Shown: positions 1-64,000, counted from the stretch's first letter. The stretch: 64,000 bases of DNA from Pseudobdellovibrionaceae bacterium (GCA_013359135.1 JABWCN010000007.1:1-64000), one strand, 5' to 3'. The notes: generated by a model from the letters alone, not told the origin. A program made the numbers and translations.

Positions 1-1
1 A

Positions 2-28
2 GGAAAAGATAAGGGTGGACATGTATGA
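2..28 (+). CDS. actB: C-terminal end of ActB (partial, inferred)
   Basis: In frame 2 the first bases read through a short tail ending G-K-D-K-G-G-H-V and stop at TGA 26-28, which overlaps the actC start in an ATGA arrangement. The tail resembles the H-K-G-G-H end of ActC. In the usual actABCDEF order the gene before actC is actB, the iron-sulphur/molybdopterin-fold subunit of alternative complex III. Only eight codons are visible, so the call rests on gene order and tight coupling. Confidence 0.4.
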
Positions 29-1401
29 TGAAAAGAAATCAGCTGATTTTAGGAGATAAAAACCTAAAAGACATAACCGATGATATTTGCGCGCCGGTAG
101 AGACATTGCCAGGTAAAGGTTGGGTAGCGCTGTTTTTAAGTGCCAAAGGACTTCTGATTTTTTATCTTTTTGTCCTTGGTATGGTCATGGCAAATGGTAT
201 GGGTCTTCTGGGCGTGAATCATCCCAATGCTTGGGGAACGATGATTATTACTTTCGTTTTTTGGATTGGTATCGGCCATGCTGGAACTCTGATTTCGGCA
301 ATTTTGTTCTTATTTAGACAAAAATGGAGAACTTCGGTTGCTAGAACAGCAGAAGCGATGACAGTTTTTGCGGTAATGACGGCGGGTCTGTTTCCATTGC
401 TTCACACGGGTCGTCCTTGGTTGGATTTTTGGTTGTTTCCTTATCCTAATCAGCGTGGTCCTCTGTGGGTAAACTTTAGATCGCCTTTACTGTGGGATGT
501 TTTTGCAGTTTCTACATATGCTACGGTTTCCATTGTGTTTTGGTACATTGGTTTGGTGCCAGACTTTGCTACCATTGCAGATCGTGCAAAAAATAAAATT
601 AGAAAAACAGTTTATGGCATTCTTTCCTTAGGTTGGAGAGGGACAGCTAAAAACTGGAGTCATTATGAAATGCTTTATCTTATTTTAGCAGGACTTTCAA
701 CGCCACTAGTTCTTTCAGTTCATACCATAGTATCCTTTGACTTTGCCGTAGCGGGCCTTCCTGGATGGCATACGACAATTTTTCCTCCTTACTTTGTTGC
801 CGGAGCTATCTTTTCAGGTTTTGCAATGGTGGTAACTCTGATGACCTTTGTTAGAATTGGATTTCCTCAATTTAAAGATTATATCACTATCGATCATATG
901 GAAGTGATGAATAAAATTATCATGACTACGGGGTTGATGGTTGGTTATGCCTATGCTTCTGAATTTTTTATTGCATGGTATTCTGGAAACCCATACGAGC
1001 GATATGTTTTCATGAATAGGGCTGGTCTTCCTGGAACTTCAGGTGATTACGCTTGGTCTTATTGGATGATGATTTGTTGTAATGTTATCATCCCACAAAT
1101 TTTCTGGTTCAAAAAAGCAAGACGAAGTATTCCAACTATGTTCATAGTAAGTATTTTTGTTAATATTGGAATGTGGTTCGAACGTTTTGTGATTACGATC
1201 ACCTCTCTTCATAATGACTTCTTGCCTTCAAATTGGGGAAATTATGCTTGGAGTATTTGGGATGCTGGCGTTCTTCTAGGTAGTTTTGGAATGTTCCTTA
1301 CATTGTTTCTTTTATATTTAAGATTGTTCCCAGCAATTTCCATTGCTGAAATTAAACCCGTATTGCCAGTGGGTCGTGATGACCATAAAGGAGGCCACTA
1401 A
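25..1401 (+). CDS. actC: Alternative complex III subunit ActC (NrfD/PsrC-like quinol oxidoreductase membrane subunit)
   Basis: This 458-residue polytopic membrane protein belongs to the NrfD/PsrC family and is the ActC subunit of alternative complex III, which oxidises quinol and passes electrons to a cytochrome or oxidase. The sequence shows about ten hydrophobic segments. It has the family-like stretch [10 protein letters not shown] with a following W near residue 60, and a Trp/Arg-rich loop (T-G-R-P-W-L-D). A charged His-rich tail (R-D-D-H-K-G-G-H) is cytoplasmic or peripheral. The start has two adjacent ATGs at 25 and 28, preceded by AAGGGTGG. It overlaps actD by one base (TAATG) with AAAGGAGG just upstream, so the genes are translationally coupled. 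ActF downstream is a paralogous membrane subunit. Confidence 0.93.
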
Positions 1402-1925
1402 TGGCTAAATCATTACCTGGAATAGCTGCTATTTTTGAAGAAGAGCATAAAGTTGTAGAGGCTGCCAGAAAGTCGCGAGATCTTGGAATGACTAAGTTCG
1501 ACGCTATTTCTCCTTATCCTATCCATGGAATGGAGGAGGCTTGCGGAATTAAAAGATCTGCAATTCCTTACATAACATTTGGAGCAGCCCTTGTAGGTTT
1601 GTCAGTAGGATTATTTATTACATGGTACACCTCTGTTGTTGATTGGCCTATTAATGTTGGAGGAAAACCTTTATTTTCATTGCCTGCATTTATTCCAATT
1701 ATGTTTGAATTGACGGTATTATTTGCAGCTCTAAGCTCAGTGGCGGCTTTGTTTTACCTTACTGGGATTCCACGGGTAAATCCACCAGTGATTGATCCTG
1801 ATTTGACTTCTCACAAGTTTGCGATTTTTGTCCCTGAAAATGAAGTTGGGTACGATGTACAAAAACTTGAGTCTTTTTATAAAGGACTTGGAGCCACTGA
1901 AGTTAAGAAAGTAGCGGAGTACTAA
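1401..1925 (+). CDS. actD: Alternative complex III subunit ActD (DUF3341)
   Basis: This 174-residue protein matches the DUF3341 membrane subunit ActD of alternative complex III. The first half is soluble, with the family pattern in which H-K-V-V-E-A-A is followed by Y-D-A/F-D-A-I-S-P-Y-P-I-H-G-M-E-E-A. Two transmembrane segments follow at about residues 55-75 and 95-120, then a soluble C-terminal domain. It anchors and stabilises the complex rather than carrying a cofactor. The start ATG shares its A with the actC stop, and a strong AAAGGAGG lies 6 bases upstream. actE begins one base after its stop. Length is normal for the family. Confidence 0.92.
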   Translation: MAKSLPGIAAIFEEEHKVVEAARKSRDLGMTKFDAISPYPIHGMEEACGIKRSAIPYITFGAALVGLSVGLFITWYTSVVDWPINVGGKPLFSLPAFIPIMFELTVLFAALSSVAALFYLTGIPRVNPPVIDPDLTSHKFAIFVPENEVGYDVQKLESFYKGLGATEVKKVAEY

Positions 1926-1926
1926 A

Positions 1927-2502
1927 ATGAATTCAAATTCATCTCGAATTTTTAAATTAATGATTTTTTCTTCCACCCTTTTAATCGTGGGATGTAACAT
2001 TGATAAATCGGTTCCAAATATTGAGCTAGTTCAAGATATGATGGAATCTCCAGCGCTTAAACCGCAGGAGAAAGACGATTTTGCTCCTAACGGGATTGCG
2101 ATGAGAGAGCCAGTTGAGGGAACTTTGGCTGTAGGATATGTTAAGGAGCCTCTTGCAGATTTAACTATTGCTGAAAAAGAATTGAAAAATCCTTTTGCGG
2201 GAGATAGTTCAAAAGATGTTCTTATGACTGGGCAGAAGTTTTTTGTTACTAATTGCTCTATTTGTCATGGAATCAAAGGTGAGGGTGCGGTTGAGGCAAA
2301 AAGTTCTGTTGGGGAATTAATGCCTTTAAAACCACCAGCTATTAACAATGAGAAAATTACTGGTTGGACTGATGCGCACATTTATTTTGTGATTTCAAAA
2401 GGACAAGGACTTATGGGCCCTTATAACCACCACATTCCTCAAAAATATCGTTGGCAAGTTGTTAATTATATTAGGCACTTACAAAAAGAAGTTAAGAAGT
2501 AG
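1927..2502 (+). CDS. actE: Alternative complex III subunit ActE, mono-heme cytochrome c lipoprotein
   Basis: This 191-residue protein has a lipoprotein signal peptide (hydrophobic residues 11-22, lipobox I-V-G-C with Cys23). It carries one c-type heme site, C-S-I-C-H at about residues 110-114, followed by G-I-K-G-E-G and a later G-L-M-G-P-Y whose Met could be the distal ligand. This fits ActE, the membrane-anchored mono-heme cytochrome that takes electrons from the complex on the periplasmic side. It sits between actD and actF in the usual order with only a one-base gap from actD. A lipid anchor at the N-terminus is typical of these subunits. Confidence 0.93.
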   Translation: MNSNSSRIFKLMIFSSTLLIVGCNIDKSVPNIELVQDMMESPALKPQEKDDFAPNGIAMREPVEGTLAVGYVKEPLADLTIAEKELKNPFAGDSSKDVLMTGQKFFVTNCSICHGIKGEGAVEAKSSVGELMPLKPPAINNEKITGWTDAHIYFVISKGQGLMGPYNHHIPQKYRWQVVNYIRHLQKEVKK

Positions 2503-2510
2503 GTAAATTT

Positions 2511-3710
2511 ATGGCAAATCATGGACATCATCATCTTGAAGTCAAAGCATTCACGACCCCCTCAACATTAAAAGTGTTGATTATAGCACTCATTGGTGTT
2601 GGATTACTTAGTTTTGGCTTAGGACAATACTTAAATTCGGAAAGAGCATGGACATCTTATCTTGTTTCATTCTTTTATTTTAGTTGTTTAGGTTTAGGCG
2701 GACTTTTCTTTTCTGCTATTCAGCATATAACTAAGGCGGGTTGGTCATCTTCAGTAAGAAGATACGCCGAAGCAATGACAAGTTTTATACCGTTTATTCT
2801 TATTGGTGGTTTAGTTTTATTAGCTGGGGCTAAATCTATTTTTCCTTGGACTCATGAGGATGTAATCAAATCTTCAGCTCTTATTGAAGCTAAAACGGCT
2901 TATTTGAATGTTCCTTTTTTAGGTATAAGAATTTTGGTTTTTGCTCTTGGGTGGTTTGCATTTAAGTGGTTCATTGTTGGTAATTCATTAGCTCAAGATA
3001 AAACAGGAGATGAAAAGCTAACTCTTAAGAATGTAGGGTTATCAATTGCTTTCATTTTATTTTTTGCGATCACTTTTACTTTGTTTAGTATGGACATGTT
3101 AATGTCTTTGCTGCCAACATGGTATTCTACTATTTTTGGAATTTACTGCTTTGCGGGTTTATTTCAGAGTACTTTTGCGGTGTTGAGTTTGATCATTATT
3201 TTTATGAGAAGATCGGGTTTTGTGAAGGGTTATGTGAACGTCGAACATCAACATGATATTGTTAAGTTTATGAAGGGCTTTACTGTATTTTGGGCTTATA
3301 TTGCCTTCTCTCAATTCATGTTGATTTGGTACGCTAATATTCCTGAAGAGACAGAATACTATATTATGAGATCGCAAAATGGTTGGTTAGTGATTTCCAT
3401 GGTGTTGTTAATCTTTAGATTTATTGTTCCTTTCATTGCTCTTTTGCCAAGAGGTTTGAAAAGAAATGATAATCATGTCATTATGATTTCTATTTTAATT
3501 TTAGCGATGCAGTATCTTGATATTTACTGGATGGTATACCCTAACTTTAACGAAGGTAATGTCACATTTGGATTTGTAGAGATAGGTGTATTTCTAGGTT
3601 TCCTGGGCCTATTTTTACTGGCCTTAACCACATTTTTTACTAAATTTTCTTTGGTTCCTCTGAAAGATCCAAGATTGCATGAAGCCATTGATCATCATGT
3701 AACTTACTAG
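2511..3710 (+). CDS. actF: Alternative complex III subunit ActF (quinol:cytochrome c oxidoreductase membrane subunit)
   Basis: This 399-residue polytopic membrane protein with about ten hydrophobic segments is the ActF subunit, an NrfD-like paralog of ActC. The N-terminus is His-rich (H-G-H-H-H). Family-like features include S-S-V-R-R-Y-A-E-A-M after the second helix, M-D-M-L-M-S-L-L-P-T-W-Y-S-T-I-F-G in the middle and W-M-V-Y-P-N-F near the end. It is the last gene of the act operon, starting 8 bases after actE, and is followed by a terminator hairpin. No cytochrome oxidase genes follow within the window, although in many genomes cox genes adjoin act. Confidence 0.92.
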   Translation: MANHGHHHLEVKAFTTPSTLKVLIIALIGVGLLSFGLGQYLNSERAWTSYLVSFFYFSCLGLGGLFFSAIQHITKAGWSSSVRRYAEAMTSFIPFILIGGLVLLAGAKSIFPWTHEDVIKSSALIEAKTAYLNVPFLGIRILVFALGWFAFKWFIVGNSLAQDKTGDEKLTLKNVGLSIAFILFFAITFTLFSMDMLMSLLPTWYSTIFGIYCFAGLFQSTFAVLSLIIIFMRRSGFVKGYVNVEHQHDIVKFMKGFTVFWAYIAFSQFMLIWYANIPEETEYYIMRSQNGWLVISMVLLIFRFIVPFIALLPRGLKRNDNHVIMISILILAMQYLDIYWMVYPNFNEGNVTFGFVEIGVFLGFLGLFLLALTTFFTKFSLVPLKDPRLHEAIDHHVTY

Positions 3711-3745
3711 AAATATATTCTTGTATTTATGTATCAAAACAATAA

Positions 3746-3771
3746 CCCTTAGCTAAAAGCTAGGGGTTTTT
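3746..3771 (+). terminator. Rho-independent terminator of the act operon
   Basis: Bases 3746-3754 (CCCTTAGCT) pair with 3758-3766 (AGCTAGGGG), giving a 9-bp stem with one G-T pair, a 3-base loop and a following run of T. It lies 35 bases after the actF stop. Confidence 0.9.
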
Positions 3772-3945
3772 CGTTTTTAAAGAAGATTATAGCCAGATAG
3801 TTTATTTTATTTATAAAACTTTAGTCTTGTTTCCGACGTTTTATCATAATGCTAAAAAGAGATAAAATTAAGTTTTCTTTAATATATTAAGTTATTTTTT
3901 TGTTTCCCGATGAGCCCAAAGAAATGAAAAAATAGGGAGTCGGTC

Positions 3946-5607
3946 ATGCGCTTTGGAATAAAAGGAAAGATCATATCTGTTTCTTTGTTATCTGCTTTTT
4001 TGTGTTTAATTATTAGTTATTTTGGAAGTATGCAGCTTCAAAAAGCACTTAATCTATATAAAGTTGTAGCTGAAGTGAATTTCGAAAACGTAATTGATTT
4101 AGGTGAACTAGAGAAAGCAGGCATAGAAATCGAGGCTGCTGCCAATTTACTTATCGGTGTCAATACAACTCCTAAGGATGCTGCTGTTGCGCAGGAGCGA
4201 CTTAATACCATCTTGAAAAACTTTGCTAAACATTCAGCAGAATATGAATCATTGCCTTTTGTTGAGGGTGAAGAAGAGGCTTGGAAAGATTTTAAAAATA
4301 ACTTTTGGGCTAGCTATGTCAGTCATGCAAGTAAAATTATCAAACTTTCTGCCACTGAAAAAGAGAATGATCAAAAGGAAAGGGATGAATTTGCGGCTAC
4401 AATTTGGGCTAAGGCTTTAAAAGAACGTCCTGCTTAATTCGACAAGTTGATTTCTTTTCAAGAGAGAGAAGTCGACAGAAAAGTTAAAGAGGCATCAAAG
4501 CTTTCAGATTTACTTTCTTGGTTAGTTCCCTTATTGATGGCTTGTGCTGTGTTGGTAAGTTCCTTAGTTTCCTATTTTATGAGTTCAACTATGGCAAAAA
4601 ACTTAATGAAAATTACAGAGTTAATTTCCACCTCAAGTGAACAAGTTAATGCTACGTCAGGGAAGATTGCGGCCTCATCTCAAGCCTTGTCTCAATCAAC
4701 GACAGAGCAAGCGGCTTCGCTAGAGGAAACGGCGGCTTCGTTAGAGGAAATCTCGTCAATGATTTCAAAAGCTGCTGAAAGCTCAAATATGACAGCAAAA
4801 AGCTCCGAGTTTTCACAGTCTAAAGCGGAACAAGGAAAGCAGGCTGTGGATCAAATGATGCACTCAATTGGAGAGATCAGCCAAAGCAATGAAGCCATCA
4901 TGAATCAAGTAAATAAAAGTAATGAGCAAATGAATGAGATTGTGCAAGTGATTCAAGAAATTGGTAATAAAACCAAAGTGATCAATGAAATTGTCTTTCA
5001 GACTAAGTTGCTCTCATTTAATGCTTCAGTGGAAGCCGCTAGGGCAGGAGAAAATGGCAAAGGTTTTGCTGTTGTTGCCGAGGAAGTTGGAAATCTTGCG
5101 CAAATGAGTGGTAATGCAGCTAAGGAAATTTCAAATATGTTAGATGCAAGTACTTCGAAGGTGGATGCCATAGTTAAGGACACAAAACGAAATGTTGAAG
5201 TGTTAGTGGAGCAAGGTAAAGAGAAGGTAGATTCAGGCTTAAATGTAGCACGAAGGTGTTCTGAGCTTTTGAATGAAATTGTGGATAATGTTTCAAAGGT
5301 ATCTATCTTATCAAAAGAAATTTCCCAGGCGAGTCAAGAGCAAGCCCAAGGGGTTTCAGAAATTAATAAAGCCATGAATCAACTCGATACAGTCACTCAG
5401 CAAAATGCTTCGTCTAGCGAGGCGGCTGCAATTTCAGCACAGGAGTTGGCTCAGGAGGCAACTCATCTGAAATCGGCCATTGTGGATCTCATAGTATCTG
5501 TACAGGGAAGGCCAAAGGAGGATCATGCAGACCCGCACTCTCGCGAGGTATCAGCTCCCCATGAGGAAAAAAGAGAGCCTGATGTGACTATGGATAGGGC
5601 TAGTTAA
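3946..5607 (+). pseudogene. Methyl-accepting chemotaxis protein interrupted by one in-frame TAA
   Basis: The reading frame starts at ATG 3946 after GGGAG and runs to TAA at 4435-4437. It resumes in the same frame immediately afterwards (F-D-K-L-I-S-F-Q) to 5607, so both halves are one chemoreceptor of about 553 codons. The first half holds transmembrane segment 1 (residues 7-27) and a helical ligand-binding region. The second has transmembrane segment 2, then a long coiled coil with methylation-type Q/E-rich heptads and the hairpin-tip sequence around [24 protein letters not shown] to TAA transition would explain the lesion. It could be a recent pseudogene, a readthrough site, or a sequencing error. 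The downstream half could start at TTG 4447 but has no clear ribosome binding site. The tip has K and F where many receptors have N and A (Q-T-K-L-L-S-F). Confidence 0.8.
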
Positions 5608-5689
5608 CGAATGGCTGTTGTTGAAAGCTTCCTATGTATTTATTACTTTCTTAGGAATCATCTCTGTTTTTTTAAGGACTGTCTGAGGT

Positions 5690-5738
5690 GGCGCTTATAG
5701 TCAATTTTTATGAAAAAATATTGGCACGGCGCCTTTTT
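5690..5738 (+). terminator. Nested hairpin with T-run just upstream of thrS
   Basis: GGCGC at 5690-5694 can pair with GCGCC at 5729-5733, enclosing a second stem (CAATTTTT / AAAAATATTG around 5702-5723), followed by TTTTT. It lies about 20 bases before the thrS start. It may end transcription from the chemoreceptor gene or act as an attenuator in the thrS leader. No T-box or Thr-rich leader peptide was recognised. Confidence 0.45.
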
Positions 5739-5755
5739 ATGTTATTAGATTAGAG

Positions 5756-7723
5756 ATGATGTCAAACGTTTCAATTATTCTTCCTGATAATTCGCAAAAG
5801 CTATTTGATCATGAACCCACAGTTTTGGAAGTGGCCGAGTCTATCGGTCCTAGGCTTGCAAAAGATACTCTTGGTGGAAAAATCAATGGCAGTTCAGATA
5901 TTGTAGACCTAAGAACTCGACTCAAGGACCAGACTCGTCTTCAAATCATCACAATCAAAAGTCCTGAGGCCAATGAAGTTATTCGTCATAGTTGTGCACA
6001 TATTATGGCTCAAGCTGTTCAAAGGCACTGGCCAGAAGTCAAAGTAACCATTGGTCCTGTCATTGAGGCTGGTTTTTATTACGACTTTGACTCTCCTTTT
6101 TCTTTTACCGAAGAGCATTTTGAAAAAATCGAAAAAGAAATGCAAAAGATTGTGGATGCTAATTACCCGCTTGTAAGAAAAGAATTAGGAATTTCTGAAG
6201 CTGTAGCTACCTTTGATAAAATGGGCGAGCGCTTCAAAGTAGAAATTATCAAAGACCTGCAATCTAAGGGTGAGTCCAAAGTAAGTGTTTACGATCAAGG
6301 AGATTGGTTCGATCTTTGTCGGGGTCCTCACGTGCAGTCCACAGGTCAGGTGAAGGCTTTTAAACTACTTAGTGTGGCTGGAGCTTATTGGCGTGGTGAT
6401 GAAAAAAATCCTATGCTCCAAAGAATTTATGCTACTGCCTTCGGTGATAAAAAAGAATTAGATCAGTATTTGATGCAAATAGAAGAAGCAAAAAAGCGAG
6501 ATCATAGAAAGCTTGGAAAAGAACTTGATCTGTTTATGTTTCATGAATGGGCTCCTGGATCGCCTTTTTTTACGGGTAAAGGGGCTTTGATTTATAATCA
6601 GTTAGTAAATTACATGCGTGAATTATATCAAGAGTTTGGATATCAGGAAGTGATCACTCCGCAAATTTTTGATGTTAATTTGTTTCATCAGTCTGGACAC
6701 TATCAGAACTACAAAGAAAATATGTATTTTATGAATGTGGATGAACGGGATTTTTCAGCTAAGCCAATGAATTGCCCATCCCACTGCTTAATGTTTCATT
6801 CTGGTAAACATTCTTACAGAGATTTACCTTTAAGAATTGCCGATTTTGGACGTCTTCATCGTTATGAAAAATCAGGAGCGATGCATGGCCTTACAAGGGT
6901 TAGAACTTTTTGCCAAGATGATGCGCATATTTTCTGTCGTGTAGATCAGTTACAACTTGAAATTGAAAAGTTTATGACGATGCTTAACCGTGTTTATCAC
7001 ACTTTGGGGATGGAAAACTATAAGATCTATTTAAGCACTCGCCCAGAGCAACGCATGGGTAGTGACGAAGTGTGGGATAAGGCCGAAGGGGCTTTGTCTC
7101 AAGCTTTAGAAAAACTGAGTTTACCTTTTTCAGTCAACGCTGGGGATGGTGCTTTTTATGGGCCTAAGCTTGACATTATGTTTGTCGACGCTATTGGAAG
7201 ACCTTGGCAATTAGGCACTCTTCAGTGTGATTTCAACTTACCTGAAAATTTTGATTTAAAATATACTGGGGAAGATAACAAGGAACATCGTCCAGTGATG
7301 CTTCATAGGGCCGTTCTTGGAAGTTTAGAGAGATTTATTGGAGTGTATTTGGAGCACACAGCGGGGCATTTACCTCCTTGGTTGTGTCCTACACAGGTTG
7401 TGATTTTAAATGTGACAGATCGAGTGAATTCATTTTGTAACGAAATTTTAGCGGCCCTTAAAGAAAAGGGTGTTCGTGTTGAGTTCGACTCTAGAAATGA
7501 AAAATTGAATTTCAAAATTAGAGAAGCTCAGATGGCAAAAATTCCTTATATGATCATCGTAGGAGATAAGGAGGCTGAAATTAGAAAGCCATCACTTAGA
7601 ACTCGAGATGGTAAAATGCATCCAGAGATTGAAATTCAGCAATTAATTCAAGATATAACAACGGATATTAAACTTAGAAGTTTAACATCTAAATACATGC
7701 AAAAGCAGGAGGTTTCCCATTAA
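5756..7723 (+). CDS. thrS: Threonyl-tRNA synthetase
   Basis: ThrRS charges tRNA-Thr with threonine. The 655-residue protein has the full bacterial layout. An N-terminal TGS domain (about residues 1-65) is followed by the editing domain with H-S-C-A-H and C-R-G-P-H zinc-type motifs (about residues 80-200). The class II catalytic core follows, with S-A-K-P-M-N-C-P-S-H-C carrying the catalytic zinc Cys and R-V-R-T-F-C-Q-D-D-A-H. The C-terminal anticodon-binding domain ends G-D-K-E-A-E. Two ATG codons stand in tandem at 5756 and 5759, with only a weak upstream GATTAGAG. The 3' end contains the ribosome binding site and start codon of infC, so the two are coupled. Length is normal. Confidence 0.97.
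   Translation: MMSNVSIILPDNSQKLFDHEPTVLEVAESIGPRLAKDTLGGKINGSSDIVDLRTRLKDQTRLQIITIKSPEANEVIRHSCAHIMAQAVQRHWPEVKVTIGPVIEAGFYYDFDSPFSFTEEHFEKIEKEMQKIVDANYPLVRKELGISEAVATFDKMGERFKVEIIKDLQSKGESKVSVYDQGDWFDLCRGPHVQSTGQVKAFKLLSVAGAYWRGDEKNPMLQRIYATAFGDKKELDQYLMQIEEAKKRDHRKLGKELDLFMFHEWAPGSPFFTGKGALIYNQLVNYMRELYQEFGYQEVITPQIFDVNLFHQSGHYQNYKENMYFMNVDERDFSAKPMNCPSHCLMFHSGKHSYRDLPLRIADFGRLHRYEKSGAMHGLTRVRTFCQDDAHIFCRVDQLQLEIEKFMTMLNRVYHTLGMENYKIYLSTRPEQRMGSDEVWDKAEGALSQALEKLSLPFSVNAGDGAFYGPKLDIMFVDAIGRPWQLGTLQCDFNLPENFDLKYTGEDNKEHRPVMLHRAVLGSLERFIGVYLEHTAGHLPPWLCPTQVVILNVTDRVNSFCNEILAALKEKGVRVEFDSRNEKLNFKIREAQMAKIPYMIIVGDKEAEIRKPSLRTRDGKMHPEIEIQQLIQDITTDIKLRSLTSKYMQKQEVSH
7707..7721 (+). promoter_or_regulatory. 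Shine-Dalgarno and AUU start of infC inside the end of thrS
   Basis: AGGAGG at 7707-7712 lies six bases before ATT at 7719-7721, which straddles the last codon and the stop of thrS (CAT TAA). This sets the infC start and implies translational coupling plus the known AUU-dependent autoregulation of IF3. Confidence 0.85.
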
Positions 7724-8387
7724 TAAGTTCGAGAATCGTGGTGATTTTAAAAAGGGTGGATTTGACCGTTTCAAGAAGAAAGAAGATAAAGACGGATTAA
7801 GAGTCAACCGAGAAATCAGAGCCCCACAAATTCGTGTGATTGATGACAACGGGCAAATGCTTGGGGTTATGACAGTTCCCGAAGCTCTCAGACTCGCTGA
7901 GGAAAAAGGCTTAGACTTATTAGAAATTGCTCCGACGGCACAGCCTCCAACATGTAAGATCATGGATTATGGTAAGTGGAAATATGAAAATAAAAAGAAA
8001 CAAGCTGCGGCCAGAAAAAAACAAACGGTGATTGTTGTTAAAGAAATTCAGATGCGACCTCGCACAGACCAACACGATTTTGAAACCAAAATGAAGCATG
8101 CGCGTAACTTTCTTTTGGATGGTGATAAAGTTAAAATCAATATGCGATTTTTAGGAAGAGAACTAGCACATCAAGAGTTTGGGATGAATTTGATGAAAAA
8201 AGCAGTTCAATTTGTTGAAGATTTAGCTCTGATAGAGACACCGCCTAAGTTTGAGGGTAAGCAAATGTTTACTCTGCTAGCTCCAGATCCCTTAAAGATT
8301 AAGGAATATGAAAAGAAAAATCCTAAGAAGCAAAAAGAAATTTTGCCTGATTTAGTGGAAGAGGAAATTGAAGAAGAAGAGGGTTAA
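7719..8387 (+). CDS. infC: Translation initiation factor IF-3
   Basis: IF3 binds the 30S subunit and monitors start-codon choice. From ATT 7719 the product is 222 residues. A basic N-terminal extension (R-F-K-K-K-E-D-K) leads into the conserved R-V-N-R-E-I-R-A-P-Q-I-R-V-I-D, then G-L-D-L-L-E-I-A-P-T-A-Q-P-P-T-C-K-I-M-D-Y-G and a C-terminal domain with K-E-I-Q-M-R-P. The first ATG in this frame is at 7836, inside the conserved domain, so an ATG start would delete essential sequence. No ATG, GTG or TTG lies upstream of the conserved block, and the ATT has a perfectly spaced AGGAGG. The C-terminus is acidic (E-E-E-I-E-E-E-E-G). The usual partners rpmI and rplT do not follow. Confidence 0.93.
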   Translation: MNKFENRGDFKKGGFDRFKKKEDKDGLRVNREIRAPQIRVIDDNGQMLGVMTVPEALRLAEEKGLDLLEIAPTAQPPTCKIMDYGKWKYENKKKQAAARKKQTVIVVKEIQMRPRTDQHDFETKMKHARNFLLDGDKVKINMRFLGRELAHQEFGMNLMKKAVQFVEDLALIETPPKFEGKQMFTLLAPDPLKIKEYEKKNPKKQKEILPDLVEEEIEEEEG

Positions 8388-8445
8388 AATCTTTTTCTTT
8401 AATTTTAAATATTTTTTTTTAGTTTTATTATAAAACTAGTATTAG

Positions 8446-8473
8446 GGGAGTTGTTGTTAACAGACAAACTCCC
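8446..8473 (+). terminator. Weak hairpin downstream of infC
   Basis: GGGAGTT (8446-8452) pairs with AACTCCC (8467-8473) across a 14-base loop. There is no good T-run on the plus strand after it, so it is only a candidate terminator for thrS-infC. The rest of 8388-8581 shows no gene. Confidence 0.3.
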
Positions 8474-8581
8474 TTGTATATCTTAAATATTTGATTGCAG
8501 TGCTTTTCCAAGTCCTGTTTTTGAAGACCTGTTATTGTAAAAATAAGTTTAAATATTCAAGATAGAATTTCTGTAATTTTT

Positions 8582-9451
8582 TTACTCACGGAGAGTTTGT
8601 TTTATTTCAAATGTCATGTAGACCATGGTTTGATTTAGTAATATATAGGCTATTTCTCCAAAGGTCATTGGATCTATTCTCCAGTTTTTTTACCTTTGAG
8701 CTGAGCATACATGTAATTTAGAATGCAGTTACAAGAGAAATATGGAGCAGTGTTGTGCTTAAGAACTTCAGTGGCAAACTGGTCTGCATAGTTTTTTAAA
8801 GGCGCAGTAATTGGATGTCAGCTTTGATTTCTTCTAAATAATCGCAAAAAATGAATTCCTTTTCATTGATTAAACAGGTCTTAATTTCAAATCCTGAAGA
8901 GTTAAAAGAAATTTCGTCACCGGCGCCTTGGGTAAATAAGTTTAAAATGTTAATTTAGCTGAATCTATTTTCTGGTAAACTGAAATGCATGACTAAAGCA
9001 TCTTCTTTAGTTTGCTTTCATTGAAAACTTTAGCTTTTTTTATACCAATTTCTTTTATGTTAACTTATGTAATCCAACCCAGAATTGGTCGATCGTAAAA
9101 ACCTCTCCATCCACTGCAGTTTTCAGCGTAACTTAAATGAGTCTTTGATCCGCTTGGAATAGGAATAAAACTAAAGCCATTTTCAGGGGTAGTCATTTGG
9201 GATTTGAGCCAGATTTTCTTCTGAATAAAATTTGGCTTCTACTAGACATACAAAATCTGGTAAAATAAAAACTTGAATAAAATCTTTAGAAAAAAGACTA
9301 CCATTCTCGTCCATAAAATAGGGTATTGTGCCGCCAATCCATTGGCCTTTAGGCAGTCGTACCAGTAAACTTTCGTCAGCAGCTAGTAATAAGTTTTTTT
9401 TTTAGATTCTATAAGTTTGATAGTTTCGGCTATAGTAAACAAAGTTTTCAT
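8582..9451 (-). pseudogene. Decayed gene of a conserved uncharacterised family (DUF6976-like)
   Basis: Reading the minus strand from ATG 9451 gives M-K-T-L-F-T-I-A-E-T, then a chain of segments in shifting frames that together read as one protein of about 290 codons. The recognisable blocks are L-L-L-A-A-D-E-S-L-L-V-R-L-P-K-G-Q, then W-I-G-G-T-I-P-Y-F-M-D-E-N-G, then S-K-T-H-L-S-Y-A-E-N. After these come I-N-I-L-N-L-F-T-Q-G-A-G-D-E and finally T-F-G-E-I-A-Y-I-L-L-N-Q-T. The frame changes at a ten-A run near 9400, near 9190, near 9065-9080, near 9000, near 8955 and near 8815, plus an in-frame TAG near 8675. The W-I-G-G-T-I-P-Y-F block resembles a family I remember as DUF6976; that name is from memory. 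The start is flush with the stop of the small gene upstream, so this was the second gene of an operon. Confidence 0.75.
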
Positions 9452-9727
9452 TTAAAACTCATCCTTGTTAAATAAATACTTTATATCGTCTTGAACAATG
9501 TTTTTGTTTTTCGAGAAAAAGTCATAAGCAACTTCAATGGATAATTGTATCCTTTTATCATAAATTTCATTTTCGCTATCAATATCAATGATCATCTTAA
9601 CTCGCATCATTACAAGCTTTGTCGCAAGAGCTTTAAATAAAAGTTTATCACAATTTAAAACTATTTTTTTCCATACAGGGTCTGATTTCTCAGGTATTAA
9701 TATATTTGTCATTGTTAGTGCTGCCAT
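9452..9727 (-). CDS. Hypothetical small protein (91 aa) upstream of the decayed gene
   Basis: A 91-residue reading frame of unrecognised family. It has no signal peptide, a mixed charged sequence and a C-terminus rich in Asn, Lys and Asp. Its TAA is directly followed by the ATG of the pseudogene at 9451 (TAAATG), which suggests they were co-transcribed. The upstream AGG (before TAAAG) is a weak ribosome binding site. It may be intact, or the surviving piece of a locus that is being lost. It has no obvious link to the translation genes next to it. Confidence 0.5.
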   Translation of the reverse strand: MAALTMTNILIPEKSDPVWKKIVLNCDKLLFKALATKLVMMRVKMIIDIDSENEIYDKRIQLSIEVAYDFFSKNKNIVQDDIKYLFNKDEF

Positions 9728-10092
9728 TTTTTTCTTTACCTAAGAAGTATTTTTTTATTCAAAAAATGTACTTTCTTTGCAAATAAAAAACTTAGTTTCC
9801 AGAGCTCAATAAAGCTATTTTAGCACAGATTAATTTCGTTTTTAAATCAGATTACTTTAATTTAGATTTTAAAACAAAGTTGGATGATTTCTTCAGAAAA
9901 AAGGATGTTGTGGGTCTTCCATGTGAAACTTAAGAGTTTTAAATGGATAAAGAGAATAAGTTCAGATAAACCATCAAAAAGAAACATAATAAATCCATCG
10001 CTTAAAAAGAATACTAAACCTCCAAGGGATGAATAGAAAATAATGGTACTAATCTGTTGATTTTATTTTAGTTTTTTCCGAATAATAGATAG
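9728..10092. other. Intergenic stretch before rel, no supported gene
   Basis: On the minus strand about 10030-9860 a short open stretch reads G-G-L-V-F-F-L-S-D-G-F-I-M-F before a stop. It is hydrophobic and vaguely like the end of a YhhN-type membrane protein, but there is no start and no second block. It may be another decayed remnant. The plus-strand rel promoter must lie here. No clear -35/-10 was chosen. Confidence 0.3.
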
Positions 10093-12309
10093 ATGTCAGA
10101 AGTTTTTTTAATAACAGATGAAAATCCAAAGCCTTTGGTAATTAAGACCCTAGATGATCTAAAGAATAAGATCTTACAGTATCATCCTACGGCTGATACC
10201 TCCATTATTGAAAAAGCCTATCGATTTTCTGAAAAAGCTCATGAGGGGCAGTTTCGCAGGAGTGGTGAGCCCTATATTTCACACCCTTTAAGCGTTGCAG
10301 GAATTTTAGCAGATCTTAGGCTAGATTTAGATTCGATTGTTACAGGTCTACTTCATGATACAGTTGAAGACACCAATGTGACCTTGGAAGATGTTAAAAA
10401 AGAATTTGGCGAAACTGTGGCTGTTCTAGTTGATGGGGTTACGAAAATTTCTCAGATTAAGTTTAAAAACTCTATTGAAAAACAAGGTGAGAATGTCAGG
10501 AAAATGATTATTGCCATGGGTAAAGACGTACGCGTGGTTTTAGTGAAACTAGCAGATAGACTACACAATATGAGAACCTTGAATCATATGCCCTATGAAA
10601 AACAAGCTAAAATTGCTTTAGAAACCTTAGAAATTTACACTCCTCTTGCTGGTCGAATGGGGATTAATACGGTTAAGATTGAGCTCGAAGATTTATGTTT
10701 TCGCTATTACCGTCCTGATATGTACTATGAGTTAATCCAAAGGGTGAAGAAAACGGAATCTGAAACTAATCGCTATATTGATGATGTAAAAAAACTTATC
10801 CTTAAAGCTTTAGAGAAGACGGCAGTAAAACCCCAGATTTATGGACGATCAAAACATCTTTGGTCAATTTATAAAAAAATGCAAAGTCGTAATATAGATT
10901 ATGATCAAGTGTATGACGTTTTAGCATTTAGAGTGATTGTTCAAAATATTTCCGAGTGTTACGAAGTTTTAGGCCATATCCATGCTCTGTGGAAACCAAT
11001 TCCTGGAAGGTTCAAAGATTTCATTGCTATGCCTAAAACCAACAACTATCAGTCGCTGCATACGACCGTTATAGGTCCAGGTGGAGAACGAATAGAGATT
11101 CAGATTAGAACTGAAGAAATGCACTTAATTGCAGAGCGAGGAATTGCAGCTCACTGGAAGTATAAAGAGCGAGGTAAAATCAATGATGAATCATTGAATC
11201 AATCCAATTGGATGCGGGATTTAGTAGCTTGGCATCAAACGGTTAGAAATCCAGAAGAGTTTTTAGATACAGTTAAAACAGAAATGTTTGACTCCGAAAT
11301 ATATGTTTTTACTCCTAATGGAGATGTAAAGGAGTTTCCTGAAGGTGCCACTCCTATTGATTTCGCTTATGCCGTTCATACTGATCTAGGGAACCAGTGT
11401 GTTGGGGCAAGAATTAATGGTAAAATGGTTCCTCTTAAATACAAGCTTAATAATGGTGATACGGTAGAGATTATGACCTCAAAAACACAGACGCCATCAA
11501 AAGATTGGTTGAAGTTCTGTGTGACTAGTAAGGCTCAATCGAAAATCAGAGTCTTTGTTAAAGAAGAACAAAGAAAGCGTAGTTGGTTATTAGGTAAAGA
11601 GTTAATTGAGAAAGAGTTTAGAAAATTTGGTTTTGCAGCTGTTAGGTTTTTGAAGGGTGAAGAGTTTGATAAAGTTCTTAAGGAAGGTGGTGTCCACAGT
11701 CTTGATGAACTTTACATTAAAGTGGGTTATGGAAAATTTGAACCTAAGCATTTAATCGAAAAATTAGTTCCAAAAAATGAAAGTCTTGTCGCTAAAAAAG
11801 AAGAAGCTAGTTTCATGGAGAAAATGGTTTCAGGCGCTGCAAAAAAAATGCGACGAAGTAAATCTCTTATTACTGTCGATGGGATGGATGATGTTCTGGT
11901 CCATTTTGCAAAGTGTTGCTCACCAATTCCAGGAGATCCAATTGTTGGATTTATTTCTAGAGGACGTGGGGTAAGTATTCATCAGAGTAGTTGTAAGAAG
12001 GTTTTTGAATTAGATCAGTTACGCAAAGTGGATGTGAGTTGGAATTCAAAACAAGCTGAAGCAGGACTTGAGAGAATTGTCAGATTAAAAGTGACTTGTC
12101 TAGACATACCTGGCCTTTTGAAGACAATGACAGAAGCCTTTGCTAGTCTTGGAATTAATATTCAATCAGCTAATATTAGAACCACTAAAGATAAAAAAGC
12201 CATTTGCTTGTTTGATATTAGCGTTAGAGATTCTTCGCACCTGAATCAAACTATTTTTGAGTTTCAAAAGATTAAAGGTATTCTTTCTGTAGAAAGAGTC
12301 AGTAGTTAG
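10093..12309 (+). CDS. rel: Bifunctional (p)ppGpp synthetase/hydrolase, RelA/SpoT family
   Basis: A 738-residue long RSH protein that makes and degrades the alarmone (p)ppGpp. In order it has an HD hydrolase domain (about residues 45-200) with H-E-G-Q-F-R-R-S-G-E-P-Y-I-S-H and intact H-D-T-V-E-D-T, so hydrolysis should be active. The synthetase domain (about 240-360) has Y-G-R-S-K-H-L-W-S-I-Y and N-N-Y-Q-S-L-H-T-T. A TGS domain follows (about 395-455), then a helical/zinc-finger region with A-K-C-C-S-P-I-P-G-D, and a C-terminal ACT domain. It starts at ATG 10093 with only a weak GATAG upstream. It is the only RSH in the window, and the next gene lies 51 bases downstream on the same strand. 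Confidence 0.96.
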   Translation: MSEVFLITDENPKPLVIKTLDDLKNKILQYHPTADTSIIEKAYRFSEKAHEGQFRRSGEPYISHPLSVAGILADLRLDLDSIVTGLLHDTVEDTNVTLEDVKKEFGETVAVLVDGVTKISQIKFKNSIEKQGENVRKMIIAMGKDVRVVLVKLADRLHNMRTLNHMPYEKQAKIALETLEIYTPLAGRMGINTVKIELEDLCFRYYRPDMYYELIQRVKKTESETNRYIDDVKKLILKALEKTAVKPQIYGRSKHLWSIYKKMQSRNIDYDQVYDVLAFRVIVQNISECYEVLGHIHALWKPIPGRFKDFIAMPKTNNYQSLHTTVIGPGGERIEIQIRTEEMHLIAERGIAAHWKYKERGKINDESLNQSNWMRDLVAWHQTVRNPEEFLDTVKTEMFDSEIYVFTPNGDVKEFPEGATPIDFAYAVHTDLGNQCVGARINGKMVPLKYKLNNGDTVEIMTSKTQTPSKDWLKFCVTSKAQSKIRVFVKEEQRKRSWLLGKELIEKEFRKFGFAAVRFLKGEEFDKVLKEGGVHSLDELYIKVGYGKFEPKHLIEKLVPKNESLVAKKEEASFMEKMVSGAAKKMRRSKSLITVDGMDDVLVHFAKCCSPIPGDPIVGFISRGRGVSIHQSSCKKVFELDQLRKVDVSWNSKQAEAGLERIVRLKVTCLDIPGLLKTMTEAFASLGINIQSANIRTTKDKKAICLFDISVRDSSHLNQTIFEFQKIKGILSVERVSS

Positions 12310-12360
12310 AGATTAATAGTACATTAAATTATATCTTTAAAAATTGATTGGAGCTTTGGT

Positions 12361-13413
12361 ATGAATTTTATAAAGATTTTTATTACGATGGTGACATCTG
12401 CAATGATTGTGTTGGCTAACGATGCTTCATTCATCGGTGATGGAGCGACCGTCTATACAACAAAAGAAAGTCGTGTCCGAATGGCCAAGGAAAATATTAT
12501 CATTACTTATGATGATTCTGGAAAAAATCGCTTACGCTGGAAGGCCGACTGCACATTTGAATTCGAAAATTTAAGCACAGAAAAAATCAGTTTCACTATG
12601 GGCTTTCCTAATTGGAAAGGTTTTGGTGATGGAATTGATCATGCGGACTATGTGATTAGCAACTTTACAACGCATATAAATGACAAACCTGTAACCCCTG
12701 CACTCAAAGACATCTCCAAAAAAAATCAAATAGGCCCATGGATTCCTAAAGGAAGGAAGGCAAAATCGTTAGCGACATTTGATGGTGCTTATGTGTGGCC
12801 AGTAGATATTGAGCCCAAAGGTCGGTTAGTTGTAAAAAACACATTTTCGTTTGGTGGCTTTTCATCTAATGGACCATTTGATGTTTTAGAGCATATGCCT
12901 CCTACTTATCCAAAAATTAAAAAAAAGTTTCCATTTTGGAGAGCCAGAAGTGTTGGAAAAAATGATATAGATTTTTCTGATGCACTGGTTGGTGCTGTTG
13001 CGTACATCACGACGACAGGACAAACTTGGTCGGGACCTATTGGGGAAGCCACTATTAGCTTTGATATTCCTGAAAAGCTACAGAAAACGCCGCACTTCCT
13101 GATTCCCTTACCTCAAGGGTATCATCTGCAGAAAAATAAAATTACATGGCATTTTAAAAACTATCTTCCTAAAGAAGAAATCGTTCTTTACTTCTTAAGT
13201 CACGTTGTTATTCCTGAAGATGTTCAGAAAGAACCTACACTTGGCTTTCAATACGCAGATCAGGCACAAGCATGGGTTCATTTTGCTAGTAAAAGTCGAA
13301 TTGATCCTGAAGTTATCGATCAATTAGTGACGATCACTCAAAATCCAGATGCTAAAAAAATATTGAATAAAGCTAAAGATAAATTGGCGTCGACCAAAAT
13401 TCAGACGCCTTAA
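12361..13413 (+). CDS. Exported DUF4424-like protein
   Basis: A 350-residue protein with a signal peptide (residues 1-19, ending V-L-A-N-D). The mature N-terminus N-D-A-S-F-I-G-D-G-A followed by S-R-V-R-M-A-K-E-N-I-I-I, and later F-E-F-E-N-L with M-G-F-P, resembles the DUF4424 pattern in which an N-terminal strand region is followed by a phenylalanine/proline turn. No catalytic residues are obvious. TTGGAG precedes the ATG at 10 bases. It probably sits in the periplasm. Family assignment is tentative; the export signal is clear. Confidence 0.6.
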   Translation: MNFIKIFITMVTSAMIVLANDASFIGDGATVYTTKESRVRMAKENIIITYDDSGKNRLRWKADCTFEFENLSTEKISFTMGFPNWKGFGDGIDHADYVISNFTTHINDKPVTPALKDISKKNQIGPWIPKGRKAKSLATFDGAYVWPVDIEPKGRLVVKNTFSFGGFSSNGPFDVLEHMPPTYPKIKKKFPFWRARSVGKNDIDFSDALVGAVAYITTTGQTWSGPIGEATISFDIPEKLQKTPHFLIPLPQGYHLQKNKITWHFKNYLPKEEIVLYFLSHVVIPEDVQKEPTLGFQYADQAQAWVHFASKSRIDPEVIDQLVTITQNPDAKKILNKAKDKLASTKIQTP

Positions 13414-13443
13414 ATTTAACGAATTTTATAGACTTGCACTAAA

Positions 13444-15057
13444 CTACTGAACTTCTACAGCTCCAATATCACAAAGAGCTCCAGAGCCTAGTTTATCAAT
13501 TGGACGTGAACGGCCACGCTGATCTGCTGATAAACAGGTCGCGTTATCGCCGGCATCAACTAAGGGACTTCCAACTAAAGGTGATAAAGTCGGAGTTAGA
13601 CCTCCAGAAAAACTTAAAGGGCCAAGTAGAGGATCTATTTGAGTTAAATTTCCAGAGCCTGAAATTGAACAGCTTAAATCATCAATAAGACTATTGGTAC
13701 TGACAATCGGGTGGATGACACTGGAACTAGCACAATTCGGTGCTGTGTTATGATTAGCTAATACAGAGTTAGTCAATAATAAAGGTGTCGAGGGATTAGC
13801 TAGAGTCAAATTGATATTTCCCATCGTGCCATTGTCAACCAATGTAGAATTAATGACATTGATAGAATATGTTGAATCAGGATTGGGATGGACTGTAGTT
13901 ACGAACAAGCCGCCTTTGTTTCGATAAAGCGTTGAGTTTTCTATACGACAATCTTTGCATTCGTAGAAATAAACTCCAATAGAGCCATTGTCAAAAATAG
14001 AAGTGCGGTTGATAGTTACATTATAAGTTCGGTTTTGGACAATAACTCCAAATCCTGCGTTGTTAGAAATTATTGAATCTTCAATATGCAATTTAGTTCC
14101 AAATGTTATAATAGACGCTACAGATTTGGTTTTGTTATTTGTGAATTGAGATTGACTGATATTCAGCTTTCCAGCTGATAAAAGAGCAGAAATGTCATGG
14201 CTATTGGCATTTCCATCAAAACGGCAGTTACTTATGTTGAGTTCGGCATAGAATGAGGAAGTGAGAGTGATTGCAGCTCCAAGATCTCCCTTAGAATTAC
14301 TGGCATTCTGGAAAGTGATATTAGAAATATTAGCGGTACCAGAATCTCCATCAATGATTAAGATATTGGTTAAGCCGAGTCCATCAATTAAAGTGACATT
14401 TTGGTGTTCTCCTTTGATGTTTAGCTGGTGAGGATCTTTGTACATCGGCAAATGCAGAATCAGAGGAGCAGATAATTTATAAATTCCTCCAGGAACTACG
14501 ACATCCACATCGCTGGTATTAATGTTAGCCGAAGCTTGTTCTATAGCAGCACGAAGAGAGCAAAGGCCATTTTCACCTTGGCAAACTCCATCATAAACAT
14601 TAACGTCATGAGAATTAGCATCTTCATTGGAGGTAACCAAAATTGGTTTTGGAGCTAAGTATTCTTTGTTTAAATAGGTCGCTTTTTTTAGAGAATCATC
14701 ATAGATAACACCTGTGACTTTAATTGCTGGTGCTGATTGGCATGGGACTGTATAGTTTTTAATAAAGTACCAGCCATCAGATTCTGATTTTTGGTAAAGA
14801 ATGCTCTCGGGTACCTCTTGATTTTTACACCAATATTTTTGAGTGGAGTCAAAGTGCTGTACGATTCGGATTTTGCCGTCATAGCCTTGGCCATTGCCTT
14901 CAGTAGTATCATTTTGTTGACTATTTTCGTTGGATTTTGAATTAAATCGTGTGCAGTTTTGAAAACTGATAATCAGTAATCCAATGATGGAAAATATTAA
15001 AAAATTCCTTCGAAAATGACGTGATAACCCCATGATATTATGATATTCCTTGCTCAT
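13444..15057 (-). CDS. Lipoprotein with a parallel beta-helix (POMP/choice-of-anchor type repeats)
   Basis: A 537-residue surface or periplasmic lipoprotein. A hydrophobic stretch leads to the lipobox S-F-Q-N-C, the F-Q-N-C form also found in the esterase lipoprotein near 31.3-32.7 kb. A small N-terminal domain is followed by C-S-L-R-A-A-I-E-Q-A, a motif that introduces right-handed beta-helix domains. About 280 residues of Asn/Ser/Ile-rich repeats come next (N-I-S-N-C-R-F type rungs), and the end D-Q-R-G-R-S-R-P with C-D-I-G-A-V-E closes such folds. The start could be ATG 15057, or 15033, where AAGGAA lies nine bases upstream and the product would begin M-G-L-S-R. It probably binds polysaccharide or is an adhesin; no enzyme activity can be assigned. 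Confidence 0.75.
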   Translation of the reverse strand: MSKEYHNIMGLSRHFRRNFLIFSIIGLLIISFQNCTRFNSKSNENSQQNDTTEGNGQGYDGKIRIVQHFDSTQKYWCKNQEVPESILYQKSESDGWYFIKNYTVPCQSAPAIKVTGVIYDDSLKKATYLNKEYLAPKPILVTSNEDANSHDVNVYDGVCQGENGLCSLRAAIEQASANINTSDVDVVVPGGIYKLSAPLILHLPMYKDPHQLNIKGEHQNVTLIDGLGLTNILIIDGDSGTANISNITFQNASNSKGDLGAAITLTSSFYAELNISNCRFDGNANSHDISALLSAGKLNISQSQFTNNKTKSVASIITFGTKLHIEDSIISNNAGFGVIVQNRTYNVTINRTSIFDNGSIGVYFYECKDCRIENSTLYRNKGGLFVTTVHPNPDSTYSINVINSTLVDNGTMGNINLTLANPSTPLLLTNSVLANHNTAPNCASSSVIHPIVSTNSLIDDLSCSISGSGNLTQIDPLLGPLSFSGGLTPTLSPLVGSPLVDAGDNATCLSADQRGRSRPIDKLGSGALCDIGAVEVQ

Positions 15058-15158
15058 ACTTATTCCAATGAATTTATTAAAATCGTTTTAATTCACTACA
15101 AAAAATTCCTCAACTTTTCTTGTCTCATTAAAGGACAGCTGGTTTAAAGTCCAAGATG

Positions 15159-16073
15159 TTAGAAAACTTTATGAAGTGTACTTTGATTAGAGGGTAAGCT
15201 TTCTGCACTTTTTTGCATTTTAAATTTTTTAGTACATAGCAATTTAAGTGACAAATAGTCGCACCAACTGGCTAATGTAACTTTTAAAAGTGGTAGGTTG
15301 AATATAGATTGGCGTTTAAAAAAAGGAATACGACTAGGTGTTCTGATCATAGAAACAAAATTTGTGAATTGAGTACTGACGAGTTCAATATTGTGACCTG
15401 AGTTTTGTATAATCCACTCTTGGAAGTCTTCTTCTGAAAAAGCAGCTTTTAAAGAATGAATATAGTCTTCAACTAAAATAGTTGGCGCTTGTCTTTTTTT
15501 CATATCGTCGGCTAAAAGTGATATGGTTTTATTAGATTTAACACGACTAAAATCAGTTATCATAACAGCCCCATCAGCTTTTAATAGGGAAAAAACATTA
15601 CTTTTGAATTTTAAAAAAAGTTCTTTGTTTGGTAAATGATGAACAGCCAGAGTTGACATAATCACATCGAAGGAATGAGTAGGAAGTGAGTTATTCTCTG
15701 TCATATCTCCTTGAATAAAACGAATATTTTTTATATTAAGCTTGTTAGCTCTATCTTTTGCAATTTTTAACATTTCACTAGAAAGATCAACCCCAGTGAA
15801 GAAAGATTTTGGAAAAAGAGCAGCCGCTTTTAATAAAAAGTCTGCAGGTCCACAGCCTAAATCTAAAACTTGATCTCCAGGCCGAACAAGACTTGAAAGC
15901 TGACAAAGATTGAAGATGTGGATAGAATCCATAACTCCACCCCAAGAACTTCCTTTGTGAAAGGCCTCAACTTGAGATTCTGATTCCATTATAAGATCTG
16001 GTTCAGGAAGTCTTTCGATGGGTGTATTTTCTTTTGCTTCAGCGATCAATACGGCTAATGGTAATTTAATCAT
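15159..16073 (-). CDS. Class I SAM-dependent methyltransferase
   Basis: A 304-residue soluble protein with the SAM-binding motif V-L-D-L-G-C-G-P-A-D at about residues 85-95, then G-V-D-L-S-S-E-M (motif II acidic residue) and I-Q-G-D-M (motif III), and F-D-V-I-M-S-T-L-A-V-H-H (post-motif). This places it among the Methyltransf_11/25-type enzymes. The substrate is unknown. The C-terminal 100 residues are basic and probably bind the substrate. GGAGAA lies 5 bases before the ATG. It is transcribed divergently from the TPR/winged-helix gene at 16236, which may control it. Confidence 0.85.
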   Translation of the reverse strand: MIKLPLAVLIAEAKENTPIERLPEPDLIMESESQVEAFHKGSSWGGVMDSIHIFNLCQLSSLVRPGDQVLDLGCGPADFLLKAAALFPKSFFTGVDLSSEMLKIAKDRANKLNIKNIRFIQGDMTENNSLPTHSFDVIMSTLAVHHLPNKELFLKFKSNVFSLLKADGAVMITDFSRVKSNKTISLLADDMKKRQAPTILVEDYIHSLKAAFSEEDFQEWIIQNSGHNIELVSTQFTNFVSMIRTPSRIPFFKRQSIFNLPLLKVTLASWCDYLSLKLLCTKKFKMQKSAESLPSNQSTLHKVF

Positions 16074-16235
16074 AATGTTCTCCTATACCATCTATTCTGC
16101 AAGGAACTGTCGATGGTTTGAATTTACAAAATGTGGGAATTATTTTTAAAAATGGGAGTAAAATCAAAAGCTTCAAAATAATGTCTCAGAATGAAAAATC
16201 TTAAGTGTTTATATTAAATTTCCGAAACTGAGCTT

Positions 16236-17642
16236 GTGGAACAATTTAAATCTCGTCTTGGACAAATTGATTTAGCTTTAAAGGAAGCTCGTTTTTCTCA
16301 GGCTCAAGTATTATTTTTTGAATTAGCTCGACATAAGTGTCCAAGAGAGCACTTATTAGAGCTCTGTCAGATAGCAAGGCGACTAAATCAACCGTATCAT
16401 ATTTTGCGTTGGCTTTATCCTATAGTTCGTTCAGAAACAGAGAATTCACCACCTGCAACGGATGCTGAAAAGTCTATTTTTGCGGTCGGACTGACACGGA
16501 TTGGAGCTTTTCATGAAGCGCAACAGCTCTTGCAAGAATTACCGGATCAGCAAGCTGATAAATTTTTTGCCCTAGGACTACTTTATATTTGGCAATGGAA
16601 ATATGATCAGGCCATTCGTCCTCTGAAGAAGTACTTACATTTTTTTCAAGTGGGACATTATTCGTATTTGATTGGACTTTTAAATTTGACTGCAGCCTAT
16701 GTAAACACGGATCAAAGACGTATTGGTTCTGAGTCTGCCCAGAAACTACTTTCATTTTGTGGACAAAATCAGTTTCCTCTGATTAAGGCAAATACTTTAG
16801 AAATTTTAGCTCAATCTTGTTTGCATGAAAAAAACTTTTCAAAAGCTGAATTTTATTTGAATGAGTCTGCGAGTATTTTGAAAAGTTCAGGAAGTGATTA
16901 TGAACTATTCGTCAATAAATGGAAGTTGATTCTAAAAATTCTTCAGGAATCAGTTGATTTAGAAGAGTTAACTCAACTGAAGGTCTTTGCTCAAAAAAAA
17001 CGTGTTTTCGAAGCTCTCAGAGAATTAGATTTTTATCATTCTTTGGCTACAAGGGATGAAAATGCATTTTTAAAAGTATACTCTGGAACCCGATTCACTG
17101 GATATAAAAAAAGAATTAAAAGTCTTTTTGGTTTTCAGAAATCGGTCCCACGTCATTTTCAATGTCATTTTGGAGATGGGAATTCTTCAAAAAAATTTAA
17201 TCCTGATCACTTGAATCTGACAAAAACATCAAGGCTGTTATTCAAAATTATATTATCAGATTATTATAGACCAATTCAATTAGGTGAGGTGTTTAAGGAA
17301 CTTTATCCAGAAGAACATTTTAACCCGCAAACCTCTTTGCCACGCTTGTACCAAGTTTTTAGACGTTTAAAAAAAGAGCTTAAGCAGGAGCAAGCACCGT
17401 TGAAAGTTCATTGGGACAAAAAACAAATTTCATGGATGGTATTAAGTTCTTTTGTACTAGAAGTTGAACCAGTTCAAAAAAAAGTAGAGTTGTTAAAGGT
17501 CTCAACCCACGTGTTTTCAGTGGCCCAAATTATTGATGAACTAGGAGTTTCAAAAAGTGCTGCTTATCGTTTAATTGATCAGGCACTAATATTAAAAAAA
17601 ATCCGCCGCCAGGGTGCCGGTATTTTTAAAAAAGTAGGATAA
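16236..17642 (+). CDS. TPR protein with C-terminal winged-helix DNA-binding region (putative regulator)
   Basis: A 468-residue protein beginning at GTG. Residues 1-300 are helical with TPR-like repeats (for example A-Q-V-L-F-F-E-L-A and A-L-G-L-L-Y-I-W-Q-W-K-Y-D-Q-A). Residues about 325-400 look like a winged helix (S-L-P-R-L-Y-Q-V-F-R-R-L-K-K-E-L). The last 60 residues are a second helix-turn-helix (F-S-V-A-Q-I-I-D-E-L-G-V-S-K-S-A-A-Y-R). No signal peptide or phosphoacceptor domain is seen. It could sense a ligand or partner by its TPRs and act as a transcription factor, perhaps on the divergent methyltransferase or the convergent gsp genes. The call is by fold only. Confidence 0.6.
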   Translation: MEQFKSRLGQIDLALKEARFSQAQVLFFELARHKCPREHLLELCQIARRLNQPYHILRWLYPIVRSETENSPPATDAEKSIFAVGLTRIGAFHEAQQLLQELPDQQADKFFALGLLYIWQWKYDQAIRPLKKYLHFFQVGHYSYLIGLLNLTAAYVNTDQRRIGSESAQKLLSFCGQNQFPLIKANTLEILAQSCLHEKNFSKAEFYLNESASILKSSGSDYELFVNKWKLILKILQESVDLEELTQLKVFAQKKRVFEALRELDFYHSLATRDENAFLKVYSGTRFTGYKKRIKSLFGFQKSVPRHFQCHFGDGNSSKKFNPDHLNLTKTSRLLFKIILSDYYRPIQLGEVFKELYPEEHFNPQTSLPRLYQVFRRLKKELKQEQAPLKVHWDKKQISWMVLSSFVLEVEPVQKKVELLKVSTHVFSVAQIIDELGVSKSAAYRLIDQALILKKIRRQGAGIFKKVG

Positions 17643-17657
17643 TTAAATTTCAAAAAA

Positions 17658-19346
17658 TTAAATATCTAGCTGGGTGTTACTAAAGAGCTCTTCAATAGTG
17701 GTAATTCCATTAAGAACCTTTTGAATACCATGGTCTCTGAAGGTGACCATTCCATTTAACATAGCTTGTTTTTTAATGGTATTTCCATCACGTTTTTGCA
17801 TGATCAGTGAGCGTATATCATCAGTGACATGCAGAAGTTCTTGAATCAATGTTCTACCTAGATAGCCTTTGTGATTACACTGGTTGCACCCAACGGCTTT
17901 GTTAATGTTTCCATTCATGGCTTGTTGGCGGGTTAAACCAAGGCTGTTAAGTTCAAAATCAGTTGGTTCATAGGGAGCTTTGCAATGTGGGCACAAAACT
18001 CTGACTAGACGTTGAGAAATCACTCCCAAAATAGAAGTTGCAATCAAGAATGGTTCTGCTCCGATGTCTATTAATCGCGGAAAAGCTCCTGCCGCATCGT
18101 TTGTATGTAATGTTGATAGAACTAAGTGACCAGTAAGAGAGGAGTTGATGGCAAGCTCACAAGTTTCAAGGTCACGAATCTCTCCGACCATAATGATATC
18201 TGGATCTTGACGTAGGAAGGATCTTAATCCAGCAGCAAAAGTAAGTCCTATTTTGGCATTAACTTGTACTTGCCCAATACCATGTACACGTTGCTCGACG
18301 GGATCTTCTACGGTAAGAATATTTACATCCGTAGAGTTTAGTCTTGAAAGACAAGCATAAAGCGTAGTTGATTTACCGGATCCTGTTGGGCCGGTAACCA
18401 GAATAATGCCGTAGGTTCTTTCGATGAGTTCATCAATTTTAGTTAAAGATTGCTCAGAGAAACCGAGTTGTTCTAGTTCTAGAATTACATTAGATCTATC
18501 TTGAAGACGCATGACTAGACGCTCACCATGAGCTGTGGGAACAGTAGAAAGACGGATATCAATATCTTTACCACCGACCTTTAAGGGAATTCGTCCATCT
18601 TGAGGCAAACGTTTTTCAGCGATGTTCAAATTAGCCATAACTTTAATTCTTGAGGTGATTGCATTTTGTAATTTTTTTGGTGGTTTAAACACGTCAAATA
18701 AAATACCATCTCTGCGAAACCTGACTACCATGTCTTTCTCATAAGGTGCAATATGGATATCTGAAGCCTTTTCCTTAACAGCTCGAAACAGGAGTGAATT
18801 TACCAGTTTAATAACTGGTGCATCATCTTCGCCGGCTTCAAGAAGATCGACAATGCCGTCTTCTAGATCGACTTCTTCTTCCTCGATTTCATCTAGGCCA
18901 GAAAGATTTGCTGTTGATTTTTCATAGACACGGTTAATGGCATCGATGAGCTTGCCAGCAGGGGTGATGATGGGACGTACACGTTTCCCGAAAATGACTC
19001 TTAAATCATCAAGACTTTTTAAATTGAGTGGATTAGCAATAAGTACGTGGATCACATCTTGTTCTTCTTTGTAGGGAAGAATATAGTTTTGTTTTGAATA
19101 ATTGATAGGAATGTTGCGAATCAAATCAGAAGAGATATCATTGTACGGAATATCTTTTAAGAAATCCAAACCCATTTCTTTACAAAGCTCAGAGAGTACG
19201 TCTTCTCCAGACTGAAAACTTTTTTCTGAAAGAGCAGATCCGATGGTGCCATTACGTTGAAGCGAGGGATTACTCCAGAGAGTTTTCACCTGTTCTGGGG
19301 TTAAACCTGTAGCCTTTTGTAATAAGGTTTGAGAATCCGTAGCCAT
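17658..19346 (-). CDS. gspE: Type II secretion ATPase GspE
   Basis: The cytoplasmic hexameric ATPase that powers the type II secretion pseudopilus. The 562 residues contain the N1E-like domain, R-F-R-R-D-G-I-L and R-L-P-Q-D-G-R-I (about 215-260). Walker A is G-P-T-G-S-G-K-S-T near residue 318, followed by the Asp box, then Walker B/His box Q-D-P-D-I-I-M-V-G-E-I-R-D and S-T-L-H-T-N-D-A. A C-terminal zinc module has C-P-H-C near 452 and C-N-Q-C. These residues are intact. It starts 8 bases after the gspD stop, with its ribosome binding site (AAAGGAA) inside the end of gspD. GspE is favoured over PilB because of the linkage to gspC and gspD. Confidence 0.9.
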   Translation of the reverse strand: MATDSQTLLQKATGLTPEQVKTLWSNPSLQRNGTIGSALSEKSFQSGEDVLSELCKEMGLDFLKDIPYNDISSDLIRNIPINYSKQNYILPYKEEQDVIHVLIANPLNLKSLDDLRVIFGKRVRPIITPAGKLIDAINRVYEKSTANLSGLDEIEEEEVDLEDGIVDLLEAGEDDAPVIKLVNSLLFRAVKEKASDIHIAPYEKDMVVRFRRDGILFDVFKPPKKLQNAITSRIKVMANLNIAEKRLPQDGRIPLKVGGKDIDIRLSTVPTAHGERLVMRLQDRSNVILELEQLGFSEQSLTKIDELIERTYGIILVTGPTGSGKSTTLYACLSRLNSTDVNILTVEDPVEQRVHGIGQVQVNAKIGLTFAAGLRSFLRQDPDIIMVGEIRDLETCELAINSSLTGHLVLSTLHTNDAAGAFPRLIDIGAEPFLIATSILGVISQRLVRVLCPHCKAPYEPTDFELNSLGLTRQQAMNGNINKAVGCNQCNHKGYLGRTLIQELLHVTDDIRSLIMQKRDGNTIKKQAMLNGMVTFRDHGIQKVLNGITTIEELFSNTQLDI

Positions 19347-19354
19347 GATTTAAA

Positions 19355-21697
19355 TTATTCCTTTATTTCCGAAGAAGAAGGTGATGTTGGTTGTAAAGGT
19401 TCTGAATTAAGTTGCGTAGTTCGTTTTTGAACCTCATCAATAACTCCTCCATAGGGATCAACTCCTCCTTGAGATTTTATGAAGTCAATGCGTTTGTCAA
19501 TACGGCTATTAAGGACACCCTTGGTATCTGAAGGATTTCTTATAATTTTGGGAGTGAGAAATACCAACATGTTGACTTTTTCTTTGTTGGTTTCTTTTGA
19601 TTTAAATAGCCAACCAATAATTGGTAGGTCACCCAGAAGGGGAACTTTGACGATTTCTTCGGTTTCTCGATCTTTGATAAGACCACCAAGAACCGCTGTA
19701 TCGCCATTATTAATTACGATATTAGTTTTAATTTTTCTAGTAGCAAGTGGTTGGGTGGAATCTTGAAAAGCTTTCGGAGTTGTCGCGCCTGCTGAGGGTT
19801 GCTTAACACTCTGATCAATCTCCATGCGTACACTTTCGCTACTAGGATTGATGAAAGGTTTTAGTTTTAATTCTATCAAGGCTTCTTCAAAGATGGGAGT
19901 TTGTACCGTTCCGTTTTGATTAGTTGTAGAATTAGCACCTGTAACTACTTTATCGCCTACCTGAATAAGAGCTTCCTGGTTATCCATAGCAATGACTTGA
20001 GGTCGAGAAAGAATATTGGCTTTCGTTGTTTTCTTTAACAAATTGATAAGCCCAATCAATGAGGGGACTTTTGTTTCTTTTCCAGCGACGTTTATTTTAA
20101 CATCACTTCCAGAGCCAAAGCCTAAAACAGTTCCTACACCAGCTAGAGGGTTAATCACATCATCAGCTTTAAGTCCGCCTGAGAATCCTTGCCGAGCGAT
20201 CCCATTTTCAGAAACAAAATTGTAATAAGTTGGTTTAAATCCAAAACCATCACCAGCTGACATCTCCATAATTATGGCTTCAACGAAAACTTGATCTCTT
20301 GGAATATCAATTTTTGAAAGTAGATTCATGACGACTTCATAATCACCTTTGCCTGCTGTGATAATTAAACTGTTGGTGGTTTCGTCGGCTGTAATTTTAA
20401 CTTCTCCTCCGAAAACCTGACCTCCGTTGGGATTGTTATTGTTGCCCTGATCAAATCCCATTGGCGGAGCAAAGAAAGGCGAGCTTCCAGGAGCCCCACT
20501 TGTTCCAGGTTGGTTTTTAGGAGCTGCATCTTTAGCAACTCCTTGTAGAACTTGCGCAATTTTTTTTGCTTCACCATGCTTTACGTAGTAAACGAAAACA
20601 CCACCTTGATCTTCAATTTTGATACGATTATCTAGTTTAGCGATAAGTTTTTTGACACGTTCAATTCCACCCTTATTGCCCACGATGATAATGGAGTTAG
20701 TTCTTTCCTCTGGAATGGCCATAAAGTAACTTGTGCCTTGTTGGCCAGAAGCTCCCGAGCGGCTGCGGGTATTAAACTGGGGAACTCCACCTCCAAAGCC
20801 TGCAGAGACACCGGTGTTGCCTCGACTTGAGTTTTGGCCTTTATTAACGATTTTATCTACAAGATCTGCAAGATCTTTAGCTTTAGCAAACTTTATTGGG
20901 ACGACTTCAAGTTGTTCTTCAAAGCCGGGAACATCTAGTTGATTAATAATCTTCATCACGCGATCAATGTTAGATCCCCAATCAGAAAGGATGATCGAAT
21001 TTGTTTGCGTATAGACGTTCATTTCACCGTCTTTTGATGGGAGAATCCGCAAATCACGATTTACCATTTCTGCAGAAATGTGTTTTAAGTGGATGATCCT
21101 TGTGATCATTTGATCCGTGTTAGGGTAATAGCTTCCAGAAAAAGTCTCGATACTATCTCTTTGAGCATTACGACCTGATTTTACCTTTAGAAAACTACCA
21201 GAAGGAACAACTGTGAAACCATTAATTGCCAGAGCAGAGAGAAAAGCTTTATAGGCTTCTGCTACTGTGATCTTACTAGGGGCTACGATCGTGATTTTGC
21301 CTCGTACACCAGGATCAATAATAAAATTTTTACCTGTCAATTCGGAGATGGCTTTAATCACATCAGTGATTTCTACATTAGGAAAATCAAATGATTCTAT
21401 AGTCTCTGGAAAATTCTCATTAGTGATATCTTCGGCATTAGATTGAGAAAACTTTTGTTTCTGAAGCTTGTTCAGACCTGAACCTTTTTTTTCAGATTCT
21501 CCGGTAGCTTTGGAAGTTCCTCCAGAAAAAAGATTGCTCGCTCCACCATTGTGGGTGGGTTGAATTGGTGGAGGAAGTGGTGTTTCGATGTCACCAAAAT
21601 CAGGAGGAGGTGGTGGTGGAAATTCATCTTGTGCCAGTGAATTTGCAGAAAACAGCATCATCGTCATGAGTGACACATATTTTTTTGATGATTTCAT
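19355..21697 (-). CDS. gspD: Type II secretion outer-membrane secretin GspD
   Basis: A 780-residue secretin forming the outer-membrane channel. The signal peptide ends near residue 22 (A-N-S-L-A-Q), then comes a Pro-rich linker (P-P-P-P-P-P-D). N0 follows (F-P-N-V-E-I-T-D-V-I-K), then N1-N3 domains with the insert G-A-P-G-S-S-P-F-F-A, and the secretin core ending in V-P-L-L-G-D-L-P-I-I-G-W-L-F. A Gln/Ser-rich tail may be the S-domain. AGGAGG lies four bases before ATG. The N0-N1 part has a separate paralog at 29033-29665. The order gspC-gspD-gspE is compact, but the remaining gsp genes are not in this window. Confidence 0.95.
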   Translation of the reverse strand: MKSSKKYVSLMTMMLFSANSLAQDEFPPPPPPDFGDIETPLPPPIQPTHNGGASNLFSGGTSKATGESEKKGSGLNKLQKQKFSQSNAEDITNENFPETIESFDFPNVEITDVIKAISELTGKNFIIDPGVRGKITIVAPSKITVAEAYKAFLSALAINGFTVVPSGSFLKVKSGRNAQRDSIETFSGSYYPNTDQMITRIIHLKHISAEMVNRDLRILPSKDGEMNVYTQTNSIILSDWGSNIDRVMKIINQLDVPGFEEQLEVVPIKFAKAKDLADLVDKIVNKGQNSSRGNTGVSAGFGGGVPQFNTRSRSGASGQQGTSYFMAIPEERTNSIIIVGNKGGIERVKKLIAKLDNRIKIEDQGGVFVYYVKHGEAKKIAQVLQGVAKDAAPKNQPGTSGAPGSSPFFAPPMGFDQGNNNNPNGGQVFGGEVKITADETTNSLIITAGKGDYEVVMNLLSKIDIPRDQVFVEAIIMEMSAGDGFGFKPTYYNFVSENGIARQGFSGGLKADDVINPLAGVGTVLGFGSGSDVKINVAGKETKVPSLIGLINLLKKTTKANILSRPQVIAMDNQEALIQVGDKVVTGANSTTNQNGTVQTPIFEEALIELKLKPFINPSSESVRMEIDQSVKQPSAGATTPKAFQDSTQPLATRKIKTNIVINNGDTAVLGGLIKDRETEEIVKVPLLGDLPIIGWLFKSKETNKEKVNMLVFLTPKIIRNPSDTKGVLNSRIDKRIDFIKSQGGVDPYGGVIDEVQKRTTQLNSEPLQPTSPSSSEIKE

Positions 21698-21748
21698 CGA
21701 TCCTCCTAGATCTTATCTTTCTTTGCCTGTTCTGTAGTTTATTTGGAA

Positions 21749-22678
21749 CTATTGTTTCACAGTATAAGAAAGATCCTCGGTTTTCCCACCGCGTTCTACA
21801 GTGATTTTGATTTGATTCGAATTTCTTAGTGTTTGGTACATTTCAAGAGCCTGCTGTTGAGTAGTTACAGGAGTGCCATTGACTCCAGTAATCACGTCCA
21901 TAACTTGCAAGCCGAGTTGTGTGTAGATGCTGTCGGGTTGAATTTCAAGCAAACGAAAACCATAGGTCTCGCCATTTCCAGGTCTTCTTGCTGGAACAGC
22001 TCTTGCTTGCATTAAAATACTTTGAATGTCCTTTAGCTTATCTTCTAAGTCAGAACGTTTGAGTTCAAATTTATTATCGCCACTTTTTTGGATGATGGCT
22101 TCTTTGCTTGTGCCAGCAACGGGTTTCACTTTGGTGTCAAAACTGACTTTGGAACTGTCTTTCATTTCAATATACTCTAGGCGATCTGTCGTTGAGTTTC
22201 TTAGAATGACTTTACCTCTTTGGATTTTTTCTACTTTAGCGAGGCCTTCAATTTCTTTACCAGGAGTGAAAGAGGTTATTAAGTTTTTAGATTTGATTTC
22301 GATGGCAGCAATGGATTTTTCAGGGTTAGAGTGAACCAGAGTTCCAATTAAGTTGATCGGTAAGTTAGATAAAACAGGCTCATTATCTTTTTGTATCTTA
22401 TCGACGCCCTTAGGTAAAAGTTCTGGAGGGATTTCGCCTGTAGAAGAGAATCCGTTTCTAACGATGATTGGCTGAAAAAAATCTCGACTCATCATCTGAG
22501 GATTTGGAGGACGTCGAGGCGCGCTTCTAGACAGTTCGTGGGGCAGAAAGTAAGCTCTAAAATGTAAAATAACGAGATCGGATATGGCAAAGCCTACAAA
22601 GGCGAGGGTGCTATAGAGAATCAGGGTAAATACCCAGGGTTTGTCATTAGTAGAGATAATTTTTTTTTTAAACGCCAT
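21749..22678 (-). CDS. gspC: Type II secretion inner-membrane protein GspC with PDZ domain
   Basis: A 309-residue protein with one N-terminal transmembrane segment (about residues 15-40). An HR-type periplasmic domain (L-P-I-N-L-I-G-T-L-V-H-S, about 100-175) is followed by a C-terminal PDZ domain (G-F-R-L-L-E-I-Q-P-D-S-I-Y-T-Q-L-G-L and G-V-N-G-T-P-V-T). GspC links the inner-membrane platform with the secretin. It is the first gene of the gspCDE cluster and is 51 bases from gspD. No clear Shine-Dalgarno is visible before ATG 22678. Type II secretion is a likely export route for the many signal-peptide proteins in this window. Confidence 0.88.
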   Translation of the reverse strand: MAFKKKIISTNDKPWVFTLILYSTLAFVGFAISDLVILHFRAYFLPHELSRSAPRRPPNPQMMSRDFFQPIIVRNGFSSTGEIPPELLPKGVDKIQKDNEPVLSNLPINLIGTLVHSNPEKSIAAIEIKSKNLITSFTPGKEIEGLAKVEKIQRGKVILRNSTTDRLEYIEMKDSSKVSFDTKVKPVAGTSKEAIIQKSGDNKFELKRSDLEDKLKDIQSILMQARAVPARRPGNGETYGFRLLEIQPDSIYTQLGLQVMDVITGVNGTPVTTQQQALEMYQTLRNSNQIKITVERGGKTEDLSYTVKQ

Positions 22679-22804
22679 TTAGCAAATGTTAACAAAATTA
22701 AGTAACAGAGTAAGTTAATTTTTATCGAACAGGACTAAGAGCCAATAGCAATTAGAGAAAGAAATTTTAGTAAAGGACCAAATATGAAAAGTGTTTCAAG
22801 TGAA

Positions 22805-23044
22805 TTATGACTTTTTTTTATCATCAGTTTGGGTGGGAAAGGTTCCATGCTTTAAATAATACTCAAGCCAGGGCCCGGTGGTTTTTCTACATGAACCACC
22901 ACAGGGGCCAACGCCGGCGTTGGTTTTATCAAAAAGTTCATTTAAGTCTTTGCAGCCTTCTTTAATGGCTTGTTTTATAGTTTCTTCAGTTACATCATTG
23001 CATTTACAAATGATGGGTGAGGTTTTCTTTTTAGGAGTGTGCAT
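22805..23044 (-). CDS. Bfd-like [2Fe-2S] protein
   Basis: A 79-residue protein with the BFD-like fold signature. I-C-K-C-N-D-V-T-E-E-T-I near residue 12 is followed by G-V-G-P-C-G-G-S-C about 35 residues on, giving the four cysteines that hold a 2Fe-2S cluster. Relatives are bacterioferritin-associated ferredoxin and the small domains of nitrite reductases. It begins inside the end of the NrnA-like gene (14-base overlap), so it is translated by coupling. No ferritin gene is near; its redox partner is unknown. Confidence 0.85.
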   Translation of the reverse strand: MHTPKKKTSPIICKCNDVTEETIKQAIKEGCKDLNELFDKTNAGVGPCGGSCRKTTGPWLEYYLKHGTFPTQTDDKKKS

Positions 23045-24014
23045 GGGTTTTGATTAAATCAGAAAGAAAGTTGACGACTTTGAGGTTTAGCTCCTCAAAA
23101 TTACCTTTAATGTAGGCACCTGAAGCATGATGATGTCCGCCGCCACCTAAAAGCTCTGACACACCAAGAACATTGATGTTATTCTTGCTGCGGAAACTTA
23201 CTTTAAAGGATTGATTTTTATCTTCGCGGAATAAGACGGCAACCTCGACCCCATCGATATCAATGATTTTATCTACCACGTCGCGGGTGTCTTCGGTATC
23301 TAGATGGAGTTCTTCAAGATCTTGGTGTTTTAAGTGAATAATGGCAATTTTGTTTTCTAGATAATACTTAACTCGTCCTAAGGCTCTAGATAGTAACTCC
23401 ATTTTTTCAGGAGTTTGGACACCGAATAAATGACGATGTATGTCTTCAGGTCGAAATAGATAGGGGAAGAGTTTTAACGCCATTTCGTGAGAGAAAGAAC
23501 TTGCTCTTGTGTAACGGAATAATTGGGTATCAAAAACTAAACTGGTATAGAGAGCATTAGCAATCGGAGTATCTAGAGGTATTTTAAGTGCGTCAATCAG
23601 CTTAAAAACTATCTCGCCGGTGCTTGCGGCTTTCATATCAATAAAAAAGTTTTTGGGTTTAGGACCCTGCTTTAGAATCGGATGGTGATCGATGAAAAAA
23701 ATCTGACATCCTTGAACCGTTAGATTGGAAAAAAGAGGTTCAATGAGTCTTTGATCATTAGTGTCAAAAACGAGAGCTAAATCAAAAAGGGGAAGTTGCT
23801 GATTCTCTTGGTAAATGCTTAAAAGGTTTTTGTCGATCAATTTTTCATACTTCTTTGGCATGGGATCAACATTGTGGATACTCACATTTTTACCTATTTT
23901 TTTTAAGGCATGATACAAGGCAATTTGTGATCCAAGTCCGTCACCATCAGCGTCTCTGTGGGTGGTTAAGAGAATACGTTCCGATTTTTGAATGTGGTTA
24001 AGCAGTTCTTGCAA
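23031..24014 (-). CDS. DHH-family phosphoesterase, NrnA-like (nanoRNase / pAp phosphatase)
   Basis: A 327-residue protein with the DHH catalytic domain, T-T-H-R-D-A-D-G-D-G-L-G-S near residue 20, V-F-D-T-N-D and the I-D-H-H-P motif. The DHHA1 domain carries G-G-G-G-H-H-H-A-S-G. NrnA enzymes degrade oligoribonucleotides two to five bases long and can dephosphorylate pAp. The start is TTG at 24014 with AAAGGA eight bases upstream; no nearer ATG is available. Length is normal. It overlaps the Bfd-like gene and is divergent from greA. Confidence 0.9.
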   Translation of the reverse strand: MQELLNHIQKSERILLTTHRDADGDGLGSQIALYHALKKIGKNVSIHNVDPMPKKYEKLIDKNLLSIYQENQQLPLFDLALVFDTNDQRLIEPLFSNLTVQGCQIFFIDHHPILKQGPKPKNFFIDMKAASTGEIVFKLIDALKIPLDTPIANALYTSLVFDTQLFRYTRASSFSHEMALKLFPYLFRPEDIHRHLFGVQTPEKMELLSRALGRVKYYLENKIAIIHLKHQDLEELHLDTEDTRDVVDKIIDIDGVEVAVLFREDKNQSFKVSFRSKNNINVLGVSELLGGGGHHHASGAYIKGNFEELNLKVVNFLSDLIKTHAHS

Positions 24015-24211
24015 TTTGAGAGTCCTTTCACAGCTTCATGGGGCACTTCCACAAGGGCGGGGAGTCGCTACATAAGATTAGGATAGGATATTTGGGATCA
24101 TTGACGACAGTTAACGCGATGCAATCTAATAAACTGATCCTTTGTATTGAAAAACTGAAGTTTTTTGTATACAAATAACGCCTTGAATTCATAACTTTGG
24201 AGGTTGCCATC

Positions 24212-24706
24212 ATGTCTGACGCTAAAAATAAATCTGAAAAAATGCCAATGACAGTGCTTGGAAAGTCTCAACTCGAGCAAGAACTCAAAAAACTTATGCA
24301 CGAGGAAAGACCAAATGTGATTAAGGCCATCGAAGAAGCCAGGGCTCACGGAGATATCAGTGAGAATGCCGAGTATGATGCGGCTAAAGAAAAACAGGCA
24401 TTGATTGAAGGGCGAATAGCTGAGATTCAAACTAAACTTGCTTTAGCTGAAGTTATAGATATTAGCACAATAAAATCTGATCGCATCGTTTTTGGTGCTA
24501 CAGTCACTGTCATGGATCTGGATACCGATGAGGAATCTCAGTATCAAATCGTGGGGGTCGATGAAGCTAATGTAAAACTTGGTAAAGTTTCTATTTTATC
24601 ACCATTAGCCCGAGCGCTTATTGGTAAAAAAACAGGAGAGACTATCGTTGTTCAGTCTCCTAAAGGCGATAAAGAATTTGAAATTAAAAACTTCAAGTTT
24701 AACTAA
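24212..24706 (+). CDS. greA: Transcription elongation factor GreA
   Basis: GreA rescues backtracked RNA polymerase by stimulating transcript cleavage. The 164-residue product has the N-terminal coiled coil with I-S-E-N-A-E-Y-D at its tip, carrying the acidic residues that enter the polymerase, and the C-terminal FKBP-like domain (L-D-T-D-E-E-S-Q-Y-Q-I-V-G, then G-K-K-T-G-E). The start is ATG 24212, with GGAGG eight bases upstream at 24199-24203. The longer frame from TTG 24197 would overlap this site and is not used. Confidence 0.96.
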   Translation: MSDAKNKSEKMPMTVLGKSQLEQELKKLMHEERPNVIKAIEEARAHGDISENAEYDAAKEKQALIEGRIAEIQTKLALAEVIDISTIKSDRIVFGATVTVMDLDTDEESQYQIVGVDEANVKLGKVSILSPLARALIGKKTGETIVVQSPKGDKEFEIKNFKFN

Positions 24707-24750
24707 AGTCGAACTCTTATAAAAAATAATAACTGTTTGAATATTTTAAT

Positions 24751-26697
24751 TTGTATGAATATCCTTTGATTGTGAATTCAACTGAAGGATATTGGCAAAA
24801 GAGAAAAACTAAAGAGAAGTATTTAGTTACGGATCAACCTGGGAATTTCTTATTATTCCTTGGTGTTTTTATTTCTGTGGTGCTGGGTTACTCACTTAGG
24901 ACCTTTAATACCTCCAGATACTTAAATGATCTTGTTAAACAAGCATCTCAGAATATAGGTTCGGATTGGAAAGTGCAGTTTTCTGGGGTGAGAATATACC
25001 TGCGTGAGGGTTTTTTACCAAAAATAGGTCTAGAAGTTTCTGATATTCAGTTTAGTTCTGAATCTAGTTGTTTTCTTAAACCATCGGGAAGTGTAAAAAA
25101 CTTAAGAGTTCCTATTTCTATATTGAATTTGGCTTTTAAAAAAGACTACTTCTCTGAGGTATTGCTTTATGATGCTAAAATTGAGTTTAAGACTTCAAAG
25201 TATGAATGTGACAAAAACCAAAAGCCAAAAAAAGTAGAACTAGTTGAGCCAACTAAAAACAAAGTATCATTGATTGATAAGTCTAAAAGCGTAGCGACTC
25301 AGGCCGAGCAAAAATTAAAAAATATTAGAGTCGATCGCTTAGAGTTAAAGTTTCCAGAAGATCATTCGAAATCACTTAGTTTATCGAATCTAGTTTTAGA
25401 AAACAAATCAGAAAACCCCAAGATAGTGAGCTTAAAAACAAAAATTGATGTATCCTCATGGTTAAATTTTAGCAAAGAGGATTTAAAAGTAGATGTTAGT
25501 GGTGAATACTCGGAGTTTCCTGAACGTATTCTTAAATTAAGTATTCTTGCTGGATTAAGAGAAGGACATTTGACTTTAAGTCTTATGGATAGGTTTGATG
25601 ACAATCATTTTCAACTTCAGGTTGAGGCTAAGAATATTCCTGTGCAAAAAATACTGGAAATTCCTCAGCTTAAAGCTGAAAAAAATAATTATTTAAAGAC
25701 GGGTTGGTTGAGTTTTACAGGGTATTCTGAAGGAAAAAATCAAAATTGGTTTGATTCGCGGATGGAACTTAAAAGACTAAAGTATGATGGTAATTTTGGT
25801 GAAATTACCAGTGATGAAGTGATCTTAAGTAATGGTTTTAGGAAAGCTTTTTTTGAGTCAGATTTTAAACTTAAATTTCATAAATTTTCTTTAGATAAGT
25901 TTGTAGAGGCCAATAGAGTGACTAAAGTTCCAGAACAAATAAATTCACTTGGAGAGCTAAATGGGGAAGTTACATTTAACTCTAAAAAGAATGCAATAGC
26001 TCAAGGTGATTTAAAAAATTTTTCATTTTATATTTCAAGCAACGGAATTAGACAAATTGAGAAATTTGATAGTCTTGACTTTGAAGCTAAGTATGAAAAT
26101 CAAGAATTACAACTCTTGTCTAAGACGATTTTAAAACAAAAAAAAGCCATTGGAGAACTGAGCTTTAAGGTTGATTATAAAAATAATTTAGATCTTAAAG
26201 CTGAGTTTAAAGATGTTCCGTTAACAGAGGAGTCCTCTAGATTGTTAAACTTGAGCGATGGTGGAATGCTTCTTAGTTCTTTGAAGCTTCAAGCTAAGGG
26301 AAATATAGAAAATTTACACATAGAATCTAGGGTTAAAATTCCACAGATAAAACACGCCTCTATGAATTTAGATAAAGTAGATGTGGAGATACAGAGTGTG
26401 TTAAATAAAAGTATTCAAATTGCTTTAAATGTGGGTGTTTTGCAGGTTAATAAACCGTTGCAAGAGTTAATGCAAAAGCACGACGTCACTCTCTTGCCAG
26501 AATATCAGCAGATTAAGTTTAATTATAATTCAGACTATAAAACTTCAAAATGGAGAATAAACACTAAGAATCGTTGGCAAGCACAAGGTGAGTGGTTAGC
26601 CAACGGTGAAGTCGTCGGAGAGTTAACTGAGGCCAGTAAAGTACAATGGCTGATCAAAGGAACTAGAGATGAACCAGTTTTTACTAGAAAAAATTGA
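24751..26697 (+). CDS. AsmA-like envelope protein
   Basis: A 648-residue protein with one N-terminal transmembrane segment (about residues 32-48: L-L-F-L-G-V-F-I-S-V-V-L-G-Y). It is followed by a long beta-rich periplasmic region with spaced hydrophobic strands typical of AsmA/YhdP-like bridge proteins (G-S-D-W-K-V-Q-F-S-G-V-R-I, later G-E-L-S-F-K-V-D-Y and Q-L-Q-V-E-A-K). These proteins are thought to help move lipids between inner and outer membranes. The start is TTG 24751 or GTG 24772; no good ribosome binding site is visible at either. It overlaps the next gene (glycerophosphodiesterase) by 29 bases, so the two are an operon. Confidence 0.55.
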   Translation: MYEYPLIVNSTEGYWQKRKTKEKYLVTDQPGNFLLFLGVFISVVLGYSLRTFNTSRYLNDLVKQASQNIGSDWKVQFSGVRIYLREGFLPKIGLEVSDIQFSSESSCFLKPSGSVKNLRVPISILNLAFKKDYFSEVLLYDAKIEFKTSKYECDKNQKPKKVELVEPTKNKVSLIDKSKSVATQAEQKLKNIRVDRLELKFPEDHSKSLSLSNLVLENKSENPKIVSLKTKIDVSSWLNFSKEDLKVDVSGEYSEFPERILKLSILAGLREGHLTLSLMDRFDDNHFQLQVEAKNIPVQKILEIPQLKAEKNNYLKTGWLSFTGYSEGKNQNWFDSRMELKRLKYDGNFGEITSDEVILSNGFRKAFFESDFKLKFHKFSLDKFVEANRVTKVPEQINSLGELNGEVTFNSKKNAIAQGDLKNFSFYISSNGIRQIEKFDSLDFEAKYENQELQLLSKTILKQKKAIGELSFKVDYKNNLDLKAEFKDVPLTEESSRLLNLSDGGMLLSSLKLQAKGNIENLHIESRVKIPQIKHASMNLDKVDVEIQSVLNKSIQIALNVGVLQVNKPLQELMQKHDVTLLPEYQQIKFNYNSDYKTSKWRINTKNRWQAQGEWLANGEVVGELTEASKVQWLIKGTRDEPVFTRKN

Positions 26698-27454
26698 GAG
26701 ACTTCCTTTGTCTTTTTGTCGAACATCATTCTGGTCTCAAACTTGGGAGTTGCCAAAGTTACAAGCTCATCGTGGACACTGGATTAAATCGAACCGACAA
26801 AACACTCTTGAATCTTTAGCTGATGCAAAAAAAGAAAAATTTTGTATGGCCGAAATTGATGTTCAACTGACTAAAGATGGTGAAGTTATTCTTTTTCATG
26901 ATTTTGACTTGAAAAATATTTGTCTTAAAAATGTTCTTATTTCTGAATTGAATTTTAAAGATTTGCAAAAATTAATTAAAGTTGATTCTTTGGAAGAAGT
27001 TTTGTTGTCAACTGATAGGCCTGAGTTTTTAAACATTGAACTGAAGACAAAAAGTTGGAGAAATTTTAGTCTTGAAGAAAAAGTTATCTCTTTGTTAAGA
27101 AAAACAGGAACTATGGGGAATGTCTTATTTTCAAGCTTTAATCATCTCTCATTAATAAAAATAAAGAATCTGGAACCCGAGATTCCCAGAGCTATGTTGG
27201 CAACAGGAGAGAAGAATAATTGGAATAAGGTTTACTTAAAGTATTTATATTTAGCTCCTTTGGTTGAGCCTCAGCTGATTCATATAGAAACAGCGATGGC
27301 AAACGAAGAGTTTGTTTCATTTTTGAAGAGTAAAAACTTAAAGATTTCAGTTTGGACTGAAAATGATTTGTCTATGGCTAAAAAATTTTATCAGATGGGT
27401 GTTGATTCGATTATTTCTGATGTGCTAACGCCAGGTCTGATAGATTTAGTATAA
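26669..27454 (+). CDS. Glycerophosphodiester phosphodiesterase family protein
   Basis: A 261-residue GDPD enzyme that hydrolyses glycerophosphodiesters to glycerol-3-phosphate and an alcohol. The signature is intact: L-Q-A-H-R-G-H near residue 33, N-T-L-E-S-L, M-A-E-I-D-V-Q-L-T-K-D-G (metal-binding Glu and Asp), V-I-L-F-H-D-F-D and L-N-I-E-L-K-T-K. The position before N-T-L is Gln where relatives have Glu. No signal peptide is visible, so it is probably cytosolic. It starts within the AsmA-like gene at ATG 26669 after GGAACTAGAG. Linkage to an envelope lipid gene fits a role in phospholipid turnover. Confidence 0.88.
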   Translation: MNQFLLEKIERLPLSFCRTSFWSQTWELPKLQAHRGHWIKSNRQNTLESLADAKKEKFCMAEIDVQLTKDGEVILFHDFDLKNICLKNVLISELNFKDLQKLIKVDSLEEVLLSTDRPEFLNIELKTKSWRNFSLEEKVISLLRKTGTMGNVLFSSFNHLSLIKIKNLEPEIPRAMLATGEKNNWNKVYLKYLYLAPLVEPQLIHIETAMANEEFVSFLKSKNLKISVWTENDLSMAKKFYQMGVDSIISDVLTPGLIDLV

Positions 27455-27470
27455 GATTATACTAGTTTTT
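27447..27470 (+). terminator. A/T-rich rho-independent terminator after the GDPD gene
   Basis: TAGTATAA (27447-27454, including the GDPD stop) pairs perfectly with TTATACTA (27457-27464) and is followed by GTTTTT. Confidence 0.75.
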
Positions 27471-27639
27471 ATTTATGTACCTTATAGATCTCTACAATAT
27501 TGTTTTAAAATGAGACGTGTTTTATCAGAACGTATGTTTTTAGAAATAATATTTTTACTGTGGACTAAAGTAGAGATAGAAATTTATAATCATTAAATAA
27601 GTGAGTTCCAAATAATAAACTTTTTCTTGGGGGATATAG

Positions 27640-28185
27640 ATGGATTTTAAGTCATTATTGCTGGTTTTATTGAGTTCAGGTTTTATTTTTGCTGAGACTG
27701 GGGTTGTTGTTGATTGTAAAATCTCTCCTGTTGGAAAGTTTCAAGCAAAGACTAAAGAAGTTAAAGGATCAGTCACTTTGAAAAATAATGAAGTCCAAGC
27801 TGATAAAATTATCGTTGATTTGAAATCGCTTACAACGGAGATGCCTTTGCGTGATGATCATATGAAAAATAAGTATTTAGAAGTGACTAAGTTTCCTACT
27901 GCTGAACTTATTATAGGAAAAGGTAAGGATGGAAAAGGCGATGGTAAAATTAAGTTTCGTGGAATTGAAAAAGATATTGAGGGTACTTATAAATTGATTA
28001 ATAACAACAAAGAGCTAGAAGCGAAATTTGAACTTAGTCTATCTAAATTTAAAATTTCCGGAATTAGATATTTAGGAGCTGGAGTTAAAGACATTGTGAA
28101 TGTAACAGTAGTAGTGCCTGTTGTCGCCGTCGCTGCAACTAAAGCTCAGTCACCAGTGGCAGTAAAGCCTCCTGTAAAAAAATAA
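27640..28185 (+). CDS. YceI-family periplasmic protein
   Basis: A 181-residue exported protein. A signal peptide (residues 1-18, ending F-I-F-A) leads to the YceI lipocalin-like fold: K-I-S-P-V-G-K-F-Q-A-K-T, D-K-I-I-V-D-L-K-S-L-T-T, R-D-D-H-M-K-N-K-Y-L-E-V-T-K-F-P-T-A and I-K-F-R-G-I-E-K. YceI proteins bind polyisoprenoid-type lipids. The tail is Pro/Val/Lys-rich and unusual. GGGGGAT precedes ATG by 6 bases. It is a single gene, convergent with the next. Confidence 0.9.
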   Translation: MDFKSLLLVLLSSGFIFAETGVVVDCKISPVGKFQAKTKEVKGSVTLKNNEVQADKIIVDLKSLTTEMPLRDDHMKNKYLEVTKFPTAELIIGKGKDGKGDGKIKFRGIEKDIEGTYKLINNNKELEAKFELSLSKFKISGIRYLGAGVKDIVNVTVVVPVVAVAATKAQSPVAVKPPVKK

Positions 28186-28191
28186 ATATTT

Positions 28192-28247
28192 TGAAGCTAC
28201 CTGATCTGGAGATTTAAAAAAATTAAAGTGAATAGTCGGTAGCTTCA
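28192..28247. repeat. 10-bp inverted repeat between convergent genes
   Basis: TGAAGCTACC at 28192-28201 is repeated inverted as GGTAGCTTCA at 28238-28247, separated by 36 bases. The right arm lies in the last codons of the minus-strand gene at 28223. It could be a bidirectional terminator with a long loop, or a small inserted palindrome. A shorter alternative stem (GTGAA/TTCAC) shares the right arm. Confidence 0.5.
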
Positions 28248-28762
28248 CCTTGATAAATTTCATTACTTACTGGATTTTGTTTTATACTTGGTGAGCTTTC
28301 CGGACTAATTGTAGTTTCTTGAACAGAATTATTTTGCACAGGTAAAGTTTGAGATATGGTTTTTTTAGAAGGTAATTGTGAAGTAGTAGCAGATTTTTTT
28401 GATACTTTTTTTGTTTTTTTCTTTAATTGAATTACAGGTTGGGTTATGGTTGCGTCTTCAGGGGTTGAAAGAGAATCACTTTGTTTTGCGTCGTTGTTTT
28501 TTGTAGGTGCTAGTTTTTTTAACTCTCCCTCATAGTGACTTTTTAGTTCTGTCAGTTTTTCTTGGTACTCTTTTCTTATTTCATCAATTTTATTAGTTCT
28601 AGTTTCCTTAACGCAACTTTGGTAGGTATTGAGTGCTGCTTCTTTGGCTTGAACTCGGCATTCGGCATCAAATGCAATGTCTTGTGCTTGAGTAGGCGAT
28701 AATTCAAAAAAAAGAGCGGTCATAAATAAAAACGTTACTACTGAAGTTTGTTTGGAAGTCAT
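28223..28762 (-). CDS. Exported hypothetical protein with a coiled coil and Ser/Thr/Gln-rich tail
   Basis: A 179-residue protein with a signal peptide (residues 1-26, ending T-Q-A-Q). A short region with two Cys (E-C-R-V and S-C-V-K) comes next. A heptad-rich coiled coil at about residues 55-90 (R-K-E-Y-Q-E-K-L-T-E-L-K) is followed by a low-complexity tail rich in Lys, Thr, Ser and Gln. AGGAGAG lies nine bases before ATG. No family was recognised. The two Cys could form a disulphide in the periplasm. Confidence 0.6.
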   Translation of the reverse strand: MTSKQTSVVTFLFMTALFFELSPTQAQDIAFDAECRVQAKEAALNTYQSCVKETRTNKIDEIRKEYQEKLTELKSHYEGELKKLAPTKNNDAKQSDSLSTPEDATITQPVIQLKKKTKKVSKKSATTSQLPSKKTISQTLPVQNNSVQETTISPESSPSIKQNPVSNEIYQGEATDYSL

Positions 28763-29032
28763 TTTTATTACTCTCCTACGAAATGAAGCTTAGGGTAATT
28801 TAAGCTTGTTAAACTTAAAGTAAGACTACCTTATTTTCTTTTTATTTTCAGCTGTAGAGATTTAGTCAATGGTGACAATTATTGTCTATTACGTATTACG
28901 ATTAGGCTAACTTCGGTAGTCATATAAAAATACAAAGAAAAAAATAATTAATATAATATTTGTCGAGCTTAGGTAAAAGTGTTTCTATTAAGAAAATAGG
29001 AGTTTACAATCTAATTGCTAAGGAGTTTTAAG

Positions 29033-29665
29033 ATGAAGATAGTTTCAATTTTAATATTTGTCTTGTTTATGAGTAAGCTAAATGCTGAAGAAAAAATGAA
29101 AATGTTGTTTAATAACGAAGAAATTACAAAAGTTATTGAAGTTTATTCTAAGATCTCAGGGCAAAAATTTATTGTTGATCCTACAGTTAGAGGAAGAATT
29201 TCTATTTTTATTCAAAAGCCAGTCTCGATTCAGGAGGCCTTTAATCAACTTTCGTCGGCTTTAGCCATTAATGGTTATGCGATTAGTAAGCAGGGTGATA
29301 CTATGGTTGTTAAAACAGCTAGAAATATCCAAAGAGACTTTATTGAAGTAAGTAATGAAATTCCTCTTTTGAAACCTGAACGTATGTATACATGGATTTA
29401 TACTCCCAAAAATTTATCAGCAGAAAGTATTTCCCGTGAGTTAAGAATATTACCGTCAAAGGATGGTGAGTTTTCAGTATTTTCAGGAACGAACAAAATA
29501 ATTTTTACAGATTGGGTTTCGAATATTCATCGTATAGCTAGCATATTAAAAGACCTTGATATCAAGTTAGATCAAGCAACTGTAGAGATGCTGGAAACAT
29601 CAAAAAGAAACCAAGAGAAGCAAAAAAAAATCTTTACTGAGAAAAAAGAAAATGAGAATGAGTGA
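29033..29665 (+). CDS. Stand-alone secretin N0/N1 domain protein (GspD paralog without the pore)
   Basis: A 210-residue exported protein with a signal peptide ending L-N-A. It is close in sequence to the N0-N1 domains of the GspD encoded at 19355-21697. Shared blocks include G-Q/K-x-F-I-V/I-D-P-x-V-R-G, A-L-A-I-N-G, R-E/D-L-R-I-L-P-S-K-D-G-E and a following T-N-x-I-x-x-x-D-W. It then ends in a short Lys/Glu-rich coiled tail where GspD would continue with N2, N3 and the secretin barrel. The start is ATG 29033 with AAGGAG seven bases upstream. It may be a shortened duplicate or an accessory protein that modulates the secretin. Confidence 0.85.
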   Translation: MKIVSILIFVLFMSKLNAEEKMKMLFNNEEITKVIEVYSKISGQKFIVDPTVRGRISIFIQKPVSIQEAFNQLSSALAINGYAISKQGDTMVVKTARNIQRDFIEVSNEIPLLKPERMYTWIYTPKNLSAESISRELRILPSKDGEFSVFSGTNKIIFTDWVSNIHRIASILKDLDIKLDQATVEMLETSKRNQEKQKKIFTEKKENENE

Positions 29666-29766
29666 GTTTTATCTCAGTTTTCCGCATGCTTAAAATAAGT
29701 GCAAAAACAAAAAGACTTGCCTAAGTTGATAGATTTTAAGTATGATTCTAAAACTTTAGCAAAAGT

Positions 29767-29843
29767 CTGCGCGTGGCTCAGCTTGGTAGGGCACTTGCTT
29801 GGGGTGCAAGAGGTCGGAGGTTCAAATCCTCTCGCGCAGACCA
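29767..29843 (+). tRNA. tRNA-Pro(GGG), CCA encoded
   Basis: A 77-base cloverleaf. Acceptor CTGCGCG pairs with CGCGCAG, the D arm is GCTC/GGGC, and the anticodon stem CTTGC/GCAAG holds the loop TTGGGGT (anticodon GGG at 29801-29803). The T arm is GGAGG-TTCAAAT-CCTCT, and the discriminator A is followed by genomic CCA. It reads proline CCC and CCU codons. Confidence 0.97.
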
Positions 29844-29916
29844 CTTCTTTTTCAAGTAAAATCAATAATTTACAGAGTTGCTAAAAAATCAAATGTGGTA
29901 TTTTTTTTCATAAAAA

Positions 29917-29933
29917 GTGGTATCGAATACCAC
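29917..29933 (+). other. Perfect short hairpin after tRNA-Pro
   Basis: GTGGTAT pairs with ATACCAC around a 3-base CGA loop. There is no T-run after it. It lies 74 bases past the tRNA and could mark RNA processing or be incidental. Confidence 0.35.
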
Positions 29934-30004
29934 GTATCTTTAAAAGAGATGTGGGAACTCATGAGCAGAGTCAATAAATTAGCCTCTTTTAAATAAGCCC
30001 ATAG

Positions 30005-30946
30005 TTAAAACTTTAACAAGTAAGTTTCATCATAGCCAATTTTTTTAATATGAGTATTTATGATTTGAGGATAATTATTAATGAGTTGTTTTTTATATAC
30101 TTCTGATTCTCTATCCAAATAGGGCCACAAAACAAACGACATAACTCCATCAGCATCCACAATCAAGGCCTTATTTTTTTCTATCTGATCAATGATGACA
30201 CGATTATTTGGATTAACCGAATCATCAAAAAAGTCCATTGCCGCCTTCAAATAAACAGCATCAATAGACTTATCCAAAATAGGACGTACCTCCTCTGTTA
30301 CGCTGTGAGCTTGTACATGAATATACTGATACTTCGGGGTTGATTCACCATAGTCAAATTCTATTATTCCATGGGAAGTTCCATTTTCAGTGTGAACACT
30401 GGTCACAGATAAAACTCTAACACTTGGGCTTAACGATAAAATATTCCCAATCAAATCAGCACCAACAAATTCTTCACTATCAATTTCCGTATATTTTACC
30501 CATCCTTGATCTTTGGATCTTGTTGACAATGTCACTTTGGGAACTAGAGATTTCGTAGTTTTACTGATAAATCCATGCTTATCAATTCCAATCACAGTCC
30601 TTGCATTTTTAAAAACTGTAAATACCGTGTTGCTATCAAAACCTGAAGCTGGGTATAAAACCAATTTTACTTTAACCGAAAAGGAATCTACTGCTGCAGA
30701 AAGAATTTTAACAGGTTTTTGATTCATCTCTTTTAACAAACCAGTGTCTTTATCGTTTTTAACTGTAAAAGTTGGATACAGTGAAACGACTCTCGCTTTA
30801 CCCAAAAACTTTATATAATGAGCTATATTCGAGTCATAAAATCGAAAACAAGCTCCCGATGAGGCCTGAAGCCCTTGAACAGATAACAAAATAAGGATTA
30901 GGGATGGAGCTATCGAAAAGTTTTTTAAAAGCACATACAACCTCAT
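30005..30946 (-). CDS. Exported hypothetical protein (313 aa), Cys-x3-aromatic mature N-terminus
   Basis: A 313-residue protein with a signal peptide (hydrophobic residues 12-25, probable cut after L-Q-A). The mature start S-S-G-A-C-F-R-F-Y-D-S-N resembles the mature N-termini of three other exported proteins in this region (near 35.8, 47.0 and 54.3 kb). The body is strand-rich, with V-S-L-Y-P-T-F and I-I-E-F-D-Y-G, and ends with a Leu-Lys-Phe tail. No catalytic motif was recognised. It has no strong ribosome binding site. It is the left-most member of the exported-protein block. Confidence 0.65.
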   Translation of the reverse strand: MRLYVLLKNFSIAPSLILILLSVQGLQASSGACFRFYDSNIAHYIKFLGKARVVSLYPTFTVKNDKDTGLLKEMNQKPVKILSAAVDSFSVKVKLVLYPASGFDSNTVFTVFKNARTVIGIDKHGFISKTTKSLVPKVTLSTRSKDQGWVKYTEIDSEEFVGADLIGNILSLSPSVRVLSVTSVHTENGTSHGIIEFDYGESTPKYQYIHVQAHSVTEEVRPILDKSIDAVYLKAAMDFFDDSVNPNNRVIIDQIEKNKALIVDADGVMSFVLWPYLDRESEVYKKQLINNYPQIINTHIKKIGYDETYLLKF

Positions 30947-31105
30947 GAATGATCGATGCAGGATCTGTACCGCAAAAAACTTCTAATAATAAACTTATTT
31001 TTTATAATTATATTTACCAATGAAAAATTAAAAGTGACATCTGTACGACAATTTGACACTCTTTACCCCTTTAAGACAAGACAAAGAGTGCTTTAAACTT
31101 CCATT

Positions 31106-31201
31106 TCATCTCCCATTCAATGGGAAATTAACAAGAGAAACAACAGTTATCGTTCGGCGCAGGGAGATACCGAGTAAAAACTGCTCAGGTTGCTTAGACA
31201 T
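31106..31201 (-). CDS. Possible small protein (31 aa) in a 385-base gap
   Basis: A minus-strand frame of 31 codons from ATG 31201 to TGA 31106, with AAGGA seven bases upstream of the ATG. The product is basic and hydrophobic (L-R-R-T-I-T-V-V-S-L-V-N). The surrounding gap 30947-31330 also holds two hairpins: CACTCTTT/AAAGAGTG at 31057-31090 and CCCAT/ATGGG near 31112-31124. It may instead be a small RNA. Evidence is only the ribosome binding site and the frame. Confidence 0.3.
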   Translation of the reverse strand: MSKQPEQFLLGISLRRTITVVSLVNFPLNGR

Positions 31202-31330
31202 TTTCTAATCCTTGCTCCGTCGATTTGACCACCTATTAACCCATTGATCAAATACTTTGAGCAAGTTCTATAAGGGGATCACGCTTTGATTTGCGCTTAA
31301 TTCATAATTTTACTTTTTACTAAAATTTAT

Positions 31331-32653
31331 TTAATTAAATGTTACTTTTACCCATTGTCCTGATGGGATATAGATATTTTTTTGAACTACTTTTTTTAAA
31401 AAGGTATGACTGTGTGGAAGGACATCGACGCTGACATTACCTAAAGTGTTACTAATCTCTATTTCAAATCCATTATCTGTTTCGATCATATTTCGCCATT
31501 TAAACCCTAAATTGATTCCACCTATTAAGTCAGTATTTACATCATTATCCAAAGAACTATTCATGAAAATTGGATAGCCTTTTCCAAGTTCAAAATCCTC
31601 TGGAGTGTATGTTGCTGTAACTGCTGTCATAGCATCAACACCCTCTGAATGGTTTCCATTATTCCAACTAAAAACAAATCCTCTTTTAGTAGCTCTAAGA
31701 GCTTTTACTGCGTCTACTTGAGATTCCCAAGTCGCAAATCCATCATTTTTACCAATAGACCAAGCAACAAATGGAATTTCATTAGAGGGATTATTGATAT
31801 AAGAAACCATATCCATTCGATTTATAAAATTTTCTCCATTAGGCAATGTCATGTCATTTGAAATGGTGCTTCCGTCAAGAGTTGCCATATCTGTTTGTCG
31901 CCATCTGGGTAATGTACAAAAAATAGCTGCATATTGATTTACTCGTCTCAAACCATAAGTCATGGATCCCCAACAACCCATCGATTGACCTCGTAAGATA
32001 ATTTTTTTAGGGTTAGCTTGTGGATAATTTTTAAAAAACCACTGATATAGCTGATCTAATCTTTTCTCTGTGTAGTCAAACGCATAGACTTTTGACGAAG
32101 ATGTTAAAGGAAAGGTCTTATGCATGTAACCAAACCACCAAGTCTCGAGCATATTTCCATTTTCTTTATTGATGTAATCTCTTGGGCGTATACCAATAAA
32201 AGGAATACCTCCATAATTACCTGAATTTTGAACATGAAATTCAAATGGCATTTCATCTTTATAGCCAAGCGTAATATCTCCGGTGGCTTGATACCAGTCA
32301 CCAAAAGTGATATTAGTTCCACCGCCACTTGGATGAAGAACCATTTCAACTCTTTGCCCTTGATCAGATTTTGGAGCGTAGATATCGGTCCCAAGTTTAT
32401 CTACAGTTTTAAAGTGGTTTTCAAAAACAGGGACTTTGGGTTGAATTGATGGAGTTCTGTCATTAGGATTTAATCTGGAAGTGTCATCCGAGGAATCAAT
32501 TTCTGAACTTTGAGATAATATTGAAGCATCAATTTCGAATTTAGAACCACAATTTTGAAAGCCTACCAGTAAAATTGGCAGTAAAATGATTGTAATAATG
32601 TAAAATTTTATTTTAGTAGAAAAAAGTATACTACTATGAACTGGTCTTGGCAT
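31331..32653 (-). CDS. Lipoprotein with alpha/beta-hydrolase (esterase) domain
   Basis: A 440-residue lipoprotein. The signal peptide ends in G-F-Q-N-C, followed by an acidic Ser-rich linker and a serine hydrolase domain. The nucleophile elbow is G-Q-S-M-G near residue 224, within I-I-L-R-G-Q-S-M-G-C-W-G. A plausible Asp is in G-K-N-D-G-F (about 300), and the His lies in W-N-N-G-N-H-S-E-G (about 335). This fits esterase or prolyl-oligopeptidase-like enzymes that cut esters. The family cannot be named further. The lipid anchor places it at the outer or inner membrane. It is divergent from the di-heme lipoprotein. Confidence 0.75.
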   Translation of the reverse strand: MPRPVHSSILFSTKIKFYIITIILLPILLVGFQNCGSKFEIDASILSQSSEIDSSDDTSRLNPNDRTPSIQPKVPVFENHFKTVDKLGTDIYAPKSDQGQRVEMVLHPSGGGTNITFGDWYQATGDITLGYKDEMPFEFHVQNSGNYGGIPFIGIRPRDYINKENGNMLETWWFGYMHKTFPLTSSSKVYAFDYTEKRLDQLYQWFFKNYPQANPKKIILRGQSMGCWGSMTYGLRRVNQYAAIFCTLPRWRQTDMATLDGSTISNDMTLPNGENFINRMDMVSYINNPSNEIPFVAWSIGKNDGFATWESQVDAVKALRATKRGFVFSWNNGNHSEGVDAMTAVTATYTPEDFELGKGYPIFMNSSLDNDVNTDLIGGINLGFKWRNMIETDNGFEIEISNTLGNVSVDVLPHSHTFLKKVVQKNIYIPSGQWVKVTFN

Positions 32654-32961
32654 ATAAATAATATATTACTATTTTGTCACAATCTGAATATGATTTATCA
32701 ACTTGAGACAATAAAAAATTGCAGTGAATATTTATTTTTCAATATCTTATAAAAGAGCTCAATTTAAAGACTATAACTATAGATCTTCGTATTGTAATTT
32801 TGTTATTCATTTTTTAAAAATTGGATGCTATTTTTAAAAATAGTCATAGAAAAGTCTTATATCGAGACATTTTTTTTAATCAAAAATAAAAGAGGATGAC
32901 TTTTTTTAAGAAAATTTTTGAAGTTATATTCTTTTTTTTTAAAAATCCGTAATATATATAT
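32654..32961. other. AT-rich divergent intergenic region
   Basis: About 300 bases between two divergent lipoprotein genes. It is strongly A/T-rich with several T/A runs and TATATATA just before ATG 32962. No ribosome binding site is visible there. Promoters for both genes should be here; none is clear enough to assign. Confidence 0.4.
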
Positions 32962-35553
32962 ATGGATAAAATCAATCCGAGACGAATTAAGTTAGTTATC
33001 GCATTCTCTTTCCTTTTGCTGATTAATTTATTCTATACTAATTGTTCTAAGGGCTTTATGGGACAAGACTTCGTAGATCTTAGTTCTGTTGATGGGTCTT
33101 CTCCAAAAAGTACAATTTCCCATGAAAGCTTTATACCGGAAAGTCTTTCAGAGCCTCCTAGAAGTCCTCTTCCAAAATTTCTGAAAAAGACATACACAAC
33201 AGACTCGACAAATACCAACTTTGCTATTGTTTACATAAGAATTCCAAGAGTTAAGGAAACAATGAATTATGTAAATTATCTTGGGGTGTTAAAGCCCAAT
33301 ACAAAAAACTGGGATCTGCTGCAAACTCTTCCTGAAACCTCATTTCGTACGACGGGCATGTCAGGTCCTGGTCAATTGATCTATCGTGACAGAAGCGGTA
33401 ATGAGAAAGTTTTATTTGATTGTATGGCATCTGCAAATTGTTTACCTATGGATCCAACAGTTTCTTTTGATGGATCAAAAGTAATTTTTAGTATTTTAAG
33501 AGGTAAATTTAGTAAAGTCGAAAAGTTTGGTCAAACATTTCCTTACAATGTAATTACGAGTACGGAAGCTCAATTGGCTGAAGTAAATATTGCTACTGGA
33601 GCTATTAAATATCTGACTCATATTCCAGGAACTTACGATACAGGACCAGTTTATCTACCTGATGGCAAAATAATGTTTACCTCAACGAGGTCTAATGAAT
33701 TTGGTTCGAGCCATTTGTTTTACACGCCTATACAACAGTATGTTCTTCAGCTTTGGAAGTCAGATGTTGATGGAAATAATGCAGAGAGAGTTGGTCCTCA
33801 TGATTTAAACGACACGCTTCATCCTTATGTAATGACTGATGGTAGGGTTTTATTTAGCACATGGCAAACTAGGCACTTGCAAGCTTTTGGACAAAATAAT
33901 GGAACTCTCGGAAATCCAGGTACTCAAGATAATAAATTTTGGCTTGCTTCCGTGGATCATACAGGGGGAAGGTGGATGTCTGTTTTAGGTGCCCATGGGC
34001 ATCAATATACTGTAAACGGGAATTTATATGATTTCAGAGCACTTCATTTTGTTGCAGAAACGACTAATAATTGGCTTTGTTCAACAGACTATTATAGAGA
34101 AAATAATTTTGGTTCAGGCCAGATTTTGTGTTGGCAAAAAGAGGATTTAGAAATTGAAGGTCGTGGACCAGAAGAGACAACTCAACTCAGTTTTATTTTT
34201 ATGCCTCGGAATCTTATGCCAATAGCTTCGTGGGCGACAAGTGAAGATAGGTTTTCAGACCAAGTTAATGGTGTCTATGTTGGAAAATTAAGGGATCCTG
34301 TTGCTTTACCAGGTAATCAACTTTTGCTGACTCATATGAAAGGTGTTTGTTCGCGGATACAGGCAGAGTACAGTGTTGAATCTATCCAAACAGAACCTTA
34401 TGGCTGTGATGGAGGCATTTATAAAACGTCTATAATACCAAGTAATTCTCCGGCAGATCTAATTAAAATCGTCGATGATCCTGATTGGCACGAGTTTATG
34501 CCAAGAGTAGCAGAGTCATACTCTTTTGTTTATGGCAAAGAAAAACCTGATCTTCCTAATTTGCAAAGGGATAAAAATAACCGATGTATACTGGCCTCTT
34601 CATCAATGGAAACAGAAACAGAAAACATTGCTCCATACACATTTTTTAACACAAAAGATTGTGCTATGCAGGGGTGTAAGGCTCGAGCGATTCCTATGAG
34701 TAAGGTGAAGGCCATCAGATTCTGGAAAGTTCTGCCTAATAAAGACAAAACTACGTATGTTAGTAAATTAAGAACAGTGTCTGGTAATGAGCAAATTCTC
34801 TTAGGTGATGTACCTTTAAATAAAGATGGATCATTTGCAGCAGAATTGCCATGTGATACTCCTTATATCATGGCTGGTGTTGATGAAGATGGTAATACGA
34901 TTCTCAGAGATCAGGTGGTGCAGTCACTAAGAGCTGGTGAAGTTAGAACATGTAAGGGGTGTCATTTGCACAGTAAACCAGGGCGACCAATAGAGGACAG
35001 TATAGCCTATTCTCAATTTTCTTCTCCATTTCAATTAACCTTGGGTAAAGTTCCTACAATGCAAAAAGGCTGGTGGATCGCCCAATCTCAAGCGCTAACT
35101 GAGCCAGAATATACAAAGGATATTTTACCTATTTTAAATAGAAGATGTGTGTCATGTCATTCAGGTCCTAGCGCACCAAATGGGCTAAGACTTGATATTT
35201 CTGGAACTTCACTTTTTAATTATACAACTCCGGCAATGACTTCAAGTTGGTTTAGAATTGTAGCTGATAGTAATCAGTATTTTGTGGCAAATAAGAGGAG
35301 CTATTTTTCACTTGATCCTAATAACTACAGTTTAGAGAAACCACATTCTTCTGTCTATGTGAATTCGGCATTTGCTATCGAAAGCTTATTCTTATGGAAG
35401 GCTGCTAATAAAAGACTTGATGGCAGAAGTGATTCTTCATATACCAATGACGTAGATTTTGGTGCCGATCATCCAACCGAAATAACTGAGAGTGAACTAA
35501 AGATTTTAAGAGATTGGCTGGATTCGGGAGCCTATGCTAAGTATATTAATTAA
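32962..35553 (+). CDS. Di-heme lipoprotein with hydrazine-synthase-alpha-like beta-propeller
   Basis: An 863-residue lipoprotein (lipobox F-Y-T-N-C at about residue 28). The central region resembles the HZS-alpha middle domain, a WD-type propeller: Y-D-T-G-P-V-Y-L-P-D-G-K-I-M-F-T-S-T-R, then L-W-K-S-D-V-D-G-N-N and L-H-P-Y-V-M-T-D-G-R-V-L-F. Two c-type heme sites follow, C-K-G-C-H near 663 and C-V-S-C-H near 729. The second resembles the C-terminal cytochrome module of PVC/planctomycete-type proteins (L-N-R-R-C-V-S-C-H-S). Hydrazine synthesis itself is very unlikely; a periplasmic oxidoreductase or electron carrier is likely. The substrate is unknown. Confidence 0.7.
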   Translation: MDKINPRRIKLVIAFSFLLLINLFYTNCSKGFMGQDFVDLSSVDGSSPKSTISHESFIPESLSEPPRSPLPKFLKKTYTTDSTNTNFAIVYIRIPRVKETMNYVNYLGVLKPNTKNWDLLQTLPETSFRTTGMSGPGQLIYRDRSGNEKVLFDCMASANCLPMDPTVSFDGSKVIFSILRGKFSKVEKFGQTFPYNVITSTEAQLAEVNIATGAIKYLTHIPGTYDTGPVYLPDGKIMFTSTRSNEFGSSHLFYTPIQQYVLQLWKSDVDGNNAERVGPHDLNDTLHPYVMTDGRVLFSTWQTRHLQAFGQNNGTLGNPGTQDNKFWLASVDHTGGRWMSVLGAHGHQYTVNGNLYDFRALHFVAETTNNWLCSTDYYRENNFGSGQILCWQKEDLEIEGRGPEETTQLSFIFMPRNLMPIASWATSEDRFSDQVNGVYVGKLRDPVALPGNQLLLTHMKGVCSRIQAEYSVESIQTEPYGCDGGIYKTSIIPSNSPADLIKIVDDPDWHEFMPRVAESYSFVYGKEKPDLPNLQRDKNNRCILASSSMETETENIAPYTFFNTKDCAMQGCKARAIPMSKVKAIRFWKVLPNKDKTTYVSKLRTVSGNEQILLGDVPLNKDGSFAAELPCDTPYIMAGVDEDGNTILRDQVVQSLRAGEVRTCKGCHLHSKPGRPIEDSIAYSQFSSPFQLTLGKVPTMQKGWWIAQSQALTEPEYTKDILPILNRRCVSCHSGPSAPNGLRLDISGTSLFNYTTPAMTSSWFRIVADSNQYFVANKRSYFSLDPNNYSLEKPHSSVYVNSAFAIESLFLWKAANKRLDGRSDSSYTNDVDFGADHPTEITESELKILRDWLDSGAYAKYIN

Positions 35554-35763
35554 AAGTGTGTCAAAAAAATAGACATTAAACATGACAATTTACTAAGTTT
35601 TCATCTTAACTAAAATTATTCAATGCAAATATTTTAATACAAAAATCAAGTAAAAATTCTTTGAGTTATGAGTGTTTACCATGAGTAGTTAAGCTGTTTT
35701 TTTGATGCTTAGATACCATGGTATTGAAATTGATTGTTATAACACTAAGGACCGGAGGTACTT

Positions 35764-37854
35764 GTGTTATTTTCTAAAAGAGTCATGCATTTTGTCTTTT
35801 CTTTTGCAGTTTTAGGATCCAGTGTAACTTTAGCAAATCAGAATTGTTTAAAGCTGTATGAGAATAAGACTAAAGTAAAAAGTAATTCTGAGTCTGTAAA
35901 TTTAGATAACCCAAAAGAATTAAGTGAAGTTATAAAAAGAGAATATTTGTTTGAAAAGTTCGATGAGCCATTCGGGGTACACTCTCGAGAACTTTTGCCG
36001 GCAATTAATGAAAATAAAAATTTAGGATCTATTTATTTATTAGAAAAAATAGCTGAAAGAATACGTGGAGCAGCAGTTAGAATCACTTACACAGAACTTA
36101 AAACAGAAAGAAAATCAACTTTAAATGGTATGATTATAGAAGTTTCCAAAAACAGAATTACTTTGCTGACTTTAGAAGGTAAAATTATTTTTTTGGAGCA
36201 AAGCCAGAATTATTTTAATTCAATTAAAATTTCTGGTGGTTCATTATCTTTAAAAAACCATTACAATGAGCAAAGTCAAAAAGATTTAATGACCTCATTA
36301 AATAACGGTAAAGAAATATTTGTAGTGGCAAAAGTAAAGCATAAAGAAGAGAAATATGATTACAATTCTAAATATTTTTTTGGTAAGATTTCTTTAATTA
36401 AACATGAAGATGGTAGTGAAAAATATGAAATAGAAACAGCAAAAGGTAAAATTCAACTTGACGATTCTTACGTATTTGAAATTCAGTATTCATTAGATAA
36501 ATTTGGTGACTACTTTCCTCTTCAGGACTTTGTTTTACCAAAAAAGCCAAGGAAAATTCATTCTTCAGGAAACAGAATACCAATGGACAGAGTAAAAGAA
36601 CTAATTTCTCAGATTGAGTTTTCTAAAGATGCAATTGTTGAAAATTCAAAGGGTGATAAGTTTATAGCATTGTCACCAAATCAAATTCACAGTCTTGACG
36701 GTCAAGTCTTCTTAGAAAATTATATTACTGGGCAAATTAAAAAGGCTAAAACGCATGATATTGATGACTCAAGATATGGATTTAGTTCGTGGGGAATTAA
36801 ATTAAGCTCTTTAAAAGAGATGGGTATTGATTTTAGAACACTTCTTAAAAAATCTGCCAAAAAGAATGAATTAAAGCAGCTAGATCAAAAAATTAAAACC
36901 CTGCATGAAAAAATTATGAGTAGTTTCGAGTCAAACGATAGAATAGAGTTTTCAGCATTAACTAAAGAGGTTATTGCTCTTTCAAGAGAGTTATTTAGCT
37001 CTACTCCATCAGCTGAAGAATATTCTAGAATGGAGCTTTTAATGCCTTACAGTGATTTATTGATGAAAAAAATCACAGCGGAGAACGAAGCTAAACTCGT
37101 TGCTGAATATATTTATGAACTATCCAAACTAGTTAAACAATTTAAATCTTTTCACTACAATCCTTTTGAATCTGTTTTATTTAGATTGTTTACGGGCGTG
37201 TTACAATCTCCTACTGTTTTTGATTCTGATGTAAAGAGATATTTAATTTACAAAAGTGGTTTAAATGTTGGATTTAAAAGTCCTCTACGTTTAAAGTTTT
37301 CTAAAGAAATTAACAATGAAAATAAAATTGAAGGTTTTGATGTTGATATGAATTCTTTAAGTTATGAAACTAAAGAAATAGTCAGATTTATTGAAGATTC
37401 TTTTGGGTCAAAATCTAATGGTAAAAGTTCTAAAAATGCTAATCTACGCATAAAGTTGCTAGAAAAAGTTATTAATGGCAATAATATAAAATTATCAAAA
37501 GAAGAAATTGAAATTATTTTAAGTAAAATTTCAGATGTTGAGTTACTGAGAAAAACTTTATTCTTAGTTTTTGGGTTTGGTGTTGAAACTATTGAATCAA
37601 ATAAAGAATTTTATATAGTCGATTCTTTTAATGACGGAATAGCAAAGGTTAATAAAAGAGAGCAAGTGATTCAAGTTTTCTCTCCTGATAGAACAAAAAC
37701 TGTAATTTTTGAAGGAGATAATTATGAATCTATTAAAGGAAGGTATGTTTCAGATTTTGATAGGAAAATATTATTGCAAATTCTTTCAGATAAAGGAACA
37801 TACGACAGAAATGCTAGATTAAATACAAGCTATCCAGATTATGAGAGGTATTAG
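35764..37854 (+). CDS. Large exported protein of unknown function (696 aa), Cys-x3-Tyr mature N-terminus
   Basis: A 696-residue protein starting at GTG with GGAGG five bases upstream. A signal peptide (residues 1-24) is followed by N-Q-N-C-L-K-L-Y-E-N-K. The remainder is Lys/Glu/Ser-rich and mostly helical with no detectable repeat. The middle (about 380-420) is a likely coiled coil (L-D-Q-K-I-K-T-L-H-E-K-I). No conserved domain was recognised. Base composition is A/T-rich like its neighbours. It is separated from the next, convergent gene by 94 bases. Confidence 0.6.
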   Translation: MLFSKRVMHFVFSFAVLGSSVTLANQNCLKLYENKTKVKSNSESVNLDNPKELSEVIKREYLFEKFDEPFGVHSRELLPAINENKNLGSIYLLEKIAERIRGAAVRITYTELKTERKSTLNGMIIEVSKNRITLLTLEGKIIFLEQSQNYFNSIKISGGSLSLKNHYNEQSQKDLMTSLNNGKEIFVVAKVKHKEEKYDYNSKYFFGKISLIKHEDGSEKYEIETAKGKIQLDDSYVFEIQYSLDKFGDYFPLQDFVLPKKPRKIHSSGNRIPMDRVKELISQIEFSKDAIVENSKGDKFIALSPNQIHSLDGQVFLENYITGQIKKAKTHDIDDSRYGFSSWGIKLSSLKEMGIDFRTLLKKSAKKNELKQLDQKIKTLHEKIMSSFESNDRIEFSALTKEVIALSRELFSSTPSAEEYSRMELLMPYSDLLMKKITAENEAKLVAEYIYELSKLVKQFKSFHYNPFESVLFRLFTGVLQSPTVFDSDVKRYLIYKSGLNVGFKSPLRLKFSKEINNENKIEGFDVDMNSLSYETKEIVRFIEDSFGSKSNGKSSKNANLRIKLLEKVINGNNIKLSKEEIEIILSKISDVELLRKTLFLVFGFGVETIESNKEFYIVDSFNDGIAKVNKREQVIQVFSPDRTKTVIFEGDNYESIKGRYVSDFDRKILLQILSDKGTYDRNARLNTSYPDYERY

Positions 37855-37948
37855 TTTGAGATAAAATATCTTTTATCTGATGAGTACAAGTTAAAGTATT
37901 TTCAATACTATTTTTGGAATAAAGGTAAGAAATATTTATCTATTATGA

Positions 37949-38956
37949 TTACTGAATATAGGGTTTAAATGCTTGTGTGTATTTTTTCGCGCAGGCATTT
38001 GTTGGTCTATCAGAACTTAAGTAGATGCGGTAGTGCCAACGTTTCCATGTCGTATTATAGGATTGAGCTAGTGTTTGCATTGGGATGACAACGTCAAGTA
38101 GGTCTAGACCAATATTGCTACTTATGGAAAGTTCAGCTTGGTTTCTGTAGATACTTGGTATTGCCATAGGAAGAGTTAGTGAGGAACCGATTGTTTTACC
38201 ACTTTGTTCGTTTAATTTGTCATTGCGCATAGTTATCCAGGCAACTTTAGCGCCAGCAAATACAGGGGCAGCAAAGGACAAAGCTTTATTAAACTTCTCG
38301 CTTATTAGAAATAATTCAATGTATTTTTGACCTGTTTGAATATTTTCGAAGTAACCGATCCCCAAAGAAAAATTTAGTAATGCACCAAAAGATTTAAGTC
38401 CAAAGCCTAGACCAATATTAAGAGCAAGCGATCTCCCTCTTACATCTTGATTTGCAATCAAACGCGCCGATTTAAATAGCTCATTTTCAAGAGTTGTAAC
38501 TAAATTTTGTATTTCTTTTGAGCCCAGTTCTTGATAATTAACAATTTCACCATTGTCCTCTACATTTTGATTGGTCTTACCAAAAATTTTATCTTTGAAT
38601 TTTATTACTTTGCCTCTGATGCTAGTAAAACGACCTAACATTTTAGTGCTTTTCTCTCGATCTACTTTTTCAATGATTCCTTGAATTATTGAGTTTCTTC
38701 TTTTGAAGAAAATCTCTTGCGCTTCTGGAGAAAGAGTTAAAAATTCGCTTTTAACAGCTTCATCGCTTGGTAATTCTCTTAGTGTGTAGATAACTCCTCT
38801 AGATGTTGTCATGCGGGTTTTATCAAAGCTAAAAATTTCTTCAGATCTAATGCTTTCTACATCCGAATCTTCAAATCCCATAGAAAGGGTAGTAGATGAG
38901 TATAAAAATAAGCAAAGAATAGTTAATAAAAATTTTTTAGCTAAAGTGAGAGGCAT
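37949..38956 (-). CDS. Exported hypothetical protein (335 aa)
   Basis: A 335-residue protein with a clear signal peptide (residues 1-25, ending T-T-L-S-M) and GGAG five bases before ATG. The N-terminal third is charged and helical. The central part is Gly-rich with alternating residues (L-N-I-G-L-G-F-G-L-K-S-F, N-F-S-L-G-I-G-Y-F), which looks like beta-strands of a membrane-associated or barrel-like region. One late Cys lies in N-A-C-A-K-K-Y. The function is not recognised. It sits directly downstream of the large fusion gene on the same strand (61-base gap) and may be co-transcribed with it. Confidence 0.55.
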   Translation of the reverse strand: MPLTLAKKFLLTILCLFLYSSTTLSMGFEDSDVESIRSEEIFSFDKTRMTTSRGVIYTLRELPSDEAVKSEFLTLSPEAQEIFFKRRNSIIQGIIEKVDREKSTKMLGRFTSIRGKVIKFKDKIFGKTNQNVEDNGEIVNYQELGSKEIQNLVTTLENELFKSARLIANQDVRGRSLALNIGLGFGLKSFGALLNFSLGIGYFENIQTGQKYIELFLISEKFNKALSFAAPVFAGAKVAWITMRNDKLNEQSGKTIGSSLTLPMAIPSIYRNQAELSISSNIGLDLLDVVIPMQTLAQSYNTTWKRWHYRIYLSSDRPTNACAKKYTQAFKPYIQ

Positions 38957-39017
38957 GGTATCTCCAAAAGATCAAGGACTGGGTTAATTTATCACCCAGT
39001 CTTATCTAAAATAGTGT

Positions 39018-42000
39018 TTATCGATAAAATGTCATACATCTATTTGTATTTTGTCTAGTAGATCTGATATTGATTTTGAATTCTTTTTCAAAATTAGCTA
39101 TCAAATCTTTTGATTTTAGTAAGCCACTCAAAGTCTTGGATGTTTTTCCAAGGTCATCTAACCAATTTTGCCTAATATAAAGATTTAATAAATCATATTG
39201 GCCACTAGCCATGATGGCTTTAACAATTTCAGGTGGAATTGGATCTTTAATCCTTGCAGTTAAGGAATAACTTAAGCCAGAAGGTCTGTTAACAACATCT
39301 TTAAAAAAAGATGATATGGAATTCTTGTGTAAAAACCTTGCTGAATTTTTATATGCCACTGGCACAATGTTAACTTCATATCCAGCTTTTGTAAGCTCAT
39401 TGATAAGCCCATGAGAAAATTTTTCTCGAAGAGGACGCGTCTCGTAGATACCTACTGAAACACTGCCCTCAGGGTAGATGACAATGTTATTTACTTCTCC
39501 CTTTTCCAGTTGTGCTAATATTTTATTGATAGGTGTATCAGAGCCTCTGCCTACGGTAATAATATGATCATTCTTGTCTACTTTATCTGCAAGTGATCCA
39601 GCTAGAATTTGATCCGTTGCCATAACTAGTAAATAATTTGGTAAGTTTAATGAACTCATCAATATAGCATCATGAATAGGGTGGCTATGGTTTGGTGTAA
39701 TTATGTTAATCTTTTTAGAGCCAGGGGTAGCCTCTTTGATTAACTTATCTAGTACTTCTTTATTTTCAAGCGATGCCGAAATTCCGAAAGCTTTGGCAAA
39801 TTTTAGAAACAAAGAGTCAATACTTTTGCTTAAAGCTACTGAAGAGTCAGTATACCTAGTGGGTAAAAAGGATTTAAATAAAACCTTTACCATTTCAGGA
39901 GTCATTAAAACAATACCTTTGATGGTTGAGAATAGGCGTTTAGCTTTACTGTCAATTTTTTTAATCTGATCTTTAGCAAGAATTTGATTATGGGTTGCTA
40001 ACTGATAAAGATCAATAAACTCTTTAGCGTTATCAAAAAATGCTCTGTATGCTGTTGTTCTAGTAGGGCCATCTAATGGTTTTCCATATTGTTCAATGCT
40101 TTGCTGATAGAGTTTATAGTTTAATTGTGCCTTGCTAAGTAGCTCATTGAGTTCTTTTCTAGGAATTTTGGGGTATTTTAAAACTAAATCATCCCACAGA
40201 ACTGTTAAAGTTGTATAAGTTCCAACGATAAGATAATTCATTTCAGTTTTAATGAATGAGTCCATATTTTCTTGATATGTTTTTTGTAGTTTTTCCCATT
40301 GTTTAAAACCAATAAAAAGAGCTTCAGCTCGTTTTCGTTTATCCACTTCAGGAAAAGTTTTTTCTGAAATTTCATTTTTAATAACGTGATTTAACTCTTC
40401 TACAGTGTATTCCTTAGAGATGATTTTTAAATCTTTAGCAATGTCGTCACTTTTAAATTTGAATTCACTGCTATACTTATCCAGTTGATCTAATTGAGTT
40501 TCATATTTCTCGAAAGACAAAAGAGACTTTTCAAGAAACTCTTCTTGTCGTTCGACTTCTTTTTGAGTTTCTAGTTCAGAAACTCCATTTAAATTTTCAA
40601 AATAAGTTTTTGGATCTGAAGAACCGATGGCAATTCTTTTACCTACGGATCTTTCAAATTCATCAACGTAATTACTACTAGTTAGTGTTTTAATTGTTCT
40701 TTGAAATTGATTTGGAGAAATAGGAAAAGTGTTTTGCTTAAAAGAGTTTTCAGAACCATTAGCTTTCGAATACAAAACAATTTCTGATTTATATGTAGGT
40801 GAACTTTCAAAATAATTCTTAGAGTTAGTTAAAACATCTAAAGGGAAGGTGGGGCCTTTTTCCTTTTGTGATGAAGGAATATTCAAACCTGCTTTAATTA
40901 AAGAATTTTTAACTAAATCTGCACAATTAAAATGTTTTTTATCATAGCCGATTTTACCTTCTCTAAATAAAGAGTCAATCTGTTCAAAATAGTCTAACAT
41001 TGCCTTTTTTTGAGACGAAGAAATTCCGCTAACACGTACAGAAATATTATTTCTAGCGTAGGAACTACCAAAAGCATCGGAATGTTCCATATTCTCAACT
41101 TGTCTCTGTGTTCCATATAAGTATTCAGCAAGTTCAGTTCTAAAAACGAAGTTTTTCTCAACATCATTTTGTGCTCTTCCATTTAATGTATAGACTATAT
41201 CATCAATCTTAATAGCTATATGACCAAAAGGATTGGTGTCACCAGAAAATATTTTCCCTGTATCGGACTTTCCATAACTTAAAATTATTTCGATATCAGA
41301 TTTAAAAGAGTCATCTAATGCTTTTAGGCTTTCTTTAGCGCCTTTAACACTTGGGCTATTTTCTGTCCCATATCCTTCTGGAATAATACTAGTTCGAGTC
41401 TCAGTATTGAAAACGAAATCCGTGATAGCATTAATATTAAAACTATCTCTGAATTTACCTTGTTGCTCTAGCATTTTTTCTTGAAGATTTTCATCATTAA
41501 GTAATTTATATACATCTGAACCGATATTTTTTTGCTCTTTATTAACTATAGCAAGTCCAAGTTTTTCGAAAAGGAGTGCATTTTCTCTCTCATGGCCTCC
41601 ATAAACATCTAATAATACGATAGGTTTATTTATCGCGAAGCCTTCTGTTGGTGATAAACCACCGCTTTTAGTGATATACAGATCAGATGATTTTACTAAA
41701 TTCAATAAAAGATCATTTTTAACAAATCCATGTATGACAAGATTTACATTAGATGGAAGCTTTGGTTTTAAGTTTGTCAAATTCTTAACGTGATCTTCAT
41801 TCTTTGCACAAATTGCAACTATTTGTACAGGTTCTTTGATCTTTGATGAGATACTTTTAACAATTGTTGGGAAATCACCTACTCCCTCGCCACCACTGGC
41901 GATGACAATGGTTTTTATTTCTGGATTAAGTCCTTGTTCTCTTAAAAAAGAATCCTTATCAACTGGTTCAAAAACCTTGGGGTTTACAGGTAGCCCAGTA

Positions 42001-42611
42001 GTTGCAACCTTCTCAGGATCAAGTCCAGTTTCTTTCCATTGCCTTTCAAGTTCAGGCATTCCAAGAAAAGTTTTTTCAATATTCTGTGAAATACGTGGGA
42101 AATAACCTTTGAAGTAATCGGTATGTAACCAAGCAATTGGTGTATTTCTTAAAGCTCCTTGTGATCTTAACTTAATCATTGTTTCTGCTGAACCGTAGTG
42201 AGTTGCAATGATATGAGTTGGCTTGACTTCTTCTAGATATTTTAAAACATCTTTTTCTGAGTAGCTATTAGAGATATTATCAAAGTAATTATGATTGAGC
42301 ATAGCACTTTTCATTTTCCCTTTAAATAATTTATCAAAATAGTTTGGTGAGTTTTTAACTACCAGCCAAAATAGTTTTTCATCAGTGTAATTTTTCCACT
42401 TTGGCATAAAATCTCTGATGTTCTTTAGTTCAACAATAGTATCAGGGTCTTTTATTTTGATGTTCTGTTCAATTGCGCGCGCAGCGCTAAGATGTCCCAT
42501 TCCTATTGAAGAGTAAAAAATAACTACTTTTTTGCTTTCAGCAAAAGATATTGAGCTAAATACTGAGATGAAGAGAAATAGGGCGAAAATGAACTTCTTT
42601 AATTGACACAT
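39018..42611 (-). CDS. Exported fusion: MGDG-synthase-like glycosyltransferase, permuted papain-fold domain, PlsC-like acyltransferase
   Basis: A 1197-residue protein with a signal peptide (cut after I-S-F-A, residue 24). Residues 27-400 resemble GT28 diacylglycerol glucosyl/galactosyltransferases: S-S-I-G-M-G-H near 37, A-S-G-G-E-G and I-T-K-S-G-G-L-S-P-T-E-G near 318. Residues about 430-590 have F-G-H-I-A-I (His463) and H-F-N-C-A-D-L (Cys563), the His-before-Cys order of permuted papain folds, reminiscent of DUF4105/Lnb. About 640-960 is a helical linker. About 965-1160 resembles lysophosphatidate acyltransferases, with N-H-S-H-P-I-H-D near 974 (spacing H-x5-D, not the usual H-x4-D) and P-E-G-S near 1048. 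The mix of lipid-active modules in one exported chain is unusual. The function is inferred; it could modify host or prey lipids outside the cytosol. Confidence 0.7.
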   Translation of the reverse strand: MCQLKKFIFALFLFISVFSSISFAESKKVVIFYSSIGMGHLSAARAIEQNIKIKDPDTIVELKNIRDFMPKWKNYTDEKLFWLVVKNSPNYFDKLFKGKMKSAMLNHNYFDNISNSYSEKDVLKYLEEVKPTHIIATHYGSAETMIKLRSQGALRNTPIAWLHTDYFKGYFPRISQNIEKTFLGMPELERQWKETGLDPEKVATTGLPVNPKVFEPVDKDSFLREQGLNPEIKTIVIASGGEGVGDFPTIVKSISSKIKEPVQIVAICAKNEDHVKNLTNLKPKLPSNVNLVIHGFVKNDLLLNLVKSSDLYITKSGGLSPTEGFAINKPIVLLDVYGGHERENALLFEKLGLAIVNKEQKNIGSDVYKLLNDENLQEKMLEQQGKFRDSFNINAITDFVFNTETRTSIIPEGYGTENSPSVKGAKESLKALDDSFKSDIEIILSYGKSDTGKIFSGDTNPFGHIAIKIDDIVYTLNGRAQNDVEKNFVFRTELAEYLYGTQRQVENMEHSDAFGSSYARNNISVRVSGISSSQKKAMLDYFEQIDSLFREGKIGYDKKHFNCADLVKNSLIKAGLNIPSSQKEKGPTFPLDVLTNSKNYFESSPTYKSEIVLYSKANGSENSFKQNTFPISPNQFQRTIKTLTSSNYVDEFERSVGKRIAIGSSDPKTYFENLNGVSELETQKEVERQEEFLEKSLLSFEKYETQLDQLDKYSSEFKFKSDDIAKDLKIISKEYTVEELNHVIKNEISEKTFPEVDKRKRAEALFIGFKQWEKLQKTYQENMDSFIKTEMNYLIVGTYTTLTVLWDDLVLKYPKIPRKELNELLSKAQLNYKLYQQSIEQYGKPLDGPTRTTAYRAFFDNAKEFIDLYQLATHNQILAKDQIKKIDSKAKRLFSTIKGIVLMTPEMVKVLFKSFLPTRYTDSSVALSKSIDSLFLKFAKAFGISASLENKEVLDKLIKEATPGSKKINIITPNHSHPIHDAILMSSLNLPNYLLVMATDQILAGSLADKVDKNDHIITVGRGSDTPINKILAQLEKGEVNNIVIYPEGSVSVGIYETRPLREKFSHGLINELTKAGYEVNIVPVAYKNSARFLHKNSISSFFKDVVNRPSGLSYSLTARIKDPIPPEIVKAIMASGQYDLLNLYIRQNWLDDLGKTSKTLSGLLKSKDLIANFEKEFKINIRSTRQNTNRCMTFYR

Positions 42612-43076
42612 AAAATCTACACCATTTTGTTTATTGTTTATGTTAATTATTTTTTAAACAGCCTTTTAGGACCGTATTTTTTGTAAGAACTATAAGTCAA
42701 ATTGTATTTTTTTTCATTAACAATGCTTTTTTGATAAAAAGTTGTAAAAAAATCTGGATAAAATTCATAAATGTAAAAAAAGTTTACAGCTAAATTGTAT
42801 TTTTAATAAACACTCGCTGTTATTCTGAATAATTCTCATAGAACTAATGCTTTTATTAAGGAATGAGGACTCTTCCTATATAAAGTTAATTTTAAATGAA
42901 ATTTTAACTAGAGGTTGGTTGAGTTTATTCATAAAACTATGTCTAAAATTAGCTCTAATTAACGGTAATGTAATTGGAAAAATACAGCTATAAAATGCCT
43001 TCGATTTATGTTGTAGTTAGTGGTGAAAGTTAACTTTCTAGTAGAGAATTCTTTGATAATGATTGGGGCTAAAAAT
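42612..43076. other. AT-rich intergenic region, no gene seen
   Basis: About 460 bases of very A/T-rich sequence between the divergent fusion gene and the small zinc-ribbon gene. Many T and A runs are present. No open frame with a ribosome binding site and no terminator-like stem was found. Promoters of both genes probably lie here. Confidence 0.4.
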
Positions 43077-43274
43077 ATGTCTATACAAAAAAAAGACTGT
43101 CGAAATATGAATCATGGACGGACCAACCCCCCAGTCAGGTTTTGTCCTAACTGTGGTGAAAAATTAAAATCCGCATCAGTTGGAAGTTGTGATGAAGAAA
43201 AGCATCGCTCTCGTAGAAAAGATCGTAATCATTTCTGTCATGATTGTGGCAAAGATTTGACTAAAGCTTTTTAG
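43077..43274 (+). CDS. Small conserved zinc-ribbon protein
   Basis: A 65-residue basic protein with two Cys pairs: F-C-P-N-C-G-E-K near residue 21 and F-C-H-D-C-G-K-D near 55, plus an intervening C-D-E-E-K-H. The block M-N-H-G-R-T-N-P-P-V-R-F-C is one I recall as conserved in unrelated proteobacteria; that is from memory. The start may be ATG 43077 (GGGG eight bases upstream) or ATG 43107 (directly at M-N-H-G-R-T). Its 3' end overlaps the convergent HutD-like gene by 14 bases. The role is unknown; nucleic-acid binding is possible. Confidence 0.75.
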   Translation: MSIQKKDCRNMNHGRTNPPVRFCPNCGEKLKSASVGSCDEEKHRSRRKDRNHFCHDCGKDLTKAF

Positions 43275-43821
43275 ACTTTTTTGGATCTATAGTGATTAAA
43301 ACTAAATCGCTGGTATGTGTTTTAAGTTTCAGATTTATTTTTTGTGGAGTATCACTTTTTAAAGTATCACCTTCGTTGAGAGTGTTCATATTCGCCTCTA
43401 TAGATCCTTGGCATACAAACAAAAAGCTTAGCTGGGATTTAATTTCAATAGTAAAGTTATTATTTTTTAAGTTTAGATTTACTATTTCCATTTTAGCTTT
43501 AACTTTTTTTGGATTATAAATTAGCCCAAGATCTACGATTTCGGCACTTAAATTTTTACAAGTAATTTTTTCTTCTCCATTGAATTCGTAGGTTAAACCA
43601 TAAGTCAATTTGTATTCATTCAAAAGAAGTCCTGAACCCTTCCAAATTGTGAGCCATCTTTTGTATCCTGGATACTCTGAAAAAAGGCTAGGGCCAGTTA
43701 TTGTTGCAGCACTCAAGCGCCAACTAAAGAGTTCGTTAGAGTCAGTAGCAATAAGCTCTGTAATGCCTAGATTATTTTTCCATGGTAAAATTTGATATTC
43801 TGCTCGTGTAAAAACTTTCAT
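43261..43821 (-). CDS. HutD/Ves-family protein
   Basis: A 186-residue soluble protein of the HutD/Ves cupin-like family: P-W-K-N-N-L-G-I-T near residue 13, F-S-W-R-L-S-A-A-T-I, G-P-S-L-F-S-E-Y-P-G-Y-K-R-W-L. The family pattern usually has P-W-K-N-G-G; here Asn-Leu replaces Gly-Gly. HutD proteins accompany histidine use in some bacteria, but no hut genes are nearby. No signal peptide is present. It starts at ATG 43821 with no strong ribosome binding site and ends antisense to the zinc-ribbon gene. Confidence 0.8.
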   Translation of the reverse strand: MKVFTRAEYQILPWKNNLGITELIATDSNELFSWRLSAATITGPSLFSEYPGYKRWLTIWKGSGLLLNEYKLTYGLTYEFNGEEKITCKNLSAEIVDLGLIYNPKKVKAKMEIVNLNLKNNNFTIEIKSQLSFLFVCQGSIEANMNTLNEGDTLKSDTPQKINLKLKTHTSDLVLITIDPKKSKKL

Positions 43822-43907
43822 ATCTTTATTTCAGTATAAAAAAAAAGATTTGTCTAAGTTTTTACGCTTGCGAATCTTTGAAAGTTGGTGTTTCAATCGA
43901 GTATTAT

Positions 43908-44825
43908 ATGAAAATAAAGAAAATGCTTGAGTTACATCAACAAAACACAGTGCCGATGGCTTTAGTGACTAATTTTGGAGATGGATTTTTGCTACAAAAA
44001 AATCAGTTGTATCGTATCATAAGAAGTTTAGCTCTGAGAGAAGGATTTGCTTACACTACAGAGTTTAATTTGGCCTATTTAACTTTGCCTTTAAGTCAAT
44101 TAGACCTATTTTTAGACACTAAAAAAATACCTTATTTTGATAATGTAAGTATTCTTTGGGAAGTAGAAAAAAAAATTCCTAATACTACAGTTTGGGATGA
44201 AATCGTTGATAATTTAAAGACAAATCATGTTTTTCATGAATCATGTCATGCGGTCGCAAGAAGTTTATCAAAAAAATATTTTTACGCAGAAATTTCTGAA
44301 GAAAAAAAACTGTTACAGATAATGATAGAAGAGTCGTTTGCTAATAGCTGTGAATTATTGGCTATAATAGATGTAGATGATGAAGCTCATCGATTATTTT
44401 ATGAAATGAATTCCTATATTTTTATGTGCGATGACAGAAGTAATCTAAAGAATTTAATTCAAAACTTTGGAAGAGAATTTGTTTTTTATTTTGTAGTGAT
44501 ATGTTATTTGCATTCTAACTTTATGTACACTCAATTTGAGGATAGAAACATAGAAAGAATACTTAAATTCCTATCATTCTCATCTGCTGAGTATGAGGTT
44601 TTTAAAAAAGATCAAAAAAAAATTAAATCTCTTAGAAGCGTTGCTAAACTTACTTTAGCTCTAAATCCAAGATTTAGAATGGTGACGAGTGTTTTCTACT
44701 TAAGACTTTGTGGTTTTAAATATCAACCAAATGAACTTAAAAAAATTGATTTCATGACTCAATTAGAAACTGACATAAGATTTAAACAATTTCTTAGTCA
44801 ATTGGCAAAAGAAATCAAAATTTAA
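43908..44825 (+). CDS. Uncharacterised protein with HExxH metalloprotease-like motif
   Basis: A protein of about 305 residues from ATG 43908; a longer frame from TTG 43878 is possible but has no ribosome binding site. It contains V-F-H-E-S-C-H-A-V-A-R near residue 110, an HExxH zinc-binding pattern, followed about 30 residues later by I-E-E-S-F-A-N-S-C-E, which offers a third ligand Glu as in gluzincins. There is no signal peptide, so it is probably cytosolic. No named family was recognised. It is convergent with the small four-Cys gene, overlapping by 11 bases at the ends. Confidence 0.55.
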   Translation: MKIKKMLELHQQNTVPMALVTNFGDGFLLQKNQLYRIIRSLALREGFAYTTEFNLAYLTLPLSQLDLFLDTKKIPYFDNVSILWEVEKKIPNTTVWDEIVDNLKTNHVFHESCHAVARSLSKKYFYAEISEEKKLLQIMIEESFANSCELLAIIDVDDEAHRLFYEMNSYIFMCDDRSNLKNLIQNFGREFVFYFVVICYLHSNFMYTQFEDRNIERILKFLSFSSAEYEVFKKDQKKIKSLRSVAKLTLALNPRFRMVTSVFYLRLCGFKYQPNELKKIDFMTQLETDIRFKQFLSQLAKEIKI

Positions 44826-45195
44826 ATTTTATTTTAGTGTAACTGGAATTATCTGTAGTTGCAAAAAAAACATAAAAATATTGATTTTTTAATCCAGAAA
44901 TACGATTTGAATCTATTTTTATTTTTTTACTTTCATTTATATTTCGGATCACTTCCTGAGTCCATACAGAGGGATAAAAAGTAGAGGCGGTGTACATGTT
45001 TATTTTTGTACATTTAGAATTTGCAAATTCAGCAAAACAACTACTCATTTCAGTTGAAATATCGCTTTGTTCACAGACTAAGCGTGCTTTTCCATTGCAA
45101 TAGGGTAAATTAACCCAACCTGAGTTAACATTCACATCAATCGTTTTAGCGTAAGAGGATAGACCAATAAGTAAAAACATTAAAATTTTTTTCAT
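44815..45195 (-). CDS. Small secreted four-cysteine protein, copy A
   Basis: A 126-residue protein with a signal peptide (residues 1-16, ending S-S-Y-A) and four Cys in the mature part (near 33, 41, 53, 62). Its paralog at 55773-56153 is the same length and keeps the pattern W-x3-L-P-x-C-x-G, then L-V-C, then S-x-C, then an aromatic-Pro (Y-P) and E-V. Two disulphides are likely. AAAGGAG lies 4 bases before ATG. It follows the PhoD-like gene by 21 bases and is probably co-transcribed. No known family; could be a small inhibitor or binding module. Confidence 0.7.
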   Translation of the reverse strand: MKKILMFLLIGLSSYAKTIDVNVNSGWVNLPYCNGKARLVCEQSDISTEMSSCFAEFANSKCTKINMYTASTFYPSVWTQEVIRNINESKKIKIDSNRISGLKNQYFYVFFATTDNSSYTKIKFKF

Positions 45196-45216
45196 ATTAC
45201 TCCTTTTGTAGTATGG

Positions 45217-46521
45217 TTATTTTTTGATGTTATAGGAGCTTGAGTTGTAAGTTTGATTTCTTCCACAAATATCAATTTTAAGATTTAATTGAGCTTGATT
45301 GACATGTGCCGTAACAATAAAGTAATTATTTTCTCTATAGGAAATAACTCTTCGTGGATTATTTCTTAGATCATCGGCTTTAGTACTATGAATAGCACTT
45401 GATGTTAATTCTAGACTTTGGAACCCAAGGAGTTTTTTCTCTATCGAACTAATTTCACTATAATGTAGATCTCCTGATATGAAAATGGATACTGAATTTA
45501 AATTTCTTGCAACATCAAGAAGTTGAGTTAGTTCTGTAGAAGCCTCACGTTCGACTGATTCGTAGTGGTGATAAGCGCCAAAAAACTGTGATCCATTTAC
45601 AAACCAAACGGGATCATTGCTTTTTGGATCAAGTTTGCTAATAAACCAAGATATTTGATCTTGTCCCCAAACTTTGGAGGTTGATAGAGATTCATTTTGA
45701 CGAAAATAGCGTGAGTCAAAAAAGACAAACCTCTGATTTGCTAGCCTAACATAAAAACAGTTTCCTGGGCCATTTTCTAAGTAGGTACTATCATTGTTTC
45801 CAAAAAAGGCCTTGAATATTTCAAGTGATTTTTGCTTGTGTTCAAATGAACTATTTCCGTTGTCGACTCCATAATCATGGTCATCCCAGATAGCTAATAT
45901 TGGAATTAAATTTTCTACTTGATAAATATCAAGTGTCATCCTCGTTTCAACATGTCTTTCCCATATTGATTCTGGAGTAGTTGAAATCTCTTCATCATCG
46001 ATGTATGCATTATCCCCAAGAAAGAAAAGAATATCTGATTTTTTCTCAATCACTGATTTCCACATTGGTGCATGAATTGGAGACCTATCATCCATGCATG
46101 ACATCAGACCAATTTTTAAAGAGTTAGATAATGTATTTAGTGTTTTAAAAAAACGTAGGTCAATCAGTTGATTGTTTTTGTCAAAAACTTCAAGTTTGTA
46201 AGAGGAATTATTTTCTAAATTAGAGATAAAAATTTTTTCAATTTTATATTTTGAGTTAGGAAAACAAAAGTTATTGATATGAAATTGGGGTTGCTGTGAA
46301 ACCTTATCAATTGCGGTGATATTGTAGCTCAAATTTTCGATTTGTGAAACTAATAGAGTAATTTGAGTAGAGTTATCATCAGTATAACCTTGCATGATCG
46401 GAATACGACGGCCCTGTGGTATCCAAGGAGTTATAGGAAAAGAGTTTGATTTTGACTTTGAGGTTAAAAGAAGAGAGTATAATAACAAGTTCATTCTCTT
46501 AAGAAATATTCTCCGATTCAT
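45217..46521 (-). CDS. Tat-exported PhoD-like phosphatase/phosphodiesterase
   Basis: A protein of about 434 residues in the PhoD-like metallophosphoesterase family. From ATG 46521 it begins M-N-R-R-I-F-L-K-R, a twin-arginine motif before a short hydrophobic stretch, with GGAG four bases upstream; a longer frame from 46554 would bury this. A fibronectin-like N-terminal region precedes G-L-M-S-C-M-D-D, then F-F-L-G-D-N-A-Y-I-D-D and A-I-W-D-D-H-D-Y-G, typical metal-binding blocks. I-S-G-D-L-H-Y-S-E is the C-terminal His motif. Substrate is probably phosphate esters or diesters. It is followed by a four-Cys secreted protein. Confidence 0.85.
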   Translation of the reverse strand: MNRRIFLKRMNLLLYSLLLTSKSKSNSFPITPWIPQGRRIPIMQGYTDDNSTQITLLVSQIENLSYNITAIDKVSQQPQFHINNFCFPNSKYKIEKIFISNLENNSSYKLEVFDKNNQLIDLRFFKTLNTLSNSLKIGLMSCMDDRSPIHAPMWKSVIEKKSDILFFLGDNAYIDDEEISTTPESIWERHVETRMTLDIYQVENLIPILAIWDDHDYGVDNGNSSFEHKQKSLEIFKAFFGNNDSTYLENGPGNCFYVRLANQRFVFFDSRYFRQNESLSTSKVWGQDQISWFISKLDPKSNDPVWFVNGSQFFGAYHHYESVEREASTELTQLLDVARNLNSVSIFISGDLHYSEISSIEKKLLGFQSLELTSSAIHSTKADDLRNNPRRVISYRENNYFIVTAHVNQAQLNLKIDICGRNQTYNSSSYNIKK

Positions 46522-46965
46522 AAAACTCCATAAGTTAGGATCTATTGATGTCATTTCAGATGTCAGGGTATATTTCCCTTGATTGAAATAAATCCAGATT
46601 TATATCTACAATGATCAGCAGTATTTATTCCATGCTATATTCAGTTTAAGTTTGAATAGATCATAAAGAACTGTCAAAGTGATTTCACCTTGAGCCGCTA
46701 GTGGTCACTGTCTAAAAGTTAGATAGCGCGAATATTTTCGATTTTAGATTCGTATTTTTTACCGTTTGTCAGTTTAGTGCTGCAGAGTTTTTGTTGTTTT
46801 AACCTTTCAAGAGTTAGAAAAAAAATGAATCAATATATTTGAAACAAACAGCAGCATCTTTCCAGCAAATTTTGTCATTTTTAGATATTTTTTTGTTTTC
46901 AAGATGAATATAGATCTCATTAATTGGTATAGCTATTGCTATAATCTTCGGATTATGGAGTTGCA
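46522..46965. other. Intergenic region, divergent, no gene seen
   Basis: About 440 bases with mixed composition, somewhat less A/T-rich in 46680-46740. The only structure seen is weak. It separates the PhoD-like gene from the deaminase operon, so it should hold promoters for both. No open frame was supported. Confidence 0.4.
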
Positions 46966-48189
46966 ATGGTATTCCAATCAGGTAAATTTCTTATATTTAT
47001 AATTATAACATTTTTACTTTGTTTACCAATGCATTCAAAATCCGATCAAATCTACTGTAAACAGTTTTACAATCTAAAAATTGAAGAAAAATCAAAAGCA
47101 ACGGAGATATCAAAAAAAACTCGTAAGTCATTCAATGATTCCATAGAAAATCAAGTATACAAACTAGCACTTCAATTAATAAAATATTATAAAAATACTG
47201 GAAATGGTAAAATCCCTGTTCAATTGACAGCTAAAGAAGCCACTGAACTTAAAAACCGATTTGCTAAGAACGAAACAAATGATTTATTTTATTTTGCTCT
47301 TATTGGTCTAGCCCGTGAATTTTCAATTAACTATTCAGACAAAGTTGGAGCGGTTGCAATTACGAGTACAGGTAATATATATTTTGGATTCAACATAGAA
47401 TTTCCAGGACTTGATGTTTCAAGTTTTATTCATGCAGAGCAGGCTGCAGTTGCAAATGCCCGTATTCCTAGAGCTGATCGTGCTATGGAAAAACAAATTG
47501 ATTTTCTTTATGTTTCAGCAGCTCCTTGTGGATCTTGTCGGCAAATGTTGCTTAATGCAAATGGAAATGTAAACAAAATCAATATTAGATTTCCTTATAA
47601 TGGACAAATCATAGATGAAAAATTGCCACATTTAATTAAACTTCCATTCGGTGATTTAGATCTGAATCTTTTTGATATTCGTGATGTCAGCTTTTCGGGG
47701 ATCAAAAAAAGAAAGGTTCTACAAGACGGATTTCTTTCAAAACGTTTGAGCGATGTATCGGCTCCAACCCCTATTCAGGAAGCTGCGATTCGTGCTGCGC
47801 TACAAGGTTATACAAACAAGGATATAGAATCCTATCGTGGGACGGCTGTTGAATTAATTTCCGAAACAGGTAGGTCGGAAATCTTTGCTGGAAGTTATAT
47901 TGAAAGTACCGGCGCAAACCATTCTATCCGCCCTATCACTCAAATACTTGTTGGATTGTTAGATGCGGGTTATAATTTCAGAGAGACATCCCCAGTGATG
48001 AACGGACATGGCGAGCGTATCGTTGATGCTCGTGCTGTTATGGTTCAAGGAGACGACTATCCATTTTCAAGTCTAAGCGAAACCGTCTTATTCGTTAAAA
48101 AAATAGCTGGTTCCTTCACTAACCGTGTTGAGCTTCTTACCTACGAAAGATATAGCATAAAATCCTCAGGCAACAAGGATAAGGACTAA
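46966..48189 (+). CDS. Exported two-domain cytidine deaminase-like protein
   Basis: A 407-residue protein with a signal peptide (residues 1-26) followed by Q-I-Y-C-K-Q-F-Y. The first catalytic domain has the intact zinc site of cytidine deaminases: H156-A-E158 and P-C188-G-S-C191-R-Q. The C-terminal part (F-G-D-L-D-L-N-L-F then P-I-Q-E-A-A-I-R-A-A-L and A-G-S-Y-I-E-S) resembles the second, inactive domain of the E. coli-type homodimeric enzyme. Normal cytidine deaminase is cytosolic; export is unusual. GGAG precedes ATG by five bases. It overlaps the next gene in a TAATG. Confidence 0.8.
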   Translation: MVFQSGKFLIFIIITFLLCLPMHSKSDQIYCKQFYNLKIEEKSKATEISKKTRKSFNDSIENQVYKLALQLIKYYKNTGNGKIPVQLTAKEATELKNRFAKNETNDLFYFALIGLAREFSINYSDKVGAVAITSTGNIYFGFNIEFPGLDVSSFIHAEQAAVANARIPRADRAMEKQIDFLYVSAAPCGSCRQMLLNANGNVNKINIRFPYNGQIIDEKLPHLIKLPFGDLDLNLFDIRDVSFSGIKKRKVLQDGFLSKRLSDVSAPTPIQEAAIRAALQGYTNKDIESYRGTAVELISETGRSEIFAGSYIESTGANHSIRPITQILVGLLDAGYNFRETSPVMNGHGERIVDARAVMVQGDDYPFSSLSETVLFVKKIAGSFTNRVELLTYERYSIKSSGNKDKD

Positions 48190-49541
48190 TGAAAACTTTA
48201 ATTTTTTCTTTATTTGTCTTTATATCTATCACTTTTCAGGTGTCTGCAAAAGAACCTCCGTCTTTAGAAGATATCAAAGAACTAGCACAATACAATATCC
48301 GTCGAATTCCAGAATTGCAGAATTTATGGAAATGGATGGATTCAGAAAGTCGGTCTGATATATTTTGGACAGGTAGTTCCGCACGAGGTTTTTGGAGCTG
48401 GCATTACAAGAAGTTACAAACACAAACGATTGAAGAACTTCGGCATATGCCAGCACCTGGATTGAAAGAGTTTTTGCCTCGCGGTGGTTACGATATCGAC
48501 TTAGTTGGTCCCATTGCAGACAAGGATAAAATTTTAAGTCTACTACCTAAGGGTTTTGAAATGGATATAATTGACCAGGACACCTATCAAAAGTTGGTCG
48601 AACTTGGCGGGCCAACGATAGGAAAAATTATTTTGAATCCAATTAAAATTGTTGATCCTTTACAAGGTTTAGAACATTACCACAAAGGACAATTAGTTTT
48701 TAAGTCTGTTCCAGAAAAAAATTTCCGAACTCACCCCATAGTAAAATCTGATGACTACAGTAAAACAGAAATGGCTTTACGCTTTATTCGTCTTTCTTAT
48801 GATCTACCAGAACTGCAAGTTACATTAGAAAGCGTAGATCAAATCAAAGATGTTGAGGTATACGAGAAGAACTGGAAATGGACTGAAAAGAGGAGAGATC
48901 ATGTTGCAATTATCTTGGAAAAAATTCTTATAGCTAATAAGGGAGATGTCGCAGAGCTTATTACAAGGCTTGTTCATTATAACCTTTTATCTACACTCGC
49001 GACAGCCCGAATTGGTATTCCAACAGAGGAACAGTCTTTATCTTCCTATCTATTAAACAAGAGTCTATCTTTGGAAAACTTCTCATTGCATGAACTGCGT
49101 GATGCCGAAGAGATTGTTGGTTTAAGGAACAAAAAAACGCATCTTGAGTTTTTAAAACTAGTTACTCCACGTATTAAAAATTTTTCGGATCTTTTAACTG
49201 TTTCGCGAATATATTCAAATTCACCAGTTGAATTTACATATGCAACAAATGATTGGATATTAGAGAATATAGCTATAGTTAAGCAACTAAATCCAAATGC
49301 AGGACAAATCCTAGATTTATTCAGAGAGGCAAAGATTTCTGCACGAGCCCAAATCACAATAGCTAGAGAGCTTGAGGTGAGTCTTCCAAAGTTTCGTCAG
49401 TTATCTTCTTTACTGCTCGCAAGTCTTCGAGCAGGTCCTCAGGCAATTAAGTCTCAAATTTCTGCCTACCGAAACAGAAGTGAAAGAGAAGCAAACAACG
49501 GCAGTAATAGCTGTTTAATTCTTTATTTAGGAAAACTATAG
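48189..49541 (+). CDS. Exported nucleotidyltransferase-like protein
   Basis: A 450-residue protein with a signal peptide (residues 1-20, ending Q-V-S-A). A nucleotidyltransferase-type signature is visible: W-T-G-S-S-A-R-G at residues 60-67 and G-G-Y-D102-I-D104-L-V, the D-x-D metal-binding pair, within a region with an alpha/beta pattern. The rest is helical with no named domain. It is translationally coupled to the exported deaminase (shared A of TAATG). Both families use nucleotides but both are exported, so they may act on extracellular or prey nucleic acid. Not proven; the GSSARG motif is an approximate match. Confidence 0.55.
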   Translation: MKTLIFSLFVFISITFQVSAKEPPSLEDIKELAQYNIRRIPELQNLWKWMDSESRSDIFWTGSSARGFWSWHYKKLQTQTIEELRHMPAPGLKEFLPRGGYDIDLVGPIADKDKILSLLPKGFEMDIIDQDTYQKLVELGGPTIGKIILNPIKIVDPLQGLEHYHKGQLVFKSVPEKNFRTHPIVKSDDYSKTEMALRFIRLSYDLPELQVTLESVDQIKDVEVYEKNWKWTEKRRDHVAIILEKILIANKGDVAELITRLVHYNLLSTLATARIGIPTEEQSLSSYLLNKSLSLENFSLHELRDAEEIVGLRNKKTHLEFLKLVTPRIKNFSDLLTVSRIYSNSPVEFTYATNDWILENIAIVKQLNPNAGQILDLFREAKISARAQITIARELEVSLPKFRQLSSLLLASLRAGPQAIKSQISAYRNRSEREANNGSNSCLILYLGKL

Positions 49542-49876
49542 AAGTTTTTCAACGAATCTTTGTTAAAGCGTCTTTTAAGTATACATCTGAACGCCTATTT
49601 TGACTTTTTCGATTCCATGAATTAGCGAACTAAGGAACTTATACTATCTTACATATAGTCAGAGATTTAAACTGGTTGTAGAATATTTTTTCATTTATAT
49701 ATTTAGGTTCTTAAAAATTATTCATAAAAACATATAATTATGAAAGTGTTTCTATAATTATATCCTACTTGGAAGAGTTTAAACCGTCTCATTTTGGAAC
49801 AAGATTAAATAGTTATTACTGGCACTGAGTGTGCACTCTATTATAACAAGACATAAACAAAGTTGAAGGAGTCTGT
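49542..49876. other. Intergenic region upstream of the three-gene operon, no gene seen
   Basis: About 335 bases, A/T-rich, without a supported frame. It carries the Shine-Dalgarno AAGGAG at 49866-49871 for the TTG start at 49877. No clear terminator for the preceding operon was found. Confidence 0.45.
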
Positions 49877-52840
49877 TTGATTTATCTTAGAACAGTTTAT
49901 AGATTAATTTGTAATGAATTATCGAGGAAGTCTAAGGATATTCTTAGTAAATTTGTTCTAATACTAGTTATGCTTAGTTATAACTTAGCTCATGGTTATG
50001 ACTTTCGTAATTCTTCATACAAGACTCAGTATTTGGTTCATTTAAGGCAAAATTTTCCTGAAATTTATAGAGATTTTATAACAAGATATGATGCTTTTGA
50101 TTTTTTAGAAACAGCACAAGAGGCGATTGATGCTGTTGGGTTTAAGAATTCTTCCATAGAGAGTTATTCATGGAATGTTTCCATGTCGTCAGATAATGAG
50201 TTTCAGAAGAAGTATATAGTTGATAAAATCAAAGAAGATATTTTAAAAACTATAGCTATAATAGACCAAAAAGAAAACGTGATAGACGTTCTACTAAGAC
50301 ACATGTCTAGCTCTTTACTCTATGATGCTATTACGGCAGGGTTATCTCATACTGATACCTCATTAGGTTTAAAAGAAATTTTACGTTCTAATTCGGATAA
50401 CCTTTTACAGGATTTAGCAAAAAAAATAGAGTCCTTAGATGTGGTTAATGGAATAAACCCGAAACTATTAGGTCTTAATAAGAGTGAAGTATCAGGTAAG
50501 GAGATTTTAGATCTTTTTAAAGAGTCAATTGAAAGTCGTAAATTAGTTGCTAGGATTTTTTGGGCGATACTTGTTAGCTCTTCTGAGAAACCATTAAAAT
50601 CTAACGTGACATTTGCAGAGCTTACTTCAAGAATAATTTTGCAAACAGATAATGAAATAATTGATAAACTTAATTCAAAATTTGAATTAGAAAGGTTCAG
50701 CTTTTTAGCTGAAGCAAAAATTAATAACGCGACAATAAATAAAATTTTTAAAAGTTCAAAAGATGAACTAAGAAAAGTTTCAAATCAAACTAAACAGGTA
50801 GAAGTTAATAAATTCTTAATTAAGCTTGAAAGATCTCATCCGTACGACGCTTTTCCAAGAGGATCTGTAGGTGACTGTTCGACATCGAATTGTTTTGCTA
50901 TACCTCTAGTCCCAGAGGAAGAATTTTTTTGGATTCGTAGACCTGATGGGAGTGTTAAGGGCTATTTTCAATTTACTAGAGTTCTAGTGAATGGAAAAAA
51001 GGCTCTTTATTTAAACACCATTTCAGGAGCTGGTATTTCAAAGGAAGATACCAGAGCTATTTTTCATACAATAGCATCATCTTTAAAACAATTAAAAGTA
51101 GAAAAGATTGTAATTCCAACTTTTGATAAAATACCAGCAATAATCAATTTTCCAGAAGTGGAATTTGTTTTTCAAGAACTAGCTCATAAAGGAAAATTAG
51201 TACAAGTTAATTATCTTGATGAGGAAAGTAGGCTTAGATTGTTGCCATTTTCTGCAGATTCAGTGGATCTTCCAGAAAAAAACAAGCAGGCAATAGAGAT
51301 TGAACCTGCGACACTCATTTTACCAAAATTCAAAATTGCAAATCAACATTTAAGATTGAATCCTGAATTCCCATTTCCGAAAGCTAGCTTAAATGAAATT
51401 ATTATGGTGGCTCTTGAACTGCGAAATCGAGAGAATAACAACCATGGAATCAGTGACATTCTTAAAGCTAACAATATTGATCCAATTGTTTTTGAAAAAC
51501 TTTGGAGAATTGTATCAAATCAAGATAAAAAAGCCATTAAAGACTTTCACAAAGCAACAAAAGACATCTTAAATAGCCTCAGATTAGATTACAGGTGGGA
51601 TGACTTTATACAATCTCCTTTATTTTTTAGAGGGCATATGCTTGCACCTGATGCTTTGATAGGTAGTAACAAAGATTTAGCTTTAAGTTATATCCAAGTT
51701 TTAATCAGAGCTTATTCTGATATTCCATTAGTTTATGAGACGCTAACACCATTTTATAGGGAACTTTCTGAGAGTGTTGAATTTATTGATTTGGTGAAGA
51801 ATCTATTCAAGAAAAACTTAAAAGAATTTGATAGAGTATTAGATTACTATGAGTTGGAACACAAGTCAGCGTATAGAACGCTAGCTTTCTTATTTCAATC
51901 AGGATTACCGACTGAAAAGTTCCAGAACGAAATTGATGTTTTGTCGAAACAATGGGAACTAGAGGTAAAAGATGAGGAAAGAAAAAATGGAGTTTTTGTT
52001 AGAAGGATAACTTTGCTTGGAGTTATTAGCAATTTTCATCCAAAATACTTTGATGAACTAATTGAATTTTTAGAGCAAATAACTTCTAAGAAAAGTAAAT
52101 TCAGTAATGATGATATTCGTACTGTAGCAAGTTATATTTCAGGTGCTACGACTAACGATAAATTGAATAAAGAACAAACAGTTAGGATGGAAAAGTTTTT
52201 AACTTCTACTGAATTTGGGATGTCTTTTCTGCCACATCTTGGTCTATTTCCAATAGAAAAAATAAATGTTCCTAAATTAGTGGATGCTCTTTTCAAACAT
52301 GAAAAATATGAGTGGGCGGCACAATTAATTCATAAAGGAACTTGGATGATGAGAAAACAATCTCCGTTTTGGATTAAGAAAATTTGGCAAAATCGTGACA
52401 AGTTAAGTCCAGAACTTATACTTACAGGATTTCAAATAAATCCAAACTTATTGAAAGTACCTGGAATTGATAAATTCATTGATGATTTGATGCCGAAAGT
52501 TAGGGGTAATTCTCAAAATGAAATGGCTTTGGCTAAGATCATTTTAAGTAGACCTGAAAGAATGAGCTTAAAAAGATTGGAATGGCTAGTGATCTCAACA
52601 AATCCTGATATCAAAGAACGAGTAGCTGAATATAGAAATAGTACAAAAAATAAACAGACAGTACAGTTATTTTATGAAGGAAAACGCTTTTTACTAAAAG
52701 TCACACCACAGTGGATGAAGAATATGTGGAAATTTATTGTTAATTCAAGCTTAGAGCAAGATAGAAGTAGTATAGAGAATGATTCTAGAACAGTTAAAAA
52801 CAGAAAGAGTTTTGAATGTTTACAATACTATTCACATTAA
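49877..52840 (+). CDS. Very large exported protein of unknown function (987 aa)
   Basis: A 987-residue protein starting at TTG 49877 with AAGGAG five bases upstream; no in-frame ATG gives a better signal peptide. The signal segment (residues 25-40, F-V-L-I-L-V-M-L-S-Y) ends A-H-G. A helical N-terminal half is followed by a region near residues 345-420 (F-W-I-R-R-P-D-G-S-V-K-G-Y-F-Q-F then T-I-S-G-A-G-I) that could be a GNAT-like or other alpha/beta domain. The remainder is alpha-helical repeat-like. It overlaps the next gene by 25 bases, so it is the first gene of an operon. Confidence 0.55.
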   Translation: MIYLRTVYRLICNELSRKSKDILSKFVLILVMLSYNLAHGYDFRNSSYKTQYLVHLRQNFPEIYRDFITRYDAFDFLETAQEAIDAVGFKNSSIESYSWNVSMSSDNEFQKKYIVDKIKEDILKTIAIIDQKENVIDVLLRHMSSSLLYDAITAGLSHTDTSLGLKEILRSNSDNLLQDLAKKIESLDVVNGINPKLLGLNKSEVSGKEILDLFKESIESRKLVARIFWAILVSSSEKPLKSNVTFAELTSRIILQTDNEIIDKLNSKFELERFSFLAEAKINNATINKIFKSSKDELRKVSNQTKQVEVNKFLIKLERSHPYDAFPRGSVGDCSTSNCFAIPLVPEEEFFWIRRPDGSVKGYFQFTRVLVNGKKALYLNTISGAGISKEDTRAIFHTIASSLKQLKVEKIVIPTFDKIPAIINFPEVEFVFQELAHKGKLVQVNYLDEESRLRLLPFSADSVDLPEKNKQAIEIEPATLILPKFKIANQHLRLNPEFPFPKASLNEIIMVALELRNRENNNHGISDILKANNIDPIVFEKLWRIVSNQDKKAIKDFHKATKDILNSLRLDYRWDDFIQSPLFFRGHMLAPDALIGSNKDLALSYIQVLIRAYSDIPLVYETLTPFYRELSESVEFIDLVKNLFKKNLKEFDRVLDYYELEHKSAYRTLAFLFQSGLPTEKFQNEIDVLSKQWELEVKDEERKNGVFVRRITLLGVISNFHPKYFDELIEFLEQITSKKSKFSNDDIRTVASYISGATTNDKLNKEQTVRMEKFLTSTEFGMSFLPHLGLFPIEKINVPKLVDALFKHEKYEWAAQLIHKGTWMMRKQSPFWIKKIWQNRDKLSPELILTGFQINPNLLKVPGIDKFIDDLMPKVRGNSQNEMALAKIILSRPERMSLKRLEWLVISTNPDIKERVAEYRNSTKNKQTVQLFYEGKRFLLKVTPQWMKNMWKFIVNSSLEQDRSSIENDSRTVKNRKSFECLQYYSH

Positions 52841-54300
52841 CTAAAAAAAATAGAAATAAAGTCTCACTTTTTTTTGTATCATTAGTGGTAATTTGTACTA
52901 TTAGATTTGAGGCTATTTGTTCAGAGATAGGGAGCGTAGATCTTTCAAAAAGCGTCAAAGTGATTAATGTGTTTAGTGGGGCACCACAAGCTATTGACGG
53001 CCCTTCTAAGTATGCAGGATTTGGGGATATAGCTGCAAATTTAGTTGCCTCGAGTGAGATTAAATCTCGTTATCCTGATAAGAAAGTTAGGTTAATCGTT
53101 ACATCGGCGTTTAATCGCATAGATCCACTTATTCCAACTACGGATGAAATAGTTAAGATTATGGCACCTCAACTTGATCCTTCAAAAAAAGGAGTTGTTC
53201 AAATGTATGGGGATGTGGAGGTCGTGTTTATTCCCGTGGATTTTAAAAAAGCATTACAAATTAATTCTATGGTTTCCTACTATTGGGAATTGTTTAAGTT
53301 GAAGCTTGTATTACCATCCCATATTCCAACATCAGATTTAAATTTAAATTTTTCCGCTTATCCTGGGGGTGAGCAAGTTTTAAGAATGAACACTAAGGTT
53401 GCAATAGGTGTCGAAGAACACTATGGAGACTCTAATTTAGTTAATCTTTTATATCCTTTTAAATCAACGAGAACTGCCTCTGTAACAGAGTTAACATCGG
53501 GACCATTTTCTACAGGTTTCATGTTAACTTTCAATCGTCCTAATAGTGAACAGAGTATAAATCTGATCCGCGAATGGAGTGAATCAAACGGTAAGGTCGT
53601 TCCCAGTGGAGATTTTTTACCACAAATAGCTTATTCTGCGGGGTGGCGATCTATACAGATATATATCGATGCACTCTCAAAATTAGAGCAACCGGAGAAA
53701 CCAATAGTTCTTTTTGTAAAAGATTTTCCTGAGTTAAATTTTAAAAATTTACCGAAATCAGTTACTGTTATTCCTGTAAAAGGTTTGCCTCACGAAGTTA
53801 TGAGTGCCTTAATACAAGAATCTTATTTCTCTCCTTTAGTTACTGGTGATATTTCATATGGCCAAGCTCTTAGCAGCGTAAGATCTGAAGGTAAATCTTT
53901 GATTTATGAAAGTCCTGAGTGGAAAGTAGAAAGTGCTTTTGGAACAAAGAAACTAATTGCTAAAGATTTAAAAGTAGATGCTTCACTGTTAGATCCGATG
54001 TTTATGTTAACTGAGGAACTAGATACTTTAGATTTGAAAGGTCTTAACGAGAAAGCCTCAAAATTAGCTATTTTCTTGAATGACAAAGAACTTCAAATAA
54101 AAATTTCTAAGAGTATTATTAACCGTCAAGAAAGTTGGGATATTATTGGGAATATATTTAAAATTGCAAATCATTTGATTGATGATATAGGGACACAGGG
54201 TTTAAAAAATATAAAAGGGAGTAGGTCAAGAGATAGTTTAAAGTCTAATATTCAATTGTTATTCGGTAAAGGTGCACAATGTGTTAAATACTATGATTAA
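52816..54300 (+). CDS. Exported protein, possibly GT-B-like glycosyltransferase
   Basis: A 494-residue protein with an N-terminal hydrophobic segment (about residues 16-36) that looks like a signal peptide or anchor. F-S-G-A-P-Q-A-I-D-G-P-S-K-Y-A-G and F-G-D-I-A-A-N-L-V-A-S-S-E-I resemble the N-terminal nucleotide-fold part of GT-B enzymes. F-S-P-L-V-T-G-D-I-S-Y-G-Q-A-L later resembles a sugar-nucleotide-binding half. No signature residue proves this. It starts inside the 987-residue gene (25-base overlap) and overlaps the OlsB-like gene by 29 bases. A second glycosyltransferase-like exported enzyme would fit the fusion protein at 39-42.6 kb. Confidence 0.45.
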   Translation: MFTILFTLTKKNRNKVSLFFVSLVVICTIRFEAICSEIGSVDLSKSVKVINVFSGAPQAIDGPSKYAGFGDIAANLVASSEIKSRYPDKKVRLIVTSAFNRIDPLIPTTDEIVKIMAPQLDPSKKGVVQMYGDVEVVFIPVDFKKALQINSMVSYYWELFKLKLVLPSHIPTSDLNLNFSAYPGGEQVLRMNTKVAIGVEEHYGDSNLVNLLYPFKSTRTASVTELTSGPFSTGFMLTFNRPNSEQSINLIREWSESNGKVVPSGDFLPQIAYSAGWRSIQIYIDALSKLEQPEKPIVLFVKDFPELNFKNLPKSVTVIPVKGLPHEVMSALIQESYFSPLVTGDISYGQALSSVRSEGKSLIYESPEWKVESAFGTKKLIAKDLKVDASLLDPMFMLTEELDTLDLKGLNEKASKLAIFLNDKELQIKISKSIINRQESWDIIGNIFKIANHLIDDIGTQGLKNIKGSRSRDSLKSNIQLLFGKGAQCVKYYD

Positions 54301-55441
54301 ATTTTTTAGAAAAAAAATTTATTATTTTGGCTTTTTAATGATCTTAGCTGTTGAGGTTAAAGCTAGTTGTCTCAATAAATATACAGATACAAAAGCTTCT
54401 GTTGCTAAGATGAATCGAGACGAATTACCATCTGTTTTAAAAGATTTAATTCGAGATGGAGCTGTTTTTAATCAGGATGATTTAGTCAGAAACGATCATT
54501 TTACTAAATCTATGGAAAATGTAAAAAAGATAGATAATCAGAAGAAAATTCAAAAAGAACTTTCAAAGTTTAAACCCATACTAGAGATTAAAAACCATCA
54601 TAATGACATTCAGATATACTTAGTTAATGGATATGAAATACCTGAAACTTTAAAAAAAGTTGGTGAGTTAAGAGAATTAAATTTTAGGAGAGTTTTTGAA
54701 GGAAGTGGGAAAAAAACTGATTTGGACTCGTTTGATCTTAGTTATAAGCATCTTGTTATTGTAGAGAGTAAATCAAAAAATATTTTAGGTTCTTGTCGAT
54801 TAGGTTTAGGCAACCAACTAGTTCGGTCAAATTATAATAATTTTTATGCAAGAAGTTTTTTTAATTTTGATAGTATTCCCTCTGAGGTAATGGAGAGAAC
54901 AGTTGAAGTTGGAAGAGTTTTTGTAAACGTTGCAACGGGAGGGCCTCAAGTAATTAGAGCTCTTGATGCGATCTGGAGAGGAATAGGAACATTTCTTAGC
55001 GACAATCCTAGATATAGGTACTTGTTAAGTACATTAAGTATTTCACAGGCTTATTCTAATATTTCTAAGGCTACTATTATGAGTTACTTTGAAAAAAAAC
55101 ATCGTTCTTTATTTTTTGAAAAAATTATTTCTTTAAATCCTGTTCAAATTCGAGATTCGACTAAAAAATATGGTGAAATTCTTGCCTCAAAAGCAAACTC
55201 AATAAAAGAACTTAATAGCTTAATCGTTGGGCTTGATGGAATATCAGTCCCACCATTGTATATTGCTAATTCCAAATTAGGTGCTGAGTTTTTAGGGTTT
55301 AATTCAGATTCTGATTTTAATACGATTGATGGTCTGTTACTCATAGATATATCAAAGGTTTCTAAGGATGAAAAAGTTAGGAAAGAACTAATTAAGTACT
55401 TAGGTAAAGGGAGTGAAGAATATTTAGAATATCAAAACTAG
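54272..55441 (+). CDS. Exported OlsB-like GNAT acyltransferase
   Basis: A 389-residue protein with a signal peptide (about residues 15-31, ending V-K-A) followed by S-C-L-N-K-Y-T-D, the Cys-x3-Tyr mature start. The domain resembles the Acetyltransf_5/OlsB family that adds an acyl chain to ornithine to make ornithine lipids: G-E-L-R-E-L-N-F-R-R-V-F, D-S-F-D-L-S-Y-K-H-L-V-I-V, G-S-C-R-L-G, F-Y-A-R-S-F-F-N-F and V-E-V-G-R-V-F-V. OlsB is cytosolic in other bacteria, so export is odd. It ends the three-gene operon. Confidence 0.7.
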   Translation: MHNVLNTMIKFFRKKIYYFGFLMILAVEVKASCLNKYTDTKASVAKMNRDELPSVLKDLIRDGAVFNQDDLVRNDHFTKSMENVKKIDNQKKIQKELSKFKPILEIKNHHNDIQIYLVNGYEIPETLKKVGELRELNFRRVFEGSGKKTDLDSFDLSYKHLVIVESKSKNILGSCRLGLGNQLVRSNYNNFYARSFFNFDSIPSEVMERTVEVGRVFVNVATGGPQVIRALDAIWRGIGTFLSDNPRYRYLLSTLSISQAYSNISKATIMSYFEKKHRSLFFEKIISLNPVQIRDSTKKYGEILASKANSIKELNSLIVGLDGISVPPLYIANSKLGAEFLGFNSDSDFNTIDGLLLIDISKVSKDEKVRKELIKYLGKGSEEYLEYQN

Positions 55442-55772
55442 TCTTCATCTTTGGAATAATTTAACTAACTTTTTTCAAAGATAAATGTGAATTAAATATT
55501 CAATAAATCTGTCATTTTTTCTTCACATGATTTAAAAAAAATACAAAAAATTCAAATTTTTATAGCAAAATTTGCTGTTAGTTTAAAATATCCTTATAAA
55601 TTTCAATACTTTCTTATTGTCGTTTATTATGACATATAGTTTTTTTAGAACAAAAAAAATACAGTTGAAAAAAACTGCAATTACTTTACATTTCACAGCA
55701 GTTAAATTCAAAACTGAATTTTTATAATTTGTCAAAAACGCAGATTAACTGCATTAATAAAAGGAGTTCTTT
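55442..55772 (+). promoter_or_regulatory. Leader of the four-Cys gene with three CAG..CTG dyads
   Basis: An A/T-rich region of about 330 bases upstream of copy B. Three imperfect dyads occur within 91 bases: CAGTT at 55662 with AACTG at 55673, CAGTT at 55699 with AACTG at 55712, and GCAGATTAACTGC at 55740-55752. These may be operators. AAAGGAG lies six bases before the ATG at 55773. No other gene is seen. Confidence 0.45.
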
Positions 55773-56153
55773 ATGAAAAAAATTTTAGCAGCTGTTGCTA
55801 TGTCATTAGTTGGTTTTTCAGCTATGGCAGAAGTCTATGTTCCCTACAACCAATGGACTTATCTTCCACACTGTGGTGGATATACTAAATTAGTATGTCC
55901 TGATGTTTCTAATGCTAAACAAACTAGTCAGTGTGAAATTAAGTTTAGCGAGAGCTACAATTGTAACAGAGTTAAATTGTACGTTGGATATGATTATTAT
56001 CCTAAATTAGTTACTTCTGAAGTAGCTATGCAAGGTTCTTTTTATGTAGATTATTCTAAAATAAATAAACTTGGATCTGATAACTTCAGAACTTATATGT
56101 ATTCAACATCAACTGATACATACGAACAAGTTTATTACCAATTTAACTACTAA
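55773..56153 (+). CDS. Small secreted four-cysteine protein, copy B
   Basis: A 126-residue protein with a signal peptide (residues 1-19, ending S-A-M-A) and four Cys in the same spacing as copy A at 44815-45195. Shared positions include Q/G-W-x3-L-P-x-C-x-G, L-V-C, S-x-C, a second C, Y-P and E-V. The mature part is Tyr-rich and probably beta-stranded. Its own promoter region is unusually rich in dyads and it has its own terminator, so it may be highly expressed. Function unknown. The two copies lie about 10.6 kb apart on opposite strands. Confidence 0.75.
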   Translation: MKKILAAVAMSLVGFSAMAEVYVPYNQWTYLPHCGGYTKLVCPDVSNAKQTSQCEIKFSESYNCNRVKLYVGYDYYPKLVTSEVAMQGSFYVDYSKINKLGSDNFRTYMYSTSTDTYEQVYYQFNY

Positions 56154-56186
56154 TTTAGTTAGATAAAATATAAGAAGACTTACTTC

Positions 56187-56211
56187 AAGGGCCGTTAATG
56201 GCCCTTTTTTT
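56187..56211 (+). terminator. Terminator after the four-Cys gene
   Basis: AAGGGCC (56187-56193), loop GTTAAT, GGCCCTT (56200-56206), then a run of T. The stop codon of the convergent DUF885 gene lies inside the hairpin. Confidence 0.9.
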
Positions 56212-58036
56212 GTGCTTTAAGTTTTGTGTTTAGCCACGCGTGAACGACATCAGACAAGGTCTCCATAGGAACAGCTCCTTGTTCGAGAATAGTTTTATGG
56301 AACTCTTTTATATCAAAATTTTTGCCAAGTTGATCTTGGGCTTGTTTTTTTAACTCTAAAATTTGAAGTTGACCCATTTTATAGGCTAAAGCTTGTCCTG
56401 GCATAGCTATATAACGGTCAATTTCGTTCTCAGATTGGAGACGGTCTTTGGGAACATACTCCATGAAGTAAGTTAAGGCTTTTTCTTTGCTCCATCCAAG
56501 CGTATGCATACCAGTATCAACGACAAGACGGACGGCTCGCCACATTTCAAAAGTGAGCTTTCCATAATGAGAGTAGGGATCTTTATATAGATTCATATCC
56601 TTGCCAAGTTCTTCAGAATAAAGTCCCCAACCTTCAATAAAAGCTGTATAAAATAGGTGCTTGCGAAACTCTGGTAAATCTCCTTGTTCTTGAGCTAAAG
56701 ATATTTGTAAGTGGTGTCCCGGAACAGCTTCATGAACAGTAAGGACTTCCATTTCCCATTTTGGTCGTGAATCTAAATTATAAGTGTTAGCTTCAAAATA
56801 ACCAGCACGGTTGGATGCAGCACTTCCTGGAAAATAATAAGCCGTTGGAGAGGCAGCTGCTTTTTGTTCGGCTATGGGTCTGACTCCGTATGTAAGTCTT
56901 GGTAGTGGATTAAAAAGACGTGGTAATTCAGGATCAATTTGTTTAGCAATGTCACGATAGGCTGAGATAAGATCTTTCGCTGAGGTAAAGTAAAACTGTT
57001 TATCTGTTTTTAAAAAATCATGAAATTCTTTTTTACTACCTTTGAAGTTTAACTTTTCTCTGATTTGTGACATTTCATCATCAATACGAGCAACTTCTTT
57101 AACACCAAGATTATGGATTTCTAGAGCTGATTTTTTAATGGTAGTATGGTGATGAATTAAATAATTATACCAGTTTGAACCGTCAGGAAGTTCTGAGCAA
57201 GAAAAGCTTTCTCGAGCTTCGGGAATATATTTCTCTTGAAGGAATTTATGTAGTTTTTCAAGAGCTGGATTGATTGAAGAGAGAATGACTTCCTGAGTTT
57301 CCAATAGAATCTTACTTCTTTCTTCATTTGAAATTGAGGTAGGCATTTCTATCATTATTTGATAAAGTGGACTTTCTTTTGGATTTTTAAAAATCATTTT
57401 TGCCACTTGATCAGGAGTTTTTTTCATTAAAAATTTAGGAGTGGTTATCTTTTTTTTAATTCCTAAATCCAGCAGAGTGATTGTCTGATCGACATAAGTA
57501 GGAAAAGTACGCATTCGTTGAAGCTTATCTTGAAAGTTTTTAAGTGAAGTCTTCGGGCTAGAATCAATATCATCAATAAAGTATAGATGTAGGCCTTCCA
57601 TTTGATTAATTTGTAAATACTCTTCTGGAAACTGATAGGAATCTAAAATAAGTTGAGTTTTCTTTAATAGTAAGTCGTAACTAATTCTATTTTTTGAGTT
57701 TAACTTTTTAACAGAAATTTTTTTTAACAAAGTTAAATGACATCGAGTGGTTAGTTTTTGTAGAGTGATATTTTGTAGGCTTAAATCGGGCCATTGATCA
57801 TCAAAACCAGAATATCCAATGCTAGAAGCCCAAGTTGGGTTAGCTTGCATCCACTGATTCCAGATAAAAGCAAATAAATTTTCTGCTTTTTGATTTTCAT
57901 CCTTAGCCTTTTGCTGATTTGTATTGCTAAAATCGAAATGAATACAGGTCTTGTGAGAATCTGCTTTTGTTGGCCAGGCAGGCGCGAAGCTGGCTAATAA
58001 AAGCATAAGAATACTTGTATAGATAGATCTTAACAT
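56195..58036 (-). CDS. Exported DUF885-family metallopeptidase-like protein
   Basis: A 613-residue protein with a signal peptide (residues 1-25, ending T-K-A-D) and the DUF885 signature. H-E-A-V-P-G-H-H (zinc-type H-E-x3-G-H) lies near residue 425, followed by F-I-E-G-W-G-L-Y-S-E-E about 35 residues later, supplying the third ligand. Members are thought to be peptidases. AAGGAG lies five bases before ATG. The mature N-terminus (K-T-C-I-H-F-D-F) again has a Cys-x3-aromatic. It is convergent with the four-Cys gene B. Confidence 0.9.
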   Translation of the reverse strand: MLRSIYTSILMLLLASFAPAWPTKADSHKTCIHFDFSNTNQQKAKDENQKAENLFAFIWNQWMQANPTWASSIGYSGFDDQWPDLSLQNITLQKLTTRCHLTLLKKISVKKLNSKNRISYDLLLKKTQLILDSYQFPEEYLQINQMEGLHLYFIDDIDSSPKTSLKNFQDKLQRMRTFPTYVDQTITLLDLGIKKKITTPKFLMKKTPDQVAKMIFKNPKESPLYQIMIEMPTSISNEERSKILLETQEVILSSINPALEKLHKFLQEKYIPEARESFSCSELPDGSNWYNYLIHHHTTIKKSALEIHNLGVKEVARIDDEMSQIREKLNFKGSKKEFHDFLKTDKQFYFTSAKDLISAYRDIAKQIDPELPRLFNPLPRLTYGVRPIAEQKAAASPTAYYFPGSAASNRAGYFEANTYNLDSRPKWEMEVLTVHEAVPGHHLQISLAQEQGDLPEFRKHLFYTAFIEGWGLYSEELGKDMNLYKDPYSHYGKLTFEMWRAVRLVVDTGMHTLGWSKEKALTYFMEYVPKDRLQSENEIDRYIAMPGQALAYKMGQLQILELKKQAQDQLGKNFDIKEFHKTILEQGAVPMETLSDVVHAWLNTKLKAQKKGH

Positions 58037-58067
58037 GGAAGCTCCTTAAAAGGTGAAAAGGATTTAT

Positions 58068-58376
58068 TTAGAAAGAGTAGTAACCAACAAGACTAATGCA
58101 ATCAGACTTGTAGTTATTCACGTAGGAATGTTTCGTATTTGCAGGAATTTCGATACGATCACCAGGTCTGAGTAAAATTTGGTTGCCTGCGATTTTACAT
58201 AGAAGTTCCCCCTGGCATATAATTCTAATTTCAAGAAAAGTGTGATAATGCTCCTTGAATGTTTGCCCTGAAGCAATGGTCTCTTCAATAAAATCTTGAT
58301 CTGATTTGATTTGATAACAACTTCTAATTTCATCAATACTAAGGGTTTTATCGCCCTGCCATCTTTGAACTATCAT
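58068..58376 (-). CDS. Cupin-domain protein
   Basis: A 102-residue single-domain cupin: H-Y-H-T-F-L-E-I-R-I and C-Q-G-E-L (motif 1), L-L-R-P-G-D-R-I-E-I-P-A-N-T-K-H (motif 2). The two His and Glu can bind a metal. It overlaps the hemB stop by four bases (ATGA), with AAGGAG upstream inside hemB, so it is translated with hemB. No specific function is known; a regulatory or isomerase role is possible. Confidence 0.8.
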   Translation of the reverse strand: MIVQRWQGDKTLSIDEIRSCYQIKSDQDFIEETIASGQTFKEHYHTFLEIRIICQGELLCKIAGNQILLRPGDRIEIPANTKHSYVNNYKSDCISLVGYYSF

Positions 58377-59362
58377 TTGAGCTCCTTTTGCATAATCTCT
58401 GCATACTCAGGCGCATGGTAGGTAAAAATCATATCGGCTCCAGCTCTGTGTATGGAAGTTAAAATTTCAAGAATGGCTTTTTTACCATCGATCCAACCTT
58501 TTTCAGCCGAGGCTTTGACCATTGCATATTCGCCACTGACATTGTAAGCGGCAACGGGAAGTATACTTTTTTCTTTAACCTTTGAAATGACATCCAAATA
58601 TGAGAGCGCTGGTTTAACCATGAGTACATCAGCGCCTTCTAGGAAATCAAGTTTGGCCTCTTTTAAAGCTTCTTTCTGATTTCTAAAATCCATTTGGTAA
58701 GTTTTTTTGTCACCGGCTCTGGGTGCAGAGTCTAGAGCTTCGCGAAAAGGGCCATAAAAGCTAGAAGCGTATTTAGCGCTGTATGAGACAATTCCCGTAT
58801 CGATATAGCGACTTTGTTCGAGGGCTTCTCTAATTTTTTTCACGCGACCGTCCATCATATCACTAGGGCAGACGAAGTCAGCTCCATTGCGTGCATGAAT
58901 TACAGCCATTTCAGCAAGTACTGCAACAGTTTCGTCATTAAGTATTTTACCATTAGCAACAAGACCATCATGCCCATCACTAGAAAATGGATCCAAGGCT
59001 AAATCAGTAAAGATGGCTATTTCAGGATGGCGTTCTTTTATTTGCTGTAAAGCCTTTGGTAAAAAACCATTTTCATTTAAGGCTTCAGAAGATTCAGAAT
59101 TTTTTAAATTTTCATCAATTTTTGGAAATAAAGCAATATTTTTAATGCCAAGTTTCTTCCAGTCCGTGAGTTTTTTTAAAAAAATATCCATACTGTAACG
59201 AAATTGACCCGGCATTGCTAGAATAGGATCCATTTTTTGAGAACCACTTTGAATAAAACAGGGATAAATTAAACGTTCCATTCCTGGATAAGAAATTTCG
59301 TGGGATAATTCTCTGATATTGGTTGTTGACCTGAGTCTTCTAGGTCTATGTAGTGATTTCAT
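58373..59362 (-). CDS. hemB: Delta-aminolevulinic acid dehydratase (porphobilinogen synthase), non-zinc type
   Basis: HemB condenses two aminolevulinates to porphobilinogen in heme synthesis. The 329-residue protein has the catalytic lysines in S-A-K-Y-A-S-S-F-Y-G and D-V-L-M-V-K-P-A. The usual zinc cysteine cluster is replaced by D-L-A-L-D-P-F-S-S-D-G-H-D-G, the aspartate-rich form found in magnesium-type enzymes. The allosteric and active site residues R-Y-S-M-D-I-F look intact. It starts at ATG 59362 and is followed by an overlapping cupin. Confidence 0.96.
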   Translation of the reverse strand: MKSLHRPRRLRSTTNIRELSHEISYPGMERLIYPCFIQSGSQKMDPILAMPGQFRYSMDIFLKKLTDWKKLGIKNIALFPKIDENLKNSESSEALNENGFLPKALQQIKERHPEIAIFTDLALDPFSSDGHDGLVANGKILNDETVAVLAEMAVIHARNGADFVCPSDMMDGRVKKIREALEQSRYIDTGIVSYSAKYASSFYGPFREALDSAPRAGDKKTYQMDFRNQKEALKEAKLDFLEGADVLMVKPALSYLDVISKVKEKSILPVAAYNVSGEYAMVKASAEKGWIDGKKAILEILTSIHRAGADMIFTYHAPEYAEIMQKELK

Positions 59363-59419
59363 GTCCCAAGGCTATCTTAAAAAAATCAGAAAGAAAAGCA
59401 CTTGTTTTGTTGGTTTCTG

Positions 59420-60253
59420 TTAACGACCTGGGAAAACTTCAAAGCGTTGACGCCAAGCTGGAGGCAGCTTCTCATCAAGAATTTTTTCGGCTCTGTTTAA
59501 ACTGTATCGTCCTGATAAGTGTTTTAGTAAAACTTTTTCTGCCTTGATGTATGGCAGCCTTGAAATGATTTCGTCAAAATGGATATGTCCCCAGGTTTTA
59601 GCTTGTTCAATTGTTTTTTTATCATCAATGAAAGTACTTTCTAAAAAAAGAATTTCCGACTCATAAAGGTGGGGGTTCATGTCTAGGAACTCAATTTCTG
59701 TATCTCCAGAAAAACTAATCAATATTTTTTCTTTTTCTATCTCGATTGGAATACCTTTTTTTTTCAGCTCAGCTAGAGCTTGTGAGTTTTTATTTTGGAA
59801 TTCAGGAGCTAAACTTTTATGGGTTTTGATTAAAGAAAACCCAAATGAATCAATACGGTGTTTAGTTTTAAAGGGGCGCATTTTAAAACCAGGCTTAAGT
59901 GAAATCTCCTTAAAGTCTTCTAAGGCAAAAAACTCAAAATCATAAGTAAATTTTTCGATCTGACTCCAAAGTCTTACAATTTGAGTCATTGGACCAATAA
60001 GGCTTGCAGGCATGTAAAATTGAGGTTTTGGGTGGTGACGCATATTTTTTTGAGAGATAATGTAAGCTATTCCCGCAGCGTGATCCATGTGGCCGTGAGT
60101 GATAAAGTACTGATGCACATTAAGTAGCCAGTCAAAGCCTTGACCAACATCAATGCAGCAAAGCTGGTCAGGTAAAAGGTATGCAGAGTAGGTCCCAGCA
60201 AGAGACACCCCTTGTATTTTTGTTTCTTTGTATTGCCAAATCTGTTCTTTCAT
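59420..60253 (-). CDS. Metallo-beta-lactamase-fold protein, RNase Z-like
   Basis: A 277-residue protein of the MBL fold with T-H-G-H-M-D-H near residue 53, a following H-H, F-S-G-D-T-E-I near 188 and G-H-I-H near 230. These are the metal ligands. The layout resembles RNase Z/arylsulfatase-type MBL proteins, which mature tRNA 3' ends or hydrolyse esters. This copy is slightly short for RNase Z and lacks a clear exosite arm, so function is open. It starts 14 bases after the PilZ gene and is probably in an operon with it. Confidence 0.75.
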   Translation of the reverse strand: MKEQIWQYKETKIQGVSLAGTYSAYLLPDQLCCIDVGQGFDWLLNVHQYFITHGHMDHAAGIAYIISQKNMRHHPKPQFYMPASLIGPMTQIVRLWSQIEKFTYDFEFFALEDFKEISLKPGFKMRPFKTKHRIDSFGFSLIKTHKSLAPEFQNKNSQALAELKKKGIPIEIEKEKILISFSGDTEIEFLDMNPHLYESEILFLESTFIDDKKTIEQAKTWGHIHFDEIISRLPYIKAEKVLLKHLSGRYSLNRAEKILDEKLPPAWRQRFEVFPGR

Positions 60254-60267
60254 AAACCATAAGCATC

Positions 60268-60999
60268 CTAATGGTTTAAAATCTGAGAGTAAAGTTTTCT
60301 TCTGTTTTTTGCATCAATTTCGCAAAAAGTAATAGCAACTTGGAAATTTTCAGACTCTTTGAGTCTTTTGAGTCGAATTATTTCTGCTTTACTTTCAAAC
60401 TCGTTATCGGAAGTCTTTATTTTAAGAGAACTTTCTTTGTCTTTTAATTCAAGAATTAGATCTTTAAATGTTTCAAGTTCAGAAGGTTTAATAAGTAAAA
60501 GAGCCCCTGTTTTAGAGATATTGATTGTCTGCGCAGGCAGGACTTTACTTTGCCCTCTGTCAATTTCCATTTCTACATTGACAGGAATTTTTTTATTGAT
60601 TCTTCGTGCAGAACGCCACCAATGACGTTTACGATTTTGTAAAGCTTCCTGGTATTCGGGGACTAGTAGAAAAACGAAAGGAGCTAAGTATAAAAGGCTT
60701 CCAGCTAAAGTTTTGAGAATGGTTTGGTCTTTGTTTGCGAGAAAAAAAGAGTTACTAAAAACAAGAAGTGCAAGAAATCCCACGGAAAGATTTAACTTCT
60801 TGTCTACTGTCCATGAAAAATAGGCGGAAATCAAACTTGCGAGAATGATTCCTAAAAGTAAGGGGTGAAACTCAAAAAAAACTCTATGGGCGTGTTGCCA
60901 GCTAAGGTCCTTAAAAAAGAGAATCTGAAACGGGAAGGTAAAGACCATCATCGTCAAATAACAAGTTAAAAAGAGGTAATAAAAAGGTTTTTGTCTCAT
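60268..60999 (-). CDS. PilZ-domain membrane protein
   Basis: A 243-residue protein with about four N-terminal transmembrane segments (residues 10-115). A soluble PilZ domain follows with the c-di-GMP motifs R-R-S-A-R-R (R-x3-R) near 130 and N-I-S-K-T-G-A-L near 165. It should bind cyclic di-GMP on the cytosolic side. AGAGAG precedes ATG. The next gene on the strand is the MBL protein. Confidence 0.85.
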   Translation of the reverse strand: MRQKPFYYLFLTCYLTMMVFTFPFQILFFKDLSWQHAHRVFFEFHPLLLGIILASLISAYFSWTVDKKLNLSVGFLALLVFSNSFFLANKDQTILKTLAGSLLYLAPFVFLLVPEYQEALQNRKRHWWRSARRINKKIPVNVEMEIDRGQSKVLPAQTINISKTGALLLIKPSELETFKDLILELKDKESSLKIKTSDNEFESKAEIIRLKRLKESENFQVAITFCEIDAKNRRKLYSQILNH

Positions 61000-61209
61000 A
61001 TAATCTCTCTTCGGTTTAAGGTCTTTCTAAGTTAATTATTAAAAACAAACTTAAACCTTAGACCTGAAATCATTATATCACTTAAAAGGGGTCAAGAAAA
61101 AGGTGTTGTCTCATTGGCAAAATCTTAGACAAATTTAAGCTCTAAGTTTAAATTCACTTTGACCAAGCCTTTGAGCCTGGGTAAATTCAATGGCATTCGA
61201 GGGAGTTCT

Positions 61210-62712
61210 ATGAAGCAAAAGTTTTTTATCACCACAGCAATCGATTATCCTAATGGCGCACCTCACCTTGGTCATGCCTATGAAAAAATTGTCTCAGATT
61301 GTTACGCGCGCTGGAACCATTTATTGGGTAATGAGGTTTTTTTTCTGACCGGTACAGATGAAAATGGTCAGAAACTCTCAAAAGCGGCCGAAGTGGCTGG
61401 AGCTGTCTCAACTCAAGTTTATGTTGATGAGAACGTAGAAAAATTTAAAAATCTTTGTGCTCAGTTGCATATTGGAAATCATGACTTTATTAGAACTACC
61501 GAGAAAAGACATCATCAGATCGTTGCCTGGTTTTGGAAAAAACTTCAGGATAACGGAGACATATACTTGGATCGATATAGTGGTCATTACTGTCTTGCTT
61601 GTGAAGCTTTTTATACAGAGACACAAAGTAAAAATGGCAAGTGCCCTGTCCATGAAACTGAACTTACATATATGGAAGAAAATGGTTATTTCTTTAGACT
61701 TTCAAAGTATCAAGATTGGATTACAGAGCATTTAAAAAATAACATAGATTTTTTATTTCCATCGAATATTCGTAGCGAACTTTTAAGTCGTTTACAGGGC
61801 GAAAAACTTTTGGATCTTTCGATTTCAAGGCCAAATCAGGGTTGGGGCATTCCTGTTCCTGAAGATCAAAAAATGGTTGTCTACACATGGTTCGATGCTT
61901 TAATTAACTATTATACGGCCACTCAGCTCGATGCTCACGGGCAAGACATTTCAGAAAAAAACCTTTGGCCAGCAAGTGTGCATGTGATTGGTAAAGATAT
62001 TTCATGGTTTCATGCGGTGATTTGGCCAGCTATGTTGAAGTCAGCTGGGTTGGAATTACCTAAGCAGGTATATGTTCATGGAATGGTCTTAGGTTCAGAT
62101 GGTAAAAGAATGTCCAAGAGTGCTGGAAATGGAGTTTCTCCTGAGGATTGTCTTGCTCAATTTCACTTAGATTCGTTTAGGTATTACTTGCTCAAAGTTA
62201 TTCCTTCAGGTCAGGACGGAGCCTTTTCATTGGAGGATTTAGCTAAGACCCATAATAATGAACTAGCTAATGAGTATGGAAATTTATTGATGAGAGTTAT
62301 CAAACTAAGCCTTCGCAGTCTTGGGAGTCAGATTACTCCTTCAGAAAAAATTGATTTTAAGTTAGATATTTATCCTCAGTTTAAGCAAGAGATGCAGCAG
62401 CGTGAACACCATAAAGCTTTATTAACTTTATGGACCGGGGTTCGTCAGCTAAATGCTTATATTAATCAGATGGAACCATGGAAGATGAAGGATGATCTCA
62501 TTGGTATTCAAAGAGTTATGTACACAGCTCTTTTAAATATTCAGTTGATAACTCAGTTGCTAGTGCCTTTTATTCCAGAGTCAGCAGATAAAGCATTAAA
62601 ACTTTTAGGGGGTCAAGGAGACTTTGAATCGACAGTAAATATGAAAACAATTGCTTTTAATATCCAAGATGGGTCACCTTTATTTCCAAGAATTGAAAAA
62701 GAAAAAAAGTGA
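61210..62712 (+). CDS. metG: Methionyl-tRNA synthetase
   Basis: MetRS charges tRNA-Met. The 500-residue product has the class I motifs P-H-L-G-H and R-M-S-K-S, plus W-F-D-A and the zinc-type C-L-A-C with K-C-P-V-H. It lacks the C-terminal EMAP extension found in some species, so it is the short form. The start is ATG 61210 with GGGAG four bases upstream; a TTG at 61159 would add an unlikely tail. It is followed by a TlpA-like gene 7 bases after its stop. Confidence 0.96.
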   Translation: MKQKFFITTAIDYPNGAPHLGHAYEKIVSDCYARWNHLLGNEVFFLTGTDENGQKLSKAAEVAGAVSTQVYVDENVEKFKNLCAQLHIGNHDFIRTTEKRHHQIVAWFWKKLQDNGDIYLDRYSGHYCLACEAFYTETQSKNGKCPVHETELTYMEENGYFFRLSKYQDWITEHLKNNIDFLFPSNIRSELLSRLQGEKLLDLSISRPNQGWGIPVPEDQKMVVYTWFDALINYYTATQLDAHGQDISEKNLWPASVHVIGKDISWFHAVIWPAMLKSAGLELPKQVYVHGMVLGSDGKRMSKSAGNGVSPEDCLAQFHLDSFRYYLLKVIPSGQDGAFSLEDLAKTHNNELANEYGNLLMRVIKLSLRSLGSQITPSEKIDFKLDIYPQFKQEMQQREHHKALLTLWTGVRQLNAYINQMEPWKMKDDLIGIQRVMYTALLNIQLITQLLVPFIPESADKALKLLGGQGDFESTVNMKTIAFNIQDGSPLFPRIEKEKK

Positions 62713-62719
62713 AAATGAA

Positions 62720-63238
62720 ATGTTCGCAAATAAAGTGATTTTTTATATTTTTTTATTTGTCTTTGTTGGAATCCTAGGGTTTATTTTTAACCCTTGGCAG
62801 CAAAGACATGATTCAAGAATTGAAAATCTTTTTAAAGAAAAAAATATTTTAAATGAAACGCTATCTAATAAAGCTAAAGATTCGCCCTTCTTGATTATTA
62901 ATTTTTGGGCAAGTTGGTGTCCTCCTTGTATCAGTGAGACTCCCTCGTTAATCAAGTTTGTACAAGCTAGAAATAATAGGTTTTTTTTGATAGCCATTTC
63001 AGAGGACGAAGGACTTACCGAGGTATTGAATTTTGTTAAACTCTATCCTTTGTTTTCAGATTTGTCATCGCAGATTATTTTAGATAGTTCAAAGCGCTTG
63101 TCTCGACAATTCGGGGTTCAAAAATTACCAGAGACATTTGTCTATTCTTTAGCACAAAAAAAAATGTTTCAAATTTCTGGGGCTGCGGATTGGGCAGATC
63201 CAAAGATTGAAATGGAAATTGAAGATCATTTTCGGTAA
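62720..63238 (+). CDS. TlpA/ResA-like thioredoxin with N-terminal membrane anchor
   Basis: A protein of about 172 residues from ATG 62720 (a longer frame from TTG 62651 overlaps metG). One hydrophobic segment (residues 6-22) anchors it. The thioredoxin site N-F-W-A-S-W-C-P-P-C is intact, followed by the TlpA-like E-T-P-S-L and a late L-P-E-T-F cis-Pro motif. It resembles ResA, which reduces apocytochrome c for heme attachment. That fits the resB gene just downstream and the cytochrome c genes in the window. Confidence 0.85.
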   Translation: MFANKVIFYIFLFVFVGILGFIFNPWQQRHDSRIENLFKEKNILNETLSNKAKDSPFLIINFWASWCPPCISETPSLIKFVQARNNRFFLIAISEDEGLTEVLNFVKLYPLFSDLSSQIILDSSKRLSRQFGVQKLPETFVYSLAQKKMFQISGAADWADPKIEMEIEDHFR

Positions 63239-63277
63239 GTAAAAAAGATATATGTTGCAGAAACAGCAAAGGAAGCC

Positions 63278-64000
63278 ATGGTTACATTGGTGGTTAAATT
63301 AAATCAAAATAGGATTTTTAAATTTTTTTCGAGTGTCCGTTTGGCAATTCCACTAATGTTAATTGTTTTAGTTATTGTGGCTTATGGGACTGTGGTAGAA
63401 AGTAAGTATAATGCAGAATACGCAAGTCTTGTGGTTTATAAGTCTGTGGGTTTTTCAGTTTTATTGGTCTTACTGTGGTTAAATATTTTTTTTGCTACCC
63501 TGTCACGCTATCCTTTTAAAAAACACCATTTGGGCTTTGTCATCACTCATGTTGGCTTACTGACCCTGCTGCTGGGAGGATTTGTGACTACCCATCTAGG
63601 GATTGATGGTCAGATTTCGGTGATTGAGGGAGAATCAAACTCATTGGTTGTTTTGTCTCCTCTGGAGCTTTTCTTTCAAAAGGAAGGTGAGGACTTTCCA
63701 AGAAAAATTATCTTTGAAAAGTCTTTGTCTGAAAAAGGATCTAGTTTTTTTTCAGAACAGAATAAAATTTATAAAAATTTTTTTTCAATACAAAATTATT
63801 TCCCCTTTGCCCAGATTGAAAAGTTATATCGTGATCAAGGTGAGAAGAATGCAGGTGAGGTTGAATTTGCTGTAAGTTTTATTTTAAAAAGTAATTTTTT
63901 TAATGTTTCAGAGTGGTTACATACAGCTGATATTCCTGAACTAAAAATGGGTCCAGCTACATTAAAAATTAAAAAGGTAGATGATTTTTTTACCAAAGTT
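63278..64000 (+). CDS. resB: ResB-like cytochrome c biogenesis protein (partial, runs off window)
   Basis: At least 241 codons are visible. From ATG 63278 (AGGAA just upstream) the product has F-F-S-S-V-R-L-A-I-P-L, E-S-K-Y-N-A-E-Y-A-S, F-A-T-L-S-R-Y-P-F-K-K-H-H-L-G and G-G-F-V-T, typical of the ResB/CcsB family that moves heme and matures cytochromes c. The 3' end lies beyond 64000. A short frame from ATG 63252 (R-K-P-W-L-H-W-W-L-N, then a stop) precedes it, which may be part of the original N-terminus cut by a five-base duplication TAAAT-TAAAT near 63296-63305. Confidence 0.85.
   Translation, partial: MVTLVVKLNQNRIFKFFSSVRLAIPLMLIVLVIVAYGTVVESKYNAEYASLVVYKSVGFSVLLVLLWLNIFFATLSRYPFKKHHLGFVITHVGLLTLLLGGFVTTHLGIDGQISVIEGESNSLVVLSPLELFFQKEGEDFPRKIIFEKSLSEKGSSFFSEQNKIYKNFFSIQNYFPFAQIEKLYRDQGEKNAGEVEFAVSFILKSNFFNVSEWLHTADIPELKMGPATLKIKKVDDFFTKV

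What the first reader, a model, noticed from the sequence alone, without database searches (positions are those of the whole stretch)
39018..42611. Exported three-module lipid enzyme: glycosyltransferase, papain-fold, acyltransferase
One signal-peptide protein joins a GT28/MGDG-synthase-like module (G-M-G-H, S-G-G-L-S-P-T-E), a His-then-Cys permuted papain module (His463, Cys563) and a PlsC-like module (N-H-S-H-P-I-H-D, P-E-G-S). Each of these families usually works on the cytosolic face with nucleotide-sugar or acyl-carrier donors, which are not available in the periplasm. Export therefore suggests activity in another compartment, such as a host or prey cell where those donors exist. I know of no described protein with this arrangement.
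Basis: partly seen in the sequence, partly recalled or inferred. Interest (0 to 1): 0.85.

Follow-up and report, generated by a model that had tools for sequence, protein, structure and literature searches.

The report
Exported three-part lipid-modifying enzyme
A Bdellovibrio-like bacterium exports a giant protein that joins three lipid-modifying enzymes normally kept inside the cell; relatives show that the export is a conserved change, so the enzyme probably remodels lipids outside its own cytoplasm, most likely those of a prey or host cell.

Summary
The ORF 39018-42611(-), 1197 aa, is real and conserved. A Sec signal peptide precedes a galactolipid-synthase-type GT-B domain (firm), a His464/Cys563 permuted papain-like domain related to Lnb_N (moderate) and a PlsC-like acyltransferase domain (Pfam over cut-off, but H-x5-D in place of H-x4-D). 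The three-part form was found only in Bdellovibrionota, in several families. The GT+papain core is widespread in other phyla, but there it has no signal peptide or a cytosol-facing anchor; one strongly supported branch separates exported from cytosolic forms. All eight genomes of the order with the three-part enzyme also encode a ceramidase-like protein (3 of 133 others) and an exported GH1 glycosidase, adjacent to the enzyme in seven. One relative species carries two copies with complementary active-site losses: GT intact in one, papain and PlsC intact in the other. A divergent exported relative in the same phylum fuses the GT to two U-boxes, a eukaryotic module. Best reading: an exported lipid-remodelling enzyme acting in or on a prey or host cell. 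Secretion across the outer membrane, substrates and activity are not shown. A short C-x-x-[FL]-[FY] tail recurs in neighbouring exported proteins (a lead only).

The parts
39018..42611 (-). 1197-aa exported three-module enzyme (whole ORF, stop included)
42540..42611 (-). Sec signal peptide, residues 1-24 (MCQLKKFIFALFLFISVFSSISFA)
   Evidence: present in the Bdellovibrionota relatives examined, lipobox form in L023
41400..42536 (-). GT-B glycosyltransferase module, residues 26-404 (GMGH40, SGGLSPTE 316-323, GGHE 338-341)
40542..41339 (-). permuted papain-like (Lnb_N/NlpC-P60-like) module, residues 425-690; His464, Asn477, Cys563
39825..40541 (-). mostly helical linker, residues 691-929
   Evidence: secondary structure of the model
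39072..39824 (-). PlsC-like acyltransferase module, residues 930-1180 (N974-H975...D981; YPEGS 1046-1050)
39021..39071 (-). low-confidence tail ending in the motif C1192-x-x-F-Y, residues 1181-1197
37949..38956 (-). downstream exported 335-aa protein; similar-looking exported proteins lie near the enzyme in L002/L019 and L055 (resemblance seen by eye, not scored); loose C-terminal tail motif
46966..48189 (+). nearby exported protein with cytidine-deaminase domains and the N-terminal motif CKQFY (may belong to the same exported set; link inferred)
54272..55441 (+). nearby exported GNAT (Acetyltransf_5) protein with an N-terminal C-x-x-K-Y motif (link inferred)

Best explanation
It is an exported lipid-remodelling enzyme that evolved from, or shares an ancestor with, a cytosolic GT+papain membrane-lipid enzyme. 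SHOWN by sequence or model: Sec signal peptide, GT-B domain of galactolipid-synthase type, permuted papain-like domain with His464/Cys563, PlsC-like domain, conserved tail. INFERRED: the GT puts a sugar from an NDP-sugar on a lipid acceptor; Cys563 forms an acyl-thioester with a fatty acid taken from a lipid and passes it on or hydrolyses it; the PlsC-like domain acylates (or transacylates) the lyso product, so one protein turns a membrane lipid into an acylated glycolipid. The exported GH1 glycosidase and ceramidase-like protein with which it co-occurs would work on the same kind of glycolipid, trimming sugar and amide-linked groups. INFERRED with less certainty: since UDP-sugars are not found in a periplasm, the GT step takes place in or on a prey or host cell whose cytosol is accessible.
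For: Domain evidence. Export conserved in Bdellovibrionota relatives versus none in 29 relatives elsewhere, separated by one branch with 98% support. Three-part enzyme and PF04734: 8 of 8 genomes versus 3 of 133 (Fisher p 5e-11, relatedness not corrected; the eight lie in three families). GH1 and ceramidase-like gene next to the enzyme in seven, and next to each other on another contig in the window's genome. GH1 catalytic motifs retained (read by eye). Complementary loss of active sites in G003: L003 has the GT His intact but papain H464Q/C563S and PlsC H975Q; L008 has GT H40N/H340Y but papain and PlsC residues intact, which implies that both groups of sites are catalytic and that papain and PlsC belong to one function. 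Exported GT modules joined to PLD (L012, L164, L165) and to two U-boxes (L180, E 3.6e-29) in the same phylum. Permuted NlpC/P60 enzymes act on lipids (PMC12994826, PMC7387801).
Against: No experiment. No transport system across the outer membrane was identified. The U-box fusion is in another family of the phylum, and no U-box was found in this order. The ceramidase-like protein has the HxH metal-site motif but seems to lack the canonical catalytic serine (comparison from memory), so 'ceramidase' may be wrong for its activity. The papain model has no match in the PDB. In two relatives from another genus (G068, G075) the PlsC part and the partners are missing. Whether the window's genus is predatory is not known.
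Confidence: 0.55

Rival explanations
1. It stays in the bacterium's own envelope and remodels its own periplasmic or outer-membrane lipids. The papain part (and a CoA-independent PlsC part, as in transacylases) needs no cytosolic donor; the GT uses some other sugar donor or no longer matters.
For: Permuted NlpC/P60 enzymes such as LnsA and Lnb work outside the cytosol with phospholipid acyl groups (PMC7387801, PMC12994826). The PlsC motif is non-canonical, H-x5-D. One relative (L023) has a lipobox, i.e. would be membrane anchored. The partners GH1 and PF04734 are also simply exported.
Against: The GT catalytic His is kept in six of seven members where it can be read and exported GT-only relatives exist, so the GT is under selection outside the cytosol. 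Distribution is patchy, not that of an envelope housekeeping gene. U-box fusion.
Confidence: 0.27
2. It is a digestive or scavenging exoenzyme: papain and PlsC-like parts strip acyl groups from prey lipids together with GH1 and the ceramidase-like hydrolase, the GT serving as a glycolipid-binding part.
For: Neighbours are hydrolases: GH1, PF04734, an alpha/beta hydrolase and a C92 papain in L055. Tox-Act1, a permuted NlpC/P60 enzyme, is a phospholipase (PMC12994826). One paralogue (L008) has lost GT residues yet keeps the rest.
Against: A binding-only GT would not need to keep the active-site His and donor site, which are intact in the other members, and L003 keeps only the GT residues.
Confidence: 0.13
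3. The N-terminal segment is an anchor and the enzyme faces the cytosol, like its relatives elsewhere.
For: Relatives elsewhere are cytosolic or have an N-terminal anchor with +4 to +6 charges on its inner side.
Against: Bdellovibrionota members have a positive N side, little charge behind, typical A-x-A or W-A cleavage sites and, in one, a lipobox; partners are exported too.
Confidence: 0.05

Closest known systems
MGDG synthase / processive diacylglycerol glucosyltransferase (GT28-type, MGD1)
   Same: GT-B fold, G-x-G-H motif and donor-site pattern; best PDB fold match MGD1
   Different: Exported, and only one part of a longer protein; sugar and acceptor unknown
Lnb (DUF4105) lipoprotein N-acyltransferase, LnsA, LRAT, Tox-Act1/TseH: permuted NlpC/P60 enzymes
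   Same: His before Cys, NPFGH...N...NC pattern; a divergent member (L055) scores over the Lnb_N cut-off
   Different: The window's own segment has no Pfam match; direct profile comparison with canonical Lnb_N is weak (probability 4.9%); no PDB fold match
PlsC / lysophospholipid acyltransferases (LPLAT)
   Same: Pfam Acyltransferase over cut-off; YPEGS block; P-V-x-Y block
   Different: H-x5-D, exported, not linked to the cytosolic Pls pathway
Cytosolic GT+papain proteins of Aromatoleum, Zoogloea, Synergistaceae and others
   Same: Same first two modules over about 650 aa at about 32-39% identity
   Different: No signal peptide, no PlsC part and no C-x-x-F-Y tail seen; next to TetR, ABC1-kinase and apparent RND efflux genes (RND read by eye)

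Membership tests
MGDG synthase-type GT | Match to MGDG_synth and Glyco_tran_28_C over cut-off | tested here: met
MGDG synthase-type GT | GT-B fold like MGD1 and catalytic His in G-x-G-H | tested here: met
MGDG synthase-type GT | Transfers galactose or glucose to diacylglycerol | not testable with these tools
   needs enzyme assay
Permuted NlpC/P60 (Lnb_N, LRAT, YiiX) | His precedes Cys; both invariant | tested here: met
   (lost only in L003)
Permuted NlpC/P60 (Lnb_N, LRAT, YiiX) | Significant profile match to a named family | tested here: inconclusive
   Lnb_N over cut-off in one divergent member (2 of 24 members at E<1); none for the window segment; hhalign 85% to the exported Lnb_N-like neighbour family, 4.9% to canonical Lnb_N
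Permuted NlpC/P60 (Lnb_N, LRAT, YiiX) | Papain-like fold by structure comparison | tested here: inconclusive
   good model (pLDDT 86, pTM 0.87) without a PDB match; distance of His and Cys could not be measured
PlsC/LPLAT | Pfam Acyltransferase over cut-off | tested here: met
PlsC/LPLAT | H-x4-D catalytic motif | tested here: not met
   H975-x5-D981, the same spacing in all seven aligned members; therefore called PlsC-like only
Injected or host-directed effectors | Shown delivery into another cell | not testable with these tools
   only indirect: export, and U-box fusion in a relative
Injected or host-directed effectors | Eukaryote-specific partner domain in the protein or in its order | tested here: not met
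   none in this protein; U-box 0 of 141 genomes of the order, with no positive control ringing; present in L180 of another family

The most novel reading that the evidence does not exclude
Bdellovibrionota hold a modular class of exported lipid-synthesis enzymes (GT with papain, PlsC, PLD or U-box; PlsC with other catalytic parts), related to cytosolic enzymes elsewhere and delivered into prey or host cells, where they use that cell's UDP-sugars and acyl donors to build new glycolipids. A short terminal C-x-x-[FL]-[FY] motif marks many of these proteins for a common export or anchoring step.
Probability: 0.3. Interest if true: 0.9.

Novelty: new variant of a known kind. Interest (0 to 1): 0.74.

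Why it matters
Lipid-building enzymes are bound to the cytosol by their donors. A lineage that exports whole lipid-building enzymes, keeps their active sites, divides them between paralogues and joins one to U-boxes would mean that some bacteria build lipids inside other cells rather than only digesting them. It gives a testable entry to how Bdellovibrionota alter prey or host membranes, and the cytosolic sister proteins provide a natural control.

Tried and rejected
A single-sequence genome-contig scan found nothing; the alignment scan worked. PDB profile searches with the papain and PlsC alignments gave only chance matches. Foldseek of the papain model gave no match. The terminal C-x-x-[FL]-[FY] motif as a genome-wide tag: strong in the window (4 C-terminal versus 0.23 expected; 5 N-terminal versus 0.5), but the window is where it was noticed. 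In the rest of the genome the loose pattern is not enriched among exported proteins; the stricter C..[FLIY]Y, chosen after looking at the hits, is (5 versus 1.1, p 0.002); the G068 sample shows none. So it is kept as a lead only. 'Ceramidase' as the firm function of the PF04734 neighbour was rejected because the serine motif looks lost. A first attempt to align Lnb_N domains failed on frames and was redone. No U-box was found in the order, so a eukaryotic host of this genus is not claimed. The root of the tree is at the midpoint, so the direction cytosolic to exported is likely but not proven.

Full report
WHAT IS THERE. The reported ORF is exact: 39018-42611 on the minus strand, 1197 aa, ATG start. 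It is single copy in its genome. Relatives occur in all five other species of its genus examined and sporadically elsewhere in the order: 15 of 141 genomes have some module, 8 of them the three-part form (in G097 it is split over two contigs, in G004 cut by a contig end). In the phylum 31 of 369 genomes have a match. A record-based scan named the closest ones as Bdellovibrionaceae / Bdellovibrionales.

MODULES. Residues 26-404 are a GT-B glycosyltransferase: MGDG_synth E 1.2e-12 and Glyco_tran_28_C over cut-off, NCBIfam PRK13609 E 1.9e-35, and the best fold match MGD1 (4x1t, 4wyi; target TM 0.79). Residues 425-690 carry His464, Asn477 and Cys563, invariant in 33 aligned sequences. The order His-then-Cys, with NPFGH at the start of a strand and the Cys at the start of a helix, fits a permuted NlpC/P60 enzyme. 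Sequence support comes from relatives: Lnb_N over cut-off in the divergent member L055, and an 85% profile match to an exported Lnb_N-like neighbour family. Foldseek found no solved structure for the papain model, so this assignment is moderate. Residues 930-1180 match Pfam Acyltransferase over cut-off (E 5.7e-6; 5 of 7 members match); the motif is H975-x5-D981 and YPEGS, so I call it PlsC-like. Residues 691-929 are mainly helical.

EXPORT. The Bdellovibrionota relatives of the GT+papain core that I could examine at the N-terminus have a hydrophobic stretch, nearly always with a positive N side, close to the first strand of the GT, usually followed by a typical cleavage site; one has a lipobox. 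The relatives outside the phylum, about 32-39% identical over the same 650 residues, begin directly at the GT, or have an N-terminal anchor with net charge +4 to +6 behind it, which by the positive-inside rule keeps the enzyme in the cytosol. A maximum-likelihood tree puts the 12 exported and 29 non-exported rows on the two sides of one branch with 98% support. Export, the PlsC-like part and the tail are therefore traits of the Bdellovibrionota branch; the midpoint root does not prove which state is older. The cytosolic forms lie next to TetR regulators, ABC1-type kinases and apparent RND efflux genes, many of them in bacteria of polluted sites by their record names.

PARTNERS. In the loci of relatives an exported GH1 glycosidase (E 6.5e-57) and an exported PF04734 protein (neutral ceramidase family, E 2e-24) lie next to the enzyme. 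In the order PF04734 occurs in 11 of 141 genomes: all 8 with the three-part enzyme and 3 of the other 133 (Fisher p 5e-11). The eight are related (five in one genus), so the p-value is too small, but they span three families of the order. In the window's own genome the GH1-PF04734 pair is on another contig (L133). The GH1 acid motifs are kept; in PF04734 the metal-site HTHSGPGG is kept, but the stretch where I expect the catalytic serine reads GDIGP or similar. Its reaction is open.

PARALOGUES SHOW CATALYSIS MATTERS. Species G003 carries two divergent copies 0.7 kb apart. One (L003) keeps the GT residues but has H464Q, C563S and H975Q; the other (L008) has H40N and H340Y in the GT but keeps the papain and PlsC residues. 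The tree places them in different subgroups, so they are old paralogues. The simplest reading is division of labour: sugar transfer in one, acyl chemistry in the other. This supports real catalysis by all three modules and groups papain with PlsC.

OTHER EXPORTED COUSINS. In the phylum the same GT type is exported alone (L162, L163, L164) and joined to PLD domains (L012, L164, L165), to a TPR-like stretch (L167, weak) and, in L180, to two U-boxes (E 3.6e-29; contig of 250 kb, so hardly a eukaryotic contaminant). PlsC-like segments are exported with other N-terminal parts, e.g. a cytidylyltransferase-like domain in L173 and a PNK3P phosphatase in L015. U-boxes act with ubiquitin, which bacteria of this kind are not known to have (general knowledge), so at least that cousin probably acts in a eukaryotic cell. 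No U-box was found in the window's order (the control genomes gave no positive either).

THE TAIL. Seven of eight members end in C-x-x-F-Y, one in C-x-x-L-F, on a tail of low model confidence. Several neighbouring exported proteins carry a like motif at the C-terminus or just behind the signal peptide, including a cytidine deaminase and a GNAT protein in the window, and five in 16 kb of L055. Outside the window support is modest. It may be an anchoring or sorting motif; this is a lead.

MECHANISM AND LIMITS. I favour an exported lipid-remodelling enzyme whose three parts glycosylate and re-acylate a membrane lipid, acting in or on a prey or host cell (0.55). The main rival is work in its own envelope without cytosolic donors (0.27), which the literature on Lnb and LnsA makes reasonable (PMC12994826, PMC7387801). 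No outer-membrane transport route, substrate, product or expression has been shown, and signal peptides were judged by a heuristic. Searches of the open literature found no such protein described, but most subscription papers are not in that library.

Noticed in passing
window 30005-55441 (genes 30005, 35764, 39018, 46966, 48189, 49877, 52816, 54272): Cluster of exported proteins with a terminal C-x-x-[FLYK]-[FY] motif; enriched here, modestly so elsewhere in the genome.
   Followed up: partly
window 46966-48189: Exported protein with two cytidine/dCMP deaminase domains (Pfam 1e-11), normally cytosolic enzymes.
   Followed up: no
window 54272-55441: Exported GNAT protein of the Acetyltransf_5 family (E 9.5e-14), a family otherwise known from cytosolic acyltransferases (location from general knowledge).
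   Followed up: no
window 32962-35553: 863-aa protein with a match to the hydrazine synthase alpha middle domain (E 3e-11) and a beta-propeller repeat.
   Followed up: no
L180:958-3168 (-): Exported GT of the same type fused to two U-boxes (E 3.6e-29) in another Bdellovibrionota family, a hint of a eukaryotic host.
   Followed up: partly
L003 and L008 (G003:C6:57361-65131): Two neighbouring paralogues with complementary loss of GT versus papain/PlsC active-site residues.
   Followed up: yes
L024:1901-3733 (+): Exported protein with a match to SelO, an ATP-using AMPylase family (E 5e-6), near the three-part enzyme.
   Followed up: no
L025-L061: Cytosolic GT+papain proteins spread over many phyla, nearly identical in Zoogloea and Aromatoleum, next to TetR, ABC1-kinase and apparent RND efflux genes.
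   Followed up: partly
L074:2937-5180 (+): Protein with a putative signal peptide, MoxR/AAA-type ATPase domains and the motif at both ends.
   Followed up: no
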